Assembly (NCBI RefSeq): GCF_000246855.1
Contig: NC_016609.1
Span: 1,736,001 to 1,800,000 of the forward strand
Direction of reading: 5' to 3'
DNA: 64,000 nucleotides
DNA from: Niastella koreensis GR20-10
GTDB taxonomy: Bacteria; Bacteroidota; Bacteroidia; Chitinophagales; Chitinophagaceae
Positions 1 to 64,000 of the stretch are shown one piece after another; within the stretch, counting starts at the first letter, position 1, and every line of letters begins with the position of its first letter. Position numbers and translations under genes: made by a program. The notes under the pieces were generated by a model. That model searched no databases and was not told where the DNA came from. It was given only the letters and a program-made list of their open reading frames with translations.

Positions 1-1
1 C

Positions 2-1204
2 GCCTATTACAGGAATATGCATGGGTATACCCTGGCGCATGAAAGCCTTGAAAAAGGATTGGCTGTGGCCAACCGGATGAGTGATGTGTTTGAGAAGCGG
101 GCGTTGTTGTACGAACAGTTCAATGTATACAAGGACGAGAAGAATTATCCGGCGGCAAGGAATATGTTGCAGCAGGGGTTGGAGATGGAGAACAGTTTCC
201 CGCTTTCTAAAAATAAAAAGCAGCTCCTGTTCGATCTGGCCGAAACGGAAAAGCTATCGGGTAATACGGCTGCTGCTTATGGTTACCTGATGCAATATGC
301 GGTTTTGTCGGATTCCATCTATGCAAACCAAACAAAAAACGAAGTCGATGCGCTGGAAGCGCGTTTCAGAACAGCGGAGCAAGAAAAACTGATCGGGAAC
401 CTGGAGCATGAGAAAAAAGAAAGAAAATTTTTCATCCTGTTATTACTGGCAGCGGTGGCGGTATTGAGCCTGATTGCAATTATTACCATTATGCGTTTGC
501 AGTATCGTAAGAAAATAACTGCCAGGCGGGAAGCCGCGCATCAGGCTGAACTGGAAAGAAAGGAAAAGGAAAAACAATTGTCGAACTATACAGCGTTGAT
601 GGAAGGGCAGGAGCAGGAGCGTCAGCGAATGGCCCGCGACCTGCATGATGGACTGGGTTGCCAGTTGGCAGCCATTAAACTGGGCCTCACCCGCATTCCG
701 GCTGCCAATGATCCACAGGAGTTGTCGTTACTGCAGGTAACTGACCAACTGGATGCCTCCATCCGGGAACTGCGTTGGATTTCGCGCAACATGATGCCGG
801 AATCGTTGTTGACGCTTGGGTTACAGGACGCGTTGAAAGACCTGTGCAGTTCGGTAATGAGCCCGCAGTTGCGGTTGGTGTACAATGCATATAATATCGA
901 TCCCGCATTGCCGCTGAACACCCAAACTATGATTTACCGCATGGTGCAGGAGATCATTACCAACGCGGTTAAACATGCCCGGGCTTCTACCATCCTGTTG
1001 CAATGCAGCCAGGAAGAAGACAGTTTTTTTATCACGGTAGAAGACAATGGCAAAGGATTCGATGTCACCAACCATCAATCGGATGGGATCGGGTTGAAGA
1101 ATATCCGTAACCGCGTGGATTATTTTCACGGGCATCTGCATATTGAATCATCGCCGGAAGGAACCATTATAAATATAGAGTTACATGTTGCCCAACCATC
1201 ATAA
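2..1204 (+). CDS. TPR-containing sensor histidine kinase (LiaS/NarX type), 5'-truncated
   Basis: The reading frame is already open at base 2, so the N-terminus lies outside the window. The visible part begins with helical TPR-like sequence, then a coiled-coil and one membrane segment (about residues 136-158 counted from the in-frame ATG at 17). A HisKA_3 dimerisation box follows (RQRMARDLHDGLG, with the phospho-accepting His in DLHDG), then a HATPase_c domain with NAVKHA (N box), DNGKGFD (G1) and GIGLKN (G2). This is the Bacteroidota layout of a TPR sensor joined to a NarX-like kinase. Its stop overlaps the start of the response-regulator gene by 20 bp, so the two are translationally linked and almost certainly a cognate pair. 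The signal is unknown. Confidence 0.93.
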   Translation, partial: AYYRNMHGYTLAHESLEKGLAVANRMSDVFEKRALLYEQFNVYKDEKNYPAARNMLQQGLEMENSFPLSKNKKQLLFDLAETEKLSGNTAAAYGYLMQYAVLSDSIYANQTKNEVDALEARFRTAEQEKLIGNLEHEKKERKFFILLLLAAVAVLSLIAIITIMRLQYRKKITARREAAHQAELERKEKEKQLSNYTALMEGQEQERQRMARDLHDGLGCQLAAIKLGLTRIPAANDPQELSLLQVTDQLDASIRELRWISRNMMPESLLTLGLQDALKDLCSSVMSPQLRLVYNAYNIDPALPLNTQTMIYRMVQEIITNAVKHARASTILLQCSQEEDSFFITVEDNGKGFDVTNHQSDGIGLKNIRNRVDYFHGHLHIESSPEGTIINIELHVAQPS

Positions 1205-1826
1205 GATCAGTGTTGCTATTGTAGACGATCACCCCATCGTGCTCCAGGGATTTAAATCGTTGCTGGAAAATAACCCGCTGTATGAAATTGCAGGCTGTTT
1301 TACAACAGGCGGTGAATGCATGACCTTTTTGCAGGCACATAAAGCAGACATCGTACTGCTGGATATTACTTTGCCCGATGGCAATGGTGTTCATTTCTGT
1401 GCCGCCATCAACGAAGCGCATCCTAATACCATCATAGTAGCTTTGAGTAATCTGAATGAGCGCAGTATTATTTTGCAAATGTTCAGGAACGGGGCCAAAG
1501 GTTACCTGCTTAAAAATATTTCAGCCAAAGAACTGCTGGATGCACTCAATTCCGTGCTGGAAGGAAAAACTGCTATGAGCCAGGAAGTAAAAGAGATCAT
1601 GCAGCAACCGGACCTGAATACCTTACAGGCAGTACCCGAGCTTACTAAAAGAGAAAAGCAGATCCTGCAATTGCTGGCCGAAGGGCGTAAATCTGCCGCT
1701 ATAGCGGAGGCGTTATTTATCAGTCCGCTTACGGTAAAAACGCATCGGGCCACATTATTGCATAAATTTCAGGTGAATAACATTGTTACATTGATAAACC
1801 GGGCAAAAGAGACAGGGTTGATATAA
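1185..1826 (+). CDS. NarL/FixJ-type response regulator
   Basis: 213 residues. The receiver domain has the acidic pair D14-D15, phospho-acceptor D60 (VLLDITLPDGNG) and the conserved Lys of GYLLK (K110). A C-terminal LuxR/GerE helix-turn-helix runs from about residue 152 (LTKREKQILQLLAEG...TVKTHRATLLHKF). The ATG lies inside the 3' end of the kinase gene, a 20-bp overlap typical of a co-translated two-component pair. The target genes are not evident, because the following gene is on the other strand. Confidence 0.95.
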   Translation: MLPNHHKISVAIVDDHPIVLQGFKSLLENNPLYEIAGCFTTGGECMTFLQAHKADIVLLDITLPDGNGVHFCAAINEAHPNTIIVALSNLNERSIILQMFRNGAKGYLLKNISAKELLDALNSVLEGKTAMSQEVKEIMQQPDLNTLQAVPELTKREKQILQLLAEGRKSAAIAEALFISPLTVKTHRATLLHKFQVNNIVTLINRAKETGLI

Positions 1827-1998
1827 ACAGTCTCTTCGCCTTAACATATTTCTAACACTCTCCGTTATGGAGATTTTCAAATAGTACATCTTATTGCCAG
1901 CAGGGTTAAACCAAACCTGTATGGCAAACTCCAGGGTAACCACTTTACAAAAATCGGTACGCTTCTTTTTCCGGATGTTGTTCTGGACACCGGTAAAG

Positions 1999-2736
1999 TC
2001 AGAATAATTTTATCGTTAGGCGGTTATTAAATGAAAGTAGTTTTACTGCCGGTAATTGGTTGATGATGTAAGCTCCCAGGTTAAACCAGGATTTACATTC
2101 ATTAAGCACCCAGCCATCGGAACTGCAAATTAACCCGCTGTTTTCGATCAGGTATTTATCGGGGGCGTTTTCAAGCAGGATCTCCCAGGGAAAATGGTGT
2201 TTACCTGCTAACTCATAACAGGCGCCTTTTAGTTTACCGCTGTTCGATACAGGCGCATCGAACACCCAGATCACTTTTTGCAATTGCAGCTGTTGCAGGG
2301 TTTTTCCTATAAGCACCAGGGCCTCTTCGGTAGTTTGCACTGTTCTGTAAGAACCGTGAACGGAGGAGATGTCCCGGTAACAACCATCCAGTCCTTCAAA
2401 TACAAAACCGCCTGAAAGCGCTGTTTCCAGGATGATAAGAACATTGAAGCCATCCAACAGGATGGTTTCTCCTTTTAAAGCATCGGGCGACAATTCCGTA
2501 TTTTTCCGGATGCTGCGTTCATTCGCTGAACATGCCATTCCCTGCAGGGCCTGCAATTGGCGTTGCACCAGTTGGTACCGGTTGCCCGCCAGGGCCAGGG
2601 AGGCTTTGACTGGGTAATCCCTGCCAAGCAGGTAATACAGGTCTTCAAGAGCATGCTGTAATTTTTCCTGCGATTCGGGATCCCCAAAAAGTAAATCATC
2701 GGCAGCATTCATTGCTGTTGAACTCCGGCTTGTCAT
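1999..2736 (-). CDS. DUF434 / PIN-like (DUF5616) domain protein
   Basis: 245 residues. The N-terminal helical part (about 10-75, DLLFGDPESQEKLQHALEDL) resembles DUF434. The C-terminal part (about 88-240) starts with GETILLDGFNVLIILETAL and continues with CYRDISSVHGSYR, then IWVFDAPVSNSGKLKG, a PIN-like arrangement with conserved Asp residues. Proteins of this architecture are conserved in archaea and Bacteroidota and are predicted, not shown, to be nucleases. The gene stands alone: the two-component pair upstream and the Rhs gene beyond it are both on the plus strand. The assignment is from recalled motif similarity. Confidence 0.6.
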   Translation of the reverse strand: MTSRSSTAMNAADDLLFGDPESQEKLQHALEDLYYLLGRDYPVKASLALAGNRYQLVQRQLQALQGMACSANERSIRKNTELSPDALKGETILLDGFNVLIILETALSGGFVFEGLDGCYRDISSVHGSYRTVQTTEEALVLIGKTLQQLQLQKVIWVFDAPVSNSGKLKGACYELAGKHHFPWEILLENAPDKYLIENSGLICSSDGWVLNECKSWFNLGAYIINQLPAVKLLSFNNRLTIKLF

Positions 2737-2904
2737 GGTGCAAAATTAAGCAAGTCCCCATTATAGTGGGTTTATTGTCAATTTTGTCACAAACCGATCC
2801 GTGTTAATAAAAAATACCCATAAGCCTTAAGGTGATAGGAATGAAATTTGTTACATCAAAGGACCATTTTTCGCGTAGCATTAACCATTATACATTAACC
2901 TAAT

Positions 2905-5900
2905 ATGTACGTTGCAAACACGCACCTTAAGCCTGTGATCGGTATTGATCTTCATTTTGTGAATACACCGATTCCCTTTGTCCCGCTTCCTCACCCTTAT
3001 ATCGGGTTGGTTATTGATCCCTTCGACTATATTCCTTTTATTGGCGCCACGGTAAAAATAAACCATGTGCCGCGTGGTAACACTGATACCGCCGGCATGA
3101 TCATCACGTTTGTGCATATACCATTTGGGATTGGTTTTTCCCTGGTGCCGGTTATTGGACATGACAGCCAGAATTTCTTTGGCAGCAAAACGGTGTCGAT
3201 CGATGGCGCGCCTATGAGCGGGGCGGGGTATATGTTGATGACCTGTAACGACATTGGTTTACCGCTTTCGTTCAAACCCGGTAAGAAATTCAAACCCATT
3301 CCATCCTTATACCTGCCCACTTCGTATTGTATTCCCCTGCAATGGGGCAAACCGGTGCTCGTTGGCGGACCGCTGGTGCCAAACTTCAGCCTGATGGCTT
3401 TGCTAAAAGCGTTTGTGTTTGGCTGTTTTCTGAAAATAGTGGGTAAAATAGGCGGCAAACTGCTGAAGGCGTTAAACAATAAACTGCTCAAGAAATTTCC
3501 TTCTACCAAGAAGCTAAGCGACCGGCTGTGTAAAATGGGTTTCGACCCGGTTGACCTTATCACCGGCCGGGTAAATTATACGTACACCGATATTGAATTG
3601 CCGGGGCCTATTCACTTTAAACTTACCCGTAGCTGGGATAGCGATTCTGCGATAAAAGGTCCGTTGGGCCATGGCGTTCACCTGAGTTATGACCGTTGGA
3701 TAGCCGAATGGCAGGAGGACGATTGTTTTTCATTGATGATGGCCGATGGCCGGCTGATAGCTTTCCCATTGTTGGCTGCTGGCGGGGAGTTTTATCATCC
3801 GCAGGAAAAAGTTTTGATCCGCCGTAAACAAAATGGCCATTTCCTGCTGGAAGATTATAATGACAATTGTTACTATCATTTCAACTACGATATACAACCC
3901 GGCACCTGGCGATTGTCGTTTATTGAGAATTACAGCGGCAACCGGATCCAGTTGCATTATACCGGACATCGCTTACAGGCGATTACCGACTCTGTTGGCC
4001 GGCAATTGTTCTTTACAACAGATAAACAACATCGCATTACCCACGTAACGCTCAAACACAAAACAATTGAGCGGATTCTCGTAAGGTATAGCTATAATGA
4101 AGCCGGTGACCTGGCAACTATTGCCGATGCATTGAACCAGGCAGTACAATTGGAATACCGCGATCACCTGATGGTAAAAAAGAGGGATCGGAATGGCCAG
4201 TCGTTTTACTGGGAGTATGACGATGCCGGGCGTTGTGTTCATACCTGGGGTGATGGCCGCCTGCTGGAAGGATTTATACAATATGGTAAAGGATATAATG
4301 AAGTGACTAATTCGCTGGGCGAAACCACCGTTTATTATTTTGATGAAAATAACCTGTGTATTCAGCAAACCGATCATTATGGCAACCACAAATACACGGA
4401 GTATACCGATGATTTTGAGCTGTACCGGGAAATTGATGAAGCCGGCAATATAACCGGGTATAAATACAATGAGCGGGGTTTACTGCAGGAAAAAACATTC
4501 CCGGATGGCAATAGCATCCAATATCATTACAACGAATACAATCAGCCGGTTCTAACTATTAACCCCGATGGCAGTAGTCAGGCCCGGGGTTATGATGAAG
4601 CCCGCCGTCTGCAATTTGTAAATTATCCCAACGGAAAAACGATCACTTACGAATACAATGAAGAAGGACAATTAGCAGCGGTTATTGAAACCGGTAACCG
4701 TAAAACGTTGTTGCAGTATGATGAAGATGAGAACCTCGTGAGTCTGCAATGGCCCGATGGTTCGCAGGCCAGGTGGAAGTTTGATGCCATGGGCAACTGT
4801 ATCCAAACTACCAATACATCAGGTCACGTGCGCCAGTTTCAGTATGATGAATTGAACCGTTTACACAATATTTACCTGCCCGATGGCAATACGGTAAGGT
4901 TAGCGTACAATGGCTATGAGGAAGTGGTTCGGGCGGCAGATAAACACCATGCTGTTCAGTTTGAATATACCCCATTGGGAAAACTGACCAAACGAAAAGA
5001 GCAAAAGAGCGAACAACAGTTCCTGTACGATACGGAACAACGGTTGCAGGCAGTGGTGAATGAAGCAGGACGACACTATGTTTTTCAGTATAACAAGCGC
5101 GGAGAAGTTATCAAAGAAACGGGGTTTGGCGGTTTGCAGCAACAATTTGAAAGGGATGCTACCGGCAGGGTTGTTAAAATTGTACGGCCTGGGGGCCGGT
5201 TTACCAATTATGAATACGATGCCAATGGCCGGGTTATTCGAGCGGAGTATGAAGATGGCAGCTGGGAGCTTTTCTCGTACGATAGAAATGGCAACCTGCA
5301 GGAAGCTATTAATGAACACAGTCATGTTCAATTTACCCGCAATAAAATGGGGCTGGTTGAAACCGAAGCGCAGAACGAATACCTGGTGCAAAGTCAATAT
5401 AATAAAATGGGCGAGCGCATCCAGGTGACCAGCAACCTGGGCGCCGCAATTCAATTACAGCGCAACAAACTGGGACAGGTAACCAAGCTACAGGCGAAGC
5501 AGCATGACCTGATGTGGGAAGCGCAGCTGAAATATAACCAGGCAGGGCAGGAGGTAGAAAGATCATTACCCGGGAACCTCATCAGCGAATGGCAATATGA
5601 TCAGGCCGGTCGCCCCGGTGAACATAAGATTGCCCAGGGTCGGGTAACGCAAAGCTGGAAGAAATATACCTGGGATGCCAATGACCGGTTGACGAATGTT
5701 TTTGAGGCTATCGCGCAGGGCAATACGCATTTTAAATATGATGTGCTGGGCAACCTGGTATTTGCACAATATGCAGATAATCGGATTGTGTGTAGGGCGG
5801 TGGATGCCAGTGGCAATATATATGAAACCAGGGATCAGTCAGATCGCAGGTACAATAGTGCCGGCGCCCTGTTAGAAAGTAAGCAACATCTTTATAAGTA

Positions 5901-7005
5901 TGATGTTGAAGGCCGACTGATCAATAAAACAAATAAAACAAACGGACAGCAAACGAATTATGAATGGTTTGCCAATGGCCGGTTGAAGAAAATTACCCCG
6001 GCTAATGGTAAGGAAGTGTTGTTCACTTATGATGCCCTGGGGCGCCGTATTTCAAAAACAACAGCCGGCAAAATTACCCGTTGGGTGTGGGATAATGATA
6101 AGCCATTACATGAATGGATGTATGCCACAAATGAAAAGCCCCGGGCAGTGGTGAGTGAATGGGGTGAAATAACGTATGACAAAATCGAACCTAATCCGGC
6201 AAATGGATTTGATAAAACCAATGCTATTACCTGGATCTTTGATGAAGGCTATCATTCGCTGGCGGCTAAAATAGTAAACGGACAATCGTACAGCATCATT
6301 GGCGATCATTTGGGTACACCATACTGTATGTATGATGCGGCAGGAAAAGCAGTATGGGAAGGGGCGTTGGATATTTATGGAAGAACGAAAATACTGAAAG
6401 GAAAAAACAGTGAGCTGCCTTTCCGGTATGCTGGTCAATATGAAGATGTGGAGACCGGCCTGTATTATAACCGGTTCCGGTATTATGACCCTGAGGCGGG
6501 TATTTACATCAGCCAGGACCCCATCCGGTTATTGGGTGGCAAACAATTGTATGGTTATGTAAATGATCCAACAGTAAAAGTTGATATCTTCGGGTTGTCG
6601 GGGTTTGATCCATTTTCGGTAGGGGAGATCACTCATTTTCCTGACAATATCATGTTTGGCCAGGGCAGGTGTGCGCCTCAGTTCAGTTCAATAGGCTCAC
6701 AGGCAGCCGATGAAATTGTGGGACAACCGGTTCGTGCAGTTGGTGAGGCTATTGGTAGGGGTGATTTGAGTCCCGATGTGTTAGTGATCTCCTATACCAA
6801 AAGACCCACTGGTGAAATAGTGACTTTAAATAACAGGGGATTGGCAGCACTGACCATTGCCGGTAAAAATCCAGAGTATGCGGTATATGTGCCATTTGAT
6901 AAAGTGCCGCCGCATCTGAAAAGCGATCCGCCATCTCATTCCATCGATCTTACCATGAATAAAGATGGATCGGGTTTTATGGAAAAAGTAACCAGGTGTA
7001 AATAA
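2905..7005 (+). CDS. Rhs/YD-repeat polymorphic toxin with PAAR-like N-terminus and ParB-like C-terminal toxin
   Basis: 1366 residues. Residues about 60-165 look like a PAAR-like cap (GSKTVSIDGAPMSG, then IPLQWGKPVLVGGP), followed by a hydrophobic-basic helix and a DUF6531-type start of the shell (FDPVDLITGRVNY, about 212). Many YD/RHS repeats (for example YDELNRL, YDANGRV, YDALGRR) fill about 300-1150. The shell ends with the hallmark FRYYDPEAGIYISQDPIRL...GYVNDPTVKVDIFGL at about 1232. The last 134 residues are the variable tip. They contain LSPDVLVISYTK and TLNNRGLAALTIAGK, which resemble ParB-like nuclease toxins ('tlDNRRLaA..AG'). Such effectors are usually exported and matched by a downstream immunity gene, present here 11 bp away. 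No secretion genes lie in the window. Confidence 0.9.
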   Translation: MYVANTHLKPVIGIDLHFVNTPIPFVPLPHPYIGLVIDPFDYIPFIGATVKINHVPRGNTDTAGMIITFVHIPFGIGFSLVPVIGHDSQNFFGSKTVSIDGAPMSGAGYMLMTCNDIGLPLSFKPGKKFKPIPSLYLPTSYCIPLQWGKPVLVGGPLVPNFSLMALLKAFVFGCFLKIVGKIGGKLLKALNNKLLKKFPSTKKLSDRLCKMGFDPVDLITGRVNYTYTDIELPGPIHFKLTRSWDSDSAIKGPLGHGVHLSYDRWIAEWQEDDCFSLMMADGRLIAFPLLAAGGEFYHPQEKVLIRRKQNGHFLLEDYNDNCYYHFNYDIQPGTWRLSFIENYSGNRIQLHYTGHRLQAITDSVGRQLFFTTDKQHRITHVTLKHKTIERILVRYSYNEAGDLATIADALNQAVQLEYRDHLMVKKRDRNGQSFYWEYDDAGRCVHTWGDGRLLEGFIQYGKGYNEVTNSLGETTVYYFDENNLCIQQTDHYGNHKYTEYTDDFELYREIDEAGNITGYKYNERGLLQEKTFPDGNSIQYHYNEYNQPVLTINPDGSSQARGYDEARRLQFVNYPNGKTITYEYNEEGQLAAVIETGNRKTLLQYDEDENLVSLQWPDGSQARWKFDAMGNCIQTTNTSGHVRQFQYDELNRLHNIYLPDGNTVRLAYNGYEEVVRAADKHHAVQFEYTPLGKLTKRKEQKSEQQFLYDTEQRLQAVVNEAGRHYVFQYNKRGEVIKETGFGGLQQQFERDATGRVVKIVRPGGRFTNYEYDANGRVIRAEYEDGSWELFSYDRNGNLQEAINEHSHVQFTRNKMGLVETEAQNEYLVQSQYNKMGERIQVTSNLGAAIQLQRNKLGQVTKLQAKQHDLMWEAQLKYNQAGQEVERSLPGNLISEWQYDQAGRPGEHKIAQGRVTQSWKKYTWDANDRLTNVFEAIAQGNTHFKYDVLGNLVFAQYADNRIVCRAVDASGNIYETRDQSDRRYNSAGALLESKQHLYKYDVEGRLINKTNKTNGQQTNYEWFANGRLKKITPANGKEVLFTYDALGRRISKTTAGKITRWVWDNDKPLHEWMYATNEKPRAVVSEWGEITYDKIEPNPANGFDKTNAITWIFDEGYHSLAAKIVNGQSYSIIGDHLGTPYCMYDAAGKAVWEGALDIYGRTKILKGKNSELPFRYAGQYEDVETGLYYNRFRYYDPEAGIYISQDPIRLLGGKQLYGYVNDPTVKVDIFGLSGFDPFSVGEITHFPDNIMFGQGRCAPQFSSIGSQAADEIVGQPVRAVGEAIGRGDLSPDVLVISYTKRPTGEIVTLNNRGLAALTIAGKNPEYAVYVPFDKVPPHLKSDPPSHSIDLTMNKDGSGFMEKVTRCK

Positions 7006-7016
7006 AAGAAGAAATT

Positions 7017-7487
7017 ATGAACGAAAAACGTAAGCTGGTACCTGTAAAGGTAAATTGGAAAGCAGGCGCATATGAATTATATATTAACGGATCAGAACAA
7101 TCAACGCTGATCGCAACTACGATAGTAAAGTTGCCGGATGGTTCAAATAAAAGACTCAGGATTACTTTTGAGTCCTTTGCCGAGTTCCGGTATTTCAATT
7201 ACAATTATGGGGAATCTAATTATAATGAATATTTGGTACAAGCCCCAGACGGAGTCTTTCTGGAAGATACAGCCGATTGGGGGCCTTATGGGCTTCCTTT
7301 CAGGGAGGATGGTGTTTGTATCAATCCATATTTTTATGAAGTTCAGAATACGGAATGGTTCAATGAAAAATGGTATCAAAAACTTACCAAACAAAATTTT
7401 AAACATTATCTATTGGTAGGGTACGATAGTTATCTCGAAGTGTTGGCAAAGGATAGTTTCAGGTATGAATTTGAAAATTTAGTTTGA
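7017..7487 (+). CDS. Probable immunity protein for the Rhs toxin
   Basis: 156 residues, acidic and aromatic-rich, no signal peptide or membrane segment. I do not recognise the family. The call rests on position: the ATG is 11 bp after the toxin stop, same strand, no promoter between, and nothing else on this strand follows except a short remnant. Immunity genes of Rhs tips are normally small, soluble, highly variable and placed exactly here. Base composition is noticeably more AT-rich than in the Rhs shell, as expected for a cassette exchanged together with the tip. Confidence 0.65.
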   Translation: MNEKRKLVPVKVNWKAGAYELYINGSEQSTLIATTIVKLPDGSNKRLRITFESFAEFRYFNYNYGESNYNEYLVQAPDGVFLEDTADWGPYGLPFREDGVCINPYFYEVQNTEWFNEKWYQKLTKQNFKHYLLVGYDSYLEVLAKDSFRYEFENLV

Positions 7488-7533
7488 CAATAAAGTTATT
7501 GTTAAATGTATTTGACAACAAATTTGTTGTCAA
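7487..7533. repeat. Two adjacent inverted repeats after the immunity gene
   Basis: First, ACAATAA-AG-TTATTGT (7487-7502) begins in the stop codon of the immunity gene. Second, a perfect 22-bp palindrome (7512-7533) is built from arm TTGACAACAAA and its complement. The two share the core TTGACAA. Neither is followed by a T tract, so they could be a weak terminator, an operator or recombination-associated ends. Confidence 0.55.
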
Positions 7534-7542
7534 TATTTGATC

Positions 7543-7641
7543 TTGCAAGCAATTTACGTGGATGTTTATGTAAATGATAAAAAGTTGCCGGAGCCCTTAC
7601 AGATAAAAGTGCTCAATGAAAATAAGCCGGGTAAAAGTTAA
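7543..7641 (+). pseudogene. Short coding remnant (about 32 codons), possible displaced toxin/immunity fragment
   Basis: An open frame without an ATG start reads LQAIYVDVYVNDKK and continues to a TAA at 7639. Its composition (alternating hydrophobics, then polar residues) looks protein-like rather than random, but there is no plausible start apart from TTG at 7543. It lies directly behind the toxin-immunity pair, where decayed tails of older tip/immunity cassettes are commonly found in Rhs loci. It overlaps the stop of the convergent TPR gene. Family not identifiable. Confidence 0.35.
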
Positions 7642-10331
7642 TTGTTTAGTACTCCCATGATCTTTATGCCGCTGGCGGCAGTATTACTGATCTGCAATTC
7701 GGGATATAACCGGGCTACTGTTTCCAGGAAGAATGTCTTGGTGTTTTCATCCAGTTCGGTATTTACCAGTTGCTCTGCATCTGCCCAACGGCCTTCCTGA
7801 ATATAGATCAGCGCCTTATTGCCGATGAATACTTTTTCAGCGGGGTTTAACTGGATGGCCTTGTTGTAAGCCTTCATGGCATTATCCATGTTGCCTGTTT
7901 CAAAATACAGGTTGCCTAACGAATTCCAGTTCAGGTAATCATTCCCGTCCAGTTTCAATGCTTTTTCATAGGCCTGAATAGCCTGTTCTTTTTGCCCGGT
8001 ATCACCGTATGCTCTGGCGATGTTAACGGTATAAACATAATTATTGGGGTCAAGCGCCAGGGCCTTGTTGAGATAGGTGATGGCATTATCGTAATCGGCT
8101 TTTTCTATATGAATAACTGCCAGTTCATTCCAGGGTTTATGACTGTTTGGGTTAACGGCAATTGCTTTCCTGTAGTAATTTTCGGCTTCGTCTTTATTGC
8201 CCATCAGGGCATAACTGGAAGCAATATTTTCGAGGTACACCGATTGGGCAGGATTTAATGCTACCGCTTTTTGAAAGTATTCAATGGCTTTCGGGTGGTT
8301 GTTCTGATCGTAATAAGTGAGGCCTATGCGGTTTTGTATAGTGTCGTCCTTAGGCGCTTTTACGGCCGCCTGCTCATAGTAGGGCCGTGCCTTGTCAAAT
8401 TCTTTTTTGCGCTCAAACGCCAGTCCTACGTTCACGTTAAAGTCAACTACGTCTGGTTGTTTTTCCAGGGCTTTGCGGAACCAGGTCAATGCGTCATCAA
8501 ATTTCTGTTGGTCATAATAAAACAATCCTGCCTGGTTCAGCGAATCGCCGTCTTTTGTATTCAGCCTGGCTGCTTCTAAAAACTCAGGTTCTGCTTTATC
8601 AAACAGGCCCTGGTTCTTATAGGCAAGGCCCAGGTTTTCGTGATAGATTGGATCTTCAGGCAATAATTCCACCGCTTTTGCGTAACAGGTTTCTGCTTCT
8701 TTGAACTGCGAATTGCGGTAGTAAAAATTGCCAAGCTTATTCCAGTCGCGCGGGGATTGTGTCAACTCAATCACCTCTTTAAGCAACCCGGCGGCTTCTT
8801 CTGTTTGATCGGCTTTTTCTTTTTGTTCAGACAATCTTTGTTTTGCCAGCACCAGGTTGTCTTTGTAAGTATAGTAATCAGGGTTTTGATTCATGGCATC
8901 CCGGTAATATGGAATGGCCTTTTCAAAATCTTCCTGGTCGAAATATACATTGCCTATAAAGTTATTGGCCCAGTCGGCCCATACAGGCCGGATTTTTTTA
9001 CAGATTTCGTACGTGTTGATTGCTTCCTGCGGTTGTTGGGTTTCTTCATAATAATAAGCCAGGTTCCATAAGGCGTCGTAGCTGTCTTTGTCGAGCGAAA
9101 GGGCCTTGTTTAATTGTTCTTTGGCCGCATCGAATTTTTTATCCTTGATGCAGGCATACCCCAGGTCAATATAAGCAGGGGAGAGTTGAGGTTGTAATTG
9201 TATCGCTTCCCTGTACAGCTTTTCTGCATTTTCAAAATCTTCCATAGCCCGGTAATTGGCGGCCAGGTCTCTGCAGGTATGGTAATAATTGGAATCGTAA
9301 AAGCAGGCGCTGTAATTTTCATGGGTGAACCGGAAGCGTTTTTTTTCAGGGTACCATATCAATTGTTCAGCCGCTTTCATCAGACCTGGCATTTTGTTGT
9401 TGTGTTCGGCATAAATAACGGCGTTATAGCTGTACAAAGTTATCAGGCGGCGGCAGGAATCTACCTGCAGCAGATTATTGCGCCAGCCTTCGTTGTACCA
9501 GTATTCTTCATTGGTAAGCACGTCTTTGGGTAATGCAGTTGCCTGCTCCAGTTTTACTTTTGTTTCTGAAAAAAAAGTATCACCCACCAGGTTATAGGCA
9601 ACGTAATCCCTGCATTGTTTATTTATCACTTCCAGGAACACTTCCCTGGCTTTTTGATCTTCCCCTTGTTTCATGTACAGTTCACCCATGCAACGTCTGG
9701 GTATCAAATGATCGGGCTGTAATTCCAGGGCGTTTTGAAAATGTTTTTCTGCGTGCGTAAAAACAGGAAAGCTGTATAAGACGATCAGTCCTGAGATGGC
9801 TTCGGCCAGGCATCGTTCTTTTGCGCCTATGGCAGAATCGTTATAAATGTCCTGGAAAAACGGGTACAGGTCAACCCACCTCGATTCCCAGAGCAGCACC
9901 GGTACCTTGCTGATTGCTTTTTTCCAGGTCTCAAAAGGTTCGCCCAATTGAAAGGCCTGTTTCAACAACAGGCACACAAAATCTTCGCGGTAATGAACCA
10001 GTGCTTCGGCATAATACTGGCGCAGCAGGTTTGTTGCCTCGGATGTATTGGTGGCAGCTAATTGTTGTACGGCCATAAACTGCTTTTCAAACAGCAGCTC
10101 AAAAAAACTCTGCCGCAGCTCATTCAAAACCGATTTACAAAGCTCGTTGCTGTATTTCTCCGGATCTATTTTCAGGTAATCCCATGCATCGTGGGCATCG
10201 TCCTGTTCCAGTGATGGCCGCAGGTCTTCCAGCAGTTCTGCCATCAGCACCATATCAGGACCTTTTATCTTCAACGCCCAATGGGCATAAAAACCGGAAA
10301 GCAGTTCGGTAATATCTTGTTGTGTAAGCAT
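7638..10331 (-). CDS. Large TPR-repeat protein, third gene of a CHAT-protease operon
   Basis: 897 residues, no signal peptide. The first 170 residues are helical and unlike TPR. From about 175 to the end come more than a dozen 34-residue TPR units with the usual W/LG-Y-A-P pattern (for example AYIDLGYACIKDKKFDAAKEQLNKAL; AWNELAVI-like units; WNSLGNLYFETGNMDNAMKAY). TPR arrays bind peptide segments and often act as sensor or scaffold for CHAT proteases. The start lies 5 bp downstream of the CHAT stop, so the two are co-transcribed and probably act in one complex. The substrate and trigger are unknown. Confidence 0.9.
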   Translation of the reverse strand: MLTQQDITELLSGFYAHWALKIKGPDMVLMAELLEDLRPSLEQDDAHDAWDYLKIDPEKYSNELCKSVLNELRQSFFELLFEKQFMAVQQLAATNTSEATNLLRQYYAEALVHYREDFVCLLLKQAFQLGEPFETWKKAISKVPVLLWESRWVDLYPFFQDIYNDSAIGAKERCLAEAISGLIVLYSFPVFTHAEKHFQNALELQPDHLIPRRCMGELYMKQGEDQKAREVFLEVINKQCRDYVAYNLVGDTFFSETKVKLEQATALPKDVLTNEEYWYNEGWRNNLLQVDSCRRLITLYSYNAVIYAEHNNKMPGLMKAAEQLIWYPEKKRFRFTHENYSACFYDSNYYHTCRDLAANYRAMEDFENAEKLYREAIQLQPQLSPAYIDLGYACIKDKKFDAAKEQLNKALSLDKDSYDALWNLAYYYEETQQPQEAINTYEICKKIRPVWADWANNFIGNVYFDQEDFEKAIPYYRDAMNQNPDYYTYKDNLVLAKQRLSEQKEKADQTEEAAGLLKEVIELTQSPRDWNKLGNFYYRNSQFKEAETCYAKAVELLPEDPIYHENLGLAYKNQGLFDKAEPEFLEAARLNTKDGDSLNQAGLFYYDQQKFDDALTWFRKALEKQPDVVDFNVNVGLAFERKKEFDKARPYYEQAAVKAPKDDTIQNRIGLTYYDQNNHPKAIEYFQKAVALNPAQSVYLENIASSYALMGNKDEAENYYRKAIAVNPNSHKPWNELAVIHIEKADYDNAITYLNKALALDPNNYVYTVNIARAYGDTGQKEQAIQAYEKALKLDGNDYLNWNSLGNLYFETGNMDNAMKAYNKAIQLNPAEKVFIGNKALIYIQEGRWADAEQLVNTELDENTKTFFLETVARLYPELQISNTAASGIKIMGVLNN

Positions 10332-10336
10332 GGCGC

Positions 10337-11713
10337 TTATAATTTTGCCCGGGTAGCTTTTTCGGGGTTGTCATTATCAATAGAAGTGGTTTCCAGTTTG
10401 GCGGCCCTTTCCTGCGGATTGGTAGTATTCACCATTCTTTCACCGGTTGTTTCAACACCTGGCGCAGTTGCCCTGATCATGCGGATCGGTTCATCGGTAG
10501 TAATAAATAAAACAGGGCTGCCGAAATAATTATACTTGTAAGGTTCACCTGCTGGTTGAAATTGCTGCCCCGCGTAATCTTTATGATCGGTGCCCAAATG
10601 GTCTCTTCCAATAGTAACTGCTTCGGCTACATCATTACCGGCCAGCAGGCTTTCATATACTTTAAAATAGAATGTGCAGCTTTGGCTGGTGTTGATCTCG
10701 TTTTGCATACCTACTACGGCCGGGATGTTCACTCTTGTACATTCATACGCCACACCCCGCAGGGTGTTTTCTATCATGCCGATCTTGGCGCTGTCGCAGG
10801 CCTGAAAAAAAACAATGGAGGGCGGACGAACATCCAGTCCATTGCTGGAAAAAAGCGAGGCAAAGGAACCGTCATTAACCCAGTCGATTTTGTCGGCTGA
10901 CTTTTTCTTCAGGGCCAGTTTACCCGCCTGGTTTTGCAGCATGGCATGGCCAATATAATGAACGATATAAGCCGGTTCGTTCGGGCCACCGTTCCGCCAT
11001 TCTGTTACAATGCTTTCCACATCATCTTTGAGGCTGTCCATCGAAGGGGCGTCCAGTACTTTTATTTCCACCTTACCGGGATACTGTTGTTTGAGGTTAT
11101 CAAACATTTTAAGCAACTCAGGTTTATCGGTGGCCCTTGAATCGATCGCCGGGTTAATGCCGCCATTGCCTTCTGTATTAAGCAAAACAATAATGTACAG
11201 TTTGTCCTGTTCGGGATGAACGGCCTTGCGGATGTTGGTAGGGAACCGCCTTATAACCTGGAAGCTGCTTTTCACGCTGGCCGATAAATAAAATGGTTCG
11301 TCGGACCCGGGAAATTTATACAACACATATTCCCAGGGCAAATTGGCCATGCCCGACTTATCATCGAACGACAATATAAGCCGGCAGTTTTTTGAAACGC
11401 CTGAACGCAGGGTTTGGTAGGTTTTGCGCATCGATACGCCGCGCAGATCGCCTTTTTTGCCAAAGATGATCTTGGACAGCATTTCACCCAGCAGTTCAAA
11501 ATCCTGCCGCTGAAACAGTTCAGGATCGGTTTTAATAAAGTTGAGCACCTTATGAAAGATCTTGGCAATCCCCAGTTCAATGCGAACGTTATTGCCGTCT
11601 GCATCATTTTCACCGGTGTCGAAGGGAACCTTACCGGGATCGTTATCCTGGTCGAACACCAGGTTATTGCCATCGATGCTGATCTGGATGTTAATGCTAT
11701 TTTCGCCGGGCAT
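10337..11713 (-). CDS. CHAT-domain caspase-like cysteine protease
   Basis: 458 residues. An N-terminal region (about 45-160) contains the LPWEYVLY motif typical of the CHAT pre-domain. The protease core has the catalytic His in VHYIGHA (H256) and Cys in VFFQACDSA (C306), the His/Cys dyad of clan CD peptidases (caspase, separase). VGMQNEI and the C-terminal YFGSPVLF complete the fold. A 50-residue low-complexity polar tail ends the protein. No signal peptide, so the enzyme is probably cytoplasmic. It sits between an unrecognised gene (11-bp gap) and a TPR gene (5-bp gap). CHAT proteases paired with TPR proteins act in defence complexes such as type III-E CRISPR (Csx29); no CRISPR genes are present here. 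Confidence 0.92.
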   Translation of the reverse strand: MPGENSINIQISIDGNNLVFDQDNDPGKVPFDTGENDADGNNVRIELGIAKIFHKVLNFIKTDPELFQRQDFELLGEMLSKIIFGKKGDLRGVSMRKTYQTLRSGVSKNCRLILSFDDKSGMANLPWEYVLYKFPGSDEPFYLSASVKSSFQVIRRFPTNIRKAVHPEQDKLYIIVLLNTEGNGGINPAIDSRATDKPELLKMFDNLKQQYPGKVEIKVLDAPSMDSLKDDVESIVTEWRNGGPNEPAYIVHYIGHAMLQNQAGKLALKKKSADKIDWVNDGSFASLFSSNGLDVRPPSIVFFQACDSAKIGMIENTLRGVAYECTRVNIPAVVGMQNEINTSQSCTFYFKVYESLLAGNDVAEAVTIGRDHLGTDHKDYAGQQFQPAGEPYKYNYFGSPVLFITTDEPIRMIRATAPGVETTGERMVNTTNPQERAAKLETTSIDNDNPEKATRAKL

Positions 11714-11724
11714 GGCTGACTGGT

Positions 11725-12762
11725 TTACAGGTTGGTAATTTTTTCATCCATTTCGCTCCAGAAGTTTTTCTCCAATTGTTTAGCCGCGCCCCAGTTGAAT
11801 TTCCTGTCCACCATCTTTTTCAGTTCTTCAAAGAACTGGTCAATCAGGCGTTCGGCATCCGCAGTGGTAAGGTCGGCACTGCGGTTCATTTCAAAATTCA
11901 GCACCCGCAGCATTTCCTTTATTTTCATTTTTTCACTTTCACTTACTTCCGGTATTCCCTGAGCATAGGCCCTTATTTCGTCGTACTGTTTGTAAATAGG
12001 CAGTGCCATGTAATCGTTCCGCTCGGTGGTTTTGGTGATGCTGAACAGGATGTATTCATCTTCCCGGAATGGATTGTTTTTATATAACAGTCTGTTGTTC
12101 TTATCAACGGAAAAATCGGCCGCGTCCCAGTTGTTGTTCGATTTGTCGATCATGGCGTAATACCCCGGTTCAAAAGCTTCACCGGCATCGGGATCGAATT
12201 CTTTCCTGATGCCAAACAGGGGCTTTGTTTTATCGGTATTCACCAGTTCTTCAATGCCGCTTACAATTACGTCAGATACTTTGGTAAAGCTCTTCAGCAT
12301 ACCAGCAATGTTGTCGTTAAAAACGCCGGTTACGCTTTCGAGGAACTTCATGGTTTTGTTCAGGTAGTTCTCCGTTTCGTTCCTGAATAAGGCTATATTA
12401 ATGATGAACCGCCCGCCGGCGTAGGGATGCAGCCCCGCTACCCGGGTATCGCGAAAGACCATGCCTTCTCCTTCGCCTTTCATTTTATCTTTTAACAGGG
12501 TGCTTCCAACAACAAACGGGTTGGAAACAAATTGTTGGTTGTACATATACTCGGTAATGGAAATAACCATGGGCTCGATCTGGCTGAACCACTGGCGGCT
12601 TTCCTTTAAATACATTTCATTGACCCGAAGCGAGAAATAGTGTTTGCGGGTTTCAAAACTCCCTTCCAGCGAGGCAGGATCGGGGGTGTTTTGATTGGGG
12701 ATCTTGAAATAATGGGGCAATACAGTGGGAGAGCTGATGAGCTTTTTAAAAAAGTCGTTCAT
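11725..12762 (-). CDS. Unrecognised protein, first gene of the CHAT-TPR operon
   Basis: 345 residues from the ATG at 12762; the frame extends to a TTG at 12798, which I rejected as a less likely start. No signal peptide or membrane segment. Visible features: a mixed region with SLRVNEMYLKESRQWF and FRDTRVAGLHPYAGGRFIIN (about 45-130), an amphipathic helical stretch (about 135-185), an acidic middle region (FDPDAGEAFEPGYYAMID), and a charged helical C-terminus rich in Lys and Glu (about 270-345). I do not recognise the family. As the promoter-proximal gene with 11 bp to the CHAT gene, it is likely the sensor, substrate or regulator of the protease. Confidence 0.8.
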   Translation of the reverse strand: MNDFFKKLISSPTVLPHYFKIPNQNTPDPASLEGSFETRKHYFSLRVNEMYLKESRQWFSQIEPMVISITEYMYNQQFVSNPFVVGSTLLKDKMKGEGEGMVFRDTRVAGLHPYAGGRFIINIALFRNETENYLNKTMKFLESVTGVFNDNIAGMLKSFTKVSDVIVSGIEELVNTDKTKPLFGIRKEFDPDAGEAFEPGYYAMIDKSNNNWDAADFSVDKNNRLLYKNNPFREDEYILFSITKTTERNDYMALPIYKQYDEIRAYAQGIPEVSESEKMKIKEMLRVLNFEMNRSADLTTADAERLIDQFFEELKKMVDRKFNWGAAKQLEKNFWSEMDEKITNL

Positions 12763-12929
12763 AAGCGCAAGTTTAGCCGTGATAATTTGAGTTGCCAATC
12801 CGGGTTTCGTGGGGCAGCGGGGAGCTATTCAAAGGATCGCAAAAGGTCAGCTATTTTGAAGAAATTACCAATACCCAGTATGTGGTATGTTTGGCAAGGT
12901 TTAATGGGTATTAAATACGAAAAGCAGCT

Positions 12930-13577
12930 TTATACAAGCTGCTGATTGATTGCTTTAGCCACTACTTCCGTAAGCGAAGCCACATGCAGCTTCTCATAGA
13001 TCTTCTTTACATGGCTTCTTACTGTTTCATAGCTGATGTTCATATTGGCGGCGATCATTTTATAACTAAGTCCATCCACAATATGAACCAGTACTTCTTT
13101 TTCTTTAGGGGTGAGTTTGTAGTCATGAGTAGCAGGCCGGCGAATGAGGCCATGCGATTGTTCCACCATCTTCAATACTTTTCTTGCTATTACCGGTGTT
13201 AAGGGGGCGCCGCCCAATTGCATTTCTTTCAACGCGCCAATAAGATGAATGCTCAAATAACTTTTTAAAATATAGCCTGAGGCGCCTGCGCGGATAGAAT
13301 CGAAGATCAGTTCATCTTCTTCACAGATCGTTTGTATAAGGATCAGAATATGGGGCAATTCTTTTTTCAAATTGCGTACTATATCAATACCGTTCATGCC
13401 CGACATCGCAATATCAATCAATACCACCTCCGCCTGGCATTTTATAACCTTTTCCACACAATCCCGGGCATCGTCATAAACGCCTGCCACATCAAACGCC
13501 TCATCGGACTGTAACAATTCAGTTATACAATTACGTGCATGCTGGTTTTCGTCGAAAATAGCGATTTTCGTTTTCAT
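12930..13577 (-). CDS. NarL/FixJ-type response regulator, orphan
   Basis: 215 residues from the ATG at 13577 (a GTG three codons upstream is also in frame). The receiver domain has an acidic DEN motif near the start, phospho-acceptor Asp in VLIDIAMSGMNG and the Lys in GYILK. The LuxR-type helix-turn-helix is at the C-terminus (LTPKEKEVLVHIVDGLSYKMIAANMNISYETVRSHVKKIYEKL). No histidine kinase is adjacent. The upstream neighbour is divergent, separated by about 225 bp. Confidence 0.92.
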   Translation of the reverse strand: MKTKIAIFDENQHARNCITELLQSDEAFDVAGVYDDARDCVEKVIKCQAEVVLIDIAMSGMNGIDIVRNLKKELPHILILIQTICEEDELIFDSIRAGASGYILKSYLSIHLIGALKEMQLGGAPLTPVIARKVLKMVEQSHGLIRRPATHDYKLTPKEKEVLVHIVDGLSYKMIAANMNISYETVRSHVKKIYEKLHVASLTEVVAKAINQQLV

Positions 13578-13737
13578 AATATTCACTCTTACTATAATGT
13601 GTGTTCGCTTGAAAAAACTATAAGCAGCAGTAGATAAATACCAGTTTCGTTAAGTTCTATAGTTCGAGGCAAGTAGCGTATATAAACGGAAACAATAATA
13701 TTTCCGACTCAGCAACGCAAATGTAATATTAAATTCT

Positions 13738-13790
13738 CATTGAGTAAATAATACTTAATGAACTAATGTTAATGTTGATAAATACTCATT
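13738..13790. promoter_or_regulatory. Candidate NrtR-type operator pair
   Basis: 13738-13760 is an imperfect dyad, CATTgAGTA...TACTtAATG (8 of 11 pairs match about a central T). A second, weaker copy lies at 13771-13790 (AATG...ATAAATACTCATT) and shares the half-site AATACT-N-ATT. Both lie just upstream of the NrtR-like gene, where an autoregulatory operator of that family would be expected. No binding data are implied. Confidence 0.45.
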
Positions 13791-13802
13791 ATTTTGCATG
13801 TA

Positions 13803-14585
13803 ATGAAGATGGACGACTATAAACGTTTTGCTACAGAAGGTTACAGGGTCTACGTTCCCAATATATCTATCGCTTGTACACTGCTTGGCTTCCACGACAA
13901 TAAGTTAAAAGTATTATTACTTCGTTGGAAGGGGCTCGACAAATGGTCCCTGCCCGGTGGGTTTATGAAGCAGGATGAAGATGCGGATGAGGGTGCTGCG
14001 CGCATTCTGAAAGAACGTACCGGTTTGGATGTTTACCTGCAGCAATACCATACATATACAAGCCTGAACAGGTTTACTATAGATGAACCAAGCCAGAAAA
14101 AATTTAAAGATACATTTGGCATGGAGGTGTTGAAGGGGCATTGGTACGATAAGCGGGTGATAGGCATCGGTTACTACGGCCTGGCGGAATACGCAAAAGT
14201 GACCAGGATAGAATTGGATATGATCACCATAGATAGCCGGTGGTGGCCGGTTGATGATATTCCGGAGAACATGCTCTTTAACCACCACGAAATGATTGGT
14301 GGCGCCATGAAAGCCTTACAAAGGGATGTTGCCCATGAACCCGTATGTTTAAAACTGCTCCCATCAAAATTTACCATGGCTGAGTTACAATGTTTGTATG
14401 AGAGTATTCTGGGTTATTCGCTCGACAGGGGCAACTTCCGGAAAAAGATGATGAATGCAGGCATCCTGAAAGATATGGGGGAGAGCACCACCCGTAAGGC
14501 GCATAAGACCCCGCATTTGTATTCGTTCGACGTACGCGCGTATAAAAAGGCCCTGCAAAGTGGAATAATTTTCAAGTTACAATAG
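13803..14585 (+). CDS. NrtR-like transcription regulator (Nudix ligand domain plus winged helix)
   Basis: 260 residues from the ATG at 13803; an in-frame TTG at 13794 was rejected and a second ATG follows at 13809. Residues about 20-150 form a Nudix domain. The Nudix box (GGFMKQDEDADEGAARILKE) keeps GX5E but loses catalytic glutamates of REXXEE (it reads RILKERTGL), so it probably binds a ligand rather than hydrolysing one. Residues about 185-260 are a winged helix (KFTMAELQCLYESILGYSLDRGNFRKKM). In this family the Nudix part senses ADP-ribose or a sugar. The target genes cannot be told from neighbours; self-regulation through the dyads upstream is likely. Confidence 0.82.
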   Translation: MKMDDYKRFATEGYRVYVPNISIACTLLGFHDNKLKVLLLRWKGLDKWSLPGGFMKQDEDADEGAARILKERTGLDVYLQQYHTYTSLNRFTIDEPSQKKFKDTFGMEVLKGHWYDKRVIGIGYYGLAEYAKVTRIELDMITIDSRWWPVDDIPENMLFNHHEMIGGAMKALQRDVAHEPVCLKLLPSKFTMAELQCLYESILGYSLDRGNFRKKMMNAGILKDMGESTTRKAHKTPHLYSFDVRAYKKALQSGIIFKLQ

Positions 14586-14592
14586 CCTCACT

Positions 14593-14637
14593 AAAAAAGA
14601 AAAGGCAACTCCCGGCCGGAGTTGCCTTTTCTTTTTT
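14593..14637. terminator. Bidirectional rho-independent terminator
   Basis: A perfect 20-bp inverted repeat (14593-14612 with 14618-14637, core AAGGCAACTCC / GGAGTTGCCTT, loop CGGCC) carries A and T runs on both sides. It serves the convergent NrtR-like and cytochrome genes. Confidence 0.92.
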
Positions 14638-14649
14638 GCATACCAATGG

Positions 14650-15243
14650 TCATTTCATCGGACGAAAACCTGGTACTACATTTTTTACGGGCTTAACAGA
14701 TTTGAGATAGGTGAAAACGGCTTCAACATCATCATCAGTCATATTAATATAATTCTGCCAGGGCATAGGTGGCAATAAAGGACGTGATCCTTCCAGGCCT
14801 TTATACTTTCCTTCGCGAAGGGCTTTCTTAAACTGGTCGAGCGACCAGCTGCCGATACCGGTAGAGTCGGGGGTAAGGTTCGCTGCAAAAGTGGTTCCCC
14901 AGGGACCCATAAAGGCTGTCATGGTGGGTAACATAACCACTAATCCTTTTTTAACGGCATCTGTCTCGAAGGTTGGTAACGGGTTTGATTCAAGGCATCC
15001 GGCCAGTAGATTGGCAGAGTCGATTACAGGTCCCTGCGGGCCCAATTTCTTTGTTGAGTGACAATCGTTACAGCCAAGCGTGGTAACCAGGTATTTTCCT
15101 CTTTCAACGAGGTTAAGCTTACCGGCCCGGGCGCTGTCTTTTGTCTCAACAGGGTTTTGAGCAGCAGGGGCGTCTCCGCATCTTACGATTGCAATAGCCA
15201 CTACACTACCAATAATAATTGTGAAAAGTGTTTTCCTTGACAT
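14650..15243 (-). CDS. Exported mono-haem cytochrome c
   Basis: 197 residues from the ATG at 15243; the open frame continues upstream only to a TTG. The N-terminal hydrophobic segment is followed by IVRCG, so it may be a lipoprotein (C22), although Arg before the Cys is unusual. One haem-binding CNDCH motif lies at residues 58-62. A Met-rich stretch with candidate axial Met lies around PTMTAFMGPWG. The C-terminal MTDDDVEAVFTYLKSVKPVKN helix is typical of class I cytochromes. Similar single-haem proteins accompany many periplasmic oxidoreductases, but none is adjacent here. Confidence 0.88.
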   Translation of the reverse strand: MSRKTLFTIIIGSVVAIAIVRCGDAPAAQNPVETKDSARAGKLNLVERGKYLVTTLGCNDCHSTKKLGPQGPVIDSANLLAGCLESNPLPTFETDAVKKGLVVMLPTMTAFMGPWGTTFAANLTPDSTGIGSWSLDQFKKALREGKYKGLEGSRPLLPPMPWQNYINMTDDDVEAVFTYLKSVKPVKNVVPGFRPMK

Positions 15244-15468
15244 AAAACGTGTTTCATTTAAATGAAGTGCAAAAAAGTGGAAAATGAAACGCAAAAAAAA
15301 GGGTATAACTACCTAAAGTAATTAACCAAAACCGGTAATGAGTTTACCTCAAATCCGGTGATAACGAAAAATACAAAGGAACATCCCCTGTTCGGTTATA
15401 TGCGAAGTACAACAGATTGATCAATTTTGTGGCAGCAATGATTGTCTATTTGTTTGAGTATTAATTAA

Positions 15469-15490
15469 GGCGCCGACTTTTGGTGGCGCC
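15469..15490. terminator. Hairpin terminator
   Basis: GGCGCC(15469-15474)-N10-GGCGCC(15485-15490). On the plus strand it is followed by GTTTTTTT; on the minus strand it directly follows the stop of the outer-membrane protein gene and runs into TTAATTAAT. It probably terminates that minus-strand gene. Confidence 0.7.
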
Positions 15491-15496
15491 GTTTTT

Positions 15497-17710
15497 TTAG
15501 TTAACCCTTCCGGCTTCAGTTTCGATACCCGTTTTTCGTTCACGCCGGTTAACCGCTTTGCCAAAGCGATAGTTGAAACTGATAGTGAGTCTTTGCGTAT
15601 CGGTTTCCAGGTAATAATAAACTTCGGCGTACCGGATCTTTGTAAGTCTTCTTGTTTTTGAGGTATGAAATAGATCACTGCCCGACAGGGAAAGGGTTGC
15701 TTTTTCGTTCAGCTTTTTTTGTACGCCGCCATAAACCTGGCCTGTTGCCCGGTTTGTAGATTGCCATAACAACAATTTACCCCGGTAGGTGGTGGTGATA
15801 TCACCCGACCAGCCATTGTTGAATTTAAACTGATTGTAGGTCTTTAGATAAAAGGTGGTCAGGTTTGTATTGGCATACAATCCCTCATTGAAAATGGCGC
15901 CCTTGTAGTGCCGGTTAATAAATTCCTGGTTGATGTTTACCGTCCACCAGCGGGTGATATTGAATGTCCAGTTTATGCTAGTGCCAATGGTTGTGTACAG
16001 GTCAACATTCACCGGCATGGAAATAAAAGCATCGCCCACCTGTTTAAACCCCCGGGTTATCATTCCTTTGGTACGGCTATAGTTAATGCCGGCGATAAAC
16101 CTGTTATGGGTGTATGATAACTCCAGGTTGTTGCTGAAAGCTGGTTGCAGCAAGCTGTTGCCTGTATTGGTGGTATTCCGGTCGAAATAAAAAGAAGAAG
16201 GGTTCAGGTCACTGTAGCCGGGCCGTTCAATTCTTCTGCCGGCCGAAAAGCCCAGGGCGTTTTTGCCACTGCTGTCTAATTGATACATCAGGTACAGGGT
16301 AGGGAAGAGGTTGGTATAATGAAGAGAAAACGATGTGTCGGGTTTTGTTGCCATGTCGTATTGCAGGGCATTCCCTGCGGTGCTTTCCATCCGTACACCT
16401 GCCTGCACCGAAAAACGGTGGAAGTTCTTTTGCAGGTTAACGTAAGCTGCGTTTATATGCTCCCGGTACCGGAACTTGTTGCTTAACAGAAGGTCCGGGA
16501 TTATATCAGCACCCGATTGGTTGAAATAATTGCTGGTATTATTCCTTTCTGAATAAATGGTTTGTACCCCCGGTTCCCATTGAACGCTGCCAAACAAGGT
16601 ATCGGTATAATTTACTTTTGCACCGTAGATGCGGGCGGTGTATGGGCTGCCGGTTATCAATGCCGTTTGTGTGGCCAGGGTATCATCAGGGTGATGCACA
16701 TCGCTTTCCAGGTGTTGATTGGCCTGGTTGGCATACTGCAGGTAATCGAGATTAACGTTTATTTCTCCGCGATGGCCCGGTAAAAAATGTTGCAGGTTCA
16801 GGTTCAGCGAATTTCGATGGGTGTTGGTATTGTAGTGACTGATAGAATTTACAAACGAATCGGATTTATCTGAATTCCCGTTAAATTGGTTGTTGTAGTT
16901 ACCTGTTTCATAATAAGGTACTGAAAGGCCATTGTACAATACACCCACGGTGGTGTTGCTGCTTACAAAATAATCGATGCCCAGGTTATAATTGAAGCTT
17001 TGATCGTGATGGACCTCATGTACATTTTGCTGCAGGGTATATGACAAAGAATTATCAGGATAGGTATATACTCTTTGCCGGTGCGAACTAAAGTAACCTT
17101 TATACGCACTGTATCCCACGTTTGAAAAGAGGTTCAGTTTATTATTCCTGTAATTAAACACCAGGCTGTTGTTCCACCTGAAATACCGGCCCTGGCTGGC
17201 GCCCGCAGTGGCGCTGCCATTGAAACCATGCGATTTTAGTTTCTTCAGTTTTATATTTATAATAGCCGTCCCATCTGCACTATACCGCGAGGAGGGATTG
17301 GGCATCAATTCAATTTGATCGATCATGGAAACAGATAGCGACCGTAAATAATTTAGCAGGTCAGTACCGGTAAGCCGGGCAGGTTTATCGTCGATATAAA
17401 TAATAACGTTTTCCCGGCCACTTAAACTAACACTTCCATTTTCATCAACCAGCACTCCCGGCGCAAGATTCAGCACATCAATGGCATTACCGCCTGCTGT
17501 GGAGGCAAGTGCATTGGCATTTACTACAATTTTATCCAGTTGGCGTTCAACAAAGTTTTTCTGACCGGTAACCACCACTGTTTTTAACTGTTTTGTTTTG
17601 GCAGAATCAACTGCTGCCTTCATAGTGCGGCTTGTATCCTGTTGGGCGTTCGCAGTACAAAAAATAAATAGCCCTGATAATAACAATGCGGAGTGAAGTA
17701 TTGGCTGCAT
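15497..17710 (-). CDS. TonB-dependent-receptor-like outer membrane beta-barrel (OMP_b-brl_3 type)
   Basis: 737 residues from the ATG at 17710 (GTG two codons upstream rejected). A signal peptide ends near ANAQQ. A plug-like domain follows directly (VVVTGQKNFVERQLDKIVVNA; NVIIYIDDKPARLTG; IELMPNPSSRYSADGTAIINI), then a long aromatic-rich barrel (LGFSAGRRIERPGYSDLNPSSFYFD). Unlike most relatives it lacks the N-terminal carboxypeptidase-regulatory-like domain. These proteins belong to the outer membrane and their substrates are mostly unknown. The gene is divergent from the FadR-like regulator, with about 130 bp between. Confidence 0.9.
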   Translation of the reverse strand: MQPILHSALLLSGLFIFCTANAQQDTSRTMKAAVDSAKTKQLKTVVVTGQKNFVERQLDKIVVNANALASTAGGNAIDVLNLAPGVLVDENGSVSLSGRENVIIYIDDKPARLTGTDLLNYLRSLSVSMIDQIELMPNPSSRYSADGTAIINIKLKKLKSHGFNGSATAGASQGRYFRWNNSLVFNYRNNKLNLFSNVGYSAYKGYFSSHRQRVYTYPDNSLSYTLQQNVHEVHHDQSFNYNLGIDYFVSSNTTVGVLYNGLSVPYYETGNYNNQFNGNSDKSDSFVNSISHYNTNTHRNSLNLNLQHFLPGHRGEINVNLDYLQYANQANQHLESDVHHPDDTLATQTALITGSPYTARIYGAKVNYTDTLFGSVQWEPGVQTIYSERNNTSNYFNQSGADIIPDLLLSNKFRYREHINAAYVNLQKNFHRFSVQAGVRMESTAGNALQYDMATKPDTSFSLHYTNLFPTLYLMYQLDSSGKNALGFSAGRRIERPGYSDLNPSSFYFDRNTTNTGNSLLQPAFSNNLELSYTHNRFIAGINYSRTKGMITRGFKQVGDAFISMPVNVDLYTTIGTSINWTFNITRWWTVNINQEFINRHYKGAIFNEGLYANTNLTTFYLKTYNQFKFNNGWSGDITTTYRGKLLLWQSTNRATGQVYGGVQKKLNEKATLSLSGSDLFHTSKTRRLTKIRYAEVYYYLETDTQRLTISFNYRFGKAVNRRERKTGIETEAGRVN

Positions 17711-17819
17711 GGCCACAAACCTATAACTATTTGCTTAGTTAAACAACTAATTAATTAGTTTAAGTCGATAATTACTGGTTAACCGGGCAAATTTTTTTAG
17801 AATTTATCCCGAAGCGCTG

Positions 17820-17847
17820 TACCTTTGCAATCATCAGATGATATGAT
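17820..17847 (+). promoter_or_regulatory. Promoter -7 element and overlapping FadR-type operator
   Basis: TACCTTTG (17820-17827) fits the Bacteroidota -7 consensus TAnnTTTG. Just downstream, ATCAGAT-G-ATATGAT (17833-17847) is a dyad with one mismatched pair that covers the expected transcription start and the ATG at 17843. A nearly identical, perfect copy precedes the exporter gene at 18529, so a shared repressor is implied. Confidence 0.6.
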
Positions 17848-18511
17848 GAACAATTTAATTCCACGCCGGTCGCTCGCAGATGAAGTGGCTGCCCAATTAC
17901 AACAACAGATAACCCTGGGGAAGTATAAAACCGGGGAACAGTTGCCTATTGAACCCGAATTGATGAAAACATTCGGGGTGGGGCGCTCTACCATTCGCGA
18001 GGCTATCAAAACCCTGGTGAACTCGGGATTGCTGCGTGTACAGCAGGGACTGGGCACTTTTGTGGAGGGAACGGAAGGCATCAAAGAGCCTTTGCAGCAA
18101 CGGTTAAAGCGGGCAGATTTTAAAGACCTGGATGAAGTTCGGCAGTTAATAGAAATGAAGATCGCCGAAAAAGCCGCTGCCAACCGCACCGACGAAGACC
18201 TGAAGGAAATCCGCCACTGGCTGGCATTACGCAAAAAAGCAGCAACAGATGATAAGCTGGTTGAATGTGTTGAAGCCGACATCCGCTTTCATACCGCTAT
18301 TGCAGTGGCTTCCGGCAACGAAGTGCTGGCCGACCTGTACAAGAGCTTAACAATACAGATAAAAAACTGGTTCCTGACCGTTTACAGCGATGCCACCGAT
18401 TTCAGGAAAACTCAAAATATGCATGAACAATTGTTAAAGGCCATCGAGGCAAACGATAACCGGAAGGCCTGGAACATAGCTGCAAAAATTATAGGACATA
18501 CTGCTCAATAA
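17843..18511 (+). CDS. GntR-family regulator, FadR subfamily
   Basis: 222 residues from the ATG at 17843 (TTG at 17825 rejected). The N-terminal winged helix spans about 8-75 (SLADEVAAQLQQQITLGKYKTGEQLPIEPELM; FGVGRSTIREAIKTL; GTFVEG). The C-terminal FCD helical ligand domain spans about 90-215 and contains metal-site-like residues (ADIRFHTAIA; MHEQLLKAI). It lies 37 bp upstream of an MFS exporter. Matching palindromes in front of both genes suggest that it represses itself and the exporter until a small organic acid or a drug-like ligand binds. Confidence 0.9.
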   Translation: MMNNLIPRRSLADEVAAQLQQQITLGKYKTGEQLPIEPELMKTFGVGRSTIREAIKTLVNSGLLRVQQGLGTFVEGTEGIKEPLQQRLKRADFKDLDEVRQLIEMKIAEKAAANRTDEDLKEIRHWLALRKKAATDDKLVECVEADIRFHTAIAVASGNEVLADLYKSLTIQIKNWFLTVYSDATDFRKTQNMHEQLLKAIEANDNRKAWNIAAKIIGHTAQ

Positions 18512-18528
18512 ACAATTTGTATTTAAAC

Positions 18529-18543
18529 ATCAGATGATCTGAT
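18529..18543. promoter_or_regulatory. Perfect FadR-type operator before the MFS gene
   Basis: ATCAGAT-G-ATCTGAT is a perfect 15-bp dyad ending 5 bp before the MFS ATG. It repeats the dyad at 17833-17847. The position over the ribosome-loading or transcription-start zone suggests repression by the adjacent FadR-like protein. Confidence 0.6.
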
Positions 18544-18548
18544 TTATT

Positions 18549-19772
18549 ATGATGAAAACAACCAATTCCCCGGCAGTTATTGATGCGAAGGCGCTGGCGC
18601 AAACAACCGTTTATTCCATTCTGTTTACGATCAGTTTTTCCCATTTGCTGAATGATATGATGCAGTCGGTTATCCCGGCTATTTACCCGATGCTAAAGGA
18701 CAACTATCATTTGTCGTTTACCCAGATCGGGTTGATCACTTTTACTTTTCAATTAACGGCCTCCCTGCTGCAACCATTTGTGGGGCATTTTACCGATAAA
18801 ACACCCCGGCCGTATTCGCTGGCCATTGGCATGGGCTTTACCTTAACAGGGCTTATTTCGCTGGCACTGGCGCACAATTTTGCCACCATACTGGTTAGTG
18901 TGAGCCTCATAGGTATGGGTTCCTCGGTGTTTCATCCTGAATCGTCGCGGGTGGCGCACCTGGCTTCGGGTGGTAAAAAAGGACTGGCGCAATCCATCTT
19001 TCAACTGGGTGGCAATGCCGGTTCAGCTATTGGTCCCCTGCTGGCCGCATTGATCGTAGTGCCTTACGGGCAATTCAATATCATCTGGTTTGGACTGGTG
19101 GCCATCTTAGGCATTGTAGTATTGATAAGAGTAGGCGGATGGTATAAAGACCATTTAGAGCTGAGAAAGAAAAACAAAGCTGTTGCACCGGTAGTGCATT
19201 CGCATTTGCCCAGGTCAAGAGTGATTACTTCACTGGCAATATTGCTGGTGCTTATTTTCTCAAAGTATTTTTACATGGCCAGCATGAGCAGCTATTTTAC
19301 TTTTTACCTGATCGATAAATTCCACCTTACCGTACAGCAATCGCAGATCCACCTGTTCATTTTCCTGGCATCTGTAGCCGCAGGCACTTTGCTGGGCGGT
19401 CCGTTGGGCGATCGTTTTGGAAGAAAATATATTATCTGGATCTCAATCCTGGGTGTGGCGCCATTTACCTTGTTATTGCCTTATGCCAACCTGTTCTGGA
19501 CCGGCGCGTTGTCGATGGTCATTGGCTTTATTCTCGCTTCGGCATTCTCGGCCATTTTAGTATATGCTACCGAACTGGTGCCCGGTAAAGTGGGCATGAT
19601 CGCCGGGTTGTTCTTTGGTTTTGCCTTTGGTATGGGCGGACTTGGTTCAGCCGTATTGGGGAAACTGGCTGATGCAACCAGTGTGAACTATGTGTTCCAT
19701 GTATGCGCCTTTTTACCATTGCTGGGTATAATTACCGGTTTGCTGCCCAATATTGAGCATCAGAAGAAGTAG
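18549..19772 (+). CDS. MFS exporter, fosmidomycin-resistance (Fsr) type
   Basis: 407 residues, twelve predicted membrane segments. The start SILFTISFSHLLNDMMQSVIPAIYPML and GMGSSVFHPESSRVAHLASGGKKG are characteristic of the Fsr branch of the major facilitator superfamily; PLGDRFGRKYIIW is the cytoplasmic loop motif of the second half. Members export fosmidomycin and related small molecules from the cytoplasm. It is paired with the FadR-like regulator and carries the same operator, so its expression is probably inducible. The physiological substrate is not known. Confidence 0.88.
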   Translation: MMKTTNSPAVIDAKALAQTTVYSILFTISFSHLLNDMMQSVIPAIYPMLKDNYHLSFTQIGLITFTFQLTASLLQPFVGHFTDKTPRPYSLAIGMGFTLTGLISLALAHNFATILVSVSLIGMGSSVFHPESSRVAHLASGGKKGLAQSIFQLGGNAGSAIGPLLAALIVVPYGQFNIIWFGLVAILGIVVLIRVGGWYKDHLELRKKNKAVAPVVHSHLPRSRVITSLAILLVLIFSKYFYMASMSSYFTFYLIDKFHLTVQQSQIHLFIFLASVAAGTLLGGPLGDRFGRKYIIWISILGVAPFTLLLPYANLFWTGALSMVIGFILASAFSAILVYATELVPGKVGMIAGLFFGFAFGMGGLGSAVLGKLADATSVNYVFHVCAFLPLLGIITGLLPNIEHQKK

Positions 19773-19805
19773 GATGCGTTTATTTTTTCGGCTCCTTCAA
19801 TTTAT

Positions 19806-20966
19806 TTACCCCATACTCTTCTTAAAAGCATTAATGATATAGTTGTTATCCTGGTAAAGAAGGGTTTCATTTACAGAAATGAAACCCTCATTTTTTTCAT
19901 TCACCCGCCCAATGCGGATATTATAGTTGGTGTTCAACGCATCTCTTAATTTGGTGATCTCTATTTTGGGCGATAACGCAAAAGTATAAATATTGGTACC
20001 ACCGGGCAGGGCCTTGATAGCGATGCCGGGAATTTTATTTAATGCTTCAAACAGCTCATTGGCTTTTTGAACGGTATTCTTCATGCGGGTTTCAAAACCT
20101 TCCAGCCGGTGAAGGGCCATGGCGGCATTGGCCCAGTTGCCATACATACTGCCGCCATGCACTTTTATCAGGTGCGGCATTTTATCAATTACAGCTTTCT
20201 CCCCACAGAGTATGGCGCCGCCAGCAGCACCAAAGTATTTGTACAACGAAATATAAATGGTATCAAACAGGGAGGCATATTCTTTTACCGAAACGCCCGA
20301 CCAGGCAGCGGCCATATAGATCCGGGCGCCATCGAGGTGCAGTTTAATATTGTTGGCACGGCAGTATGTGCTGATCTTTCTTAATTCTTCCATAGGCACC
20401 ATGCGCCCATTGCTTCTGCGTACGGGGTTTTCAATCGATACCGCGCCAATGCCTGTTTTAAACACTTCTTCATTGGGAATGGCTTCCACCGCCGCCTGTA
20501 GTTGTTGCGCGGTAAAAAAAGGTTCGTCCTTTGCCAGGGGCATCAGTCTTTTCTGATAAACAGTTTGTGCCGCATCGGCTTCATCCCGGTAAACATGGCT
20601 GGTATCCTGTACAAACACCTTACTGTTTTCACCGCTTAATACGGCAATGGCCAGCTGGTTGGCCATGGTGCCCGTAGGCATAAACACTGCCTTTTCCTTA
20701 CCCGTTATTTCAACAAACTTTTTTTCCAGTGCCTCAACCGATCCGCCGGCGCCATAGGAATCCCGTGCAATGGTGGCCTGTTGCAAAATATTCAGGTAAT
20801 CTGCAGGCTCAAACATTTCACCGTCGCCCAGGAATTTAATAGCCTGGGCAGCCATGGGCGATTGTTTGTGACCGGTACCCATTGCCAAAACAGGATTGGT
20901 AACCAATAAGGGCAGGGTAGCCAGACCGGAATTCTTCAGGAAGTTTCTTCTGTTTACTGGGGCCAT
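19806..20966 (-). CDS. Threonine aldolase-family PLP enzyme with Tat-like signal
   Basis: 386 residues. The N-terminus has RRNFLKNSGLATLPLL, a twin-arginine-like export signal (R6-R7), which is unusual for this normally cytoplasmic fold. The PLP-enzyme core follows: DSYGAGGSVEALEKKF, MPTGTMANQLAI, LHLDGARI (D212 binds the pyridine nitrogen) and SLYKYFGAAGG (K243, the Schiff-base lysine). Low-specificity L-threonine aldolases split L-threonine or related beta-hydroxy amino acids to glycine and an aldehyde. Length after removal of the signal is normal for the family. The gene stands alone, convergent with the exporter. Confidence 0.87.
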   Translation of the reverse strand: MAPVNRRNFLKNSGLATLPLLVTNPVLAMGTGHKQSPMAAQAIKFLGDGEMFEPADYLNILQQATIARDSYGAGGSVEALEKKFVEITGKEKAVFMPTGTMANQLAIAVLSGENSKVFVQDTSHVYRDEADAAQTVYQKRLMPLAKDEPFFTAQQLQAAVEAIPNEEVFKTGIGAVSIENPVRRSNGRMVPMEELRKISTYCRANNIKLHLDGARIYMAAAWSGVSVKEYASLFDTIYISLYKYFGAAGGAILCGEKAVIDKMPHLIKVHGGSMYGNWANAAMALHRLEGFETRMKNTVQKANELFEALNKIPGIAIKALPGGTNIYTFALSPKIEITKLRDALNTNYNIRIGRVNEKNEGFISVNETLLYQDNNYIINAFKKSMG

Positions 20967-21174
20967 ATAAAAGCGTTTAGTGGCAGGAAGTTAGTAAATT
21001 AATGTGAGTTAATATCTGTGTTGCACAGCCGCTTGTATATATTAAGGTCAGATGTTAATTTTGGTGTATCTTTTAAATAGCAGATATGAATTAATGCAGA
21101 TTTGTTGCTTGTTCAAACTTTTAATTTAATAGTAGCGTGGCATAATTTTTTTCATAATTAATTAAAGCTTGATT

Positions 21175-21384
21175 ATGGAAGACAATAAAAAGAAAGACAT
21201 CAACAAGCAAAAGGAGGAACAGAAGGACAACCCGGTTTCACAACCCGATCCTGAAACCCTTCACAAAACTGATCCTCAGGAAAATATGCGGGGACCATTG
21301 AGTTCCCTGCTGAATAAAGAAAGAAAAGCAATAGATGAAAAAGGAAAGGAATATGTAGATGGGGAAGGTGACGACAAGCAATAA
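21175..21384 (+). CDS. Small, highly charged hypothetical protein
   Basis: 69 residues from the ATG at 21175 (TTG at 21169 rejected). Almost entirely Lys, Glu, Asp, Gln and Asn, so probably disordered. No family recognised. A clear terminator follows at 21400, which supports it as a real transcript. Similar short acidic-basic proteins are often stress-induced, but there is no direct evidence here. Confidence 0.6.
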   Translation: MEDNKKKDINKQKEEQKDNPVSQPDPETLHKTDPQENMRGPLSSLLNKERKAIDEKGKEYVDGEGDDKQ

Positions 21385-21399
21385 TAAAATAAGAATACT

Positions 21400-21425
21400 G
21401 GCCGCATCCTGAGCAGGGTGCGGCC
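21400..21425. terminator. Rho-independent terminator
   Basis: GGCCGCATCC-N6-GGGTGCGGCC (one wobble pair) followed by TTTTTT on the plus strand. It terminates the small charged protein gene and ends 4 bp before the stop of the convergent YihY gene. Confidence 0.88.
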
Positions 21426-21429
21426 TTTT

Positions 21430-22383
21430 TTATTTAACGGCTGGCTGTTTTTTAGTTTCTTTAACAGTAGTATTATTATCCTTGTCAGTTTCAATTTCAA
21501 CCTTCTTCAACGATACTGCATAATCATTAGGTTGAAGGGCAGAACCCTTATGCGCACTCCAGGCCATGGCATACTCGGCGCCCAGGTATAAAATGATCGC
21601 AGAATAATATACCCATAAAAGCAGGATCACCAGCGAGCCTGCAGCCCCATAGGTGGTGCCGATATTGCTTTTGCCAATGTAAAAGGAGATACCGAATTTA
21701 CCTGCCATAAACAACAAGCTGGAGGCAATAGCGCCCGGCAGCACATCTTTAAATTTTGTTTTGGCGTCGGGCAGTACTTTAAAGATCAGCAGGAACAAAA
21801 CCATAATCACTAATAATGAGATCACTAAGTTTAAAATATAGAATACAACAACCGTTACATCCGGGAAGTGGCTTTTCAGCCGGTCACTCAGCCCTTCCAC
21901 AATAGTGGTCACGGCAAGTGATACCAGTAATAAAAAGCCAAGACTGATAACAATGGAAAAGGAGAGGAACCGGGTTCTTACAAACTGCCAGATCCCTTTT
22001 TGTGGTTTTGCCTTAAACCCCCAGATGGTATTGATGGAATCCTGGATTTCGGCAAATACGGCCGTTGCACTGAATAACAAGGTTATAATCCCTATTACTG
22101 CCGCTGTTGTTCCCTTGCCGCTCAGGGAGGCGTTCTTAATGATCGTTTGGAGTTGAAGCGCAGCATCCGGGCCAACAAACGATTTCATCTGGTCATAAAT
22201 CCTGCCCTGTACAGCTTCCTGACCTAAAAAGATGCTGCACAAAAAAATGATCACCACCAGTAAAGGCCCAAAAGAAAAAACGGTGGTATAGGCAAGCGAA
22301 GCGCTCAATTTGAGGATCTTGTCACTCATAAAATTTTTAAAGCACTGTAGCAGTACCTGTCCTATGATCTTTATTCTCTTCAT
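21430..22383 (-). CDS. YihY/BrkB-family inner membrane protein
   Basis: 317 residues with six predicted membrane segments. LSASLAYTTVFSFGPLLVVIIFL near the start and INTIWGFKAKPQKG and GAAGSLVILLLWVYYSAIILYLGAEYA are the signature of the YihY (UPF0761, formerly 'RNase BN') family. Function is unproven in general; a transport or envelope role is assumed. The last 45 residues are charged and cytoplasmic. It is divergent from the lipoprotein gene downstream. Confidence 0.9.
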   Translation of the reverse strand: MKRIKIIGQVLLQCFKNFMSDKILKLSASLAYTTVFSFGPLLVVIIFLCSIFLGQEAVQGRIYDQMKSFVGPDAALQLQTIIKNASLSGKGTTAAVIGIITLLFSATAVFAEIQDSINTIWGFKAKPQKGIWQFVRTRFLSFSIVISLGFLLLVSLAVTTIVEGLSDRLKSHFPDVTVVVFYILNLVISLLVIMVLFLLIFKVLPDAKTKFKDVLPGAIASSLLFMAGKFGISFYIGKSNIGTTYGAAGSLVILLLWVYYSAIILYLGAEYAMAWSAHKGSALQPNDYAVSLKKVEIETDKDNNTTVKETKKQPAVK

Positions 22384-22594
22384 CGGTTCAAGCCATGGAT
22401 ACTACAACAGCCTAAAAAATTATACCATCGCCTTTCGGAAGATATCCCCAATTTAACAGCATTTTAATTTTTTTAGCCGGTCAAGGAAACCAATAGTACC
22501 ACTTTGGCGTATCAGAGGCAAATGATCAAAAGGACTGTTTGCAGAGCGCTCTGCGAACGCTTTCGCCTTAACTATTAAAAGTAAAAATTCTAAC

Positions 22595-23437
22595 ATGAAA
22601 CGATCCATGCTTTCAATGACATGGGCCGGTATGCTATTGCTAACCGTCACCGCCTGTACTCATGACCATGAAGATATGCCTGTTCCTGCGCCTAATAATG
22701 TGCAACTTAAGCAAGACAACCAGTTGGGTAGCATTCTTACTGATGTCAACGGAAAAACGCTTTATTTCTTTTCCAACGATGCCAATGGACAATCTGCCTG
22801 CAGCGGTGGTTGCGCCACCACCTGGCCCATATTTTATGTAGATGCGCTGAATTTGCCGGCAGGGCTTGCCAGTGCTGATTTTGGCAGCATTACCCGCGCA
22901 GATGGGAAACCTCAAACAACCTATAAGGGTTGGCCCTTGTACTACTATGCCAAGGATTCAGTGGCAGGAGATAAAAAAGGAGAAGCGTTTGGCAGCAAAT
23001 GGTTCACTGCAAAACCTGATTATACGATTATGCTGGCTTATACCCAGTTAATTGGCAACGATACAAAACATTATACCAGTAAGTATGTAGAAGGTGATGA
23101 AGTAACTCCATACTTCACAGATGCCTATGGCCACACGCTGTATACTTTTAAAAACGACAAATTCAACGCCAATAAGTACACCAAGAGTGATTTCAGCAAC
23201 AACGGAACCTGGCCAATAGATACATTGAACACAGTGCAGGGAATACCCTCGATGTGCAATTCGGCCGATTTTAATAAGATCAATGTGTTTGGTAAAACCC
23301 AGATCACATACAGAGGCTGGCCTTTGTACTATTTTGGACCCGATTCATTAAAACGGGGTAATACAAAAGGCGTGAGTGTGCCAACACCGGGCACCTGGCC
23401 TGTAGCGAATCAGAATACAACTCCGGCAGTTCCCTGA
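22595..23437 (+). CDS. Lipoprotein with two COG4315-type repeats
   Basis: 280 residues. Lipoprotein signal with lipobox TVTAC (C21). Two copies of the 'secreted repeat of unknown function' follow. Each has G-x-TLY-F-D, then TWPI and later TYKGWPLYYY (first copy about 45-130) or TYRGWPLYYF (second copy about 160-260). Proteins with this repeat are periplasmic or surface-anchored, and some lie near respiratory or electron-transfer genes. The first copy has a Cys pair (SACSGGC) that could bind metal or form a disulphide. Function unknown. Confidence 0.85.
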   Translation: MKRSMLSMTWAGMLLLTVTACTHDHEDMPVPAPNNVQLKQDNQLGSILTDVNGKTLYFFSNDANGQSACSGGCATTWPIFYVDALNLPAGLASADFGSITRADGKPQTTYKGWPLYYYAKDSVAGDKKGEAFGSKWFTAKPDYTIMLAYTQLIGNDTKHYTSKYVEGDEVTPYFTDAYGHTLYTFKNDKFNANKYTKSDFSNNGTWPIDTLNTVQGIPSMCNSADFNKINVFGKTQITYRGWPLYYFGPDSLKRGNTKGVSVPTPGTWPVANQNTTPAVP

Positions 23438-23455
23438 TACACGCGTTCGTAAGTA

Positions 23456-23487
23456 AAAAAGCGTCCGCCAGCTGGCGGACGCTTTTT
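23456..23487. terminator. Strong bidirectional terminator
   Basis: A perfect 22-bp palindrome (23461-23482, arm GCGTCCGCCAG) is flanked by AAAAA and TTTTT. It separates the convergent COG4315 lipoprotein and katG genes. Confidence 0.93.
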
Positions 23488-23505
23488 ATTTTACAAATAT
23501 GGTAA

Positions 23506-25809
<2,304 letters not shown>

Positions 25810-25872
25810 TTACTTTGTTGGGTAGGGGCGCTAAAATTAGGATTTTGGGGAAATAAGCGAAATCAATTAATT

Positions 25873-25897
25873 CTATAAATCGATAGGTAAAACCTAT
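25873..25897. promoter_or_regulatory. OxyR-like binding site upstream of katG
   Basis: ATAGGTAAAACCTAT (25883-25897) is a perfect dyad and fits the ATAGnTnnnAnCTAT half of the OxyR consensus. A further CTAT at 25873-25876, six bases away, has the spacing of the neighbouring half. The fourth expected tetranucleotide is not visible. The site is 104 bp upstream of katG. Confidence 0.55.
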
Positions 25898-26030
25898 ATG
25901 GCAGAAAGGGACAAAATGTTATGATAAATTTGTGTTTTATGCCAATTTGACTTTTGTCAACGCACCTCCTGAGTGCTTTATGAAAAGGTACAGTATTTGA
26001 AACAATTCAATTACAAAACAGTAGATTATA

Positions 26031-26951
26031 ATGGAATATAAAGACTATTATAAAGTATTGGGGGTAGAAAAAACTGCTACCCAGGACGAGATAAAAAAGG
26101 CTTATCGCAAGCTGGCTGTTAAATATCACCCCGATAAAAATGCGGGTGATAAAAAAGCCGAGGAAAAATTCAAGGAAGTAACCGAAGCCAACGAAGTGCT
26201 CAGCGATCCGGAAAAGCGTAAAAAGTACGATACATTAGGCGCCAACTGGAAACAGTACGAGCATGCAGACTTTAGTGGGGCAGGTGGTGGCGGTTTTGGC
26301 GGCCAGCGGGGCGGACAAAGTTATTATGAATATAACGGTGACGCTGAAGACATTTTTGGCGGTGGTGGATTCTCTGACTTCTTCAAATCCTTCTTTGGCG
26401 GTGGTGGCGGTGAAAGAAGTTACGGTGGCTTTCAACAGGAAATGCCGGGCCAGAGTATTGAAGGCGAAGCAACCATAACCCTGCAGGAAGCTTTTACCGG
26501 TACCGAACGTATTATTGATCTGGGCACCGAAAAACTGAAAGTCAAAATAAAACCTGGTGCCTATGAAGGACTGGTGCTGAAATCGAAAGGCAAGGGAATG
26601 AAAGGCCGTGGCGGAAAAGCCGGTGACCTGTTCATTACGGTACATATACAACCGAATCCTGTATTTAAAAGAACCGGTAACGACCTGCACATAGAGGTGC
26701 CTGTAGATGCATTTACGTTGATGCTGGGGGGTAAGCTGCCGGTTAAAACCCTTTCAGGTGAAGTGACCATCACTGTTCCTGAAGGAACACAAAACGGGAA
26801 AAAGTTGCGGTTGAAAGGGAAGGGAATGCCGGTATATAATCAACAGGCAGTTGGTGACCTGTATATAAAAATAGAAGCCAAATTACCGGACTCTTTTACT
26901 GAAGAACAAAAAGAACTGATAAAGAAATTACAGGACAGTTATAAAAAATAA
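26031..26951 (+). CDS. CbpA-type J-domain co-chaperone (DnaJ without zinc finger)
   Basis: 306 residues. J domain at 1-70 with the HPD motif ([16 protein letters not shown]), a glycine/phenylalanine-rich linker (about 85-135), and the two beta-rich substrate-binding domains (about 145-300; [38 protein letters not shown]). The four CXXCXGXG zinc repeats of DnaJ are absent, so it is a type II/CbpA-like protein that stimulates DnaK. It is followed 12 bp later by a thioredoxin gene, and the two probably form one stress operon. Confidence 0.92.
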
Positions 26952-26963
26952 AAATCGAGTGAT

Positions 26964-27263
26964 ATGAAAGAGAATTTTCAAAGTGTGCTGAACGAAGATA
27001 AACCAGTGTTGGTAGATTTTTTTGCTGAATGGTGTGGCCCCTGTAAAGTACAGGCGCCGGTGTTGAAAGAAGTAAAATCCGAGATCGGCGACAGCGCCCG
27101 TATCATCAAGATAGATGTAGATAAAATGCCCGCCATTGCCCAGGCATATCAGATCAGCGGCGTGCCCACCCTGATATTATTCAGGAAAGGCAGGCCTGTT
27201 TGGCGGCAATCAGGTGTTGCCAGCAAAAAACAATTGGTTGATCTGATAAAACAACATGTTTAG
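26964..27263 (+). CDS. Thioredoxin
   Basis: 99 residues, no signal peptide. Active site WCGPC (C24 and C27), the cis-Pro of GVPTL, and the conserved buried Asp of LVDFFAEW. A cytoplasmic disulphide reductase. It lies 12 bp after the CbpA-like gene, a pairing that couples chaperone and redox functions. Its stop is only a few bases from the convergent cold-shock gene. Confidence 0.94.
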   Translation: MKENFQSVLNEDKPVLVDFFAEWCGPCKVQAPVLKEVKSEIGDSARIIKIDVDKMPAIAQAYQISGVPTLILFRKGRPVWRQSGVASKKQLVDLIKQHV

Positions 27264-27266
27264 GAG

Positions 27267-27716
27267 TTATTTGACTACCTCAACAAGTAATGCAACCGGA
27301 CCCTTTGGACTATTTTGTACTTCAAAAGAAACTCTGTCGTTCTCTTTTATGGCAACTGACAGTTCGTTCACGTGTACAAAAACGCGTTCTTTGGTAATGG
27401 CGTCGATTATAAACCCGAACCCTTTCAGGTCATTGAAAAAACTAACCACCCCGGTTCTTCTTTCATTTGCAGGTCTATCTTCCTGTTTAGGAATACTGAT
27501 CTGCATTTCTTCCTGACGAAATACCTTTCTTTTCTTCGGATCTGGCGGCACGGAGGTTAAATTACCATTTTCATCCACGTAAGCAATCATGTCATCAAGG
27601 CTCTTTTTTTCCTTGTTATTCTTACGTTCCTGCATTTTTTCCAGCTTGTCCTGTTGTTTCCGCTGGCGATTCTTTTCTCTTTCTCTTTTGTTAAATGTTT
27701 CTTGTGATTTAGACAT
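27267..27716 (-). CDS. Cold-shock-domain RNA-binding protein with basic N-terminal extension
   Basis: 149 residues. The C-terminal 65 residues are a cold-shock domain: TGVVSFFNDLKGFGFI (RNP1-like) and RVFVHVNELS (RNP2-like). The first 45 residues are Lys/Arg/Glu/Gln-rich and probably a charged helix or nucleic-acid-binding tail; this is longer than in CspA. It probably melts RNA structure in the cold. It lies next to a DbpA-like helicase gene on the same strand. The 240-bp gap contains a small hairpin (TCCTGCC-GA-GGCAGGA near 27736) and may be a regulated leader. Confidence 0.9.
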   Translation of the reverse strand: MSKSQETFNKREREKNRQRKQQDKLEKMQERKNNKEKKSLDDMIAYVDENGNLTSVPPDPKKRKVFRQEEMQISIPKQEDRPANERRTGVVSFFNDLKGFGFIIDAITKERVFVHVNELSVAIKENDRVSFEVQNSPKGPVALLVEVVK

Positions 27717-27956
27717 ATATAAATTTTGGTGATTCCTGCCGAGGCAGGATTAATTGTTTTGAACCGTAATATCTGAGTAAAGCAATGAGAGGGGCGATAA
27801 TAGACGAGACTATTAATAAGCAAAGCCCTATATAATAATATGCGAAGATCAGACGGATAAAAGCAAAGCTACGAAAATATATCGATATTTCGAAACCTTT
27901 GCTTTGCTGCGGACCGTGAAATAATGGAACAAATGAAGAAACAAAATGTTCATTTA

Positions 27957-29276
27957 CTATTTCGCCACATCAATCTTCACTTTCTTATTCTTGATCTTCT
28001 CATCCTTGATCGAATGCAGGGTATGGCTGGCTTTTGATTTACGGATAGCTACAAAAGAGAAGAAATCCTTCACTTCTATTAACCCGATGTCTTCTTTCTT
28101 CAGCTGTCCTCTGTTGGTGAAAAAGCCTACGATGTCAACCTTGTTTATTTTGTCTTTTTTGCCTGCGCCGATAAAGAAAGTGGTCCAGCCGGGTTTTTGA
28201 GGTAGCTCGGCATTTTCGGGCAACTCAATATTGGCCGGTTCGGGAGTAATATATTCAGGTAAATATTCATGTGGGGCCAGTATCAAAATAGCGGTGCCGC
28301 TGGCATCCATGCGGGCTGTACGGCCATTGCGATGGGTAAAGGATTCCTGCGAAGTGGGGAGTTGATAATGTACAATGTAACGGATGTTGGGAATATCCAA
28401 GCCACGGGCAGCCAGGTCGGTGGTCACCAGTACATTGGAGCTTCCATTGCGGAATTTGCATAAAGCCACATCACGGTCGCGCTGTTCCATGGCGCCGTGA
28501 TAGAATACACTCACGATGCCTTTTTCTTTCAAAAAGTTGTTTACCGTTTCAACAAATTCGCGTTGATTGCAAAAGACGATGGTAGAACGGTTGCCCAGGT
28601 GACAGATCAGCCTGAACAGCGTTTCGGCTTTATCCCTGTCGCTGCTTTTTACCGTTTGAATGGCCAGGGCTTCTGATTTCTCCCCGGTTAAAAAGTTTAT
28701 TTTAACGGGATCCTGTAAACCCACGAATTCCGGCACTTCCACTGCTTCGGTGGCGGATGTGAGAATCCGTTTTTTCAGGGCGGGCAGTGAGCTTATAATG
28801 AACGACATTTCTTCATCAAATCCCTCTTCCAGCGATTTATCAAATTCATCCAGTACCAGGGTTTCAATATGGGTGGTGGTAATATTACCGCGGCGGATAT
28901 GATCTGCCAACCGGCCGGGAGTGCCTACAATGAGGGCAGGAGCCTGCAACAGGTTGTTTTCTTCGGTTTCCCGTTTATGGCCGCCATAGCAACAGGTGAT
29001 CTTAAAACCAGTTCCCATCTTTTTAAATACCTGCTCAATTTGCAGGGCCAGTTCCCGGCTGGGCACAATGATCAGGGCCTGGGTTACATGCCGTTTATCC
29101 AGCAATTGGGTTACAGGTAACAAAAATGCCAGCGTTTTTCCTGAACCGGTATCGGCCAGCAAAACCACCGAATTGGAGGTTTTATTGGCTTCCAGCGATG
29201 CCTGCTGCATCTCATTCAACTCATCGATCTGTAAATTCGAAAGCGTGTTCTCAATAGAAAATGTAGTTTCCGCCAT
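27957..29276 (-). CDS. DEAD-box-family RNA helicase with DEFD motif and DbpA-like RNA-binding tail
   Basis: 439 residues from the ATG at 29276 (an upstream in-frame TTG was rejected). Motif Q region EMQQASLEA, motif I ADTGSGKT (41-48), Ia VPSRELALQ, Ib GTPGRL, motif II DEFD (143-146) in place of DEAD, motif III SAT (174-176), V TDLAARGLD and VI HRNGRTARM. The last 70 residues resemble the DbpA RRM-like domain (KVDIVGFFTNRGQLKKEDIG; FSFVAIRKSKA), which in E. coli DbpA targets 23S rRNA helix 92. Probably a ribosome-assembly or cold-adaptation helicase. Confidence 0.9.
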   Translation of the reverse strand: MAETTFSIENTLSNLQIDELNEMQQASLEANKTSNSVVLLADTGSGKTLAFLLPVTQLLDKRHVTQALIIVPSRELALQIEQVFKKMGTGFKITCCYGGHKRETEENNLLQAPALIVGTPGRLADHIRRGNITTTHIETLVLDEFDKSLEEGFDEEMSFIISSLPALKKRILTSATEAVEVPEFVGLQDPVKINFLTGEKSEALAIQTVKSSDRDKAETLFRLICHLGNRSTIVFCNQREFVETVNNFLKEKGIVSVFYHGAMEQRDRDVALCKFRNGSSNVLVTTDLAARGLDIPNIRYIVHYQLPTSQESFTHRNGRTARMDASGTAILILAPHEYLPEYITPEPANIELPENAELPQKPGWTTFFIGAGKKDKINKVDIVGFFTNRGQLKKEDIGLIEVKDFFSFVAIRKSKASHTLHSIKDEKIKNKKVKIDVAK

Positions 29277-29324
29277 TCGGCGAAAGTACGTCAATTTCAA
29301 GGGATTTGCTGGATAAATGCTTTT

Positions 29325-30119
29325 CTACAGGCTCAACAACACCCCGTTGCTTAAACTGAAATAAAACTTTTCAATTGGTACTACAGGCGCGGTATCATAC
29401 ATACCGGAGAAGGAAATGGATAAGGCAACATGCTTGCCCGCCTTTACATTCCATTGAGCATGAGGCGCGAGACGGGGTTTAAACCGGTCGGGCCGGGTTT
29501 GCAGAAATACGTTGAAGGTGATATCGTTGTTGCTGTTAGGGTCCCAGGTAAAGCGGATGTAGGAGTTGATTTTGGTAAAGTAATTGGTGATGGGCGTAAC
29601 ATCGCCGGGTAATTTGGCAGAATCCACCCCCACATAGTCCCATTTCTCCTCTTCATACATTAACCCCAAACCGCAATTGAACTCAAAGCGTTGTCCTTTC
29701 GTGATGTTATACCTCAGGTTGGCGCCGGCCAGGATCCGGTGCTCGATGCCGCGTTTATTATCCCACTGGTATTGCACAAAAGGTTCAGGTTGTAATTTGT
29801 TCTTATAGTTATGCCGGTAACGGAGGTGAACAAAACCGGCATTCAGAATATCATCGGGCCCATTGTAGGTGAACCGGTAACTGGCTGCCAGGATAAACAG
29901 TTCTTTGTATTGCTGCAACATGGCTTCTGCCGTATTGGTAGCATCGTACAGAACGGTTTTTTGCCGGTCGATTTCCAGCCCGGAATTTAAATTAAAATCA
30001 AATATTGCATGGCGCGCATAATCCGTTGTATCGGTTCTGTCGATGTTGAGGATCTGCGCTTGCATCAGGATAGGTAGTAAGGTAACTGTTAATACTACAA
30101 TCAGTGTTTTTATCTTCAT
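29325..30119 (-). CDS. DUF481-like outer membrane protein
   Basis: 264 residues with a signal peptide ending near MQAQ. The remainder alternates polar and hydrophobic residues, as in a beta-barrel, with several aromatic-girdle strands (AGFVHLRYRHNYKNKLQPEPFVQYQWDN; GANLRYNITKGQRFEFNCGLG). This pattern, including RYRHNY and QPEPFVQYQ, fits the DUF481/YdiY family. Its ATG overlaps the TGA of the DsbA-like gene (ATGA), so it is the third gene of the peroxiredoxin operon. Function unknown. Confidence 0.78.
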   Translation of the reverse strand: MKIKTLIVVLTVTLLPILMQAQILNIDRTDTTDYARHAIFDFNLNSGLEIDRQKTVLYDATNTAEAMLQQYKELFILAASYRFTYNGPDDILNAGFVHLRYRHNYKNKLQPEPFVQYQWDNKRGIEHRILAGANLRYNITKGQRFEFNCGLGLMYEEEKWDYVGVDSAKLPGDVTPITNYFTKINSYIRFTWDPNSNNDITFNVFLQTRPDRFKPRLAPHAQWNVKAGKHVALSISFSGMYDTAPVVPIEKFYFSLSNGVLLSL

Positions 30120-30640
30120 AAGGGAAAAGAACTTTTGAGATATTGTAACAGGTCATCATTTTCCCAGCTGCCGGTATATTTTTCTCCATTGATAAAAAAA
30201 GTGGGTGTGGCGCTAACGCCGCTGCGCATCCCACTGTAAAAATGGCTGTCTATTTTTTGGGCCAGATCTTCCCGCTCCATGTCTGCCGAAAACCGTTCCA
30301 TTTGCAAGCCAATGCCCACTGCGTATTCCAGCAGGGCCGTGTGGTGCAGCCGTTTTTGATTTTCGTAAATAACATCGTGCATCTCCCAGTATTTGTTCTG
30401 CAATCCGGCGGCTTCGGCAGCCAATGCAGCCATGCGTGCCTGGGGATGAATTTTGGTAAGTGGAAAATTGCGGAACACAAATTTTACCTGGTGGCCCACC
30501 TGTTGCAGCAGGTCCTTCACAATCGGGTAAGCCCTTCCGCAATAAGGGCATTGATAATCGCCATATTCAACCAGTTCTATTGGGGCGTTGGATGGTCCAA
30601 AAAGATAGTCTGTTTCGTTTACCGGCGTTCGTAAGGCCAT
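30116..30640 (-). CDS. DsbA-family thioredoxin-fold oxidoreductase, cytoplasmic
   Basis: 174 residues from the ATG at 30640, one base after the peroxiredoxin stop; a longer in-frame start at 30691 would overlap that gene and is less likely. Active site CPYC (C31-C34) in DYQCPYCGRAYP, a helical insert, and the cis-Pro loop VSATPTFFINGEKY. Resembles thioredoxin_4/FrnE-like proteins. No signal peptide, so it probably works in the cytoplasm, perhaps regenerating the peroxiredoxin encoded just before it. Confidence 0.88.
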   Translation of the reverse strand: MALRTPVNETDYLFGPSNAPIELVEYGDYQCPYCGRAYPIVKDLLQQVGHQVKFVFRNFPLTKIHPQARMAALAAEAAGLQNKYWEMHDVIYENQKRLHHTALLEYAVGIGLQMERFSADMEREDLAQKIDSHFYSGMRSGVSATPTFFINGEKYTGSWENDDLLQYLKSSFPL

Positions 30641-30641
30641 G

Positions 30642-31112
30642 TTACCCTTTTTTATTTTTGTCCATTTCCTCCAGTGCGTCCATAATGCCATCTGCGCCGG
30701 GGTTCACGCCAACGGGCGACAGGTAATTCCAGGCAATGGTCCCTTTTTCATCTATTACGAACAACGCTCTTTTGCACTCGCCAATTGCCTCATCGTACAC
30801 TCCATAGGCCTTTGCAACAGCGCCTTTGGGCTCAAAGTCTGCCAGCAGCGGGAAATGTAATTTCCGGTCGGCCGAAAAAGACATATGACACCATTTGCCA
30901 TCTACTGAGATCCCTATTAACTGCGCATTGGCTTTGTGAAAATAATCGAGCATTTCATTATATAAAGCCATCTGGTCAGAGCATACGGGGCTCCAGTCGG
31001 CGGGATAAAAAGCGAGGATAACCCGCTTGCCCTGCAGGCTGCTTAAACTGATCTTTTGGTCGGGGGTGGCATATAATTCAAAATCGGGCGCTTGTGATTG
31101 GATAGGAAGCAT
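30642..31112 (-). CDS. Peroxiredoxin (AhpC/TSA family)
   Basis: 156 residues. Peroxidatic Cys C44 in FYPADWSPVCSDQ; the usual PxxxT/SxxC context is PADWSPVC. Two other cysteines (GKWCHM and GECKRALF) could act as resolving Cys. It reduces hydrogen peroxide or organic peroxides. First gene of a tightly coupled operon with the DsbA-like reductase (1-bp gap) and a DUF481 protein (4-bp overlap). A heptanucleotide tandem repeat lies 142 bp upstream of its start. Confidence 0.92.
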   Translation of the reverse strand: MLPIQSQAPDFELYATPDQKISLSSLQGKRVILAFYPADWSPVCSDQMALYNEMLDYFHKANAQLIGISVDGKWCHMSFSADRKLHFPLLADFEPKGAVAKAYGVYDEAIGECKRALFVIDEKGTIAWNYLSPVGVNPGADGIMDALEEMDKNKKG

Positions 31113-31253
31113 AGTAATGATTTGTACAAACTTACCGATTTAATAAGAAAGTTGATAGGGTTGACGGAGTTGGTAGAGTTGATAAAGGAAAGGCAAAGGG
31201 CAAAAGGCAAAGACAGGTTCAACATTTGACAGGTTGCATTTAATCGCGAGGCT

Positions 31254-31367
<114 letters not shown>

Positions 31368-31374
31368 GTCTTAT

Positions 31375-31800
31375 CTATGCATTCTGCAACTTCTCTATAT
31401 CGAACTTTTTCATTTGCATATACACCTGGATCACTTTTTGCGCCTTAGCCGGGTCGCTTAACAATTTGGGAAGAATGGCAGGCACAATTTGCCAGCTAAC
31501 CCCAAACTGGTCTTTTAACCAGCCGCACTGGCCTTCACTGCCGCCATTTGCGGTTAGTTTCTCCCAGTAGTAGTCGATCTCTTCCTGGGTTTCGCAATCC
31601 ACCACAAAAGAAACCGCTTCGTTGAATTTAAACTGCGGACCGGCATTCAAACCCATAAATTTCTTGCCATTCAGTTCAAAGGTTACCACCATCTGGTTAT
31701 CGGCGGTGATTTTTGAATTTTTGAAAATAGCGCAATAGAAGGTAGCGGCGGCCTGAGCTTGTCCATCGAACCACAGGCAGGGATAAATTTGATTATTCAT
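31375..31800 (-). CDS. VOC/PhnB-like (glyoxalase-fold) protein
   Basis: 141 residues. MNNQIYPCLWFDGQAQAAATFYCAIFKNS at the start, MGLNAGPQFKFNEAVSFVV and DQFGVSWQIVP are typical of the PhnB/'3-demethylubiquinone methyltransferase-like' branch of the vicinal-oxygen-chelate fold. Enzymatic function is unproven for this branch. It lies downstream of an AraC-type regulator on the same strand (about 75 bp between). Confidence 0.88.
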   Translation of the reverse strand: MNNQIYPCLWFDGQAQAAATFYCAIFKNSKITADNQMVVTFELNGKKFMGLNAGPQFKFNEAVSFVVDCETQEEIDYYWEKLTANGGSEGQCGWLKDQFGVSWQIVPAILPKLLSDPAKAQKVIQVYMQMKKFDIEKLQNA

Positions 31801-31876
31801 GTTTTTGTTATTTGTGTTTTAATTGATAACACAAAGTAACAGCGGGGCAATCCGCCAAAATAGAACAAACCCGACA

Positions 31877-32647
31877 TTATTCAGCCTGGCCGAATTTCAG
31901 ATATGCTGCGGGCGTAATACCGGTAAATTCCTTAAAAGCGCGGATGTAATGGCTTTGGTCGGCATAACCATTGTTAAAGGCGATATCGCTGAGTTTGGCG
32001 AACTGGCGGCCGTTGAGTTGCTGAAAGGCATTATTGAACTGGGAAATACGCCGGAACAGGCTGGGGGCAATGCCGATGTTCTTTTCAAACAGCCGTTGGA
32101 AGGTGCGTTCGGTGATGTGCAGTTCCTGCTGCACTTTTAACAGGGCGTCTTTGGAAGCGTTTTGCGCAATGGCCAGGGTGGCAAAGCGGATCAGCTGGCA
32201 ATCGGCTTTGGTTTTGGTGATCAGGCTGAATATGTAGTCATCCAACAGGGTAAGCATAGCTGCCGTGGACCCGGCATTCAACAACTGTTCCTGCAGTTCC
32301 CGGGTGGTGGCCGCATCCAGCAGGTTCAGGCCGATGGGACTATTGGTGAGTTCCCGGGCCGAAACGCCAAAAAGGCTATATAGTGCAAACGGTTTAAAAA
32401 AATAAGCAATGAGCGTAAAGTTATCACGGATGGTCAGGGTTTCGGGGAAAACGGTTTGTCCAAACAGCGTTAGGTTGTTGGAGTTATTTTGAATGGTTCC
32501 TTTGGCGGTTTGAAATAAAAGGGTAGGCGACCCATTGGCGTACAGGGGCAGCGTGAACGGGTTGGTGACGAGCACCTCCTCTATGACAAGTATCCTGTCT
32601 ACATAACTGCTGATCTTTTCGCAAGGCAATGGGTTGCTTACTTTCAT
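31877..32647 (-). CDS. AraC-family transcription regulator
   Basis: 256 residues from the ATG at 32647 (MKVSNPLPCEKISSYVDRILVIEE). The frame is open for 52 more codons upstream, but that stretch is repeat-like spacer (see 32699) and is not conserved-looking protein. The N-terminal part (1-145) resembles the DUF6597-type ligand domain. The C-terminal AraC double helix-turn-helix spans about 155-250 (LHITERTFQRLFEKNIGIAPSLFRRISQF; LSDIAFNNGYADQSHYIRAFKEFTGITPAAYLK). It probably controls the VOC gene downstream. Confidence 0.88.
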   Translation of the reverse strand: MKVSNPLPCEKISSYVDRILVIEEVLVTNPFTLPLYANGSPTLLFQTAKGTIQNNSNNLTLFGQTVFPETLTIRDNFTLIAYFFKPFALYSLFGVSARELTNSPIGLNLLDAATTRELQEQLLNAGSTAAMLTLLDDYIFSLITKTKADCQLIRFATLAIAQNASKDALLKVQQELHITERTFQRLFEKNIGIAPSLFRRISQFNNAFQQLNGRQFAKLSDIAFNNGYADQSHYIRAFKEFTGITPAAYLKFGQAE

Positions 32648-32698
32648 TGTTTCGGTATTGATCAGGAATGGACCAAAGATAACGTTGAATATCCAAAA

Positions 32699-32803
32699 TT
32701 GAATGTTGAAGTAAATACAATCGGCGATATTGTCTTTCACTTCAACATTCAAAGTTCGACCCGCCTTCGCCAAGGCTCCGTCGGGCAAGCATTCAATATT
32801 CAT
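32699..32803. repeat. Spacer with inverted repeat and GC-rich hairpin, probable interspersed repeat
   Basis: TTGAATGTTGAAG (32699-32711) is the exact inverted copy of CTTCAACATTCAA (32740-32752). Just beyond lies a GC-rich imperfect hairpin with core CCTTCGCCAAGG (32764-32775) and flanks CGAC/GTCG. The composition is unlike either AraC gene. It looks like a REP/MITE-type intergenic element; no transposase is present. Confidence 0.5.
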
Positions 32804-32805
32804 TA

Positions 32806-33699
32806 TTAATTTGCCTGGGCATGCTTCCTGAACTCCAGGGGTTTCATCCCCGTTTGTTTTTTGAACAACCGGGTGAAGTAGGAGGTGTTCTCAAAACCCA
32901 GCTCATAGGCAATTTCGGCAATACTGCGATCGGCTGTTTTCAACAGGTTCTTTGCTTCCGAGATCAGCGAAAGATGGATCAGCTCCAGGGCCGTTTTACC
33001 GGTTTCCTGTTTCAGCAGATCGCTTAAGTACCGGGGTGATAAGTGTAATTGTTCCGCCATCGCATTCACCGAAGGAAGGCCTTTACGCTGTAAACCCCCA
33101 TCTTCAAAATAATGCTGCAGGGCAGTGTTGAATTTGGTGACGGTTTTGCCGGAGAGGTCTGTGCGGTTTATGAACTGCCGTTTATAAAACCGCTGCGAAT
33201 ACATCAGGATGGAAGCCACGTGCCCCAGCATAATTTCGCGGCTGTACTCATCCTGGTTGTTGTTGTATTCAGCCTTGATCTTATCGTGCAGCTCCCACAT
33301 AATGGTTTCTTCTTTTGGCGAAATATGCAGGGCTTCATTCACCTCATAATCAAAGAAACCATATTTCTGCATGACGTTGAACAGCTCATGTCCGTGCAGA
33401 TAATCCTCATGGATCATGATCATAAACCCGTTTTCTTCAAACTGCAGATTGTGCATTTGAATGATCTGGCGCGGTTTCATAAAAAACATGGACCCATTGG
33501 TATTGTCGTAAGCCGTACGGCCATACAGGATCACGCCCGCTTCCAACTTTTTTAACGCGACCAGGTATGCATCTGCTGTAAACTCTCTGTCGCCAATAGG
33601 GCAATCGCGTTGACAACCTACTATGCTGAATAACGGATTTTCCGGCGGTGGCCAGCCATTGCCAATATGCAGTTCGCTCAATGTTTTATAGTGTGTCAT
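32806..33699 (-). CDS. AraC-family transcription regulator
   Basis: 297 residues. The N-terminal cupin-like sensing domain spans about 1-180. The AraC DNA-binding domain is at about 200-295 (PSVNAMAEQLHLSPRYLSDLLKQETGKTALELIH; SIAEIAYELGFENTSYFTRLFKKQTGMKPLEFRK). Its start lies 10 bp after the stop of the SDR gene, so the two are co-transcribed. That order (enzyme first, then regulator) is common for AraC-controlled SDRs in Bacteroidota. Confidence 0.9.
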   Translation of the reverse strand: MTHYKTLSELHIGNGWPPPENPLFSIVGCQRDCPIGDREFTADAYLVALKKLEAGVILYGRTAYDNTNGSMFFMKPRQIIQMHNLQFEENGFMIMIHEDYLHGHELFNVMQKYGFFDYEVNEALHISPKEETIMWELHDKIKAEYNNNQDEYSREIMLGHVASILMYSQRFYKRQFINRTDLSGKTVTKFNTALQHYFEDGGLQRKGLPSVNAMAEQLHLSPRYLSDLLKQETGKTALELIHLSLISEAKNLLKTADRSIAEIAYELGFENTSYFTRLFKKQTGMKPLEFRKHAQAN

Positions 33700-33709
33700 A
33701 ACCTGTTAT

Positions 33710-34534
33710 TTAATGACCCTGGGCAGCAATACTTACTTCTTTCCATGCTTCTACCTCTTTCAACCGCTGGGTATATACCTGTTGAACAGTATTGTATGCA
33801 ACGGTTCCTAATAATAACCTTTGAGGTGGGTTATTGTTGTCTGCTACCTGCAATACAGGCGCTACAGTTGCTTCGGGTTTGCCCCAGAAAGTTGGGTTTT
33901 CACTACCTTTTGCAAAGGCTGCCCGTACCGGTGCATAGTCTTCAATGTCGCTGGCCGTGCGGGTGGCGGAAGCACCTGCCCAATCAGTAGCATAACCATT
34001 GGGTTCTATCAACGTGGTTTTAATACCCAAATGCGCTGTTTCTTTTGCAATGCTTTCAATCAATCCTTCCACTGCAAATTTGGATGCATTGTAAACACCC
34101 AGCAATGGCAGCGTGGTTATTCCCAGGTAGCTGCTCGTTTGGATAATGTGACCACTTTTCTGTTTACGAAAAATGGGAAGAACCGCCTGTACCACCCATA
34201 AAGAACCAAAGAAATTGGTTTCCATTTGATACCTGGCCTGTGCTTCGGTAGTTTCTTCGGTTGTGCCAAATACCCCGTTGCCGGCGTTATTGATTAAAAC
34301 GTCGATGCGGCCGAAGTGTTTTTCTATTTTGTTAACCGCTGCAAAAACCTCGGTACGGTTGTTTACATCCAGTTGCAGGGGTAATACATTGTCGCCATAG
34401 GTGGCTGCCAGTTCGTTTAAAGCAGTGAGGTTGCGGGCGGTGGCGGCTACTTTATCGCCGCGTTTTAAAAATGCTTCAGCCCATAATTTTCCAAATCCTT
34501 TTGAGGCGCCTGTGATGAAGATTATCTTGCTCAT
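33710..34534 (-). CDS. Short-chain dehydrogenase/reductase
   Basis: 274 residues. N-terminal nucleotide-binding TGASKGFGK, NNAGNGVFG, catalytic Ser in QTSSYLG and YNASK (Tyr and Lys of YxxxK). It belongs to the classical SDR group; the substrate is not known. First gene of a unit with the AraC regulator at 32806. Confidence 0.92.
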   Translation of the reverse strand: MSKIIFITGASKGFGKLWAEAFLKRGDKVAATARNLTALNELAATYGDNVLPLQLDVNNRTEVFAAVNKIEKHFGRIDVLINNAGNGVFGTTEETTEAQARYQMETNFFGSLWVVQAVLPIFRKQKSGHIIQTSSYLGITTLPLLGVYNASKFAVEGLIESIAKETAHLGIKTTLIEPNGYATDWAGASATRTASDIEDYAPVRAAFAKGSENPTFWGKPEATVAPVLQVADNNNPPQRLLLGTVAYNTVQQVYTQRLKEVEAWKEVSIAAQGH

Positions 34535-34823
34535 AGTACTTTGTTTTGAATCAATTAATTTGATAAAACAAAGCTAGTATGGGCTATTCCGCAGAAATAA
34601 CCCGTTTGAGGGTAAGAATAGCACAAAAGTACGATAATGAGTGGTCAGTGGTGAGTAAGCGTCCTGGTGTTCGGGGGCTGAATAATCGCGGGATCACTCA
34701 CTACTCACCTGTTTTTGAGTATCTTGGGATCCCGATAAAATCGGGCCGGCCAGGCCGATGGCAGACTGGCTTATTTCAATTGGTTTACATATGACTTTAC
34801 GGACCCAAAGAAGTAACCTTATT
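34535..34823. other. 289-bp divergent intergenic region
   Basis: No credible gene. It contains a perfect hairpin CCCGAT-AAA-ATCGGG (34731-34745) and a looser inverted pair GGTGAGTA / TACTCACC near 34652 and 34702. The open frame at 34579-34794 has no protein-like character. It should hold the promoters of the SDR and the S41 peptidase. Confidence 0.5.
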
Positions 34824-36521
34824 ATGAAAAAACAATTCCTTATTCTGTTGACAATTATCGGGTCATTCAATATTGCGCACGGAAATCAAACAGCCGATAC
34901 GGCTACCCGTAACCTTACTTCTTACCAGATCACTTCCCTGCAGGTGTTAGGTCAGGTATGGGGCTTTTTAAAATACTATCATCCCAATGTTGCAAAAGGT
35001 CAGCTGAATTGGGATAGTGTGTTGATTGCAAAAATACCTGTGTTTCTTGTTGCTGGCAATGCCCGCGCGTTGAACGAGGTGGTACTAACCTGGCTCAATG
35101 AACTGGGAAAAGTGCCTGCCTGTACACAGTGTGATAATACGCTTACAGACAGGCTCAGTTATAATTTTGATACTGCCTGGATCACACATAGGGGTTTTAA
35201 TGGGGAGCTGGTGAGTAAACTGCAATATATTCTTACCAACAGGAGTCAGGGTGCATGCTATTATGCTGCTTATGGCACAACTCATCAGATAAAAATTATC
35301 AATGAAGAAGCATACGGAAGCCCCGGGTTTCGATATCCATCACCTGATTACCGGCTGTTGACGCTGTTCCGGTACTGGAATATTGTAAATTATTTTTCAC
35401 CTTATAAATACATTACTTCTAAAAAATGGGATTCGGTATTGACTGAATTGATCCCTCCATTCTACCAGGCAAAAGATGAGTTGCAATACCAGTTGAATAT
35501 AATTAAAATGATCGGGATGCTGGAAGATGGGCATAGCACTTTTAGTGGTGCTGGCTGGTCACGACAGATTCGTAATCTGATTGGAGATTATAGTTACCTT
35601 CCGTTTTCATGCTTTATTGTAGAAGGCAAGGCCGTTGTTGATTTAATTACTAACGACTCTTTGTGTAAGGCACAGGGAATTGCGCTGAACGATGTTATTG
35701 TTAGCATAGATGGTGAAACTATTGAAGAACGAATAAATAAGTATTGGCCATTTATTTGCAATGCTTCCAATAAAGAAGGCGGCCTTTTTGCATTATGCAA
35801 TTCGTTTTTGTTTGCAGGGAACACCGGCAACTGCGCCATTACCAGGTTAACCCCTCAGGGCGTAACCACCTCACTTAATATAGAAAGATCGAAATCCCCC
35901 TTGCCATATGCTCCTCCGGTACCCATAGTATGGAAAATGCTGCCAGATAACATCGGTTATATTGATATGAGCGAATTGCAGACCAGGGATGTTGATAAAA
36001 TAATGGATAGTCTTGGTGCTACGCGGGGAATTATTATTGATATCCGTAATCACCCCAACGATACGTGGCCTGTTATTGCGGCCAGATTGAGTTCCCATAC
36101 ATATCTGGCACCCAGAATGATTTACCCGGACCTTAGCTACCCGGGCATGTACAAATATTACGGCGATCGTATTGCAGGAAAAGACCAGTCTTCTCCCTAT
36201 GCCGGCAAAGTAGTGCTGCTGGTAAATGAACATACAAAAAGTCATGGCGAGTATAGTGCGATGGCATTACAGGGGGCTGCAAAAACAATAACGATTGGCA
36301 GTACCACTTCAGGCGCTGATGGAGACTGGACGGAATGGATAGTTTTGCCCGGACAATTCAAAACCCGGTTTTCCGGCCTCGGTGTTTATGACCTGGATGG
36401 TACTGTTGCGCAAAAGAAGGGAGTAAATATTGACATCGTATGTAAGCCCACAATAAAGGGCCTGCAGCAGGGACGGGATGAACTGATAGAAGCAGCCATA
36501 AAAGTCATAAACGGGAAGTAA
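34824..36521 (+). CDS. S41-family (tail-specific/tricorn-like) exported peptidase
   Basis: 565 residues from the ATG at 34824, which gives a signal peptide (MKKQFLILLTIIGSFNIAHG); an upstream in-frame ATG was rejected. The mature part has the helical S41 N-terminal domain (VWGFLKYYHPNVAKGQLNWDSVL), a PDZ-like segment (GIALNDVIVSIDGETIEE) and the catalytic domain. The nucleophile is probably Ser in TKSHGEYSA, with GSTTSGADGD after it; the Ctp catalytic Lys position is not Lys. Bacteroidota have many such periplasmic proteins of unknown substrate. Confidence 0.86.
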   Translation: MKKQFLILLTIIGSFNIAHGNQTADTATRNLTSYQITSLQVLGQVWGFLKYYHPNVAKGQLNWDSVLIAKIPVFLVAGNARALNEVVLTWLNELGKVPACTQCDNTLTDRLSYNFDTAWITHRGFNGELVSKLQYILTNRSQGACYYAAYGTTHQIKIINEEAYGSPGFRYPSPDYRLLTLFRYWNIVNYFSPYKYITSKKWDSVLTELIPPFYQAKDELQYQLNIIKMIGMLEDGHSTFSGAGWSRQIRNLIGDYSYLPFSCFIVEGKAVVDLITNDSLCKAQGIALNDVIVSIDGETIEERINKYWPFICNASNKEGGLFALCNSFLFAGNTGNCAITRLTPQGVTTSLNIERSKSPLPYAPPVPIVWKMLPDNIGYIDMSELQTRDVDKIMDSLGATRGIIIDIRNHPNDTWPVIAARLSSHTYLAPRMIYPDLSYPGMYKYYGDRIAGKDQSSPYAGKVVLLVNEHTKSHGEYSAMALQGAAKTITIGSTTSGADGDWTEWIVLPGQFKTRFSGLGVYDLDGTVAQKKGVNIDIVCKPTIKGLQQGRDELIEAAIKVINGK

Positions 36522-36545
36522 TTAAGAACCTGGTTTGAAATTTTT

Positions 36546-36577
36546 AAGCCGTTCCATTACCGGGGACGGCTTTTTCA
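36546..36577 (+). terminator. Terminator after the S41 gene
   Basis: AAGCCGT (36546) and ACGGCTT (36566) frame a GC-rich loop and are followed by TTTTT. It ends the peptidase transcript. Confidence 0.72.
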
Positions 36578-36690
36578 TTTTCACGATTGTCTAACCCGCC
36601 CCCTAATTCGCCTACTTCACGGTTTTTTGCTTTTACCGCCCTCCCCGGCGGCCCATCTTTGTGTCATCAATAAACACAAAACCAACAAAC

Positions 36691-37095
36691 ATGAAAACGA
36701 GATCAACAAAAGCAATTTACCGGGCAGGCGTAATTTTAACCTCATTATGGTTTGGAACAAGTGGTGTTTGTGAGCTCACAAAAAATCCGCTCGTATGGGA
36801 CATTACTTTACAACTGGGTTACCCTGCACACTTTATTTACATTTTGGGTGTAGCAAAAGTTGCCGGCGTACTGGTACTGTTAACTCCAAATAAATTGCTG
36901 AGATTAAAAGAATGGGTTTTTGCAGGCGTATTCTTCGATATCACTTTTGCCTTCTTTTCCAAATTAAGCGTGCTGGGCTTTGCAGCAACAGTAGATGCCA
37001 TCGTTGCCTTTGCAATGGTTTCCGTAACTTATGTAATGTTTAGGAAATTCCGCCGTAGCCATCAACTAAAATTACCAAACAATAAATCATTATAA
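36691..37095 (+). CDS. DoxX-like family membrane protein
   Basis: 134 residues from the ATG at 36691 (a GTG ten codons upstream was rejected). Four membrane segments. The pattern IYRAGVILTSLWFGTSGVCEL, then HFIYILGVAKVAGVLVLL, matches the DoxX_2 family found beside oxidoreductases in Bacteroidota. It is followed 4 bp later by an epoxide-hydrolase-like gene, so the two are likely co-expressed. Function unknown. Confidence 0.87.
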   Translation: MKTRSTKAIYRAGVILTSLWFGTSGVCELTKNPLVWDITLQLGYPAHFIYILGVAKVAGVLVLLTPNKLLRLKEWVFAGVFFDITFAFFSKLSVLGFAATVDAIVAFAMVSVTYVMFRKFRRSHQLKLPNNKSL

Positions 37096-37099
37096 TAGC

Positions 37100-38086
37100 A
37101 TGAAACCTTCACACATCATTCGTAACCGTTTTTTAATGGCAGCCGTATTCAGTCTTACAGTTAATTTTTTACAGGCACAAAACAACTTCGGCAAAATAGA
37201 ACAAATAAAAGCCGGCGTGCTCGATATTGGCTATGCCGAAGCAGGAGCGCCCAGTGGACAACCGGTTATTTTATTGCATGGCTGGCCTTATGATATCTAT
37301 AGCTTTAAAGAAGTATCGGCTTTATTAGCAGCAAAAGGTTATCATGTGTTTGTTCCTTATTTACGCGGTTATGGCACCACCCGCTTTCTCGATGCGGCTA
37401 CGCCCCGCAACGGACAACAAGCCGCCCTGGCGGCAGATGTGATCGCCTTTATGGACGCCCTTAAAATTGAAAAAGCCGTTATTGGCGGGTTCGACTGGGG
37501 TGCACGTACTGCGGATATTGTAGCCGTCCTTTGGCCGGAGCGGGTAAAAGCCCTGGTATCGGTAAGTGGATATTTGATCGGCAGCCAGCAGGCCAATAAA
37601 GCGCCCTTGTCGCCCAAAGCGGAATTGTCGTGGTGGTACCAGTATTACTTTGCTACCGAACGCGGCGAAAAGGGGTACGAGGCCAACCGGCGCGATTTCG
37701 ACAAACTGATCTGGCAAACTGCTTCACCCGATTGGAAATTCTCCGATGCCGTGTTTGCACAGTCAGCCGCTGCGTTCGACAATCCCGATCATGTGGCCAT
37801 TACCATTCATAATTATCGCTGGAGACTGGGGTTGGTACAAGGCGAAGCCAAATACGATGAACTGGAGAAGAAACTCGCTACATTCCCGGTGATTACGGTG
37901 CCAACGGTTACGCTGGAAGGAGATGCCAATGGCGCCCCACATCCTGACCCTGCCAATTATGCGGCCAAATTCAAAGGGAAATATGCCCACCACACTATAA
38001 CAGGCGGTATTGGTCATAACCTGCCGCAGGAAGCGCCAAAAGCGTTTGCAGATGCGATCGTAGAAGCGGACGGGTTTGCCAAATAA
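37100..38086 (+). CDS. Epoxide-hydrolase-like alpha/beta-hydrolase, exported
   Basis: 328 residues with a signal peptide ending near LQAQ. Core motifs: oxyanion HGWPYD, nucleophile elbow GGFDWGAR (Asp D132, not Ser), and catalytic His in GGIGHNLPQ (H306). An Asp nucleophile is typical of epoxide hydrolases and haloalkane dehalogenases. A cap domain occupies about 165-240. The probable location is the periplasm. Transcribed with the DoxX-like gene. Confidence 0.88.
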   Translation: MKPSHIIRNRFLMAAVFSLTVNFLQAQNNFGKIEQIKAGVLDIGYAEAGAPSGQPVILLHGWPYDIYSFKEVSALLAAKGYHVFVPYLRGYGTTRFLDAATPRNGQQAALAADVIAFMDALKIEKAVIGGFDWGARTADIVAVLWPERVKALVSVSGYLIGSQQANKAPLSPKAELSWWYQYYFATERGEKGYEANRRDFDKLIWQTASPDWKFSDAVFAQSAAAFDNPDHVAITIHNYRWRLGLVQGEAKYDELEKKLATFPVITVPTVTLEGDANGAPHPDPANYAAKFKGKYAHHTITGGIGHNLPQEAPKAFADAIVEADGFAK

Positions 38087-38113
38087 TTGCAGATTCACAG
38101 ATGGATAATAAGG

Positions 38114-38142
38114 GACTGTTGGTTTTTCAACAGTCTTTTTTT
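38114..38142 (+). terminator. Rho-independent terminator
   Basis: GACTGTTG (38114-38121) pairs with CAACAGTC (38128-38135), loop GTTTTT, followed by TTTTTTT. Ends the hydrolase transcript. Confidence 0.92.
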
Positions 38143-38153
38143 ATTTTGTTCCT

Positions 38154-38927
38154 ATGAAACCCCATTATTACTCTTTAGGTTATATGTTATGGTTGGCAGC
38201 CTGTTCTTCGCCGGCTGCACAAAACACCACGCAGACTGAAACCCCAAAAAAAGATTCAATGATAGCAGCCATTGATTCCATATTGGGGAGCAATAATATA
38301 ACGATACCGCCTTATGGGGTGGGTAAAGTGGACGTGCTGATTGAAAAAATAGCAGTCGAAAATCCCCGATCTACTGATGAAACCCGGACGCTTGATCCAA
38401 AACTGTATGACTCGCTTTCGCTTCCGGAAAAATTTACCTATAACATGATCCATCCGGAAACCTACATGCAGATCTGTAGTATACTGCCCATGAGAGAGGA
38501 CGAAGACAAACGCATCTACGGCCATTTACCCAACACCTTTGGCGAATACGGCTGGAGCGAAAGGCAATTGATTTTTTTTATTAAGAACCGGGATACCGTA
38601 AGTCAGCTGATGAAACCTGTTATTGAAAAAAGCAGCAAGGTAGGCGGCAATATTAAAGAGGCAATTGTTAAAATGAACGGCACAGAACTAATACCTTACC
38701 TGATCGATTTCTATAATAGGGAAAAGAAAGATCATTATATTCTTACTGTGCTGATGTTGTTGATGAAGGAAAATCAATATGGCGCATTCGTGAACTCTTT
38801 TTATTACAGTAAATTATATGAGCCAAAAAGCGGGGAATATGGTGCTTACCTGAATTACAATAAGGCCAATGAAGACCTTATTATTCAACGGGCCACTAAT
38901 TTCTACAATGGGTTACATAAAATATAA
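38154..38927 (+). CDS. Lipoprotein of unknown function
   Basis: 257 residues. N-terminal signal with lipobox WLAAC, followed by a Thr/Gln-rich linker, then a mostly helical region (PEKFTYNMIHPETYMQICSIL; KNRDTVSQLMKPVIEKSS). No family recognised. The 3' end overlaps the FGE-like gene by 20 bp, so the two are translationally coupled; they may form a surface or periplasmic pair. Confidence 0.75.
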   Translation: MKPHYYSLGYMLWLAACSSPAAQNTTQTETPKKDSMIAAIDSILGSNNITIPPYGVGKVDVLIEKIAVENPRSTDETRTLDPKLYDSLSLPEKFTYNMIHPETYMQICSILPMREDEDKRIYGHLPNTFGEYGWSERQLIFFIKNRDTVSQLMKPVIEKSSKVGGNIKEAIVKMNGTELIPYLIDFYNREKKDHYILTVLMLLMKENQYGAFVNSFYYSKLYEPKSGEYGAYLNYNKANEDLIIQRATNFYNGLHKI

Positions 38928-39747
38928 AGGTTGGGTAGTTTCTGCATTGCTGTTTTGCTGGGTTCCCTTGTTGGCACAGCAACGAAATGGTTTTGTACTG
39001 GTGCCGAAAGGCGTGTACGAAGTGAGTAAGAATGCCAATACCCAAGCACCTTTGCGCAAAGTATCCATAGACAGTTTTCGCATCGCCATCTACGAAACTA
39101 CTAACCGGCAATTTGATGCTTTTGTGGCGGCTACCGGTTATATAACCGATGCGGAAAAATTGCATAATGCCCTGGTGTTTGAGCCGGGGTTGGATGAATT
39201 TCGCTGGATGGAAGACAGCACTGCCTGTTGGCGATATCCGAATGGCGTTACGCATGGCGGCATTAACAACCGCATGGATCACCCCGTTACGTGCATCAGC
39301 TTTCACGATGTACAGGCATATTGTGCCTGGGCTAAGGTGAGGTTGCCAACACTCGATGAGTGGGAGATTGCCTGCAGGGCAGGCACCCGCACCAATTATT
39401 TTTTCGGGGATAACGATAAAGCAATCCAATCATACGCCAACATCTGGCATGGTCACGATCACAAAAAGGCCGATACCATCGACGGGTATATGTATACTTC
39501 TCCCGTAGGGCATTTCAAACCCAATCCCTGGGGACTGTACGACATGTACGGCAATGTGTTTGAGTTTTGTACAGGTAAAATTTCGCCAAACGAAAAGCCC
39601 ACCATTGCACATGCCCGCGGAGGCTCCTGGTGGTGTAGCAAAAACGCCTGTCATGCTTTTAACTCCTACAACATTGGGCAGGTGCACATTCGTGCTTCCT
39701 TTAGCAACCAGGGATTCAGGGTGGTCAAAAAAACTTCCTTTTACTGA
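38908..39747 (+). CDS. Formylglycine-generating enzyme (SUMF1) homologue, exported, with active Cys pair
   Basis: 279 residues from the ATG at 38908, which gives an N-terminal signal ([17 protein letters not shown]); the frame opens further upstream at 38869, but within the preceding gene. The FGE-sulfatase fold has [42 protein letters not shown] and [16 protein letters not shown]. Near the C-terminus [11 protein letters not shown] holds C243 and C248, with the C-x4-C spacing of the copper-binding cysteines of true FGE (human C336/C341). Most bacterial proteins of this fold lack them. FGE converts a Cys in sulfatases to formylglycine. No sulfatase is present in the window. Confidence 0.85.
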
Positions 39748-41080
39748 TCCGTTTCTCCCTGATCTGTTTCAGCGTTGTATTAGTAGTAGCATCGCCTTCC
39801 TGCGTTTTTGACAACCCAATCCGTTGCGACAAATAAATACCCGTGTGTCCGCTGAAGTAGTAAGCAGTAAAACAGGCAATGGCATAGTATAAAATATAAT
39901 CGCCGCCAAAGAGTTCAACCCCCATAATGGTACAGGCAATGGGCGTATTGGTGGCGCCGGCAAATACGGCAATAAATCCAAGGCCGGCCATCAGGTCAAC
40001 AGGGGCGCCGGTGAGTACTGCAATGGTATTGCCTAGAGTAGCGCCAATAAAAAATAACGGTGTTACTTCTCCACCTTTAAAACCCATCCCCAACGTAATA
40101 GCCGTGAACAGGATCTTCCAGAACCAGCTAAAATAAGTGGCGCCGCCGGGTGTGAAGGCGCTAACAATTGAAACCCCATCAGGATCGGGATTGGTAACAC
40201 CCAATCCCAGATAATCCCTGGTGCCCAACGCGAATGTTAGACCGATAATAATAATACCACCGATCACCGGGATCAGCCATTTGATCTTTATAAAGCGGTT
40301 GCTGTAATTTTTGATGGTATGCGATAGCTCAGAAAAAAGATAGCCTGCCAGTCCGAACAAAACGCCGGCCAGGATCACTTTTGCCAGCAGTAAATAATCA
40401 AAATGCAAAAAGGAGATGTTACTGGCAGCAACCGATTTAAAGGTGATGTGGTAAGCGGTGTGATGTATGCCATAAGCCGAACAGGTAAAATCGGCCAGCA
40501 CACTGGCCATAAAGCAGGGCAGGAGTGCCTTGTAATTTATGCGGCCAATAGTAAGCACTTCCAGGGCAAACAAGGCCCCGGTAACCGGCGTGCCAAACAC
40601 GGCGCCAAAGCCCGCAGCAATCCCACACATCAACAGAATGCTCAGGTCTTGCTGATTTAATTTAAACCAGCGGCCCAGCAGCGCAGCCATACTGCCACCC
40701 ATTTGTACGGCAGTGCCTTCCCGGCCTGCAGACCCGCCAAACAGATGCGTAATTATAGTTGTGGCCAACACCAGGGGCGTCATGCGGGTAGGAACACCGC
40801 CACCCGGTTCATGAATTTCCTCCATAATGAGGTTATTGCCTGCCTCGGCATTTTTACCCAGGTACTTATACACCGCATAGATCAGGATGCCCGCCAATGG
40901 CAGTAAATACAATAGCCAGTCATGCTGCCAGCGGGTTTCAGTGGCTTTTTCAAGCAGCCATAAGAACAGCGCCACCAGGGAGCCTACAATAAAAGAAACC
41001 GGGGTGGTCAGGAGCGTCCAGCGAAGCAGGTGATTTAAGATAGAAAGGTGTTCGAAGCGATTGTTAAGTTTTTTTATCAT
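39725..41080 (-). CDS. CLC-family anion transporter, probable CLC-F fluoride/proton antiporter
   Basis: 451 residues with ten or more membrane helices. Gating-glutamate motif [13 protein letters not shown] (E121), [12 protein letters not shown] and [17 protein letters not shown]. The usual GSGIP selectivity motif reads GGGVP, so the chloride-coordinating Ser is missing. GREGT with a substituted Ser is a trait of the fluoride-exporting CLC-F branch (recalled, not searched). A fluoride riboswitch in the leader strongly supports this function. It overlaps the convergent FGE gene by 23 bp. Confidence 0.88.
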
Positions 41081-41126
41081 CCTACAAATAGTTTTATAGG
41101 GCCATAAGCCATTATGTATTTGTAGG
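41081..41126 (-). promoter_or_regulatory. Start-codon-sequestering hairpin of the fluoride riboswitch (expression platform)
   Basis: On the mRNA, CCTACAAATA (41126-41117) at the 3' edge of the aptamer can pair perfectly with TATTTGTAGG (41090-41081), which lies immediately before the AUG at 41080. Fluoride would hold CCTAC in the aptamer and release the start region. Without ligand this 10-bp helix would block translation. Confidence 0.65.
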
Positions 41127-41178
41127 CGCCATCAGTTCCTGGTTGGAACGGTTAAGTAGGAAGACACCATTTCCTTGC
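41121..41178 (-). ncRNA. Fluoride riboswitch (crcB motif)
   Basis: On the minus strand: AGGAA-ATGGTGTC-TTCCT, then AACCG, then GTTCC-AACCA-GGAAC, then CTGATGGCGCCTAC. P1 is AGGAA/TTCCT, the second helix is GTTCC/GGAAC, and the pseudoknot is GGTGTC with GGCGCC (two G-U pairs). Order, spacing and the conserved ATG, AAC and CTGATGGC...CCTAC match the crcB class. It lies 41 bp upstream of the CLC start. Confidence 0.9.
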
Positions 41179-41209
41179 GGGTAAAAGTAATAAATATGAT
41201 TAACATCAG

Positions 41210-41217
41210 CAAAAATA
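41210..41217 (-). promoter_or_regulatory. Promoter -7 element for the CLC leader
   Basis: The minus strand reads TATTTTTG, matching TAnnTTTG, about 30 bp upstream of the riboswitch. No clear -33 TTTG element is seen at 19-21 bp. Confidence 0.5.
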
Positions 41218-41339
41218 CGGTCTTTTAACGGTGCGTTCGTAGGGGATAATGCTGTACTTTGGTGAAGCAGTTAAGCAATTATCAAACGACGAATACGTCA
41301 AAGAAGTTTCACTTTGAATAAGTGTGGTTCTAATGGAAG

Positions 41340-41363
41340 AGTCCCCCGATGTATCGGGGGACT
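41340..41363. terminator. Terminator beside the NmrA-type gene
   Basis: AGTCCCCCGAT (41340-41350)-GT-ATCGGGGGACT, followed by TATTTTATT on the plus strand; downstream of the stop of the minus-strand gene at 41371. Confidence 0.75.
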
Positions 41364-41370
41364 TATTTTA

Positions 41371-42261
41371 TTATTGTTGTGCATTATAAACAGCCGCAAA
41401 CTCATGGGCAAAATGGGGGAGTTTTATCTGTCCCCACACTTGCGGTTTATGTACTTCAAAGTCTTCAAACAAAATACCGCTTTTTATGGCAGTACCCATT
41501 TCAACATACGTGGTGGCAATGGCGGGCGACATGCCGGCCGAGGTCATACCCGCATAGGTTTCTTCATTGCTGAACTGCACCCAGGGCAAATCATGTTTGT
41601 TGATTGCTGCGCCCAACACTTTAACAATCTCGGCGATTGTTCGCTCTTCGCTTACTACATAGCGAAAGCTTTTTCCAGCAAAAGAGCCTTGCAGTTCCTG
41701 CGCTGCGGCGATGGCAATGTCATTAGGATGAACCAATACCATTTTGGCATCGCTGCCATAGTTATTGCCCATAACACCCATATGGCGAATGGTGCCGATA
41801 TCAAAGAAAAAGTTGATGTAAAAAAAGCCTGCCCGTAAATGTTTAACCACAACGCCATCGAGGGTATTCAACGTTTGTTCCACATCGTGCATGCCGGCAA
41901 TAGGACCGGTGCCTTCGCTCAAATGTGCGCCGATGCTGCTCAGGTTCACCACCTTTTTTACCCCGGATGCTTTAATGGCTGCCCGCAGGTTGTTACCTGT
42001 TTCTTTAATGTACTGGCGGTAATTGGTGGCCGCCCAGTTGGGAGGAACCATGGTATAGATGGCATCGGCCCCTTTAAATGCATTGGTTAAAAATGGCACC
42101 TCCGACACGGAACCGATCGCTGCCTTTGCTCCTACAGCTTCAATATTGTTAATTTTTTTGGGGTCGCTGCTAATAATGGTAACTTCATGACCGTTGTTTA
42201 TCAATAGCTCTGCCAGTGGTTTGCTGATATTTCCCAGCGAACCGGTAATGGTGATCTTCAT
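41371..42261 (-). CDS. NmrA-like NAD(P)-binding protein
   Basis: 296 residues. N-terminal Rossmann motif ITGSLGNISKPLAELL (GxxGxxG-like, with substitutions), then GSVSEVPFLTNAFKGADAIYTMVPPNW and KKVVNLSSIGAH. This is the atypical SDR/NmrA group, similar to quinone oxidoreductase QorB-type proteins. It may act as an NADPH-dependent quinone reductase or a redox sensor. It is divergent from an HxlR regulator, a recurrent pairing that suggests redox or electrophile control. Confidence 0.87.
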   Translation of the reverse strand: MKITITGSLGNISKPLAELLINNGHEVTIISSDPKKINNIEAVGAKAAIGSVSEVPFLTNAFKGADAIYTMVPPNWAATNYRQYIKETGNNLRAAIKASGVKKVVNLSSIGAHLSEGTGPIAGMHDVEQTLNTLDGVVVKHLRAGFFYINFFFDIGTIRHMGVMGNNYGSDAKMVLVHPNDIAIAAAQELQGSFAGKSFRYVVSEERTIAEIVKVLGAAINKHDLPWVQFSNEETYAGMTSAGMSPAIATTYVEMGTAIKSGILFEDFEVHKPQVWGQIKLPHFAHEFAAVYNAQQ

Positions 42262-42338
42262 ATCCTGTTGATTTATTGTTTATGCAAAGCTATCTTTGAG
42301 CATAGAACCATACAAGTACTGACTCCTAAGTAAGTGGC

Positions 42339-42722
42339 ATGACAAAAGTAAAAGAGCAATCAACCCGCAATCAAAATAAAGGCATTTCAGAACTGGCCTG
42401 TCCTATCACATATGCAATGAATAAGATCGGCGGTAATTGGAAGTGCACCATTTTGTATTACCTCATGAGCGGTCCTAAACGCTATAGCGAGTTGAAAAAG
42501 CTAATACCTGCCATTACAGAAAAAATGCTGGCGCAACACCTCAAGCAGTTGAAGGAAGATAACCTGGTAGCCAAAAAGGAAGAGCAGATAAAGCCCCCTA
42601 TTACTATTTATAGTTTAACGCCGGCGGCAGATGAACTGCGGCCTATTTTACTGGCAATGGCCAACTGGGCTATTAAAGATAACAAGGAGCAGTTTGAGCA
42701 TTTGATGAAAGAGCAGGTGTAG
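42339..42722 (+). CDS. HxlR-family winged-helix regulator
   Basis: 127 residues. The HxlR core has CPITYAMNKIGGNWKCTILYYLMSG (helix 1-2), KRYSELKKLIPAITEKMLAQHLKQL (recognition helix) and PPITIYSLTPAADELRPIL (wing). The Cys near the start is the one used for redox or aldehyde sensing in the family. Divergent from the NmrA-like gene (77 bp), which it probably regulates. Confidence 0.93.
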   Translation: MTKVKEQSTRNQNKGISELACPITYAMNKIGGNWKCTILYYLMSGPKRYSELKKLIPAITEKMLAQHLKQLKEDNLVAKKEEQIKPPITIYSLTPAADELRPILLAMANWAIKDNKEQFEHLMKEQV

Positions 42723-42734
42723 TGTTATATAACG

Positions 42735-42777
42735 AAGCTGCTACTGATGTTTATAAACACCGGTAGCAGCTTTTTTA
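42735..42777. terminator. Bidirectional terminator
   Basis: AAGCTGCTAC (42735-42744) pairs with GTAGCAGCTT (42763-42772), followed by TTTTTT. Shared by the convergent HxlR and DoxX genes. Confidence 0.88.
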
Positions 42778-43173
42778 TTATTTCTTCTGAAGTTGTTTAT
42801 CCAACGCCCACGTATTGCTTTGAATAAATTGCAGTAATACCGCGAAGAATATAAGGTGTAACAGTTGCGTGGGTATAGCGTCCCAGTTTTCGATCGTGGT
42901 AGTACCAAAGATCAGCAGGATCATGGCTCCAGCGCCGGCAATCAGTGCCAGCCTGGTAAACAGTCCGATCAATAACAATACTCCTATCACAAATTCTGCA
43001 ATAGGTAAAGCATAGCTGAACGGCACTACAATTGCCGCGGGCAAAAATGACTTTTGAAAGCTGCCTACCATCCAGTGGCTAAAGCCGTTTAATTTAAGCA
43101 AACGTACAAGGCCATGGCCAAACATACTGGTAGCCACTCCTAAGCGGAGGATTAAGAATGAGGTTTTGTTCAT
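42778..43173 (-). CDS. DoxX-family membrane protein
   Basis: 131 residues, four membrane segments. FLILRLGVATSMFGHGLVRLLKLNGF and FVIGVLLLIGLFTRLALIAGAGAMILLI are DoxX-like. Related proteins are often associated with thiosulphate or quinone oxidoreductases. The adjacent HxlR/NmrA pair is convergent or opposite in direction, so co-regulation is not implied. Confidence 0.87.
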   Translation of the reverse strand: MNKTSFLILRLGVATSMFGHGLVRLLKLNGFSHWMVGSFQKSFLPAAIVVPFSYALPIAEFVIGVLLLIGLFTRLALIAGAGAMILLIFGTTTIENWDAIPTQLLHLIFFAVLLQFIQSNTWALDKQLQKK

Positions 43174-43263
43174 TGGTTGGGATAGTTTGGCTGTAAAGGT
43201 GAGATATTAATTGATGAAAATCAAGTGATTCTGTTGTGATTTCTTTTTAAATTCAGTAATTTA

Positions 43264-45852
43264 ATGCAAAACATACGTATGGACGTTATCTCTCTGCAGA
43301 AAATAGAGGAAGAGCTTAAAAAGACGCATAAACCTGCCATTTATGAGGGATTACCATTGCCATTAAATGAACTGACGGATCGGAGCTTCGAGATTCTTCT
43401 ATATCATATTTATAGGGAACGGCTTTTGAGAAAAGACGAGGAAATTGTAACCATGTGTGATACGGTGAGCCTTATGCAGGGCGTGGGTGAACAGGGGCGG
43501 GATATTATGTTTTCGAGAAATGGAGCTATAACAGGAGTTGTTCAATGTAAAAAGTATAAGAACAATTTATCCAGCCGTGATGTGGGTGCTGAAATATTAA
43601 AGTTTGTCATGAATTATTTGAACGATGATTCATTGATTGGTGATCTGGATGACTTTACCTATTATTTCGCTGTGTCGACTGGTTTTAGTGGCGCAACTAT
43701 TGGCCATTTTAATGATTTTGGAACATATTTATGTAATGAACCGCAATTGGAACAATGGTTCAAAGAAATAGTGAAGAAATATCCAGCCAAGTTTAAAGGC
43801 TGGATATACAGCAAAAAGGGAAGTGCAGTAAAAAATGTTCTTGGTAAAATAAAAATTAGGAAAATTATTCCCCAAGACATTGAATATAAATTAAGCGAGT
43901 TTGCATATCTCTATGAGTATCTTTTTAAGATACAAAGTGTAACAGACAACTCATTAATGGAGACCATCATAAATAAGTATTTAAAGCCAATTTTGAATAA
44001 ACTCGATATACAGGATCTTGATAAGCCTGATTACACAAACCGTTTTAGGGAATACCTGACAGAAAGTTTCAACAATTATTCAACCGCTAAGACCCTTGTT
44101 TTTGGAAATCAGCAGAAAAAACTGGAAGATTTCTATTATCCATTGAAGGTGATCAAAAAGATTCTTGGTGGATCGGGAAAGTTAAAAGAGGTTTTATTAT
44201 TGGATGAATATAAAAGTGATTTCATCCCCAAGTATAAAAAAGTAATAGTGCTAGATGATGGCGGAATGGGAAAGTCGACGATTTTTAAATGGTTGTTCCT
44301 GAGTTGCATAAAAACAAACAAAGGTATTCCTGTATATATAGAATTGAGAAATCTCAATAAGGATAATGATCTTTTAGATGAAATTACGAATAAACTTAAT
44401 CCGCTTGATTTCGTTATTGAAAGAAAAGCTACCGCAAAAATATTGTCTCAAAAAGGTTTTGTTTTTTTCTTTGATGGGTATGATGAAATAAAATTTGAGA
44501 ACCGAGAATTCGTGACAAAGGACTTGCAAAATTTTATTTCTAAATGTACAAATTCTTATTTCGCTATTTCTTCAAGACCGGAAAAGGCACTTTTGGCATT
44601 TTCAGAATTTCAGGAATTTGGAATTCAAAAATTGAATAAAGAAGATGCATTTGAATTAATCAAAAAATTAGACAATTATGGGGAAAGATCATTACGTCTT
44701 ATTGAGCAAATAGAACAAAAAGGGTTGCAAGAAATGCACGAGTTTTTAAGTAACCCATTATTGGTATCGTTACTATTTAAAAAGTTTGAATTTCGAGAAT
44801 CAATACCATTTAAAAAGCAGGAATTTTTTTATGAGGTATTCGAAGCCTTATTTCAGGCACATGATCTATCAAAGGGTGGGAGTTTTATTAGGGAGAAGGA
44901 ATCTAAGTTAAGCCTATCTGAATTTTTTCAAATATTACGAGGTATTGGTTTCAGGTGTATCCAAGATGGCATTCAGTTTAACGAAGCACAATTATTGCAA
45001 ATAGTTAATATAGTAAAAAAGGAATTTGCCATATTGTTTGATTCATATTTATTTTTAAATGATTTAATAAAAGCAGTCCCGCTTTTTGTTAGAGATGGAT
45101 TGATGGTACGTTGGGCTCATAAATCTATTCAGCAATATTTTGCTGCAGAATACATTTGCAGGGACAGCAAGGAGAATCAGCAGAAAATATTAATGGCTCT
45201 GTATAAAAGTGCTCAAGCCTATTCTTATGAATCTATTCTTAGGCTTTGTTATGAGATAGATTATAAAAGCTTTCGATCGAGCATTATTTATTCGTTTTGT
45301 AAAGAGACTATAAATAACACAGAAAATGCATTCCATAATTTAAAAAAAGCTGGAAAAATTAGTAGTATAGAACTTGATATTAGAAAGGGGCTTTTGGGTA
45401 CACAAAAAATGGCTTTGATTTATGGAGCCAATAATTTAGTTGAAAAAAATAAAAAGAAGCTTTATAAAGAATGGGGTGAAGTTCAGGAAATTTATTTACC
45501 ATTTAACTATGTTGTTCTATCAAATTTAGGGATCTTTGCATTTAGTATAAAGCATCTATTATGTGTTGTGAATGATAAGTTGGTTGATTCTAGAAACCAA
45601 ATCTGGCCTGGGGATAATATTCTTGTAAACGGCTTACCAAAGGATTTTAATATGAAGCAAGGTGAGTTATTTTTACTAGATAATGACGATCCTGCCCATT
45701 TTCTAAATACCCCTAAAAATTTTAAGGTTCTAAATGAATTATTGCTGAGCTTATATATATTAATTGATGTCGAAAAAGTAAAGCAAACTTATGTCCAAAT
45801 TAACAATGAAAAAGAAAACTTTATTAATGACGATTTTATCTCCGGCTTTTAA
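43264..45852 (+). CDS. Mrr-like nuclease fused to NACHT ATPase (probable bacterial NLR-type anti-phage protein)
   Basis: 862 residues. The N-terminal PD-(D/E)XK region (about 38-150) has FEILLYHIYRE (E43), GVGEQGRDIMF (D80) and GVVQCKKYKN (Q94 and K96), the Mrr/type IV restriction pattern. The NACHT ATPase has Walker A DDGGMGKST (333-339) and Walker B FVFFFDGYDEI (D404, D407, E408), followed by winged-helix and NACHT-associated helices (SNPLLVSLLFKKF; RWAHKSIQQYFAAEYI). The last 250 residues are unclassified, the likely sensor. The gene is markedly more AT-rich than its neighbours, consistent with transfer. Bacterial NACHT proteins of this layout (bNACHT) protect against phage; nuclease activation probably kills or arrests the cell. 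Confidence 0.85.
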   Translation: MQNIRMDVISLQKIEEELKKTHKPAIYEGLPLPLNELTDRSFEILLYHIYRERLLRKDEEIVTMCDTVSLMQGVGEQGRDIMFSRNGAITGVVQCKKYKNNLSSRDVGAEILKFVMNYLNDDSLIGDLDDFTYYFAVSTGFSGATIGHFNDFGTYLCNEPQLEQWFKEIVKKYPAKFKGWIYSKKGSAVKNVLGKIKIRKIIPQDIEYKLSEFAYLYEYLFKIQSVTDNSLMETIINKYLKPILNKLDIQDLDKPDYTNRFREYLTESFNNYSTAKTLVFGNQQKKLEDFYYPLKVIKKILGGSGKLKEVLLLDEYKSDFIPKYKKVIVLDDGGMGKSTIFKWLFLSCIKTNKGIPVYIELRNLNKDNDLLDEITNKLNPLDFVIERKATAKILSQKGFVFFFDGYDEIKFENREFVTKDLQNFISKCTNSYFAISSRPEKALLAFSEFQEFGIQKLNKEDAFELIKKLDNYGERSLRLIEQIEQKGLQEMHEFLSNPLLVSLLFKKFEFRESIPFKKQEFFYEVFEALFQAHDLSKGGSFIREKESKLSLSEFFQILRGIGFRCIQDGIQFNEAQLLQIVNIVKKEFAILFDSYLFLNDLIKAVPLFVRDGLMVRWAHKSIQQYFAAEYICRDSKENQQKILMALYKSAQAYSYESILRLCYEIDYKSFRSSIIYSFCKETINNTENAFHNLKKAGKISSIELDIRKGLLGTQKMALIYGANNLVEKNKKKLYKEWGEVQEIYLPFNYVVLSNLGIFAFSIKHLLCVVNDKLVDSRNQIWPGDNILVNGLPKDFNMKQGELFLLDNDDPAHFLNTPKNFKVLNELLLSLYILIDVEKVKQTYVQINNEKENFINDDFISGF

Positions 45853-45879
45853 ATCCCTACAAAATGTTCCACTTGTTAG

Positions 45880-46401
45880 CTAATTTCTAATAGCCGTCGC
45901 ACTTACAACCTCCATATTAAAATCCTTCGTACTCTCCGGCGGATACACTTTTAACTCAAAAGGCGTAACCTGTTGAGCAAGAACGTATTTATATACAGGG
46001 TAATCTTTATGGTCTAATTCAGTTCGGGTTTCAGTATAAAAAGTAACCCTTACAATAGCATCTTTAAATGGAGCAATAGAGGCTTTATTTCTAATAATCC
46101 CACTTATCATATAACCATCAGTAGCATATTTGGAATGATGGAAGAGGTCGGGTTTCTGAATTAATATTTTGTTCTCCTGCATAGTTCCCGAAATCAATAG
46201 CATGCCAGCAGGATCTGCAGCTTCTGTTTCTGCTAATTCCTGACGTAATTCTTCCGCTGTTTTGGGATGAGAAGGATAGTCTTTTACCGATTCGTTTGCA
46301 GAAGATTGAACCTGAACTGTCCTGGCTCTGGGGGTATGGTTACAGGAAATAATGAGTAGGCAACCAGTAATGGCTTGTACAATCGTTGAAAGGGGCTTCA
46401 T
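45880..46401 (-). CDS. Lipoprotein of unknown function
   Basis: 173 residues. Signal with lipobox LLIISC, then a polar linker and a compact C-terminal beta-rich domain (DAIVRVTFYTETRTELDHKDYPVYKYV; TPFELKVYPPESTKDF) that looks like an Fn3/FxLYD-type fold. Not assigned to a family. Convergent with the NACHT gene; 27 bp separate the stops. Confidence 0.75.
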   Translation of the reverse strand: MKPLSTIVQAITGCLLIISCNHTPRARTVQVQSSANESVKDYPSHPKTAEELRQELAETEAADPAGMLLISGTMQENKILIQKPDLFHHSKYATDGYMISGIIRNKASIAPFKDAIVRVTFYTETRTELDHKDYPVYKYVLAQQVTPFELKVYPPESTKDFNMEVVSATAIRN

Positions 46402-46557
46402 GGTTAGGGGTTTAACTGCCTTTAAATACGATTAAGTGTAACGTTTATTGTAAACGCTGTTCAAATAAATTTACCTGTAAATGAAAACCCGGAGAGACTT
46501 GTTGGTTTTAATAGATGCTTTATTTATCGTATAGTATTGAAATATAGCTTATAAACC

Positions 46558-46584
46558 AATGCCCCGACTTCAGGCCAGGGCATT
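46558..46584. terminator. Terminator of the Fn3-like gene
   Basis: AATGCCC (46558-46564) and GGGCATT (46578-46584) flank a 13-nt loop, in front of the minus-strand gene ending at 46603. Confidence 0.65.
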
Positions 46585-46602
46585 TTATTGATTGTGTAAT
46601 AT

Positions 46603-47214
46603 TTACTGTATCACCCTCGTAACCACTGGCGAGTAAGCCAGCAATTCACCACGGCCAATGGCAATTCCGCGGAACCAGTACCGCTTGTCGGAGGTAAGCC
46701 CTTTTATAGTATAGGAGCGCAGTGAGCTTCCTATGCTTTTCCAGATCGTATTAGGGCCGGGTGGTTCGGTTGTATATTCAAATATAAAAGCTACAGCTCC
46801 GGTAGCATTTTTAATACGGATAGTTACTTCGCCCGGTTCACCCAGGATAACCTCCAGTTTCTTAATGCTCGGTGGCGAACCTGCGGCGCCTTCTTCGGTT
46901 ATGTCGAATCCACTGCTCAATAATAAGGACCTGTCGCCTTTGCAGATCTCGGTTACATAGGCGGCTAGTTCATCTAACAGATTGTGTATAATATCCTTGT
47001 TGTTATCTTTTACAGCCACCATTTCCTTATCCCGCCCGGTGGCATGGGCAAGAGAGAGCTGATACTCAGGGATTATTTTTTTTAGTTGGGCGAGGGCTGC
47101 AGGCGGATCGGGAAAAACCGGGTTGTTTTCCATTTTATCTACCACACACCTGCTAAGGACAGCCAGTTCATTCTGGCGAACTTTCCTGCGGTTACCCAGG
47201 ATCTTGTAATTCAT
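46603..47214 (-). CDS. Fibronectin type III-like domain protein
   Basis: 203 residues, no signal peptide. The N-terminal helical part (1-115) holds LSRCVVDKMENNPVFPDPPAALAQLKKIIPEY and DIIHNLLDELAAYV; the C-terminal Fn3 domain spans about 115-203 (PGEVTIRIKNATGAVAFIFEYTT; LTSDKRYWFRGIAIGRGE). The pattern is common in Bacteroidota, usually as a stand-alone gene of unknown role. A 21-bp palindrome array begins 174 bp upstream of its start. Confidence 0.82.
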   Translation of the reverse strand: MNYKILGNRRKVRQNELAVLSRCVVDKMENNPVFPDPPAALAQLKKIIPEYQLSLAHATGRDKEMVAVKDNNKDIIHNLLDELAAYVTEICKGDRSLLLSSGFDITEEGAAGSPPSIKKLEVILGEPGEVTIRIKNATGAVAFIFEYTTEPPGPNTIWKSIGSSLRSYTIKGLTSDKRYWFRGIAIGRGELLAYSPVVTRVIQ

Positions 47215-47387
47215 ACTGCGAAGGTTTTAAGAATTAATTAATTGTGCTCGATTGCTACTATCGATCCTTTTAACCTTGCACGATTTATTTGTATCTGATA
47301 CATAATAAACCGGTTCACCGTGTATGTTTTGTTGTTATATACAAATATATGATAACTGTATACGGAATAATCTTTAATAGAAAGTAA

Positions 47388-47674
47388 TTTCTCATGTGCA
47401 AGGAATCATTTCCTACGGGAAATGACATTTTTCTCATGGGAAATTTGGTAGTTCATTAAAGAAAAAGTGTTTTTCTCATGAGAAATTGATGTTCGCACCT
47501 GGGAAAATGTTGTATTCTCATGAGAAAAAATATTTTTCGCATGAGAAAAACATAATTTCTAATGCGAAATTTTACAATTTCAATGAGAAATGACTCATTT
47601 CGTATGAGAAAAGATCAATTTCTTTTACGCGGGAACATTTTTCTCATGAGAATCGATTCATTTCTCATGAGAAA
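47388..47674. repeat. 21-bp-phased array of 14 imperfect palindromes (TTTCTCATGAGAAA type)
   Basis: Units start at 47388, 47409, 47430, 47451, 47472, 47493, 47514, 47535, 47556, 47577, 47598, 47619, 47640 and 47661: spacing is exactly 21 bp each time. The best copies (47472, 47661) are the perfect 14-bp palindrome TTTCTCATGAGAAA. Others drift but keep the two arms TTTC/GAAA; 47451 and 47619 are the weakest. A decayed unit may follow near 47682. The 7-bp linkers are not conserved. Not CRISPR: no spacer-repeat asymmetry and no cas genes. Open frames through it have no shared reading frame along the whole array. Confidence 0.95.
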
Positions 47675-47759
47675 ATATCGGTTCATTGATGAATTTTCAT
47701 CAGTAATTATAATAGCGGACCATTTATTTGCAGGAACCGCTAAAAAAGCGAAACTTTCT

Positions 47760-47793
47760 CTTGACTCTTACCTTACGTCATAGCATATATTTG
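47760..47793 (+). promoter_or_regulatory. Promoter of the MerR-type gene with over-long spacer
   Basis: CTTG (47760-47763) and TATATTTG (47786-47793, TAnnTTTG) are separated by 22 bp, longer than the usual 19-21. Between them TGAC...GTCA (47762-47780) forms a short dyad, as expected for a MerR-family operator that lies within the spacer. A GGAGG lies at 47797-47801. Confidence 0.55.
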
Positions 47794-47816
47794 TCCGGAG
47801 GTATAAAATCCAAACG

Positions 47817-48584
47817 ATGGACAACTATTCTGTAAAAAAGCTTTCGGGTCTGGCAGGTGTTAGCGTGCGCACCTTACACCTGTATGACAAAATGGGCTTA
47901 TTAAAACCTTCTGTACGTACTGCGGCCGGGTACAGGCTGTACGGCGAAAATGAACTGTTGCGTTTACAGCAGATCCTTTTTTATCGGGAACTCGATTTTC
48001 CATTGAAAGACATCCAAACCATTCTGGATGATCCTGCATTTGACCTGGTGCAGGCATTGGAAGCTCACAAAAAAGCGCTGTTGGCCCGGAAGGAAAGAAT
48101 AAACACATTGGTTGGTACCATTGAAAAAACATTGGTAACACTAAAAAACAACACTATGTTACGGGTTGAAGATTTATACGAAGGCATTCCACGCGAAAAG
48201 ATGGAAGCTTACAGAACCGAAGCCATGACAAAATGGGGTAAGCAAGCCGTTTTGGAGGTGGAAGACTCTTTGCGAAGTTTCAGTAAAGAAGAAATGGAAG
48301 CAATGAAAACAGAGTTGAATGAGTTGACGAACCGGTTGGCCGCGCTCATGAATGGCGACCTCACCAGCAGGGAAGTACAGGAATGTATTGCCCGGCGGTA
48401 CCAGATCATTCTTCGGTTAACCGGTGGAAAAATTGAAATGGGCAAACTGGAGTATTTCAGAAAACTGGGTGAACTGTATGTGGCGGACAATCGTTATACC
48501 CCTGTAAATGGACTGCCCAGCATGGAACTGGCGCTTTTTATAAAAGACGCCACTGACCATTATATTAAAACGCAGGAAGTATAA
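47817..48584 (+). CDS. MerR-family regulator with TipAS-like effector domain
   Basis: 255 residues. MerR DNA-binding part at 1-75 (YSVKKLSGLAGVSVRTLHLYDKMGLLKPSVRTAAGYRLY), a long dimerisation helix (about 80-120), and a TipAS-type ligand-binding C-terminus (about 130-250; KMEAYRTEAMTKWGKQAVLEVEDSL). TipA proteins sense thiopeptide or other multidrug ligands. The promoter directly upstream has a long spacer, so it probably regulates itself. It is divergent from the Fn3 gene, with the palindrome array between. Confidence 0.9.
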   Translation: MDNYSVKKLSGLAGVSVRTLHLYDKMGLLKPSVRTAAGYRLYGENELLRLQQILFYRELDFPLKDIQTILDDPAFDLVQALEAHKKALLARKERINTLVGTIEKTLVTLKNNTMLRVEDLYEGIPREKMEAYRTEAMTKWGKQAVLEVEDSLRSFSKEEMEAMKTELNELTNRLAALMNGDLTSREVQECIARRYQIILRLTGGKIEMGKLEYFRKLGELYVADNRYTPVNGLPSMELALFIKDATDHYIKTQEV

Positions 48585-48593
48585 ATGTGATGA

Positions 48594-48622
48594 GCCCTCC
48601 CGACAGGCCGGGAGGGCCATTT
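48594..48622. terminator. Terminator between the convergent MerR and permease genes
   Basis: GCCCTCCCG (48594-48602)-ACAGGC-CGGGAGGGC (48609-48617), followed by CATTTTTTA on the plus strand. Confidence 0.9.
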
Positions 48623-48623
48623 T

Positions 48624-51008
48624 TTATTCCATTCTTAAACTCTTCACGGGATTGGCCATCGCTGCTTTTATTGCCTGCACGCTTAAGGTAGCAAATGCAA
48701 TGATGAGAGAAATAATTCCTGCCAGGGTAAACATCCACCATTGCAATTGAATGCGGTAAGCGAAATCTTCGAGCCATTTACTCGAGATCAGCCAGGAAAC
48801 CGGTACTGCCAATAGCAGGGAAATGAGTACCACCTGTAACAAACTTTTGGTGAGCAGCAGCACCGTGTTTTGAACACTTGCTCCTAATACTTTTCGGATC
48901 CCGATCTCTTTCACCCGTTTTCCTACCGTAAAAGTGATTAATCCAAATAAACCCAAACAGGAAATAACGATGGCAAGAATGGTAAATCCTAACAGTATCT
49001 TTCCCTGTTTTTGTTCAGCCTCATATTGCGCAGCAAAGTTTTTGTCGAGGAAATGATATTCAAAAGGCGAGGCGGCGTCGAATTTTCTAAAAGTGTTCTC
49101 GATATATTTTATGGTTTGGGCAGTATTACGTTCATCGATTCTAACATATACATTATCCTGGTCATACACCTGGTGGGGCAATTCAATTACCATGGGGCCT
49201 ATTTCATGCTGCAGGGAATAAATATGAAAATCCTTTACCACCCCAACGATATTGGCAGTAAATAATTTGCCCGTTGAATCTTTGCCCCTTGAAACTCTTT
49301 TACCCATAGCAGAGGTCCAGCCCTGTTTTTTAACAAAGGCTTCGTTCACCATTACAGCCTGGGAGTCGGATGCCAGCTGTTTCGAGAAATTACGTCCTTC
49401 CAGTAATTTGATCTGCATAGCCGGAATGAAATCAGGATCGATATTCATTATATATGCCAGGTTACTACGTTGGTCAAATACGCCATTCTTTTCAACGCTG
49501 TAATCCGTCATGCCGATATCATTGTTGCCTATCGGATTGCTTGCCGAGGCAACAGCCTTCACCATTGGGTTTTGTAACAGTTCGGTACGAAGCGCTTCTA
49601 CCCGGGTGCGCACGGCTCTTGAATCCAGGTGAAAGGTTAGGAGTTGTTTTTTATTGAACCCAAGATCGGTATTCAACATAAAACTCAACTGCAAATAAAT
49701 GATCAGCGAGGTAGTGATCATCACTACCGTTATGGCAAATTGAAAAAGCACGAGTGATTTGCGGAAGATGGTTTGTCCCTTTACATCACCCAACTGATTT
49801 TTCAACGCCGGGATTGTTTTAAACTTCGACAGAAAGAACGCCGGGTACCAGCCGCCAATAAAACCCGTGATACCACAAAATGTGAGTATACATGACGCTG
49901 TAGGCGTTATGCCGAATTGCCAGATGGATAATTGTTTGCCGGTAACATAATTGAACAACGGCATGGTTAGCATTACCAACACCAGGCTGATGGTGGCCGC
50001 ACAAAAGATGGTAAGAAACGATTCTGTTAAAAACAGTCCGATCAGGTTTTTTCCGTTTGAACCGATGATCTTTCTCACAGCTACTTCCCGCAATCGGATG
50101 GAGGCGCGGGCAGTTGTGATATTGATATAATTGATGAGGGCGATAAGAAGCACCAATAATCCTACGATCGAGATCACATAGGTGTATTTTATATCGTGGT
50201 TGTAGCCCAATTCGTATGCCAGGTGCGATTGCAAATGAATAGACGTCAGGGGTTGCAGTTCTAAGGAGAAATGGATATTAACCGCATTGATAGTAAGATA
50301 TTTTATCACAAAAACCGGCAGCTTGGCGCGAAGCCGGTTAACGTCTGCATGTTGTTTCAGGAGAATATAGGTATAGTGTTCCTGCCTGCCCCAATCGGAA
50401 ATAAAATCGGGAGGAAAGGAACGTACAGCCTTGAAACTAAAGTGGGAGTTATCAGGCACATCATCGATAACACCCGTAACAGTGTACAGGGTGTTATCCA
50501 TTTTCACTGTTTTGTTCAGTGCCGATACAGGATCCGGTACCAGTTTGGCCGCAAGTGATTTGGTAAGCACAATGCTGTTAGGTTTTTCCAACGCATGCGT
50601 ATTGCCTGCCAGAAAATGCCAGGTAAAAATGGTAAAGAAGGAAGGGTCTGAAAAAAAGATCGCATCTTCTTTAATGATTTTTTCTTCATAGGTAAGAATG
50701 CCACCACCTTCGGCATGAATACGAACGGCATCTTCTACTTCGGGAAAATCTTTTTTCATGGCCGCAGCGGTATAGCCGGAAGTTCCCGTGATATCAAACT
50801 TCTCCGTACCCCATTTCCCGTGAGAGACTACCCGGTAGATGCGATTGGCTTTTTGGTGATACCGATCGTAGCTCAATTCATGCGCCACAAAAAGCGCTAT
50901 CAGCCATACCGCGGTAAAACTCAATGCCAGGCCTGAGATATTAATAAAGGAAAAAATGGAATGTCTTCTCAGGTTCCGCCAGGCAGTTATGAAGTAATTT
51001 TTTAGCAT
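48624..51008 (-). CDS. MacB/FtsX-type ABC transporter permease
   Basis: 794 residues. Four or more membrane segments: one near residue 21-43 (FSFINISGLALSFTAVWLIALFV), three in the middle (about 280-400) and three at the C-terminal FtsX region (GLFGLITFTVGKRVKEIGIRKVLGASVQNTVLLLTKSLL). A MacB_PCD periplasmic domain lies between them. These long 'tandem FtsX' permeases are numerous in Chitinophagaceae, but no ATP-binding protein is adjacent, so the energy partner is encoded elsewhere. Substrate unknown. Confidence 0.92.
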   Translation of the reverse strand: MLKNYFITAWRNLRRHSIFSFINISGLALSFTAVWLIALFVAHELSYDRYHQKANRIYRVVSHGKWGTEKFDITGTSGYTAAAMKKDFPEVEDAVRIHAEGGGILTYEEKIIKEDAIFFSDPSFFTIFTWHFLAGNTHALEKPNSIVLTKSLAAKLVPDPVSALNKTVKMDNTLYTVTGVIDDVPDNSHFSFKAVRSFPPDFISDWGRQEHYTYILLKQHADVNRLRAKLPVFVIKYLTINAVNIHFSLELQPLTSIHLQSHLAYELGYNHDIKYTYVISIVGLLVLLIALINYINITTARASIRLREVAVRKIIGSNGKNLIGLFLTESFLTIFCAATISLVLVMLTMPLFNYVTGKQLSIWQFGITPTASCILTFCGITGFIGGWYPAFFLSKFKTIPALKNQLGDVKGQTIFRKSLVLFQFAITVVMITTSLIIYLQLSFMLNTDLGFNKKQLLTFHLDSRAVRTRVEALRTELLQNPMVKAVASASNPIGNNDIGMTDYSVEKNGVFDQRSNLAYIMNIDPDFIPAMQIKLLEGRNFSKQLASDSQAVMVNEAFVKKQGWTSAMGKRVSRGKDSTGKLFTANIVGVVKDFHIYSLQHEIGPMVIELPHQVYDQDNVYVRIDERNTAQTIKYIENTFRKFDAASPFEYHFLDKNFAAQYEAEQKQGKILLGFTILAIVISCLGLFGLITFTVGKRVKEIGIRKVLGASVQNTVLLLTKSLLQVVLISLLLAVPVSWLISSKWLEDFAYRIQLQWWMFTLAGIISLIIAFATLSVQAIKAAMANPVKSLRME

Positions 51009-51374
51009 AATAGCATGCTTTCTTCAAAGGAAGCGCATAACAAGCCAATTTAGTATATTAATCATAATCAGGCAATTAAGGGAGTTGGGGCTTTGGAAAA
51101 TGTACGGTTTTGAGAAGGGAGTGTGCGGTTATGATACAAGTCGACACTATACACGCCCAATCATGGTTAAATGCGACAATCGAAGGGAGAAAATGCGTCA
51201 ATATTGTACATTACAATAATAAGTATGTCTAAACGCTTTTTTCTGTAACGATCCAGCATCTCCTTAACATTTATTTAAGTTACACTCCCGGATTTTAGCG
51301 ACTTATATGGGTATATTATACCTTGCTGCTGTATGAACGCTTCATTTGCAGCGGCAATAAACTAATTTTGAAAT
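51009..51374. other. 366-bp intergenic region with a 17-bp dyad (51202-51218)
   Basis: TATTGTA-CAT-TACAATA (51202-51218) is a perfect dyad, 157 bp upstream of the ketosynthase fusion gene and so a candidate operator. TAATTTTG (-7-like) lies only a few bases before the ATG. No gene, RNA or other repeat is evident in the rest. Confidence 0.5.
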
Positions 51375-53252
51375 ATGAGTTCCCTAAATCCCGTTTACAT
51401 TACGGCTGCCGGCGCCTATTTGCCCGGCGCGCCGGTTTCAAATGATGAAGTTGAAGAATACCTTGGCTACCTGTTTGGCAAACCTTCCCGCACCAAACAA
51501 AGAATGCTCAAACAGAATGGAATAACCTCCCGCCACTACGCCATCGATAAAAATCAGCAAACTACCCATACCGTAAGTGGCATGACGGCTGCGGCCATTC
51601 AAAATTGTTTACAAAAGGCTGGCGTTGCAAAGAAAGAGATTGAATTTTTATCGGCTGCAACCACGCAGGGCGATCTGCCCGTGCCTGGGTTTGCCAGTAT
51701 GGTGCACGCCGATGCGCAACTGGAGCAGTGTGAAATTGCCAGTCATCAAAGCGTATGTGCGGCGGGGATGATGGCTATTAAAAATGCCTGGCTGCATATG
51801 AGGACCGGCGAGGCAGATAAAGCAATCGCCTGTGCCGGTGAATTGCCCAGCCGCATGTTCAAAGCGCAGCGTTTTGAGCACCAGGCAATGGTTAAGGAAA
51901 AGAACCAGCTGGACCTGGAAACAGATTTCCTTCGCTGGATGTTGTCTGACGGGGCAGGGGCGTTGTTGTTGGAAAACCAGCCTGCGCGTAACCAATTTAG
52001 TTTACAAATTGATTGGATAGATCTGCGCTCGCATGCGCATTTGTACGATGTGTGCATGTACGCGGGAAAGAATAAAAATAATGGGAAAGATAGCTGGATA
52101 GATTATAATTCTTTCAGCGAGGCCGATAATGATGCAGCCATCAACCTGAAACAGGACTTGAAAATAGTTCACAACATTGTACACCTGGGTGTTCAGCACT
52201 TCTTTAATTTAATCGATGAAGGACGCATCAACCCCAATCAGCTGGATTGGTTGCTGTGTCACTATTCTTCTGAATACTTCCGGCCACAGATCGTTGACCT
52301 GATGCAAAAAGGCGGCTGTAACATTCCGCCCGAAAAATGGTTTACCAACCTGCATACAAGAGGCAACACGGGCGCCGCTTCTATTTTCCTGATGCTGGAA
52401 GAATTGTTGTATTCAGGCAAGCTAAAGGCCGGACAAAAACTCCTGTGCATGGTGCCGGAGAGTGGCCGTTTCATTACTTCTTTTATGCAGTTAACCGTTG
52501 TAGCGCCCGCATCGGCTGCTCCTGCGCTTTCCATTCATGCCGATGATGCTATCGAAGCGCCGGTGATTCGTACCAACGGCATGCCGGTACAGGAATGGCT
52601 GGTAAGACAACTCACTTCTGTTTGGGTTGATTTTGAATCATCGTTGCGCCAGGTGCCTGTTGTACAAAAGATCTACAACGGTTCGCTTAGTATGGAAGAT
52701 TACAAATTATTACTGGTGAACCTGCGGCAACAGGTTATTGACGGTTCTCAATGGATTGCCCGCGCTGCCTCTAATATTACGATTGAATATTTTGATATCC
52801 GCTCTGCTTTTATCACGCATTCGCGCGATGAGCACCGCGACTACCAGATCCTGGAAAAGAATTATCTTGCCTGTGGCGGTACTTATGAAGAACTACGCCA
52901 GGGCGAAAAGAATATCGGCAGTGAAGCTTTGAGCGCCTTTATGTTTCATAAGGCGAGTCAGCCCAACCCGTTTGATCTGCTTGGGGGGATGTTTATAGTA
53001 GAAGGTTTGGGCAACAGGCTGGCTGGTAAATGGGGCCGCGCCATTCAGGAACAATTGCAATTACAGGATGACCAGGTTTCGTTCTTTATTTATCACGAAA
53101 CAAGCGACGCCAACGATAACCATTTTGAACGTTTTGAAAAGGCCATCCAGTCTGACCTGTTACAGGAAGCCATAGCCGCCAGGATTGTTAAAACAGCAAA
53201 AATAACCGCCCGCCTGTATGCCATGCAGTTGCAGGAACTGGGCAATTATTAA
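51375..53252 (+). CDS. Ketoacyl synthase III fused to a haem-oxygenase-like (HDO) domain
   Basis: 625 residues. Residues 1-375 are a KAS III (FabH/OleA-like) domain with catalytic Cys in HQSVCAAG (C128), His in LCHYSSE (H296) and Asn in RGNTGAAS (N331). After a linker (about 380-400), residues 405-620 are helical and resemble the haem-oxygenase/TenA-like di-iron oxidase fold: THSRDEHRDY (H482, E486, H487), FIVEGLG (E543) and YHETSDANDNHF (H574, D578, H583). Known HDO enzymes include UndA, which turns fatty acids into alkenes, but that function is not shown here. It is followed 11 bp later by an unknown gene. Confidence 0.8.
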   Translation: MSSLNPVYITAAGAYLPGAPVSNDEVEEYLGYLFGKPSRTKQRMLKQNGITSRHYAIDKNQQTTHTVSGMTAAAIQNCLQKAGVAKKEIEFLSAATTQGDLPVPGFASMVHADAQLEQCEIASHQSVCAAGMMAIKNAWLHMRTGEADKAIACAGELPSRMFKAQRFEHQAMVKEKNQLDLETDFLRWMLSDGAGALLLENQPARNQFSLQIDWIDLRSHAHLYDVCMYAGKNKNNGKDSWIDYNSFSEADNDAAINLKQDLKIVHNIVHLGVQHFFNLIDEGRINPNQLDWLLCHYSSEYFRPQIVDLMQKGGCNIPPEKWFTNLHTRGNTGAASIFLMLEELLYSGKLKAGQKLLCMVPESGRFITSFMQLTVVAPASAAPALSIHADDAIEAPVIRTNGMPVQEWLVRQLTSVWVDFESSLRQVPVVQKIYNGSLSMEDYKLLLVNLRQQVIDGSQWIARAASNITIEYFDIRSAFITHSRDEHRDYQILEKNYLACGGTYEELRQGEKNIGSEALSAFMFHKASQPNPFDLLGGMFIVEGLGNRLAGKWGRAIQEQLQLQDDQVSFFIYHETSDANDNHFERFEKAIQSDLLQEAIAARIVKTAKITARLYAMQLQELGNY

Positions 53253-53263
53253 AACCAATTTCT

Positions 53264-54163
53264 ATGCTACATAAACGCGAATACTTTGAGCAACTGGAAA
53301 ACAATCCCAGGGACCCGAGTCACTGGCATGCCCTGTTCCTCGATAAAAGCATTCCGTTCAGTCCCGATGCCAAAGCGGCCTTCCTGTACGATAGCAGCCG
53401 CAAAACCAAACAGTTCCTGTATCCATTTGTACGGGTGTTTGCCAGGCTGGGCATTATGTTATTGCAAATCTTCAAGGCCATCGTGCCCAATTTGATCAAT
53501 GCACCGAAGATGTTGCACCGGAGCCTGTACTTCGGGATGAAATATTTTATTTCCCCGGAAGCCAATTACCTGATTCTTCGCCATTTTGTATTGGGTTCAG
53601 AAGTGTTGCGGTTTATAAAAGACAACGTGCAGAACATCGATGATATTCCCATGCACCCGTTAAAACCCATGGACCTGAACGCAGTGAAGGATAACCTGTT
53701 CCTGCAGCATGACCTGAATTTGTACAATTTCATTATCAATCTGAATAATGCTATGGCTAAAAAAGGGGTATCCATTCAAAAAGTGGATCAACCCAATTAT
53801 AACGCCATTACCGTTGATGACAATTTTCCCTTTGCACCTTTCCGTGACAAATGGACCAACTGTCTTGACCTGGCCAATGCCATCGAAATCTTCACCCCGG
53901 TATATCAGTTTTTTTTAACAGATAATGATTTCTGGCGTGCTTCCAACTCGCTGCAATTGGATGAAGTGATTGGTTTATACGCTGCTACTATCCTGGATTG
54001 CCCCGAGAAACTGGTAGCGTTGAACAACAAACATCCTATGGTGCCTTTGCCTACTACTTCTGCCGCATTCCGGCTCACGTTGCATGGATTGAGTACAGAA
54101 GTGTTACATGCGTTGCTGGTGCAGCAAAAGCGGGCGGCGGAAAAGGCGGTTGTGACGCTTTAA
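53264..54163 (+). CDS. Unrecognised partner of the ketosynthase-HDO fusion
   Basis: 299 residues. Mostly helical, with an amphipathic or weakly hydrophobic segment (about 48-80: FLYPFVRVFARLGIMLLQIFKAIVPNLI) and conserved-looking His (HALFLDKSIPFSP, LQHDLNLYNFIINLNN). No signal peptide and no domain recognised. The 11-bp gap behind the fusion gene, on the same strand, indicates co-translation. It may supply or accept the substrate or modify the product. Confidence 0.75.
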   Translation: MLHKREYFEQLENNPRDPSHWHALFLDKSIPFSPDAKAAFLYDSSRKTKQFLYPFVRVFARLGIMLLQIFKAIVPNLINAPKMLHRSLYFGMKYFISPEANYLILRHFVLGSEVLRFIKDNVQNIDDIPMHPLKPMDLNAVKDNLFLQHDLNLYNFIINLNNAMAKKGVSIQKVDQPNYNAITVDDNFPFAPFRDKWTNCLDLANAIEIFTPVYQFFLTDNDFWRASNSLQLDEVIGLYAATILDCPEKLVALNNKHPMVPLPTTSAAFRLTLHGLSTEVLHALLVQQKRAAEKAVVTL

Positions 54164-54272
54164 CATAAAACTTTCCTAATATCCGGAAGACCGGTTTGCT
54201 TTAACATTCCTGATGCAGGAATTGCTGATAATTTAGTAGTGCACTTACTATTTTATCATTAAACCTGCTCAC

Positions 54273-55025
54273 ATGAATAAGTTAATTTTACTCTTTATTT
54301 TTCTTGCATCTGACTCTTATGGCTACAGCCAGTTAACTGCACGGCAAACCCGCGATACTTCCTGGTACGTGGTACTAAAAGACAGCACCGTATTATACAG
54401 TAAAAAATTGTGGGTCAGGTACTCTGATAAGGAGGGCGACTACCTGTTGCTCGATTACAATAAAAAGATTCCCATGACTGAGGTGGCGCGGTATAGAAAC
54501 AGTACCGGTGACTACATCAGGATGAAAGGCCCGGTGGAAACCTATCGTATTGAGAAGGGGGGACCACGCCTGTTCGTTTATTCCCGGGAGTTTACATTTT
54601 CCGACACTGCCGGCTTTCATCGTGGTAATGACTTTTTTATCAGAAAAGGCCCTGATGGTGATATGCGGGAAATGAATTATAAGAACCTGAAAGATGCCCT
54701 GGCAGGCAATGCCGCCAGTATGCGGCAATTACAAGCCGCCCGGTCAACATTGGTAACGGGTGGTATAATTGGTGCTACCGGTTTGTTGTTAACTGTGATA
54801 GGAGGTGTACAATTGTTTAGGCAGGATCGCGGGCATACTTTACCTCCACCGCCATCGCTGCGGGACCTGCAGGCTGGCCGCCTGCCAACTCAACCAGCCC
54901 TGCCGCCCAAAAAACCGGTACCCGCGCTGGCAATTGCCGGTCCGGTAATTATGATTGGCGCCATGGTTTACCTGTTTACGGCTCCCGGCCATATAAACAA
55001 GGCTATCAATATTTATAATCAGTAA
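54273..55025 (+). CDS. Secreted/membrane protein of unknown function
   Basis: 250 residues. A signal peptide ends near SYGYSQ. A beta-rich extracytoplasmic part (30-140) is followed by two hydrophobic segments (about 162-183: VTGGIIGATGLLLTVIGGVQLF, and 218-237) joined by a Pro-rich linker. No family recognised. It lies 109 bp behind the unrecognised 299-residue gene and may belong to the same unit, but the gap allows a separate promoter. Confidence 0.72.
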   Translation: MNKLILLFIFLASDSYGYSQLTARQTRDTSWYVVLKDSTVLYSKKLWVRYSDKEGDYLLLDYNKKIPMTEVARYRNSTGDYIRMKGPVETYRIEKGGPRLFVYSREFTFSDTAGFHRGNDFFIRKGPDGDMREMNYKNLKDALAGNAASMRQLQAARSTLVTGGIIGATGLLLTVIGGVQLFRQDRGHTLPPPPSLRDLQAGRLPTQPALPPKKPVPALAIAGPVIMIGAMVYLFTAPGHINKAINIYNQ

Positions 55026-55028
55026 TAC

Positions 55029-55138
55029 GCTGAACGCTTAAGGCTTAACGCCTACTCGCGCCCTTAGGAGTGTATGACAATTGGCAGGCAGGCTCAAAAT
55101 GCGGGAAGCAGCCTTAAGCCTTAAGCCTTTAGCGTTTA
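55029..55138. repeat. Intergenic inverted repeats (GCTTAAGGCTTAACGC type)
   Basis: CGCTGAACGCTTAAGGCTTAACGCC (55029 onward) is matched by inverted copies AGCCTTAAGCCTTAAGCC and TTTAGCGTTTAGCC near 55109-55140, which run into the 3' end of the rlpA-like gene. They could form a large hairpin or terminator for the two convergent genes. Confidence 0.5.
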
Positions 55139-55500
55139 GCCTTCTTATAGCTGATCTTCACATTCGCTACACCCGCATCGACCATACCCAGTTTGTTCGC
55201 TGCCTTTTTTGAAACGTCGATGATACGGCCGGCGGCAAAAGGCCCGCGGTCATTAACAGTAACAGTTACAGAACGGCCATTGGCTATGTTGGTTACTTTT
55301 ACTTTTGTACCGAAAGGAAGCGTGCGATGGGCCGCGGTCATTTTACGCTGGTCGAATTTTTCACCGCTGGCGGTGGGGCGGCCTTCAAATTTGTCGGCAT
55401 AATAAGAACCCCTGCCTGTTTCGGTTATTTTATGGGCACAGGAAGATAAAAAGAGTAAAATAGTGGCGGCAAATACTAAATGGCGGATGTCCATTTTCAT
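55129..55500 (-). CDS. rlpA: RlpA-type septal-ring lipoprotein (lytic transglycosylase fold)
   Basis: 123 residues from the ATG at 55500 (MKMDIRHLVF...LFLSSC); an in-frame ATG ten codons earlier is less likely because it delays the lipoprotein signal. Lipid-attached Cys C21. The double-psi beta-barrel has GRGSYYADKFEGRPTASGEKFD, MTAAHRTLPFGTKVKV, VTVNDRGPF and IIDVSKKAANKLGM, with the catalytic Asp in NDRGPF. RlpA-like enzymes cut denuded peptidoglycan strands at the septum. The SPOR domain of the E. coli protein is absent. Confidence 0.9.
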   Translation of the reverse strand: MKMDIRHLVFAATILLFLSSCAHKITETGRGSYYADKFEGRPTASGEKFDQRKMTAAHRTLPFGTKVKVTNIANGRSVTVTVNDRGPFAAGRIIDVSKKAANKLGMVDAGVANVKISYKKAKR

Positions 55501-55600
55501 TGGATGAATTTTAACAGAAATTGCAAACATACGTATAATTAACGCATAATGAGCGAGTTAGCTCAATATGTGCGGGTTTTACATTGTCGTAAATAATGGT

Positions 55601-55608
55601 TACCTTTG
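55601..55608 (+). promoter_or_regulatory. Promoter -7 element (TACCTTTG)
   Basis: Matches TAnnTTTG. About 115 bp upstream of the small conserved protein gene; transcription would include the perfect hairpin at 55684. Confidence 0.55.
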
Positions 55609-55683
55609 CATCACTTATATTTCCATCCTGCACCTATCTTGATTGAATTCTTATTCAAAATCTGTGAAGGTAAGAGCGTAAGC

Positions 55684-55710
55684 ATGAAAAGTGTATTCAA
55701 CACTTTTCAT
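55684..55710 (+). promoter_or_regulatory. Perfect leader hairpin
   Basis: ATGAAAAGTG (55684-55693)-TATTCAA-CACTTTTCAT (55701-55710): 10-bp stem with 7-nt loop, 15 bp before the ATG at 55726. It could control translation of the following gene, or end transcription weakly. Confidence 0.6.
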
Positions 55711-55725
55711 TCAAATATTTTAAAT

Positions 55726-55977
55726 ATGACCACCGAACAAATTGAAAAATTCCTCGAAAAGAACGCTATTCATGAAACCCCTGTGAAAGTAAGCTTTAAA
55801 ACGAGAAAACCAGTTGTTGGTATCTTTATTACTAAAGGTGATTACAGTGATCTGAAATCGAAAAACTTCTGGCGTATTGTAGGCGAATCGAACCTGGAAA
55901 GCTATAGCAAATCGAAAGACATGAATCTTGCCCGGATCTTCAGTGGTTCAGAAATGACAAAGTTGTCAATACTTTAA
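55726..55977 (+). CDS. Small conserved protein, unknown function
   Basis: 83 residues from the ATG at 55726 (MTTEQIEKFLEKNAIHETPVK); the frame opens further upstream, but that part includes the hairpin and is not protein-like. Contains KSKNFWRIVGESNLESYSKSKDMNLARIFSG, a pattern I recall as conserved in Chitinophagaceae without assigned function. Cytoplasmic. The FabH-type gene follows 18 bp later, so the two are co-transcribed. Confidence 0.72.
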   Translation: MTTEQIEKFLEKNAIHETPVKVSFKTRKPVVGIFITKGDYSDLKSKNFWRIVGESNLESYSKSKDMNLARIFSGSEMTKLSIL

Positions 55978-55995
55978 AAGGAGGTATTTGTAAAT

Positions 55996-57069
55996 ATGTC
56001 AAGTGCTCTTATTACCGGAACCGGGTGTTATATTCCTCCTGTTATTAAAAAAAATAGCGATTTCGTTCCGGGGAAGTTCTACACTGAAAACAACCTTCCC
56101 ATCAACGTACCGATGGTGGACGTAATTGAAAAGTTCCGTGCAATCACCGGTATCAGGGAAAGACGATATGCGCCCGATGAAATGAGCGCCTCGCACATGG
56201 CAGCGCAGGCTGCACAAGCAGCAATAGCTGATGCCGGCATCGATCAGGAACAGATCGATCAGATCATTGTAGCGCATAATTATGGAGATATTCAGCCCAA
56301 CTCCGTACAATCAGATACCGTTCCCTCACTGGCTTCCCGGGTTAAAAACCTGTTGGGAATCCGTAATCCATTCTGTGTTCCTTATGATATTTTGTTTGGT
56401 TGCCCCGGCTGGCTGCAGGGCGTAATTCAGGCATATTCATTTATACAGGCTGGTATGGCCAAAACCTGTCTGGTGATTGGTACGGAAACCTTATCCAGGG
56501 TAGTGGATGTGCATGACAGGGATAGTATGATCTTTTCGGATGGCGCGGGGGCCTGTATTATTGAGCGCAAAGAGGCCCCTGTTTCAGGTGGTGTATTGGG
56601 TACCTGTACCCGGTCGGACACTATGGACGAAGTGAATTTTATTCATTTTGGAGCTTCCTATGCGCCTGAAACCCGGTCCAATACCTGCTTTATAAAAATG
56701 AGGGGCCGGAAGGTGTATGAATATGCTATCAGGCACGTGCCCACTGCAATGAAACAATGTATCGATCAAAGCGGTGTATCCATTAAAGACATAAAAAAAA
56801 TATTCATCCACCAGGCCAATGAAAAAATGGATGAGGCCATAGTGAAAGCATTGTACGGATTGTATGGGGTAGAAGAGGTGCCTGAATTTATTATGCCCAT
56901 GTGTATTCAATGGTTAGGCAACAGTTCGGTAGCCACCATCCCCACTTTGTACGACCTGGTGCGGAAAGAAAAGATCCAGGACCAGCATTTGAATCCTGGC
57001 GATGTAATCCTGTTTGCATCTGTAGGCGCTGGTATGAATATCAATGCCGTTTGTTACAAATATGTATAA
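55996..57069 (+). CDS. 3-oxoacyl-ACP synthase III (FabH-type)
   Basis: 357 residues. Catalytic Cys in LFGCPGWLQG (C136), His in IHQANEKM (H272) and Asn in LGNSSVAT (N309). It condenses an acyl-CoA primer with malonyl-ACP in fatty-acid or natural-product synthesis. AAGGAGG at 55978-55984, 12 bp before the ATG, is a strong Shine-Dalgarno sequence, rare in this phylum, which suggests high expression. Second KAS III in the window, but separate from the fusion gene at 51375. Confidence 0.93.
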   Translation: MSSALITGTGCYIPPVIKKNSDFVPGKFYTENNLPINVPMVDVIEKFRAITGIRERRYAPDEMSASHMAAQAAQAAIADAGIDQEQIDQIIVAHNYGDIQPNSVQSDTVPSLASRVKNLLGIRNPFCVPYDILFGCPGWLQGVIQAYSFIQAGMAKTCLVIGTETLSRVVDVHDRDSMIFSDGAGACIIERKEAPVSGGVLGTCTRSDTMDEVNFIHFGASYAPETRSNTCFIKMRGRKVYEYAIRHVPTAMKQCIDQSGVSIKDIKKIFIHQANEKMDEAIVKALYGLYGVEEVPEFIMPMCIQWLGNSSVATIPTLYDLVRKEKIQDQHLNPGDVILFASVGAGMNINAVCYKYV

Positions 57070-57231
57070 TGGACCGGATTAGGTATTACTTGGCCAGGTG
57101 AAATTATTGGATTATCTTTAATAGAATAGTAACAATTGAGACTAACAGTATCAAGTATTTGAAACGATCTTTGCATTCTTTTTTATACTTTTTGTTGTGG
57201 CTCGTAAATTTTCAACATTTTAATTTTTCGT

Positions 57232-57540
57232 ATGAATTTGTATGTTTCAAACCTGGGTTTTCAGGTAAATGACGATGACTTAGCAAAATTATTTTCTCAA
57301 TACGGTCAGGTTAGTTCTGCTAAAGTGATTATGGATAGAGAAACCGGCAGATCTCGCGGTTTCGGCTTTGTGGAAATGTCTTCAGATGAAGAAGCGAGAA
57401 AAGCTATCAAAGAACTGGAAGGAAAACCAGTTGAAGGAAGATCTTTATCTGTATCAGAAGCCAGACCAAAAAGCGACAACCGTAATTCATTCGGTGGTGG
57501 CGGTGGTCGTAGCTCTGGTGGCCGTAACAACAGATGGTAA
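57232..57540 (+). CDS. RRM-domain RNA-binding protein with Gly-rich tail
   Basis: 102 residues. RRM with RNP2 NLYVSNL and RNP1 RGFGFVEM; the last 20 residues are Gly/Ser/Arg/Asn-rich (GGGGGRSSGGRNN). This is the cold-inducible, glycine-rich RRM type found in Bacteroidota and cyanobacteria. It probably binds single-stranded RNA. Monocistronic with a strong terminator at 57561. Confidence 0.95.
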   Translation: MNLYVSNLGFQVNDDDLAKLFSQYGQVSSAKVIMDRETGRSRGFGFVEMSSDEEARKAIKELEGKPVEGRSLSVSEARPKSDNRNSFGGGGGRSSGGRNNRW

Positions 57541-57560
57541 CATCTTCAAAAGTCATTACA

Positions 57561-57597
57561 AGCCATTCCCGGCGATACTGCCGGGAGTGGCTTTTTT
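57561..57597 (+). terminator. Rho-independent terminator
   Basis: AGCCATTCCCGGC (57561-57573) pairs with GCCGGGAGTGGCT (57580-57592; one wobble), followed by a T run. Confidence 0.92.
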
Positions 57598-57628
57598 TAT
57601 AGCTACATTTGGCCTTTGATCCCTTTAC

Positions 57629-58213
57629 ATGAACAACGATCCCGCACTTCCTTTACTTCGTTTTCTACAATTGTTTAGAAGCGTAGCTGATACTGAACAG
57701 GCGCTCATCAGGGAACACCTGCAGGCGAGGGAGGTAAAAGCCGGTGAAGTGCTGCTGCATACGGGGGATAAGGCCCGGGAGTACTTTTTTATTGCCCGGG
57801 GAGTATTAAAGATCACCACCACCAATGAAAAAGGGAACTCCGTTACCCAGTTCTTTCTGAAAGAAAACCAGTTCTGTACTATCCTCAACAGTTTTCTAAA
57901 GAATGTGCCTGCACACGAAAGTATTGTGGCCGCCTGCGATACCGAATTGCTTGTTTTCTCCAAAAGCAAATTACTGGCGCTGTATAAGAAACTGCCCTGG
58001 CTCGCAGAATTGATAGGGAGTATTTCACAACAAACGCTGCTGGATAAAATACAACTCAGGAACGCCTATATGGGTGAAGACGCCACTACCCGTTACAAGA
58101 AATTTATAACCCGCCAGTCAGACGTAGCTTTACGCGTTCCCCTGAGCGATGTCGCGTCTTACTTAGGCATTACGCAGCAATCGTTAAGTCGCATCCGCAA
58201 AAACATCCGCTAG
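57629..58213 (+). CDS. Crp/Fnr-family regulator
   Basis: 194 residues. Cyclic-nucleotide-binding-like barrel at about 15-120 (GEVLLHTGDKAREYFFIARGVLKITTTN), dimer helix, and a C-terminal helix-turn-helix (RVPLSDVASYLGITQQSLSRIRKNI). It lacks the residues that bind cAMP in Crp, as usual in Bacteroidota. A palindrome lies 5 bp beyond its stop and just before the SDR gene, so it probably regulates that gene. Confidence 0.92.
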   Translation: MNNDPALPLLRFLQLFRSVADTEQALIREHLQAREVKAGEVLLHTGDKAREYFFIARGVLKITTTNEKGNSVTQFFLKENQFCTILNSFLKNVPAHESIVAACDTELLVFSKSKLLALYKKLPWLAELIGSISQQTLLDKIQLRNAYMGEDATTRYKKFITRQSDVALRVPLSDVASYLGITQQSLSRIRKNIR

Positions 58214-58217
58214 CATT

Positions 58218-58235
58218 ATTTACCATTTGGTAAAT
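58218..58235. promoter_or_regulatory. Candidate operator between the Crp-type and SDR genes
   Basis: ATTTACCA-TT-TGGTAAAT: perfect 8-bp arms with a 2-nt centre. It lies 50 bp upstream of the SDR start, where a Crp/Fnr-family protein would bind. Confidence 0.6.
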
Positions 58236-58284
58236 CCCACTCCCGCCGGTGTTGGGAACTTTGTATCCATAAAACAGTTAAACA

Positions 58285-59019
58285 ATGGATACAGCATCAC
58301 TAACATTAGCAGGTAAAGAAGTGGTTATTTTAGGGGGCAGTTCAGGACTGGGCCTTGCCACGGCCAAAGCTGCGGCCCATGCAGGCGCTTCGGTAATTAT
58401 CGTTTCAGGCAATCAACAGAATATTGATAAAGCATTAAAGGAACTGCCTGCCGGTAGCAAAGGCTATGCGATCGACTTGCGTAAGGAAGAAAACATCAAA
58501 GTTTTTTTTACCCAATGCAATGAGTTCGATCACCTGGTATATACGGCCGGGGAGAATCTCAGGTTGATCAACATAGATGAAATGGACATCAACAATGCCA
58601 AAGAGTTTTTTACGCTCCGGTTCTGGAGTGTACTGGCGGCTATCAAATACGGACGGCATAAGATCCGGAAAGGTGGTTCAATAGGATTAACCAGTGGTAT
58701 TGCCAGTCAGCGCCCGGGTGCAGGTTGGTCATTAGGGGCCAGCATTTGTGGCGCCATGGAAGCATTTGGACGCGCCATGGCGGTGGAGCTGGCGCCTATC
58801 CGGGTAAATGTGGTAATGCCCGGCGTAATAAAAACTAATTTATGGAACAGCATGAGCGAAGCTGATCGTAATGATCTGTATAACGGCGTTGGCAGTGCGT
58901 TACTGGTAAAGCGGGTAGGGGAAGCAGAGGAGATTGCGCAAACGTTTTTATTCCTGATGAAAAACCAATTTGCTAGCGGACAAACGTTTACTATCGATGG
59001 GGGTACGGTACTTGTATAA
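58285..59019 (+). CDS. SDR-fold oxidoreductase lacking the catalytic Tyr-Lys pair
   Basis: 244 residues. N-terminal GGSSGLGLATAKAA (TGxxxGxG variant), then VYTAGENL and SIGLTSGIAS (catalytic-Ser-like). The segment that should be YxxxK reads SLGASICGAM, with no Tyr and Cys where the Lys should be; the C-terminal VMPGVIKTNL and ASGQTFTIDGGT are normal. So it may bind a nucleotide but not reduce in the usual way, or use other residues. It follows the Crp-type gene and its palindrome. Confidence 0.85.
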   Translation: MDTASLTLAGKEVVILGGSSGLGLATAKAAAHAGASVIIVSGNQQNIDKALKELPAGSKGYAIDLRKEENIKVFFTQCNEFDHLVYTAGENLRLINIDEMDINNAKEFFTLRFWSVLAAIKYGRHKIRKGGSIGLTSGIASQRPGAGWSLGASICGAMEAFGRAMAVELAPIRVNVVMPGVIKTNLWNSMSEADRNDLYNGVGSALLVKRVGEAEEIAQTFLFLMKNQFASGQTFTIDGGTVLV

Positions 59020-59030
59020 TTACGACTTTT

Positions 59031-59070
59031 GCGACGCTGGTAATGTGTATCAGCGTCGCTATGTATTTTT
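59031..59070 (+). terminator. Rho-independent terminator
   Basis: GCGACGCTG (59031-59039) pairs with CAGCGTCGC (59051-59059), then TATGTATTTTT. Ends the SDR transcript. Confidence 0.85.
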
Positions 59071-59324
59071 CAAAAATAAATTTTGAAGAATGTTATTGCC
59101 TGCCTAAGTTTGATACTCCTCAGAAAATAATCGCTCCATTCTACTTTAACATGTATTGATGACGCGTCTGAGTCGCTTTATTTATACCATGTATATTTTA
59201 CATTCTTCCCTTTTTAAGATTTATTCCCAAACTGATAGGTAATTTTTTGAGCGCAGCTGTTTTACTATAGTGAAATGTGTCGCATGAGCAATACTTTACT
59301 AGTGAAACAATTAATAAGTAACCT
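59071..59324. other. Intergenic region upstream of the ECF sigma gene
   Basis: No credible gene or RNA. It should hold the promoter of the sigma/anti-sigma/receptor unit. I see no clear TAnnTTTG element and only a weak dyad (ATGTA...TACAT near 59190). Confidence 0.4.
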
Positions 59325-59924
59325 ATGGATGAAAATTTACTTATACAGAAATTCAATGAGGGAGATCCTAAGGCCTGGAGTGAATTAGTTAACCGGTTTC
59401 AACCCCGGATTTACTTTTTCTTAAAAAAATTTATCCAGGACGAATGGCAGGTAAGTGTGATCCGGGATGATGGGTTTATAAAGATTTGGGAGAAGCAACT
59501 AAAGTTTGACTCGATAAAAGAGTTGCAAGCCTTTCTTATTATAAAGGCCAAAAACGATACAATGAATTACCTTAAAAGTAACAGTTCATTGAGTAATAAC
59601 TTATTGGCCTATTCAATGTCTCATGGCAGCGAAAAAGACACTGAAGATAATATTGCTCTGGAATTAGAGCATGCCAATTTGTGGGCTGAAATTTTGCAGG
59701 AAATCGACAAGCAGCCTAAAAAAAGAAAAGAGGTATTTGAATTGTTTTACTTCGCCGAATTTGAAGCCAAAGATATTGCCAGGATGAAAAATATACACCT
59801 GAGCAAGGTGTATGATTACAAAAAAACTGTTGAGAATGAGTTAAAGAAGAAGTTTGGATCGGCTTTGAATAAGGTTATTTACTTATTATTTATAACGGCC
59901 TGTCTGCTGGAACAGATTATCTGA
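59325..59924 (+). CDS. ECF-type sigma-70 factor
   Basis: 199 residues. Region 2 (SELVNRFQPRIYFFLKKFIQDEWQVSVIRDDGFIKIWE) and region 4 (KKRKEVFELFYFAEFEAKDIARMKNIHLSKVYDYKKTVENELKKKF), joined by a short linker without sigma-1.1 or region 3. A hydrophobic tail (about 179-199) is typical of the Bacteroidota FecI-like group. First gene of a sigma-FecR-SusC unit that senses an outer-membrane substrate. Confidence 0.92.
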   Translation: MDENLLIQKFNEGDPKAWSELVNRFQPRIYFFLKKFIQDEWQVSVIRDDGFIKIWEKQLKFDSIKELQAFLIIKAKNDTMNYLKSNSSLSNNLLAYSMSHGSEKDTEDNIALELEHANLWAEILQEIDKQPKKRKEVFELFYFAEFEAKDIARMKNIHLSKVYDYKKTVENELKKKFGSALNKVIYLLFITACLLEQII

Positions 59925-60029
59925 ATTCTTGAAAAAAAGTTTCCCCGTTCACCGGTAAAAAAAGTAAAGAAATTGTTTTATTATAAAAGGCCTTCAAAAA
60001 AAATTAAACCACCTTATCAATAAACAGTT

Positions 60030-61268
60030 ATGGAAGAAGGAATCAATAACTGGGCCACGCTTCTGAAAAAGTATTTACGAAATAATATAACCCAGGAAGC
60101 AATAGAAGAAATGGAGCGTCAAATGGAAGCTTCTCCAATTAAGCGCCAACAATTTCAGGAATTTACTGATCCTGACGTATTTTTCAATCAGTTAAGGGAG
60201 ATGCATAAAATTGACAAGAAGAAGGCATGGCAGGAATTGCAGGCAAAATTGCCTTTTCTTCACCAACCAACGGTTGTTATTAATAATCGGTCCACTTTTA
60301 GCTGGAAAGTTGGCGTTAAAATACAATCTATTTATAGATGGATGGCTGATATTTATAAACGATCCATTTACAGATGGGTTGTTAGAATTGCAGCTGCCAT
60401 TATTATCGTAGTTATTGGCAACTGGGTATTTGTTTCCGTGTTTAAAAATCAGGGTTTCCCTATAAAGAAAAATAGTTATGCAGTAATGCCTAATGGGGAT
60501 GAGGTAAATCTTGAAAATGTTTCCAATGGCACGCTATATAAGACTGCTGGTTATCAAATAAATTATACAAACCAGAAATTAGTGATCAGTATGAATGGGG
60601 CGATGTTGAACAAAAAACTGGTTGATAAGATTGCCGTTGTTACAGCCGCAGGAAAGAAAATTTTAGTCAGGTTTTCTGATGGAACCGAGGTTCAGTTAAA
60701 TACTCAATCTTCTATTAGTGCACCTATTTGTTTCAGAAATGGCCGGGATGTTGTACTTACTGGCGAGGGTTATTTTATGGTTGCCAAGAATCATGATGTT
60801 CCATTTGTTGTTTCCCTGAAGAGTAAACTGAAGGTGATTGCCGAAGGAACAACTTTTAATATTTGCAGTTATGAAAATCAGAAAGTTACTACCACGCTTT
60901 TTGAAGGAAGAGTAATAATGAAAAGTGGCTCCGATTCAATACTGCTAAAGGAAGGCGAGCAGGCTGAAACGATCAATAATAAAAAGATCAAAGCCGTGAA
61001 GAACCCTGATTTAGCGCAGGCGGCTGCCTGGAGAAAGGGCGATTTTTATTTTAAAAACATGCCTATAAGAGATGTAATGATAGAGATAGGGCGCTGGTAT
61101 GGGTATGATGTAGAATTTAGTGACCAGGGATTTGAAAATGAACTGGCCAGTGGAAAATATGAAAGAAATTCAAACATCGATTCACTTACAAAAGCACTGG
61201 AAATATTTAATCATATAAATATAAATAAGGTGGGCAGAAAATTAATAATATCACCAGCTAAAAAATAA
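60030..61268 (+). CDS. FecR-type anti-sigma factor
   Basis: 412 residues. Cytoplasmic part (1-110), one membrane segment (about 112-135, WVVRIAAAIIIVVIGNWVFV), then a periplasmic FecR domain (about 215-320, RFSDGTEVQLNTQSSISAPI...VVLTGEGYFMVAK) and a DUF4974 C-terminus (about 340-410, GDFYFKNMPIRDVMIEIGRWYGYDVEF). It holds the sigma factor at the inner membrane and receives the signal from the SusC-like receptor encoded next. Confidence 0.94.
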   Translation: MEEGINNWATLLKKYLRNNITQEAIEEMERQMEASPIKRQQFQEFTDPDVFFNQLREMHKIDKKKAWQELQAKLPFLHQPTVVINNRSTFSWKVGVKIQSIYRWMADIYKRSIYRWVVRIAAAIIIVVIGNWVFVSVFKNQGFPIKKNSYAVMPNGDEVNLENVSNGTLYKTAGYQINYTNQKLVISMNGAMLNKKLVDKIAVVTAAGKKILVRFSDGTEVQLNTQSSISAPICFRNGRDVVLTGEGYFMVAKNHDVPFVVSLKSKLKVIAEGTTFNICSYENQKVTTTLFEGRVIMKSGSDSILLKEGEQAETINNKKIKAVKNPDLAQAAAWRKGDFYFKNMPIRDVMIEIGRWYGYDVEFSDQGFENELASGKYERNSNIDSLTKALEIFNHININKVGRKLIISPAKK

Positions 61269-61457
61269 TATCAGGCTGCAATATCGACTACCATTACCTT
61301 ACACCTTATCCATTTTCTTACATGCATCAAATTTGAGATTCCCCCATAGTTTACTTCATTGTATTTGCTGATAACGGCAATAATTACAAAGTGTAATGTG
61401 CGTCATCGGTTAAAAGGCATAGTGACCATTACCAGACAGACTTTAAAAAATGTTAAA

Positions 61458-64000
61458 ATGATTAGTACGCAATTGGGAGGGATCCTGATATGGATGTTTT
61501 TGTCTATAGGCCTCACTTCACAAGCTCAGAATAGTGTTGTTTTTGTAAGAAATAACCTGCACAATGATTATAAACATAAGCAGAATGAAGACAGTCTCAG
61601 CTTTTCAAGGTTTACCTTTCTGAAAAAAGGCGCAACTTTCAATGAGTTGTATGACAGCCTGCAAAAAATGAAAGGATATTCTTTTCAGGCTGTTGGCCTG
61701 GATAACTATAATATAAAAGCAGATTGCAATTTAAAAAATGCCAGTATAGAAGAGTGCCTGCATTTTATTGAAACCAAATTTCACATCAATTGTGAACGAT
61801 TTGGTTCTTTTATTAAATTTTCTCCAAAGAAGCCGGGCGAAAAAACAAAGTCCCAGCCGGAAGAAACGCCCAGGTATGATATCATGCAATCCGTTACAAA
61901 GTATTATGATGGTTACCAAAGTTACGAAAGGGATAAAGCGCCGGGTGCTTATCAGCTACCCGATTCTCCAACGTATAAGCCCATGGTTGCTCCGCATGAT
62001 GTGGGACAATTACTCCTGGGAATAACTTTCCAGGGAGCAATTAGTACCAGTGACCGGTATGGTCTTTCACTCACTTCCCAGCGAGGCCGCAATACATTAT
62101 TTGGTAATTACAAACCTACCTTTTCTATTAACGGCTTTACCTTTAATCATTACCTGGAATTACTTAATCCATTTGATTTAAACATGCCCACCATTTTGGA
62201 AGATGCAGTCTCGGGAGCCGTGCAAGGTTCGGAATCAGCCAACGGTGTTTTTGCAACAACCTCTAAAAAATTTGAGGCAAAAGGGTTATCTGTCAATTAT
62301 ATCCAGGGTGTTTCCTGGTACGGCGGAACCGACCTGAATTGTCTTAAACCTTTGGATGCGTCGACACTACTTGAATTACGGCAGCTTGGTGTCAATGCAG
62401 GGCCTATGGCCGGTATTACAACGGAAACAAAGGCAAGTTTATTGATGCAAAAACTGGCCGGGTCGCCTGTAAATAAAGATACTTTACAAGCGGAATTGGA
62501 TCAGTTGGGTAATAATAATATGATGAAAGAAATTAAGGAAAAGGATTACCGGCACCAGATGGATAATCAAACCTATTTGTCTGTTGGGTTTGGAAAAAAA
62601 GCGTTTAGGCTGTATGGTTCAATTGGATATGATAAAATTGGCCTGGCTGAAAAAGGGAACGCATGGAGCCGTACCACTTCTTTACTGAATATGTCCTATA
62701 AGCCAGGCAAGTGCTATTATGAACTGACCGCTATGGGCACCCTCATGAAAGAATACCGAAATTTTACGCCGGTGCCGGTGCGCGAGTCGTATTTGTCGTT
62801 ATACAACCCGGATGGCAGTGAGGCTGCGATCCCTTTCAAATATCCATTTGAAGCCATCTCCACGCCGCAATACGCTGTATATAGTTATAAACCGTTGGAA
62901 GAGGCCCGGCTGGCCGATAACCAGATCGATCAGCGATTTTACCTGTTGAATGGGAAGATAGGGTATGCTGCAGGACGTCATCTTCAATTTAGTATGGCTG
63001 CACAATATGGATACTCAGATTATGATTTTTCACGTGTATATAATAGTAACGCATTTTTGACAAGAGATCTTATAAACGATTATAAACAACCTAACGGTAC
63101 TTATCCTATACCACAGGCTGATATCAGGGACAGGGATTGGGTGGTGAATAAGAGTTATGGTATAAGACCAGAGATTGATTATATGATCAATAACGACAAT
63201 TTCTCCCTGGCCGCATTTATGGCAGGTGAAAAAAAATGTTATTCCGTACATGCAAATACTGACCGGCTGTATAACTTTAATTCAAATTCACCGGTGGATA
63301 TCGATTATAATACAGAGTATGCCTTAGCGCTCGATCCAGGTAAAAAAGAGCGTATACCTAATCCCTCGATCAACAAGGATTCGTTAAATAACTTTGCCAG
63401 CTTGCTGGGTAGCCTGTTGGCGACATTCAAAGACAAATACACGCTTTCGATGAAGTTGAGAAATGACAGATCGAACCGTTTTTCGGAAGATCTGAACAGG
63501 TGGGGGGTGTGCCTTTGGTCAATTGGCGGTGCCTGGCATATCAAAGAAGAGTTTTTTCGCAAAAATAAGCTCATTTCCGATCTGTCTGTACGCGGCGGTT
63601 ACGGCGCCAATGGCAACATCGACTACTCGATGCCGCCCCTGCAAACCATAAGTGCCACCCAGCAAACAGGTGTATATGGCATCGACTACCCGCAGACCCC
63701 CAGGTTAAGAGTCGAAAAACTGCATGTCCTGAATCTGGGTCTAGATTTTCAGATAAAACAATGGATGAAGGGAAGAATAGATTATTATCAGAAGAAAGCC
63801 AACAATTTATTGAATACCGGGTCCTGGAATCCCACTACAGGTTTTTCTTATGTTAAAAGCAACTCCGGAAAATTAAAAGGCTCAGGGGTGGAGATCAACC
63901 TGCAAACAAACAACATCAACATTTCTGACAACCTATCCTACTGCGCCCAGTTTTTGTTTAGCTATAATACCAATAAAGTAACTTCTCCCAATGTAGAGAA
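61458..64000 (+). CDS. SusC-like TonB-dependent receptor (truncated by the window end)
   Basis: The frame is open from the ATG at 61458 (signal MISTQLGGILIWMFLSIGLTSQAQ) to the last base; an in-frame GTG at 61398 is a possible but less likely start. At least 847 residues. An STN signalling domain lies at about 55-118 (FLKKGATFNELYDSLQKMKGYSFQ). The carboxypeptidase-like domain usual in SusC is absent; only about 65 residues lie between STN and plug. The plug is divergent (LEDAVSGAVQGSESANGVFATTSKK matches the 'LKDAxAxAxYGxRAANGVIxITTK' box). The barrel follows. The STN domain fits control by the FecR and sigma genes upstream. No SusD partner is visible. Confidence 0.88.
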   Translation, partial: MISTQLGGILIWMFLSIGLTSQAQNSVVFVRNNLHNDYKHKQNEDSLSFSRFTFLKKGATFNELYDSLQKMKGYSFQAVGLDNYNIKADCNLKNASIEECLHFIETKFHINCERFGSFIKFSPKKPGEKTKSQPEETPRYDIMQSVTKYYDGYQSYERDKAPGAYQLPDSPTYKPMVAPHDVGQLLLGITFQGAISTSDRYGLSLTSQRGRNTLFGNYKPTFSINGFTFNHYLELLNPFDLNMPTILEDAVSGAVQGSESANGVFATTSKKFEAKGLSVNYIQGVSWYGGTDLNCLKPLDASTLLELRQLGVNAGPMAGITTETKASLLMQKLAGSPVNKDTLQAELDQLGNNNMMKEIKEKDYRHQMDNQTYLSVGFGKKAFRLYGSIGYDKIGLAEKGNAWSRTTSLLNMSYKPGKCYYELTAMGTLMKEYRNFTPVPVRESYLSLYNPDGSEAAIPFKYPFEAISTPQYAVYSYKPLEEARLADNQIDQRFYLLNGKIGYAAGRHLQFSMAAQYGYSDYDFSRVYNSNAFLTRDLINDYKQPNGTYPIPQADIRDRDWVVNKSYGIRPEIDYMINNDNFSLAAFMAGEKKCYSVHANTDRLYNFNSNSPVDIDYNTEYALALDPGKKERIPNPSINKDSLNNFASLLGSLLATFKDKYTLSMKLRNDRSNRFSEDLNRWGVCLWSIGGAWHIKEEFFRKNKLISDLSVRGGYGANGNIDYSMPPLQTISATQQTGVYGIDYPQTPRLRVEKLHVLNLGLDFQIKQWMKGRIDYYQKKANNLLNTGSWNPTTGFSYVKSNSGKLKGSGVEINLQTNNINISDNLSYCAQFLFSYNTNKVTSPNVE

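Follow-up and report, generated by a model that had tools for sequence, protein, structure and literature searches.

Slippage or a transposon is the usual explanation given for dispersed minisatellites in bacteria. Repeats of approximately 20 to 22 bp in helical phase, with protein bound to them side by side, are a feature of plasmid iterons and partition-site arrays, which are found at one origin or centromere beside rep or par genes. The arrays described here differ from these in being dispersed over the chromosome and built on many cores, and no rep or par gene was identified among the nine neighboring genes scanned in the window (the whole 64,000-bp stretch of DNA analyzed). The parS and Noc sites are loopless palindromes of the TTTC...GAAA kind that occur as single sites. 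The present palindromes are likewise loopless and of the TTTC...GAAA kind, but they are arranged in 21-bp arrays, those of the family to which the window array belongs (family A) have two extra central bases, and no clustering at the inferred origin was observed. CRISPR arrays combine a repeat with a variable spacer, a likeness that ends at size, as the 14-bp repeat and 7-bp spacer found here are far too short.

REPs are palindromes of 20 to 40 bp, most of which carry a GTAG or CGTC tag (PMC3733652). The present elements resemble REPs and BIMEs as short extragenic palindromes found at many places in a genome, but they are loopless palindromes of 12 to 14 bp set on a rigid grid, and the family A core, TTTCTCATGAGAAA, contains neither of the two tags. 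The nearest known kind is the BrickBuilt minisatellite/MITE of Porphyromonas gingivalis, which is dispersed and intergenic, has 19 copies in one strain, varies in unit number, and consists of 23-nt units without spacers together with a leader and tail that have inverted-repeat ends (PMC4596501). Both are dispersed tandem arrays in a Bacteroidota genome, and the present arrays are regarded as a variant of the dispersed bacterial minisatellites. They differ from BrickBuilt in their 21-bp step, the random 7-bp linker of the window array, their often palindromic cores, and the presence of several families per genome. A literature search, with subscription journals mostly outside its reach, returned no paper describing palindromes phased at 21 bp in either Niastella or Chitinophagaceae.

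Layout of the window array

The window array (47388..47674, no strand assigned) consists of 14 palindromic 14-bp units on an exact 21-bp grid, with starts at 47388 + 21k (k = 0 to 13). At least 10 matches to TTTCTCATGAGAAA were found in 11 of the 14 units. Units 5 (47472..47485) and 14 (47661..47674) are perfect palindromes that match at all 14 positions; units 3 (TTTCTCATGGGAAA, 47430..47443), 7 (47514..47527), 8 (47535..47548), and 13 (47640..47653) match at 13; units 1 (TTTCTCATGTGCAA, 47388..47401), 9 (47556..47569), and 11 (47598..47611) match at 12; and units 2 (TTTCCTACGGGAAA, 47409..47422) and 10 (47577..47590) match at 10. The three remaining units are worn, namely, unit 4 (47451..47464; 8/14), unit 6 (TCGCACCTGGGAAA, 47493..47506; 9/14), and unit 12 (47619..47632; 7/14). 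Unit 6 is an asymmetric-arm variant often seen in two of the sister arrays described below, L016 and L019.

The array was confirmed as real and far beyond chance. On the plus strand of the rest of the window, a score of at least 10 was reached at 38 of 63,687 positions and a score of at least 12 at none. The best 14-unit grid with a 21-bp step, that of the array, sums to 160, compared with 85 for the runner-up elsewhere in the window and 81 for the best grid in 20 Markov-simulated windows; periods of 19, 20, 22, and 23 bp tried at the array position gave sums of 80 or less. A scan for any period across 464 kb also singled out the window array at period 21, and one Markov simulation of those 464 kb produced zero peaks. 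The 7-bp linkers are random in sequence, with a mean pairwise identity of 0.302 against the 0.3025 expected from base composition; the corresponding value for the core is 0.69. The initial annotation, which described 14 palindromes at a strict 21 bp with nonconserved 7-bp linkers, is borne out by these grid sums and linker identities.

The array occupies 287 bp of a 602-bp divergent intergenic gap (47215 to 47816) and does not fill all of it, contrary to the earlier claim. On one side lies a gene on the minus strand for a 203-aa protein (46603..47214); a Pfam search at E 0.001 found no family for it, which leaves its earlier name, Fn3-like, without support. On the other side, the gene on the plus strand at 47817..48584 was correctly named as encoding a MerR/TipA-type regulator and has matches to PF07739 and PF13411. 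Further away, at 43264 to 45852, an 862-aa protein with matches to NACHT and an Mrr-type endonuclease just below the Pfam cutoffs is possibly an anti-phage STAND protein. The window also carries, at 31254 to 31367, a heptamer array of CGATTGC with 16.3 copies that are 100% identical.

Families of 21-bp arrays in the window's genome

The main result is that dispersed 21-bp arrays form several species-specific families, to one of which the window array belongs, as anticipated by the earlier suggestion of a repeat family of the genome. A search of the window's own genome (G000; a single contig of 9,033,684 bp) identified the family A core in at least five further arrays, and families with other cores were found alongside them. 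The family A sister arrays are located near 2,357,006 (L016), 3,112,285 (L017, a short array with two scored units), 5,473,772 (L018), 5,760,078 (L019), and 7,181,545 (L020), and a pattern match revealed three more family A units at 4,818,077. Across the window array and these five, single steps measure 21 bp in 37 of 38 cases and 20 bp in one; longer gaps measure 42, 42, 41, 41, and 62 bp, and the window array ends with one off-grid gap of 32. Many sister units are asymmetric, carrying the left arm TCGCAC instead of TTTCTC. Between L016 and L019, identity is 0.88 in the core versus 0.61 in the linker, and the identity of family A units shows no clear fall with distance along the array. Covariation of the arms, proposed earlier as a check, gave a negative result: among dyad pairs of the window array that depart from the core, complementarity is kept in 4 of 31, and neighboring family A units pair no better than shuffled ones (9.44 versus 9.57 of 14; p 0.83; 41 pairs).

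The family B core is AAATCCYRGGATTT or TTTTCC.., the family C core is TTTCAGTT..AAAC alternating with AACTGAAA, and the family D core is AAGTTNNNAACTT; further cores exist. Known loci number 7 for family A, 8 for family B, and 11 for family C. Single steps in family B are 21 bp in 19 of 19 cases (three arrays), and in family C, with 69 forward units at 11 loci, spacings below 100 bp are exactly 42 bp in 56 of 56. Family C linkers are partly conserved, and the family C array L229 contains identical 42-bp repeats. No loop is present in the family A, B, or C cores. When four base maps were compared in 19 arrays, complement symmetry was the largest in 12, comprising all five family A arrays and 7 of the 14 others, so that dyad symmetry is observed in family A and in about half of the other arrays; mirror symmetry was best in five of the remaining arrays and another map in two. 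The dyad score exceeded that of column shuffles (p < 0.05) in 11 of the 19.

Using the 80-bp flanks of the 11 family C arrays, five matches of 12 to 32 bp were found at E 0.1 and no shared ends, and a MITE with terminal repeats was rejected for this family. The lack of a conserved leader or tail and of terminal inverted repeats in these 11 arrays is a further difference from BrickBuilt. Predicted curvature was compared with shuffles for 15 arrays using two wedge tables and was clearly higher under both tables only in family B and L149; it was weak or model dependent in families A and C and absent in arrays of the relatives G005, G001, and G002. Intrinsically curved DNA as a general explanation was rejected on this basis.

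The abundance of the class was estimated by an any-period scan of 1.264 Mb, made up of the window and 60 further stretches, each of 20 kb. This gave 115 peaks, at periods of 7 bp (52), 8 bp (27), 21 or 42 bp (15), 11 bp (6), 20 bp (2), and a few others. One of the 15 period-21/42 peaks, L070, is really a 7-bp repeat, leaving 14. The L155 stretch had been placed on a known array on purpose, and when it and the window were left out, the 12 arrays in 59 grid stretches extrapolated to roughly 90 per genome. With open reading frames (ORFs) chosen by a simple length rule, 11 of the 15 period-21 peaks fall outside ORFs of at least 80 aa and 4 fall inside ORFs of 82, 87, 96, and 183 aa, none of which has a Pfam family; once array-borne ORFs were masked, 15 of 15 lie outside. 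A BrickBuilt-like element would be expected always to be intergenic. Outside ORFs, all peaks with a best period of 16 to 50 bp are at 20, 21, or 42 bp, save one at 50 bp, and peaks at periods 15, 24, 27, 36, and 51, as well as two of three at period 9, are inside ORFs. With masking (n = 15), 2 period-21 peaks lie in convergent, 10 in tandem, and 3 in divergent gaps, a placement close to that of the sampled gaps of at least 200 bp (26 convergent, 103 tandem, and 54 divergent). Repeats with an 8-bp period, arranged as a forward and then an inverted block, were also observed (L057:7550, L064:8709, L067:8645, L069:913, L075:17615, and others) and, judged by eye, could form long hairpins.

Turnover of arrays between relatives

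From one species to another, the core, the number of copies, and the position of the arrays all turn over rapidly. The initial annotation had stated that a lack of phasing in close relatives would count against its reading; the window locus does not pass this test, but the 21-bp step is kept in arrays elsewhere in the genus. In the gap that holds L020, six relatives have 26 to 64 bases between the matched flanks, and G002 and G005 carry 21-bp arrays with other cores. In the L072 gap, G004 has approximately 20 bp where G000 has a family C array, and relatives other than G004 do not match both flanks side by side. The L057 gap holds family B in G000, another core in G002, and a C-like core in G007. 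Six G000 array gaps were followed into 47 loci of relatives (174 kb), and 10 of these loci contain a 20- to 22-bp array. Four of the ten arrays occupy the exact gap with another core, one is an orthologous family A array, and the other five lie in a neighboring gap or could not be placed clearly; the ten include L330, a 20-bp repeat in which a dyad is not evident. In 400 kb sampled from five relatives, no array was found at 20 to 22 or 41 to 43 bp, and single peaks were seen at 39 and 40 bp. This sample and the tested gap loci cover partly different genomes, and for the five genomes common to both sets, our own count is 6 in 28 loci versus none in 400 kb.

Counting the two loci used as queries, family B occupies 8 loci in G000. 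At least 6 loci were found in G009 and none in the eight remaining genomes of the genus, with about 37 candidates scored per genome. A core shared by G005 and G001 is dispersed in both genomes and has one weaker match in G003, and the core of G002 is dispersed in G002 only.

Two family A arrays have orthologues in G008. Identity is 0.79 in the core and 0.83 in the linker between L018 and L181, and 0.89 in the core and 0.82 in the linker between L019 and L029. As the core is not better kept than the linker between the two species, purifying selection on the core lacks support; a contrast between core and linker is seen only in the pair L016/L019 within G000. The large length differences between orthologues amount to 21, 21, and 42 bp when neighboring gap pieces are summed, which indicates that arrays gain or lose whole units. 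The alignment of L018 with L181 is poor in its left part, where gaps are smaller. Since arrays come and go between species, none of those examined is needed at its own place. At the L018 gap (L018:4973-5007), two relatives (L182 and L183) carry a terminator-like hairpin where G000 has the array. Its arms of about 14 nt, separated by a 7-nt loop, resemble family A units, and the array may have been seeded by this hairpin.

A Niastella MAG (L115) carries the array that G008, a relative in the genus, has at L029. Outside the genus but within the family, G016 has a 21-bp array at L261:14817-15190 in which no frame is open. A pattern scan of contigs from other genomes gave 31 stretches, 17 of which show by eye a longer 21-bp tandem array; these come from Bacteroidales, Prevotellaceae, Treponema, Verrucomicrobia, a planctomycete, and others. 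Because the pattern itself demands a half-palindrome, linkers are conserved in several of the 17, and each of the 17 can be read through in one frame or more, they are no evidence for the same class. In four genomes of Bacteroidales, Prevotellaceae, and Verrucomicrobia, one 21-bp repeat is present at two or three loci per genome (L090/L102, L104/L110/L111, L085/L106, and L094/L107). The window array had no match at E 1e-5 in 50,697 phage and 72,556 plasmid records, and family C had none in the plasmid records; a phage or plasmid origin of the window array was rejected, no relative having been found in either collection. Among viral contigs, five stretches contain the family A pattern, two of them sharing identical units. 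A longer tandem repeat of 21 bp is seen in one of the five, L345, whereas similar units number two, or three at most, in the others; the family C pattern was found in none.

Possible role and origin of the arrays

The reading preferred here, with a probability of roughly 0.47, is that these are fast-turning dispersed noncoding minisatellites whose units would bind one or more putative dimeric proteins aligned on one DNA face. The geometry, dispersal, and turnover are observed, as are the random linkers and lack of coding in the window array. Twenty-one base pairs equal two turns of B-DNA. A member of the class may be defined as a run of short, often dyad-symmetric cores placed every 21 bp and separated by free linkers of about 7 bp. 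Each palindrome would bind a putative dimeric protein, and the fixed step would place successive dimers on one face of the helix and so permit their side-by-side assembly. An array occupied in this way could have an architectural or roadblock function or, alternatively, could be the substrate of an activity that copies arrays to new places. On its geometry, symmetry, and random linkers, a cooperative operator or landing pad is plausible.

Several features point in this direction. The loopless cores of families A, B, and C make single units poor RNA hairpins and natural sites for dimeric proteins, and the few compensated dyad changes, together with the pairing of neighbors no better than shuffled, fit sequence recognition rather than hairpins. 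Random linkers, a nearly indel-free two-turn step, and the scarcity of compensation likewise point to a putative sequence-specific protein acting on one helix face. Against a protein-bound array stand the core and linker identities of the orthologues (0.79/0.83 and 0.89/0.82), the 7 of 19 arrays, all outside family A, with no dyad excess over other base maps, the partly conserved linkers of family C, the many sister units with a TCGCAC arm, and the 4 of 15 period-21 peaks that fall inside ORFs without masking. One protein could hardly read all of the cores.

A serious rival, and one we consider possible, is that the arrays are nonfunctional dispersed minisatellites, with 21- or 42-bp units amplified by slippage or recombination and spread by some further route; period and palindromes would then stem from amplification and not from a bound protein. 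This would account for the species-specific families, gain or loss at orthologous gaps, length changes in whole units (21, 21, and 42 bp), equal divergence of core and linker between orthologues, identical 42-bp repeats in L229, and the absence of dyad excess in half of the non-A arrays. However, slippage alone explains neither why random linkers lie beside common palindromic cores nor why cores that are unrelated keep to one 21-bp step, and the fall of identity with distance predicted by recent duplication of neighbors is not clearly seen in family A.

A self-dispersing, leaderless array is unlikely. Here, a recombinase or other dimeric DNA-binding enzyme dedicated to the task would copy palindromic half-sites around 7-bp spacers, at 21 bp per step, and its specificity would shift between species, so that relatives would refill the same gaps with new cores in the same helical phase, in a manner likened to fast-evolving centromere repeats. 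If true, this would be a previously unrecognized kind of element.

It is also improbable that the arrays act at the RNA level, with pairs of neighboring units forming a 14-bp stem and 7-nt loop that serve as terminators or protective 3′-end hairpins. The window array does fold better as RNA than its shuffles (z −7.8; 0 of 200 shuffles as good), the two relatives with a terminator-like hairpin in place of the L018 array have arms and a loop of just these sizes, and by our own reading of the gene map L018, L019, and L020 lie between convergent genes. However, good folding is expected of any palindromic array, neighbors pair no better than shuffled (p 0.83), compensated changes are few (4/31), and hairpins do not require an exact 21-bp step; moreover, no preference for convergent gaps was found (2 convergent, 10 tandem, and 3 divergent), and the window array itself lies between gene starts. 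A known Rfam RNA was rejected, since the 12 matches found between 46500 and 48700 at E up to 1 were each below their own gathering score.

Very little weight can be given to a diverged centromere (parS) system read by the single ParB of the chromosome. The one ParB match in G000 (L344:988-2773; G000:C1 near 1,393,752) adjoins a gene read from its sequence as ParA-like, yet a scan of the 9.03 Mb with the parS/Noc consensus, TGTTTCACGTGAAACA, found no site within one mismatch, and the sole site with two mismatches sits among family C-like units. Against this system, ParB is close in sequence to solved ParB proteins and resembles an ordinary ParB, a single ParB could hardly read all cores, and the center of the family A core is 6 bp compared with 4 bp in parS. 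Moreover, mean distances to the origin, itself inferred from the GC skew of the 60 sampled stretches, window included, are 2.72 Mb for family A (7 loci), 2.12 Mb for family B (8 loci), and 2.20 Mb for family C (11 loci), compared with 2.26 Mb expected. The three families are therefore no nearer the inferred origin than chance, which makes a centromere role unlikely and leaves the earlier label "origin-like" unsupported. With no parS site within one mismatch and no clustering at the inferred origin, an origin or centromere element was rejected.

The initial annotation had also tied the array to the neighboring MerR protein. That the array is the operator of this TipA-like regulator is suggested by its adjacent, upstream position and its palindromes, but the idea is largely refuted. 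A MerR-type promoter/operator of the TipA-like gene, TTGACTCTTACCTTACGTCATAGCATATATTTG, termed a promoter on its position and conservation, lies outside the array at 47761..47793 on the plus strand and is kept directly before the gene in seven of seven relatives that have it, and the window array is absent from the locus in all seven; G003 and G008 have no match to the TipA-like protein. In addition, the core occurs in at least five other places in the window's genome, whereas the protein has a single match there. In the same gap upstream of the gene, G005 and G002 carry repeats with an 11-bp period, or one helical turn (L081 and L082).

Heptapeptide-coding repeats (21 bp being seven codons) are refuted for the window array, where each of the six frames has 2 to 9 stops and, as had been noted earlier, no single frame stays open, and are highly improbable for the class: of 20 arrays tested, 10 can be read through in one or two frames, each of these being 210 bp or shorter, and 4 of 15 unmasked period-21 peaks lie in ORFs (82, 87, 96, and 183 aa), but no frame is open in any of the 6 arrays that exceed 210 bp, the frame is lost at steps of 20 and 41 bp, and those four ORFs lack a Pfam family.

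What sets the arrays apart is that a single rigid step of two turns, with free linkers, is common to sister species whose cores are unrelated and often palindromic and that the same gaps contain different cores. Such geometry points to a putative protein, and the species-specific cores would make an arms-race-like coevolution of protein and repeat testable.
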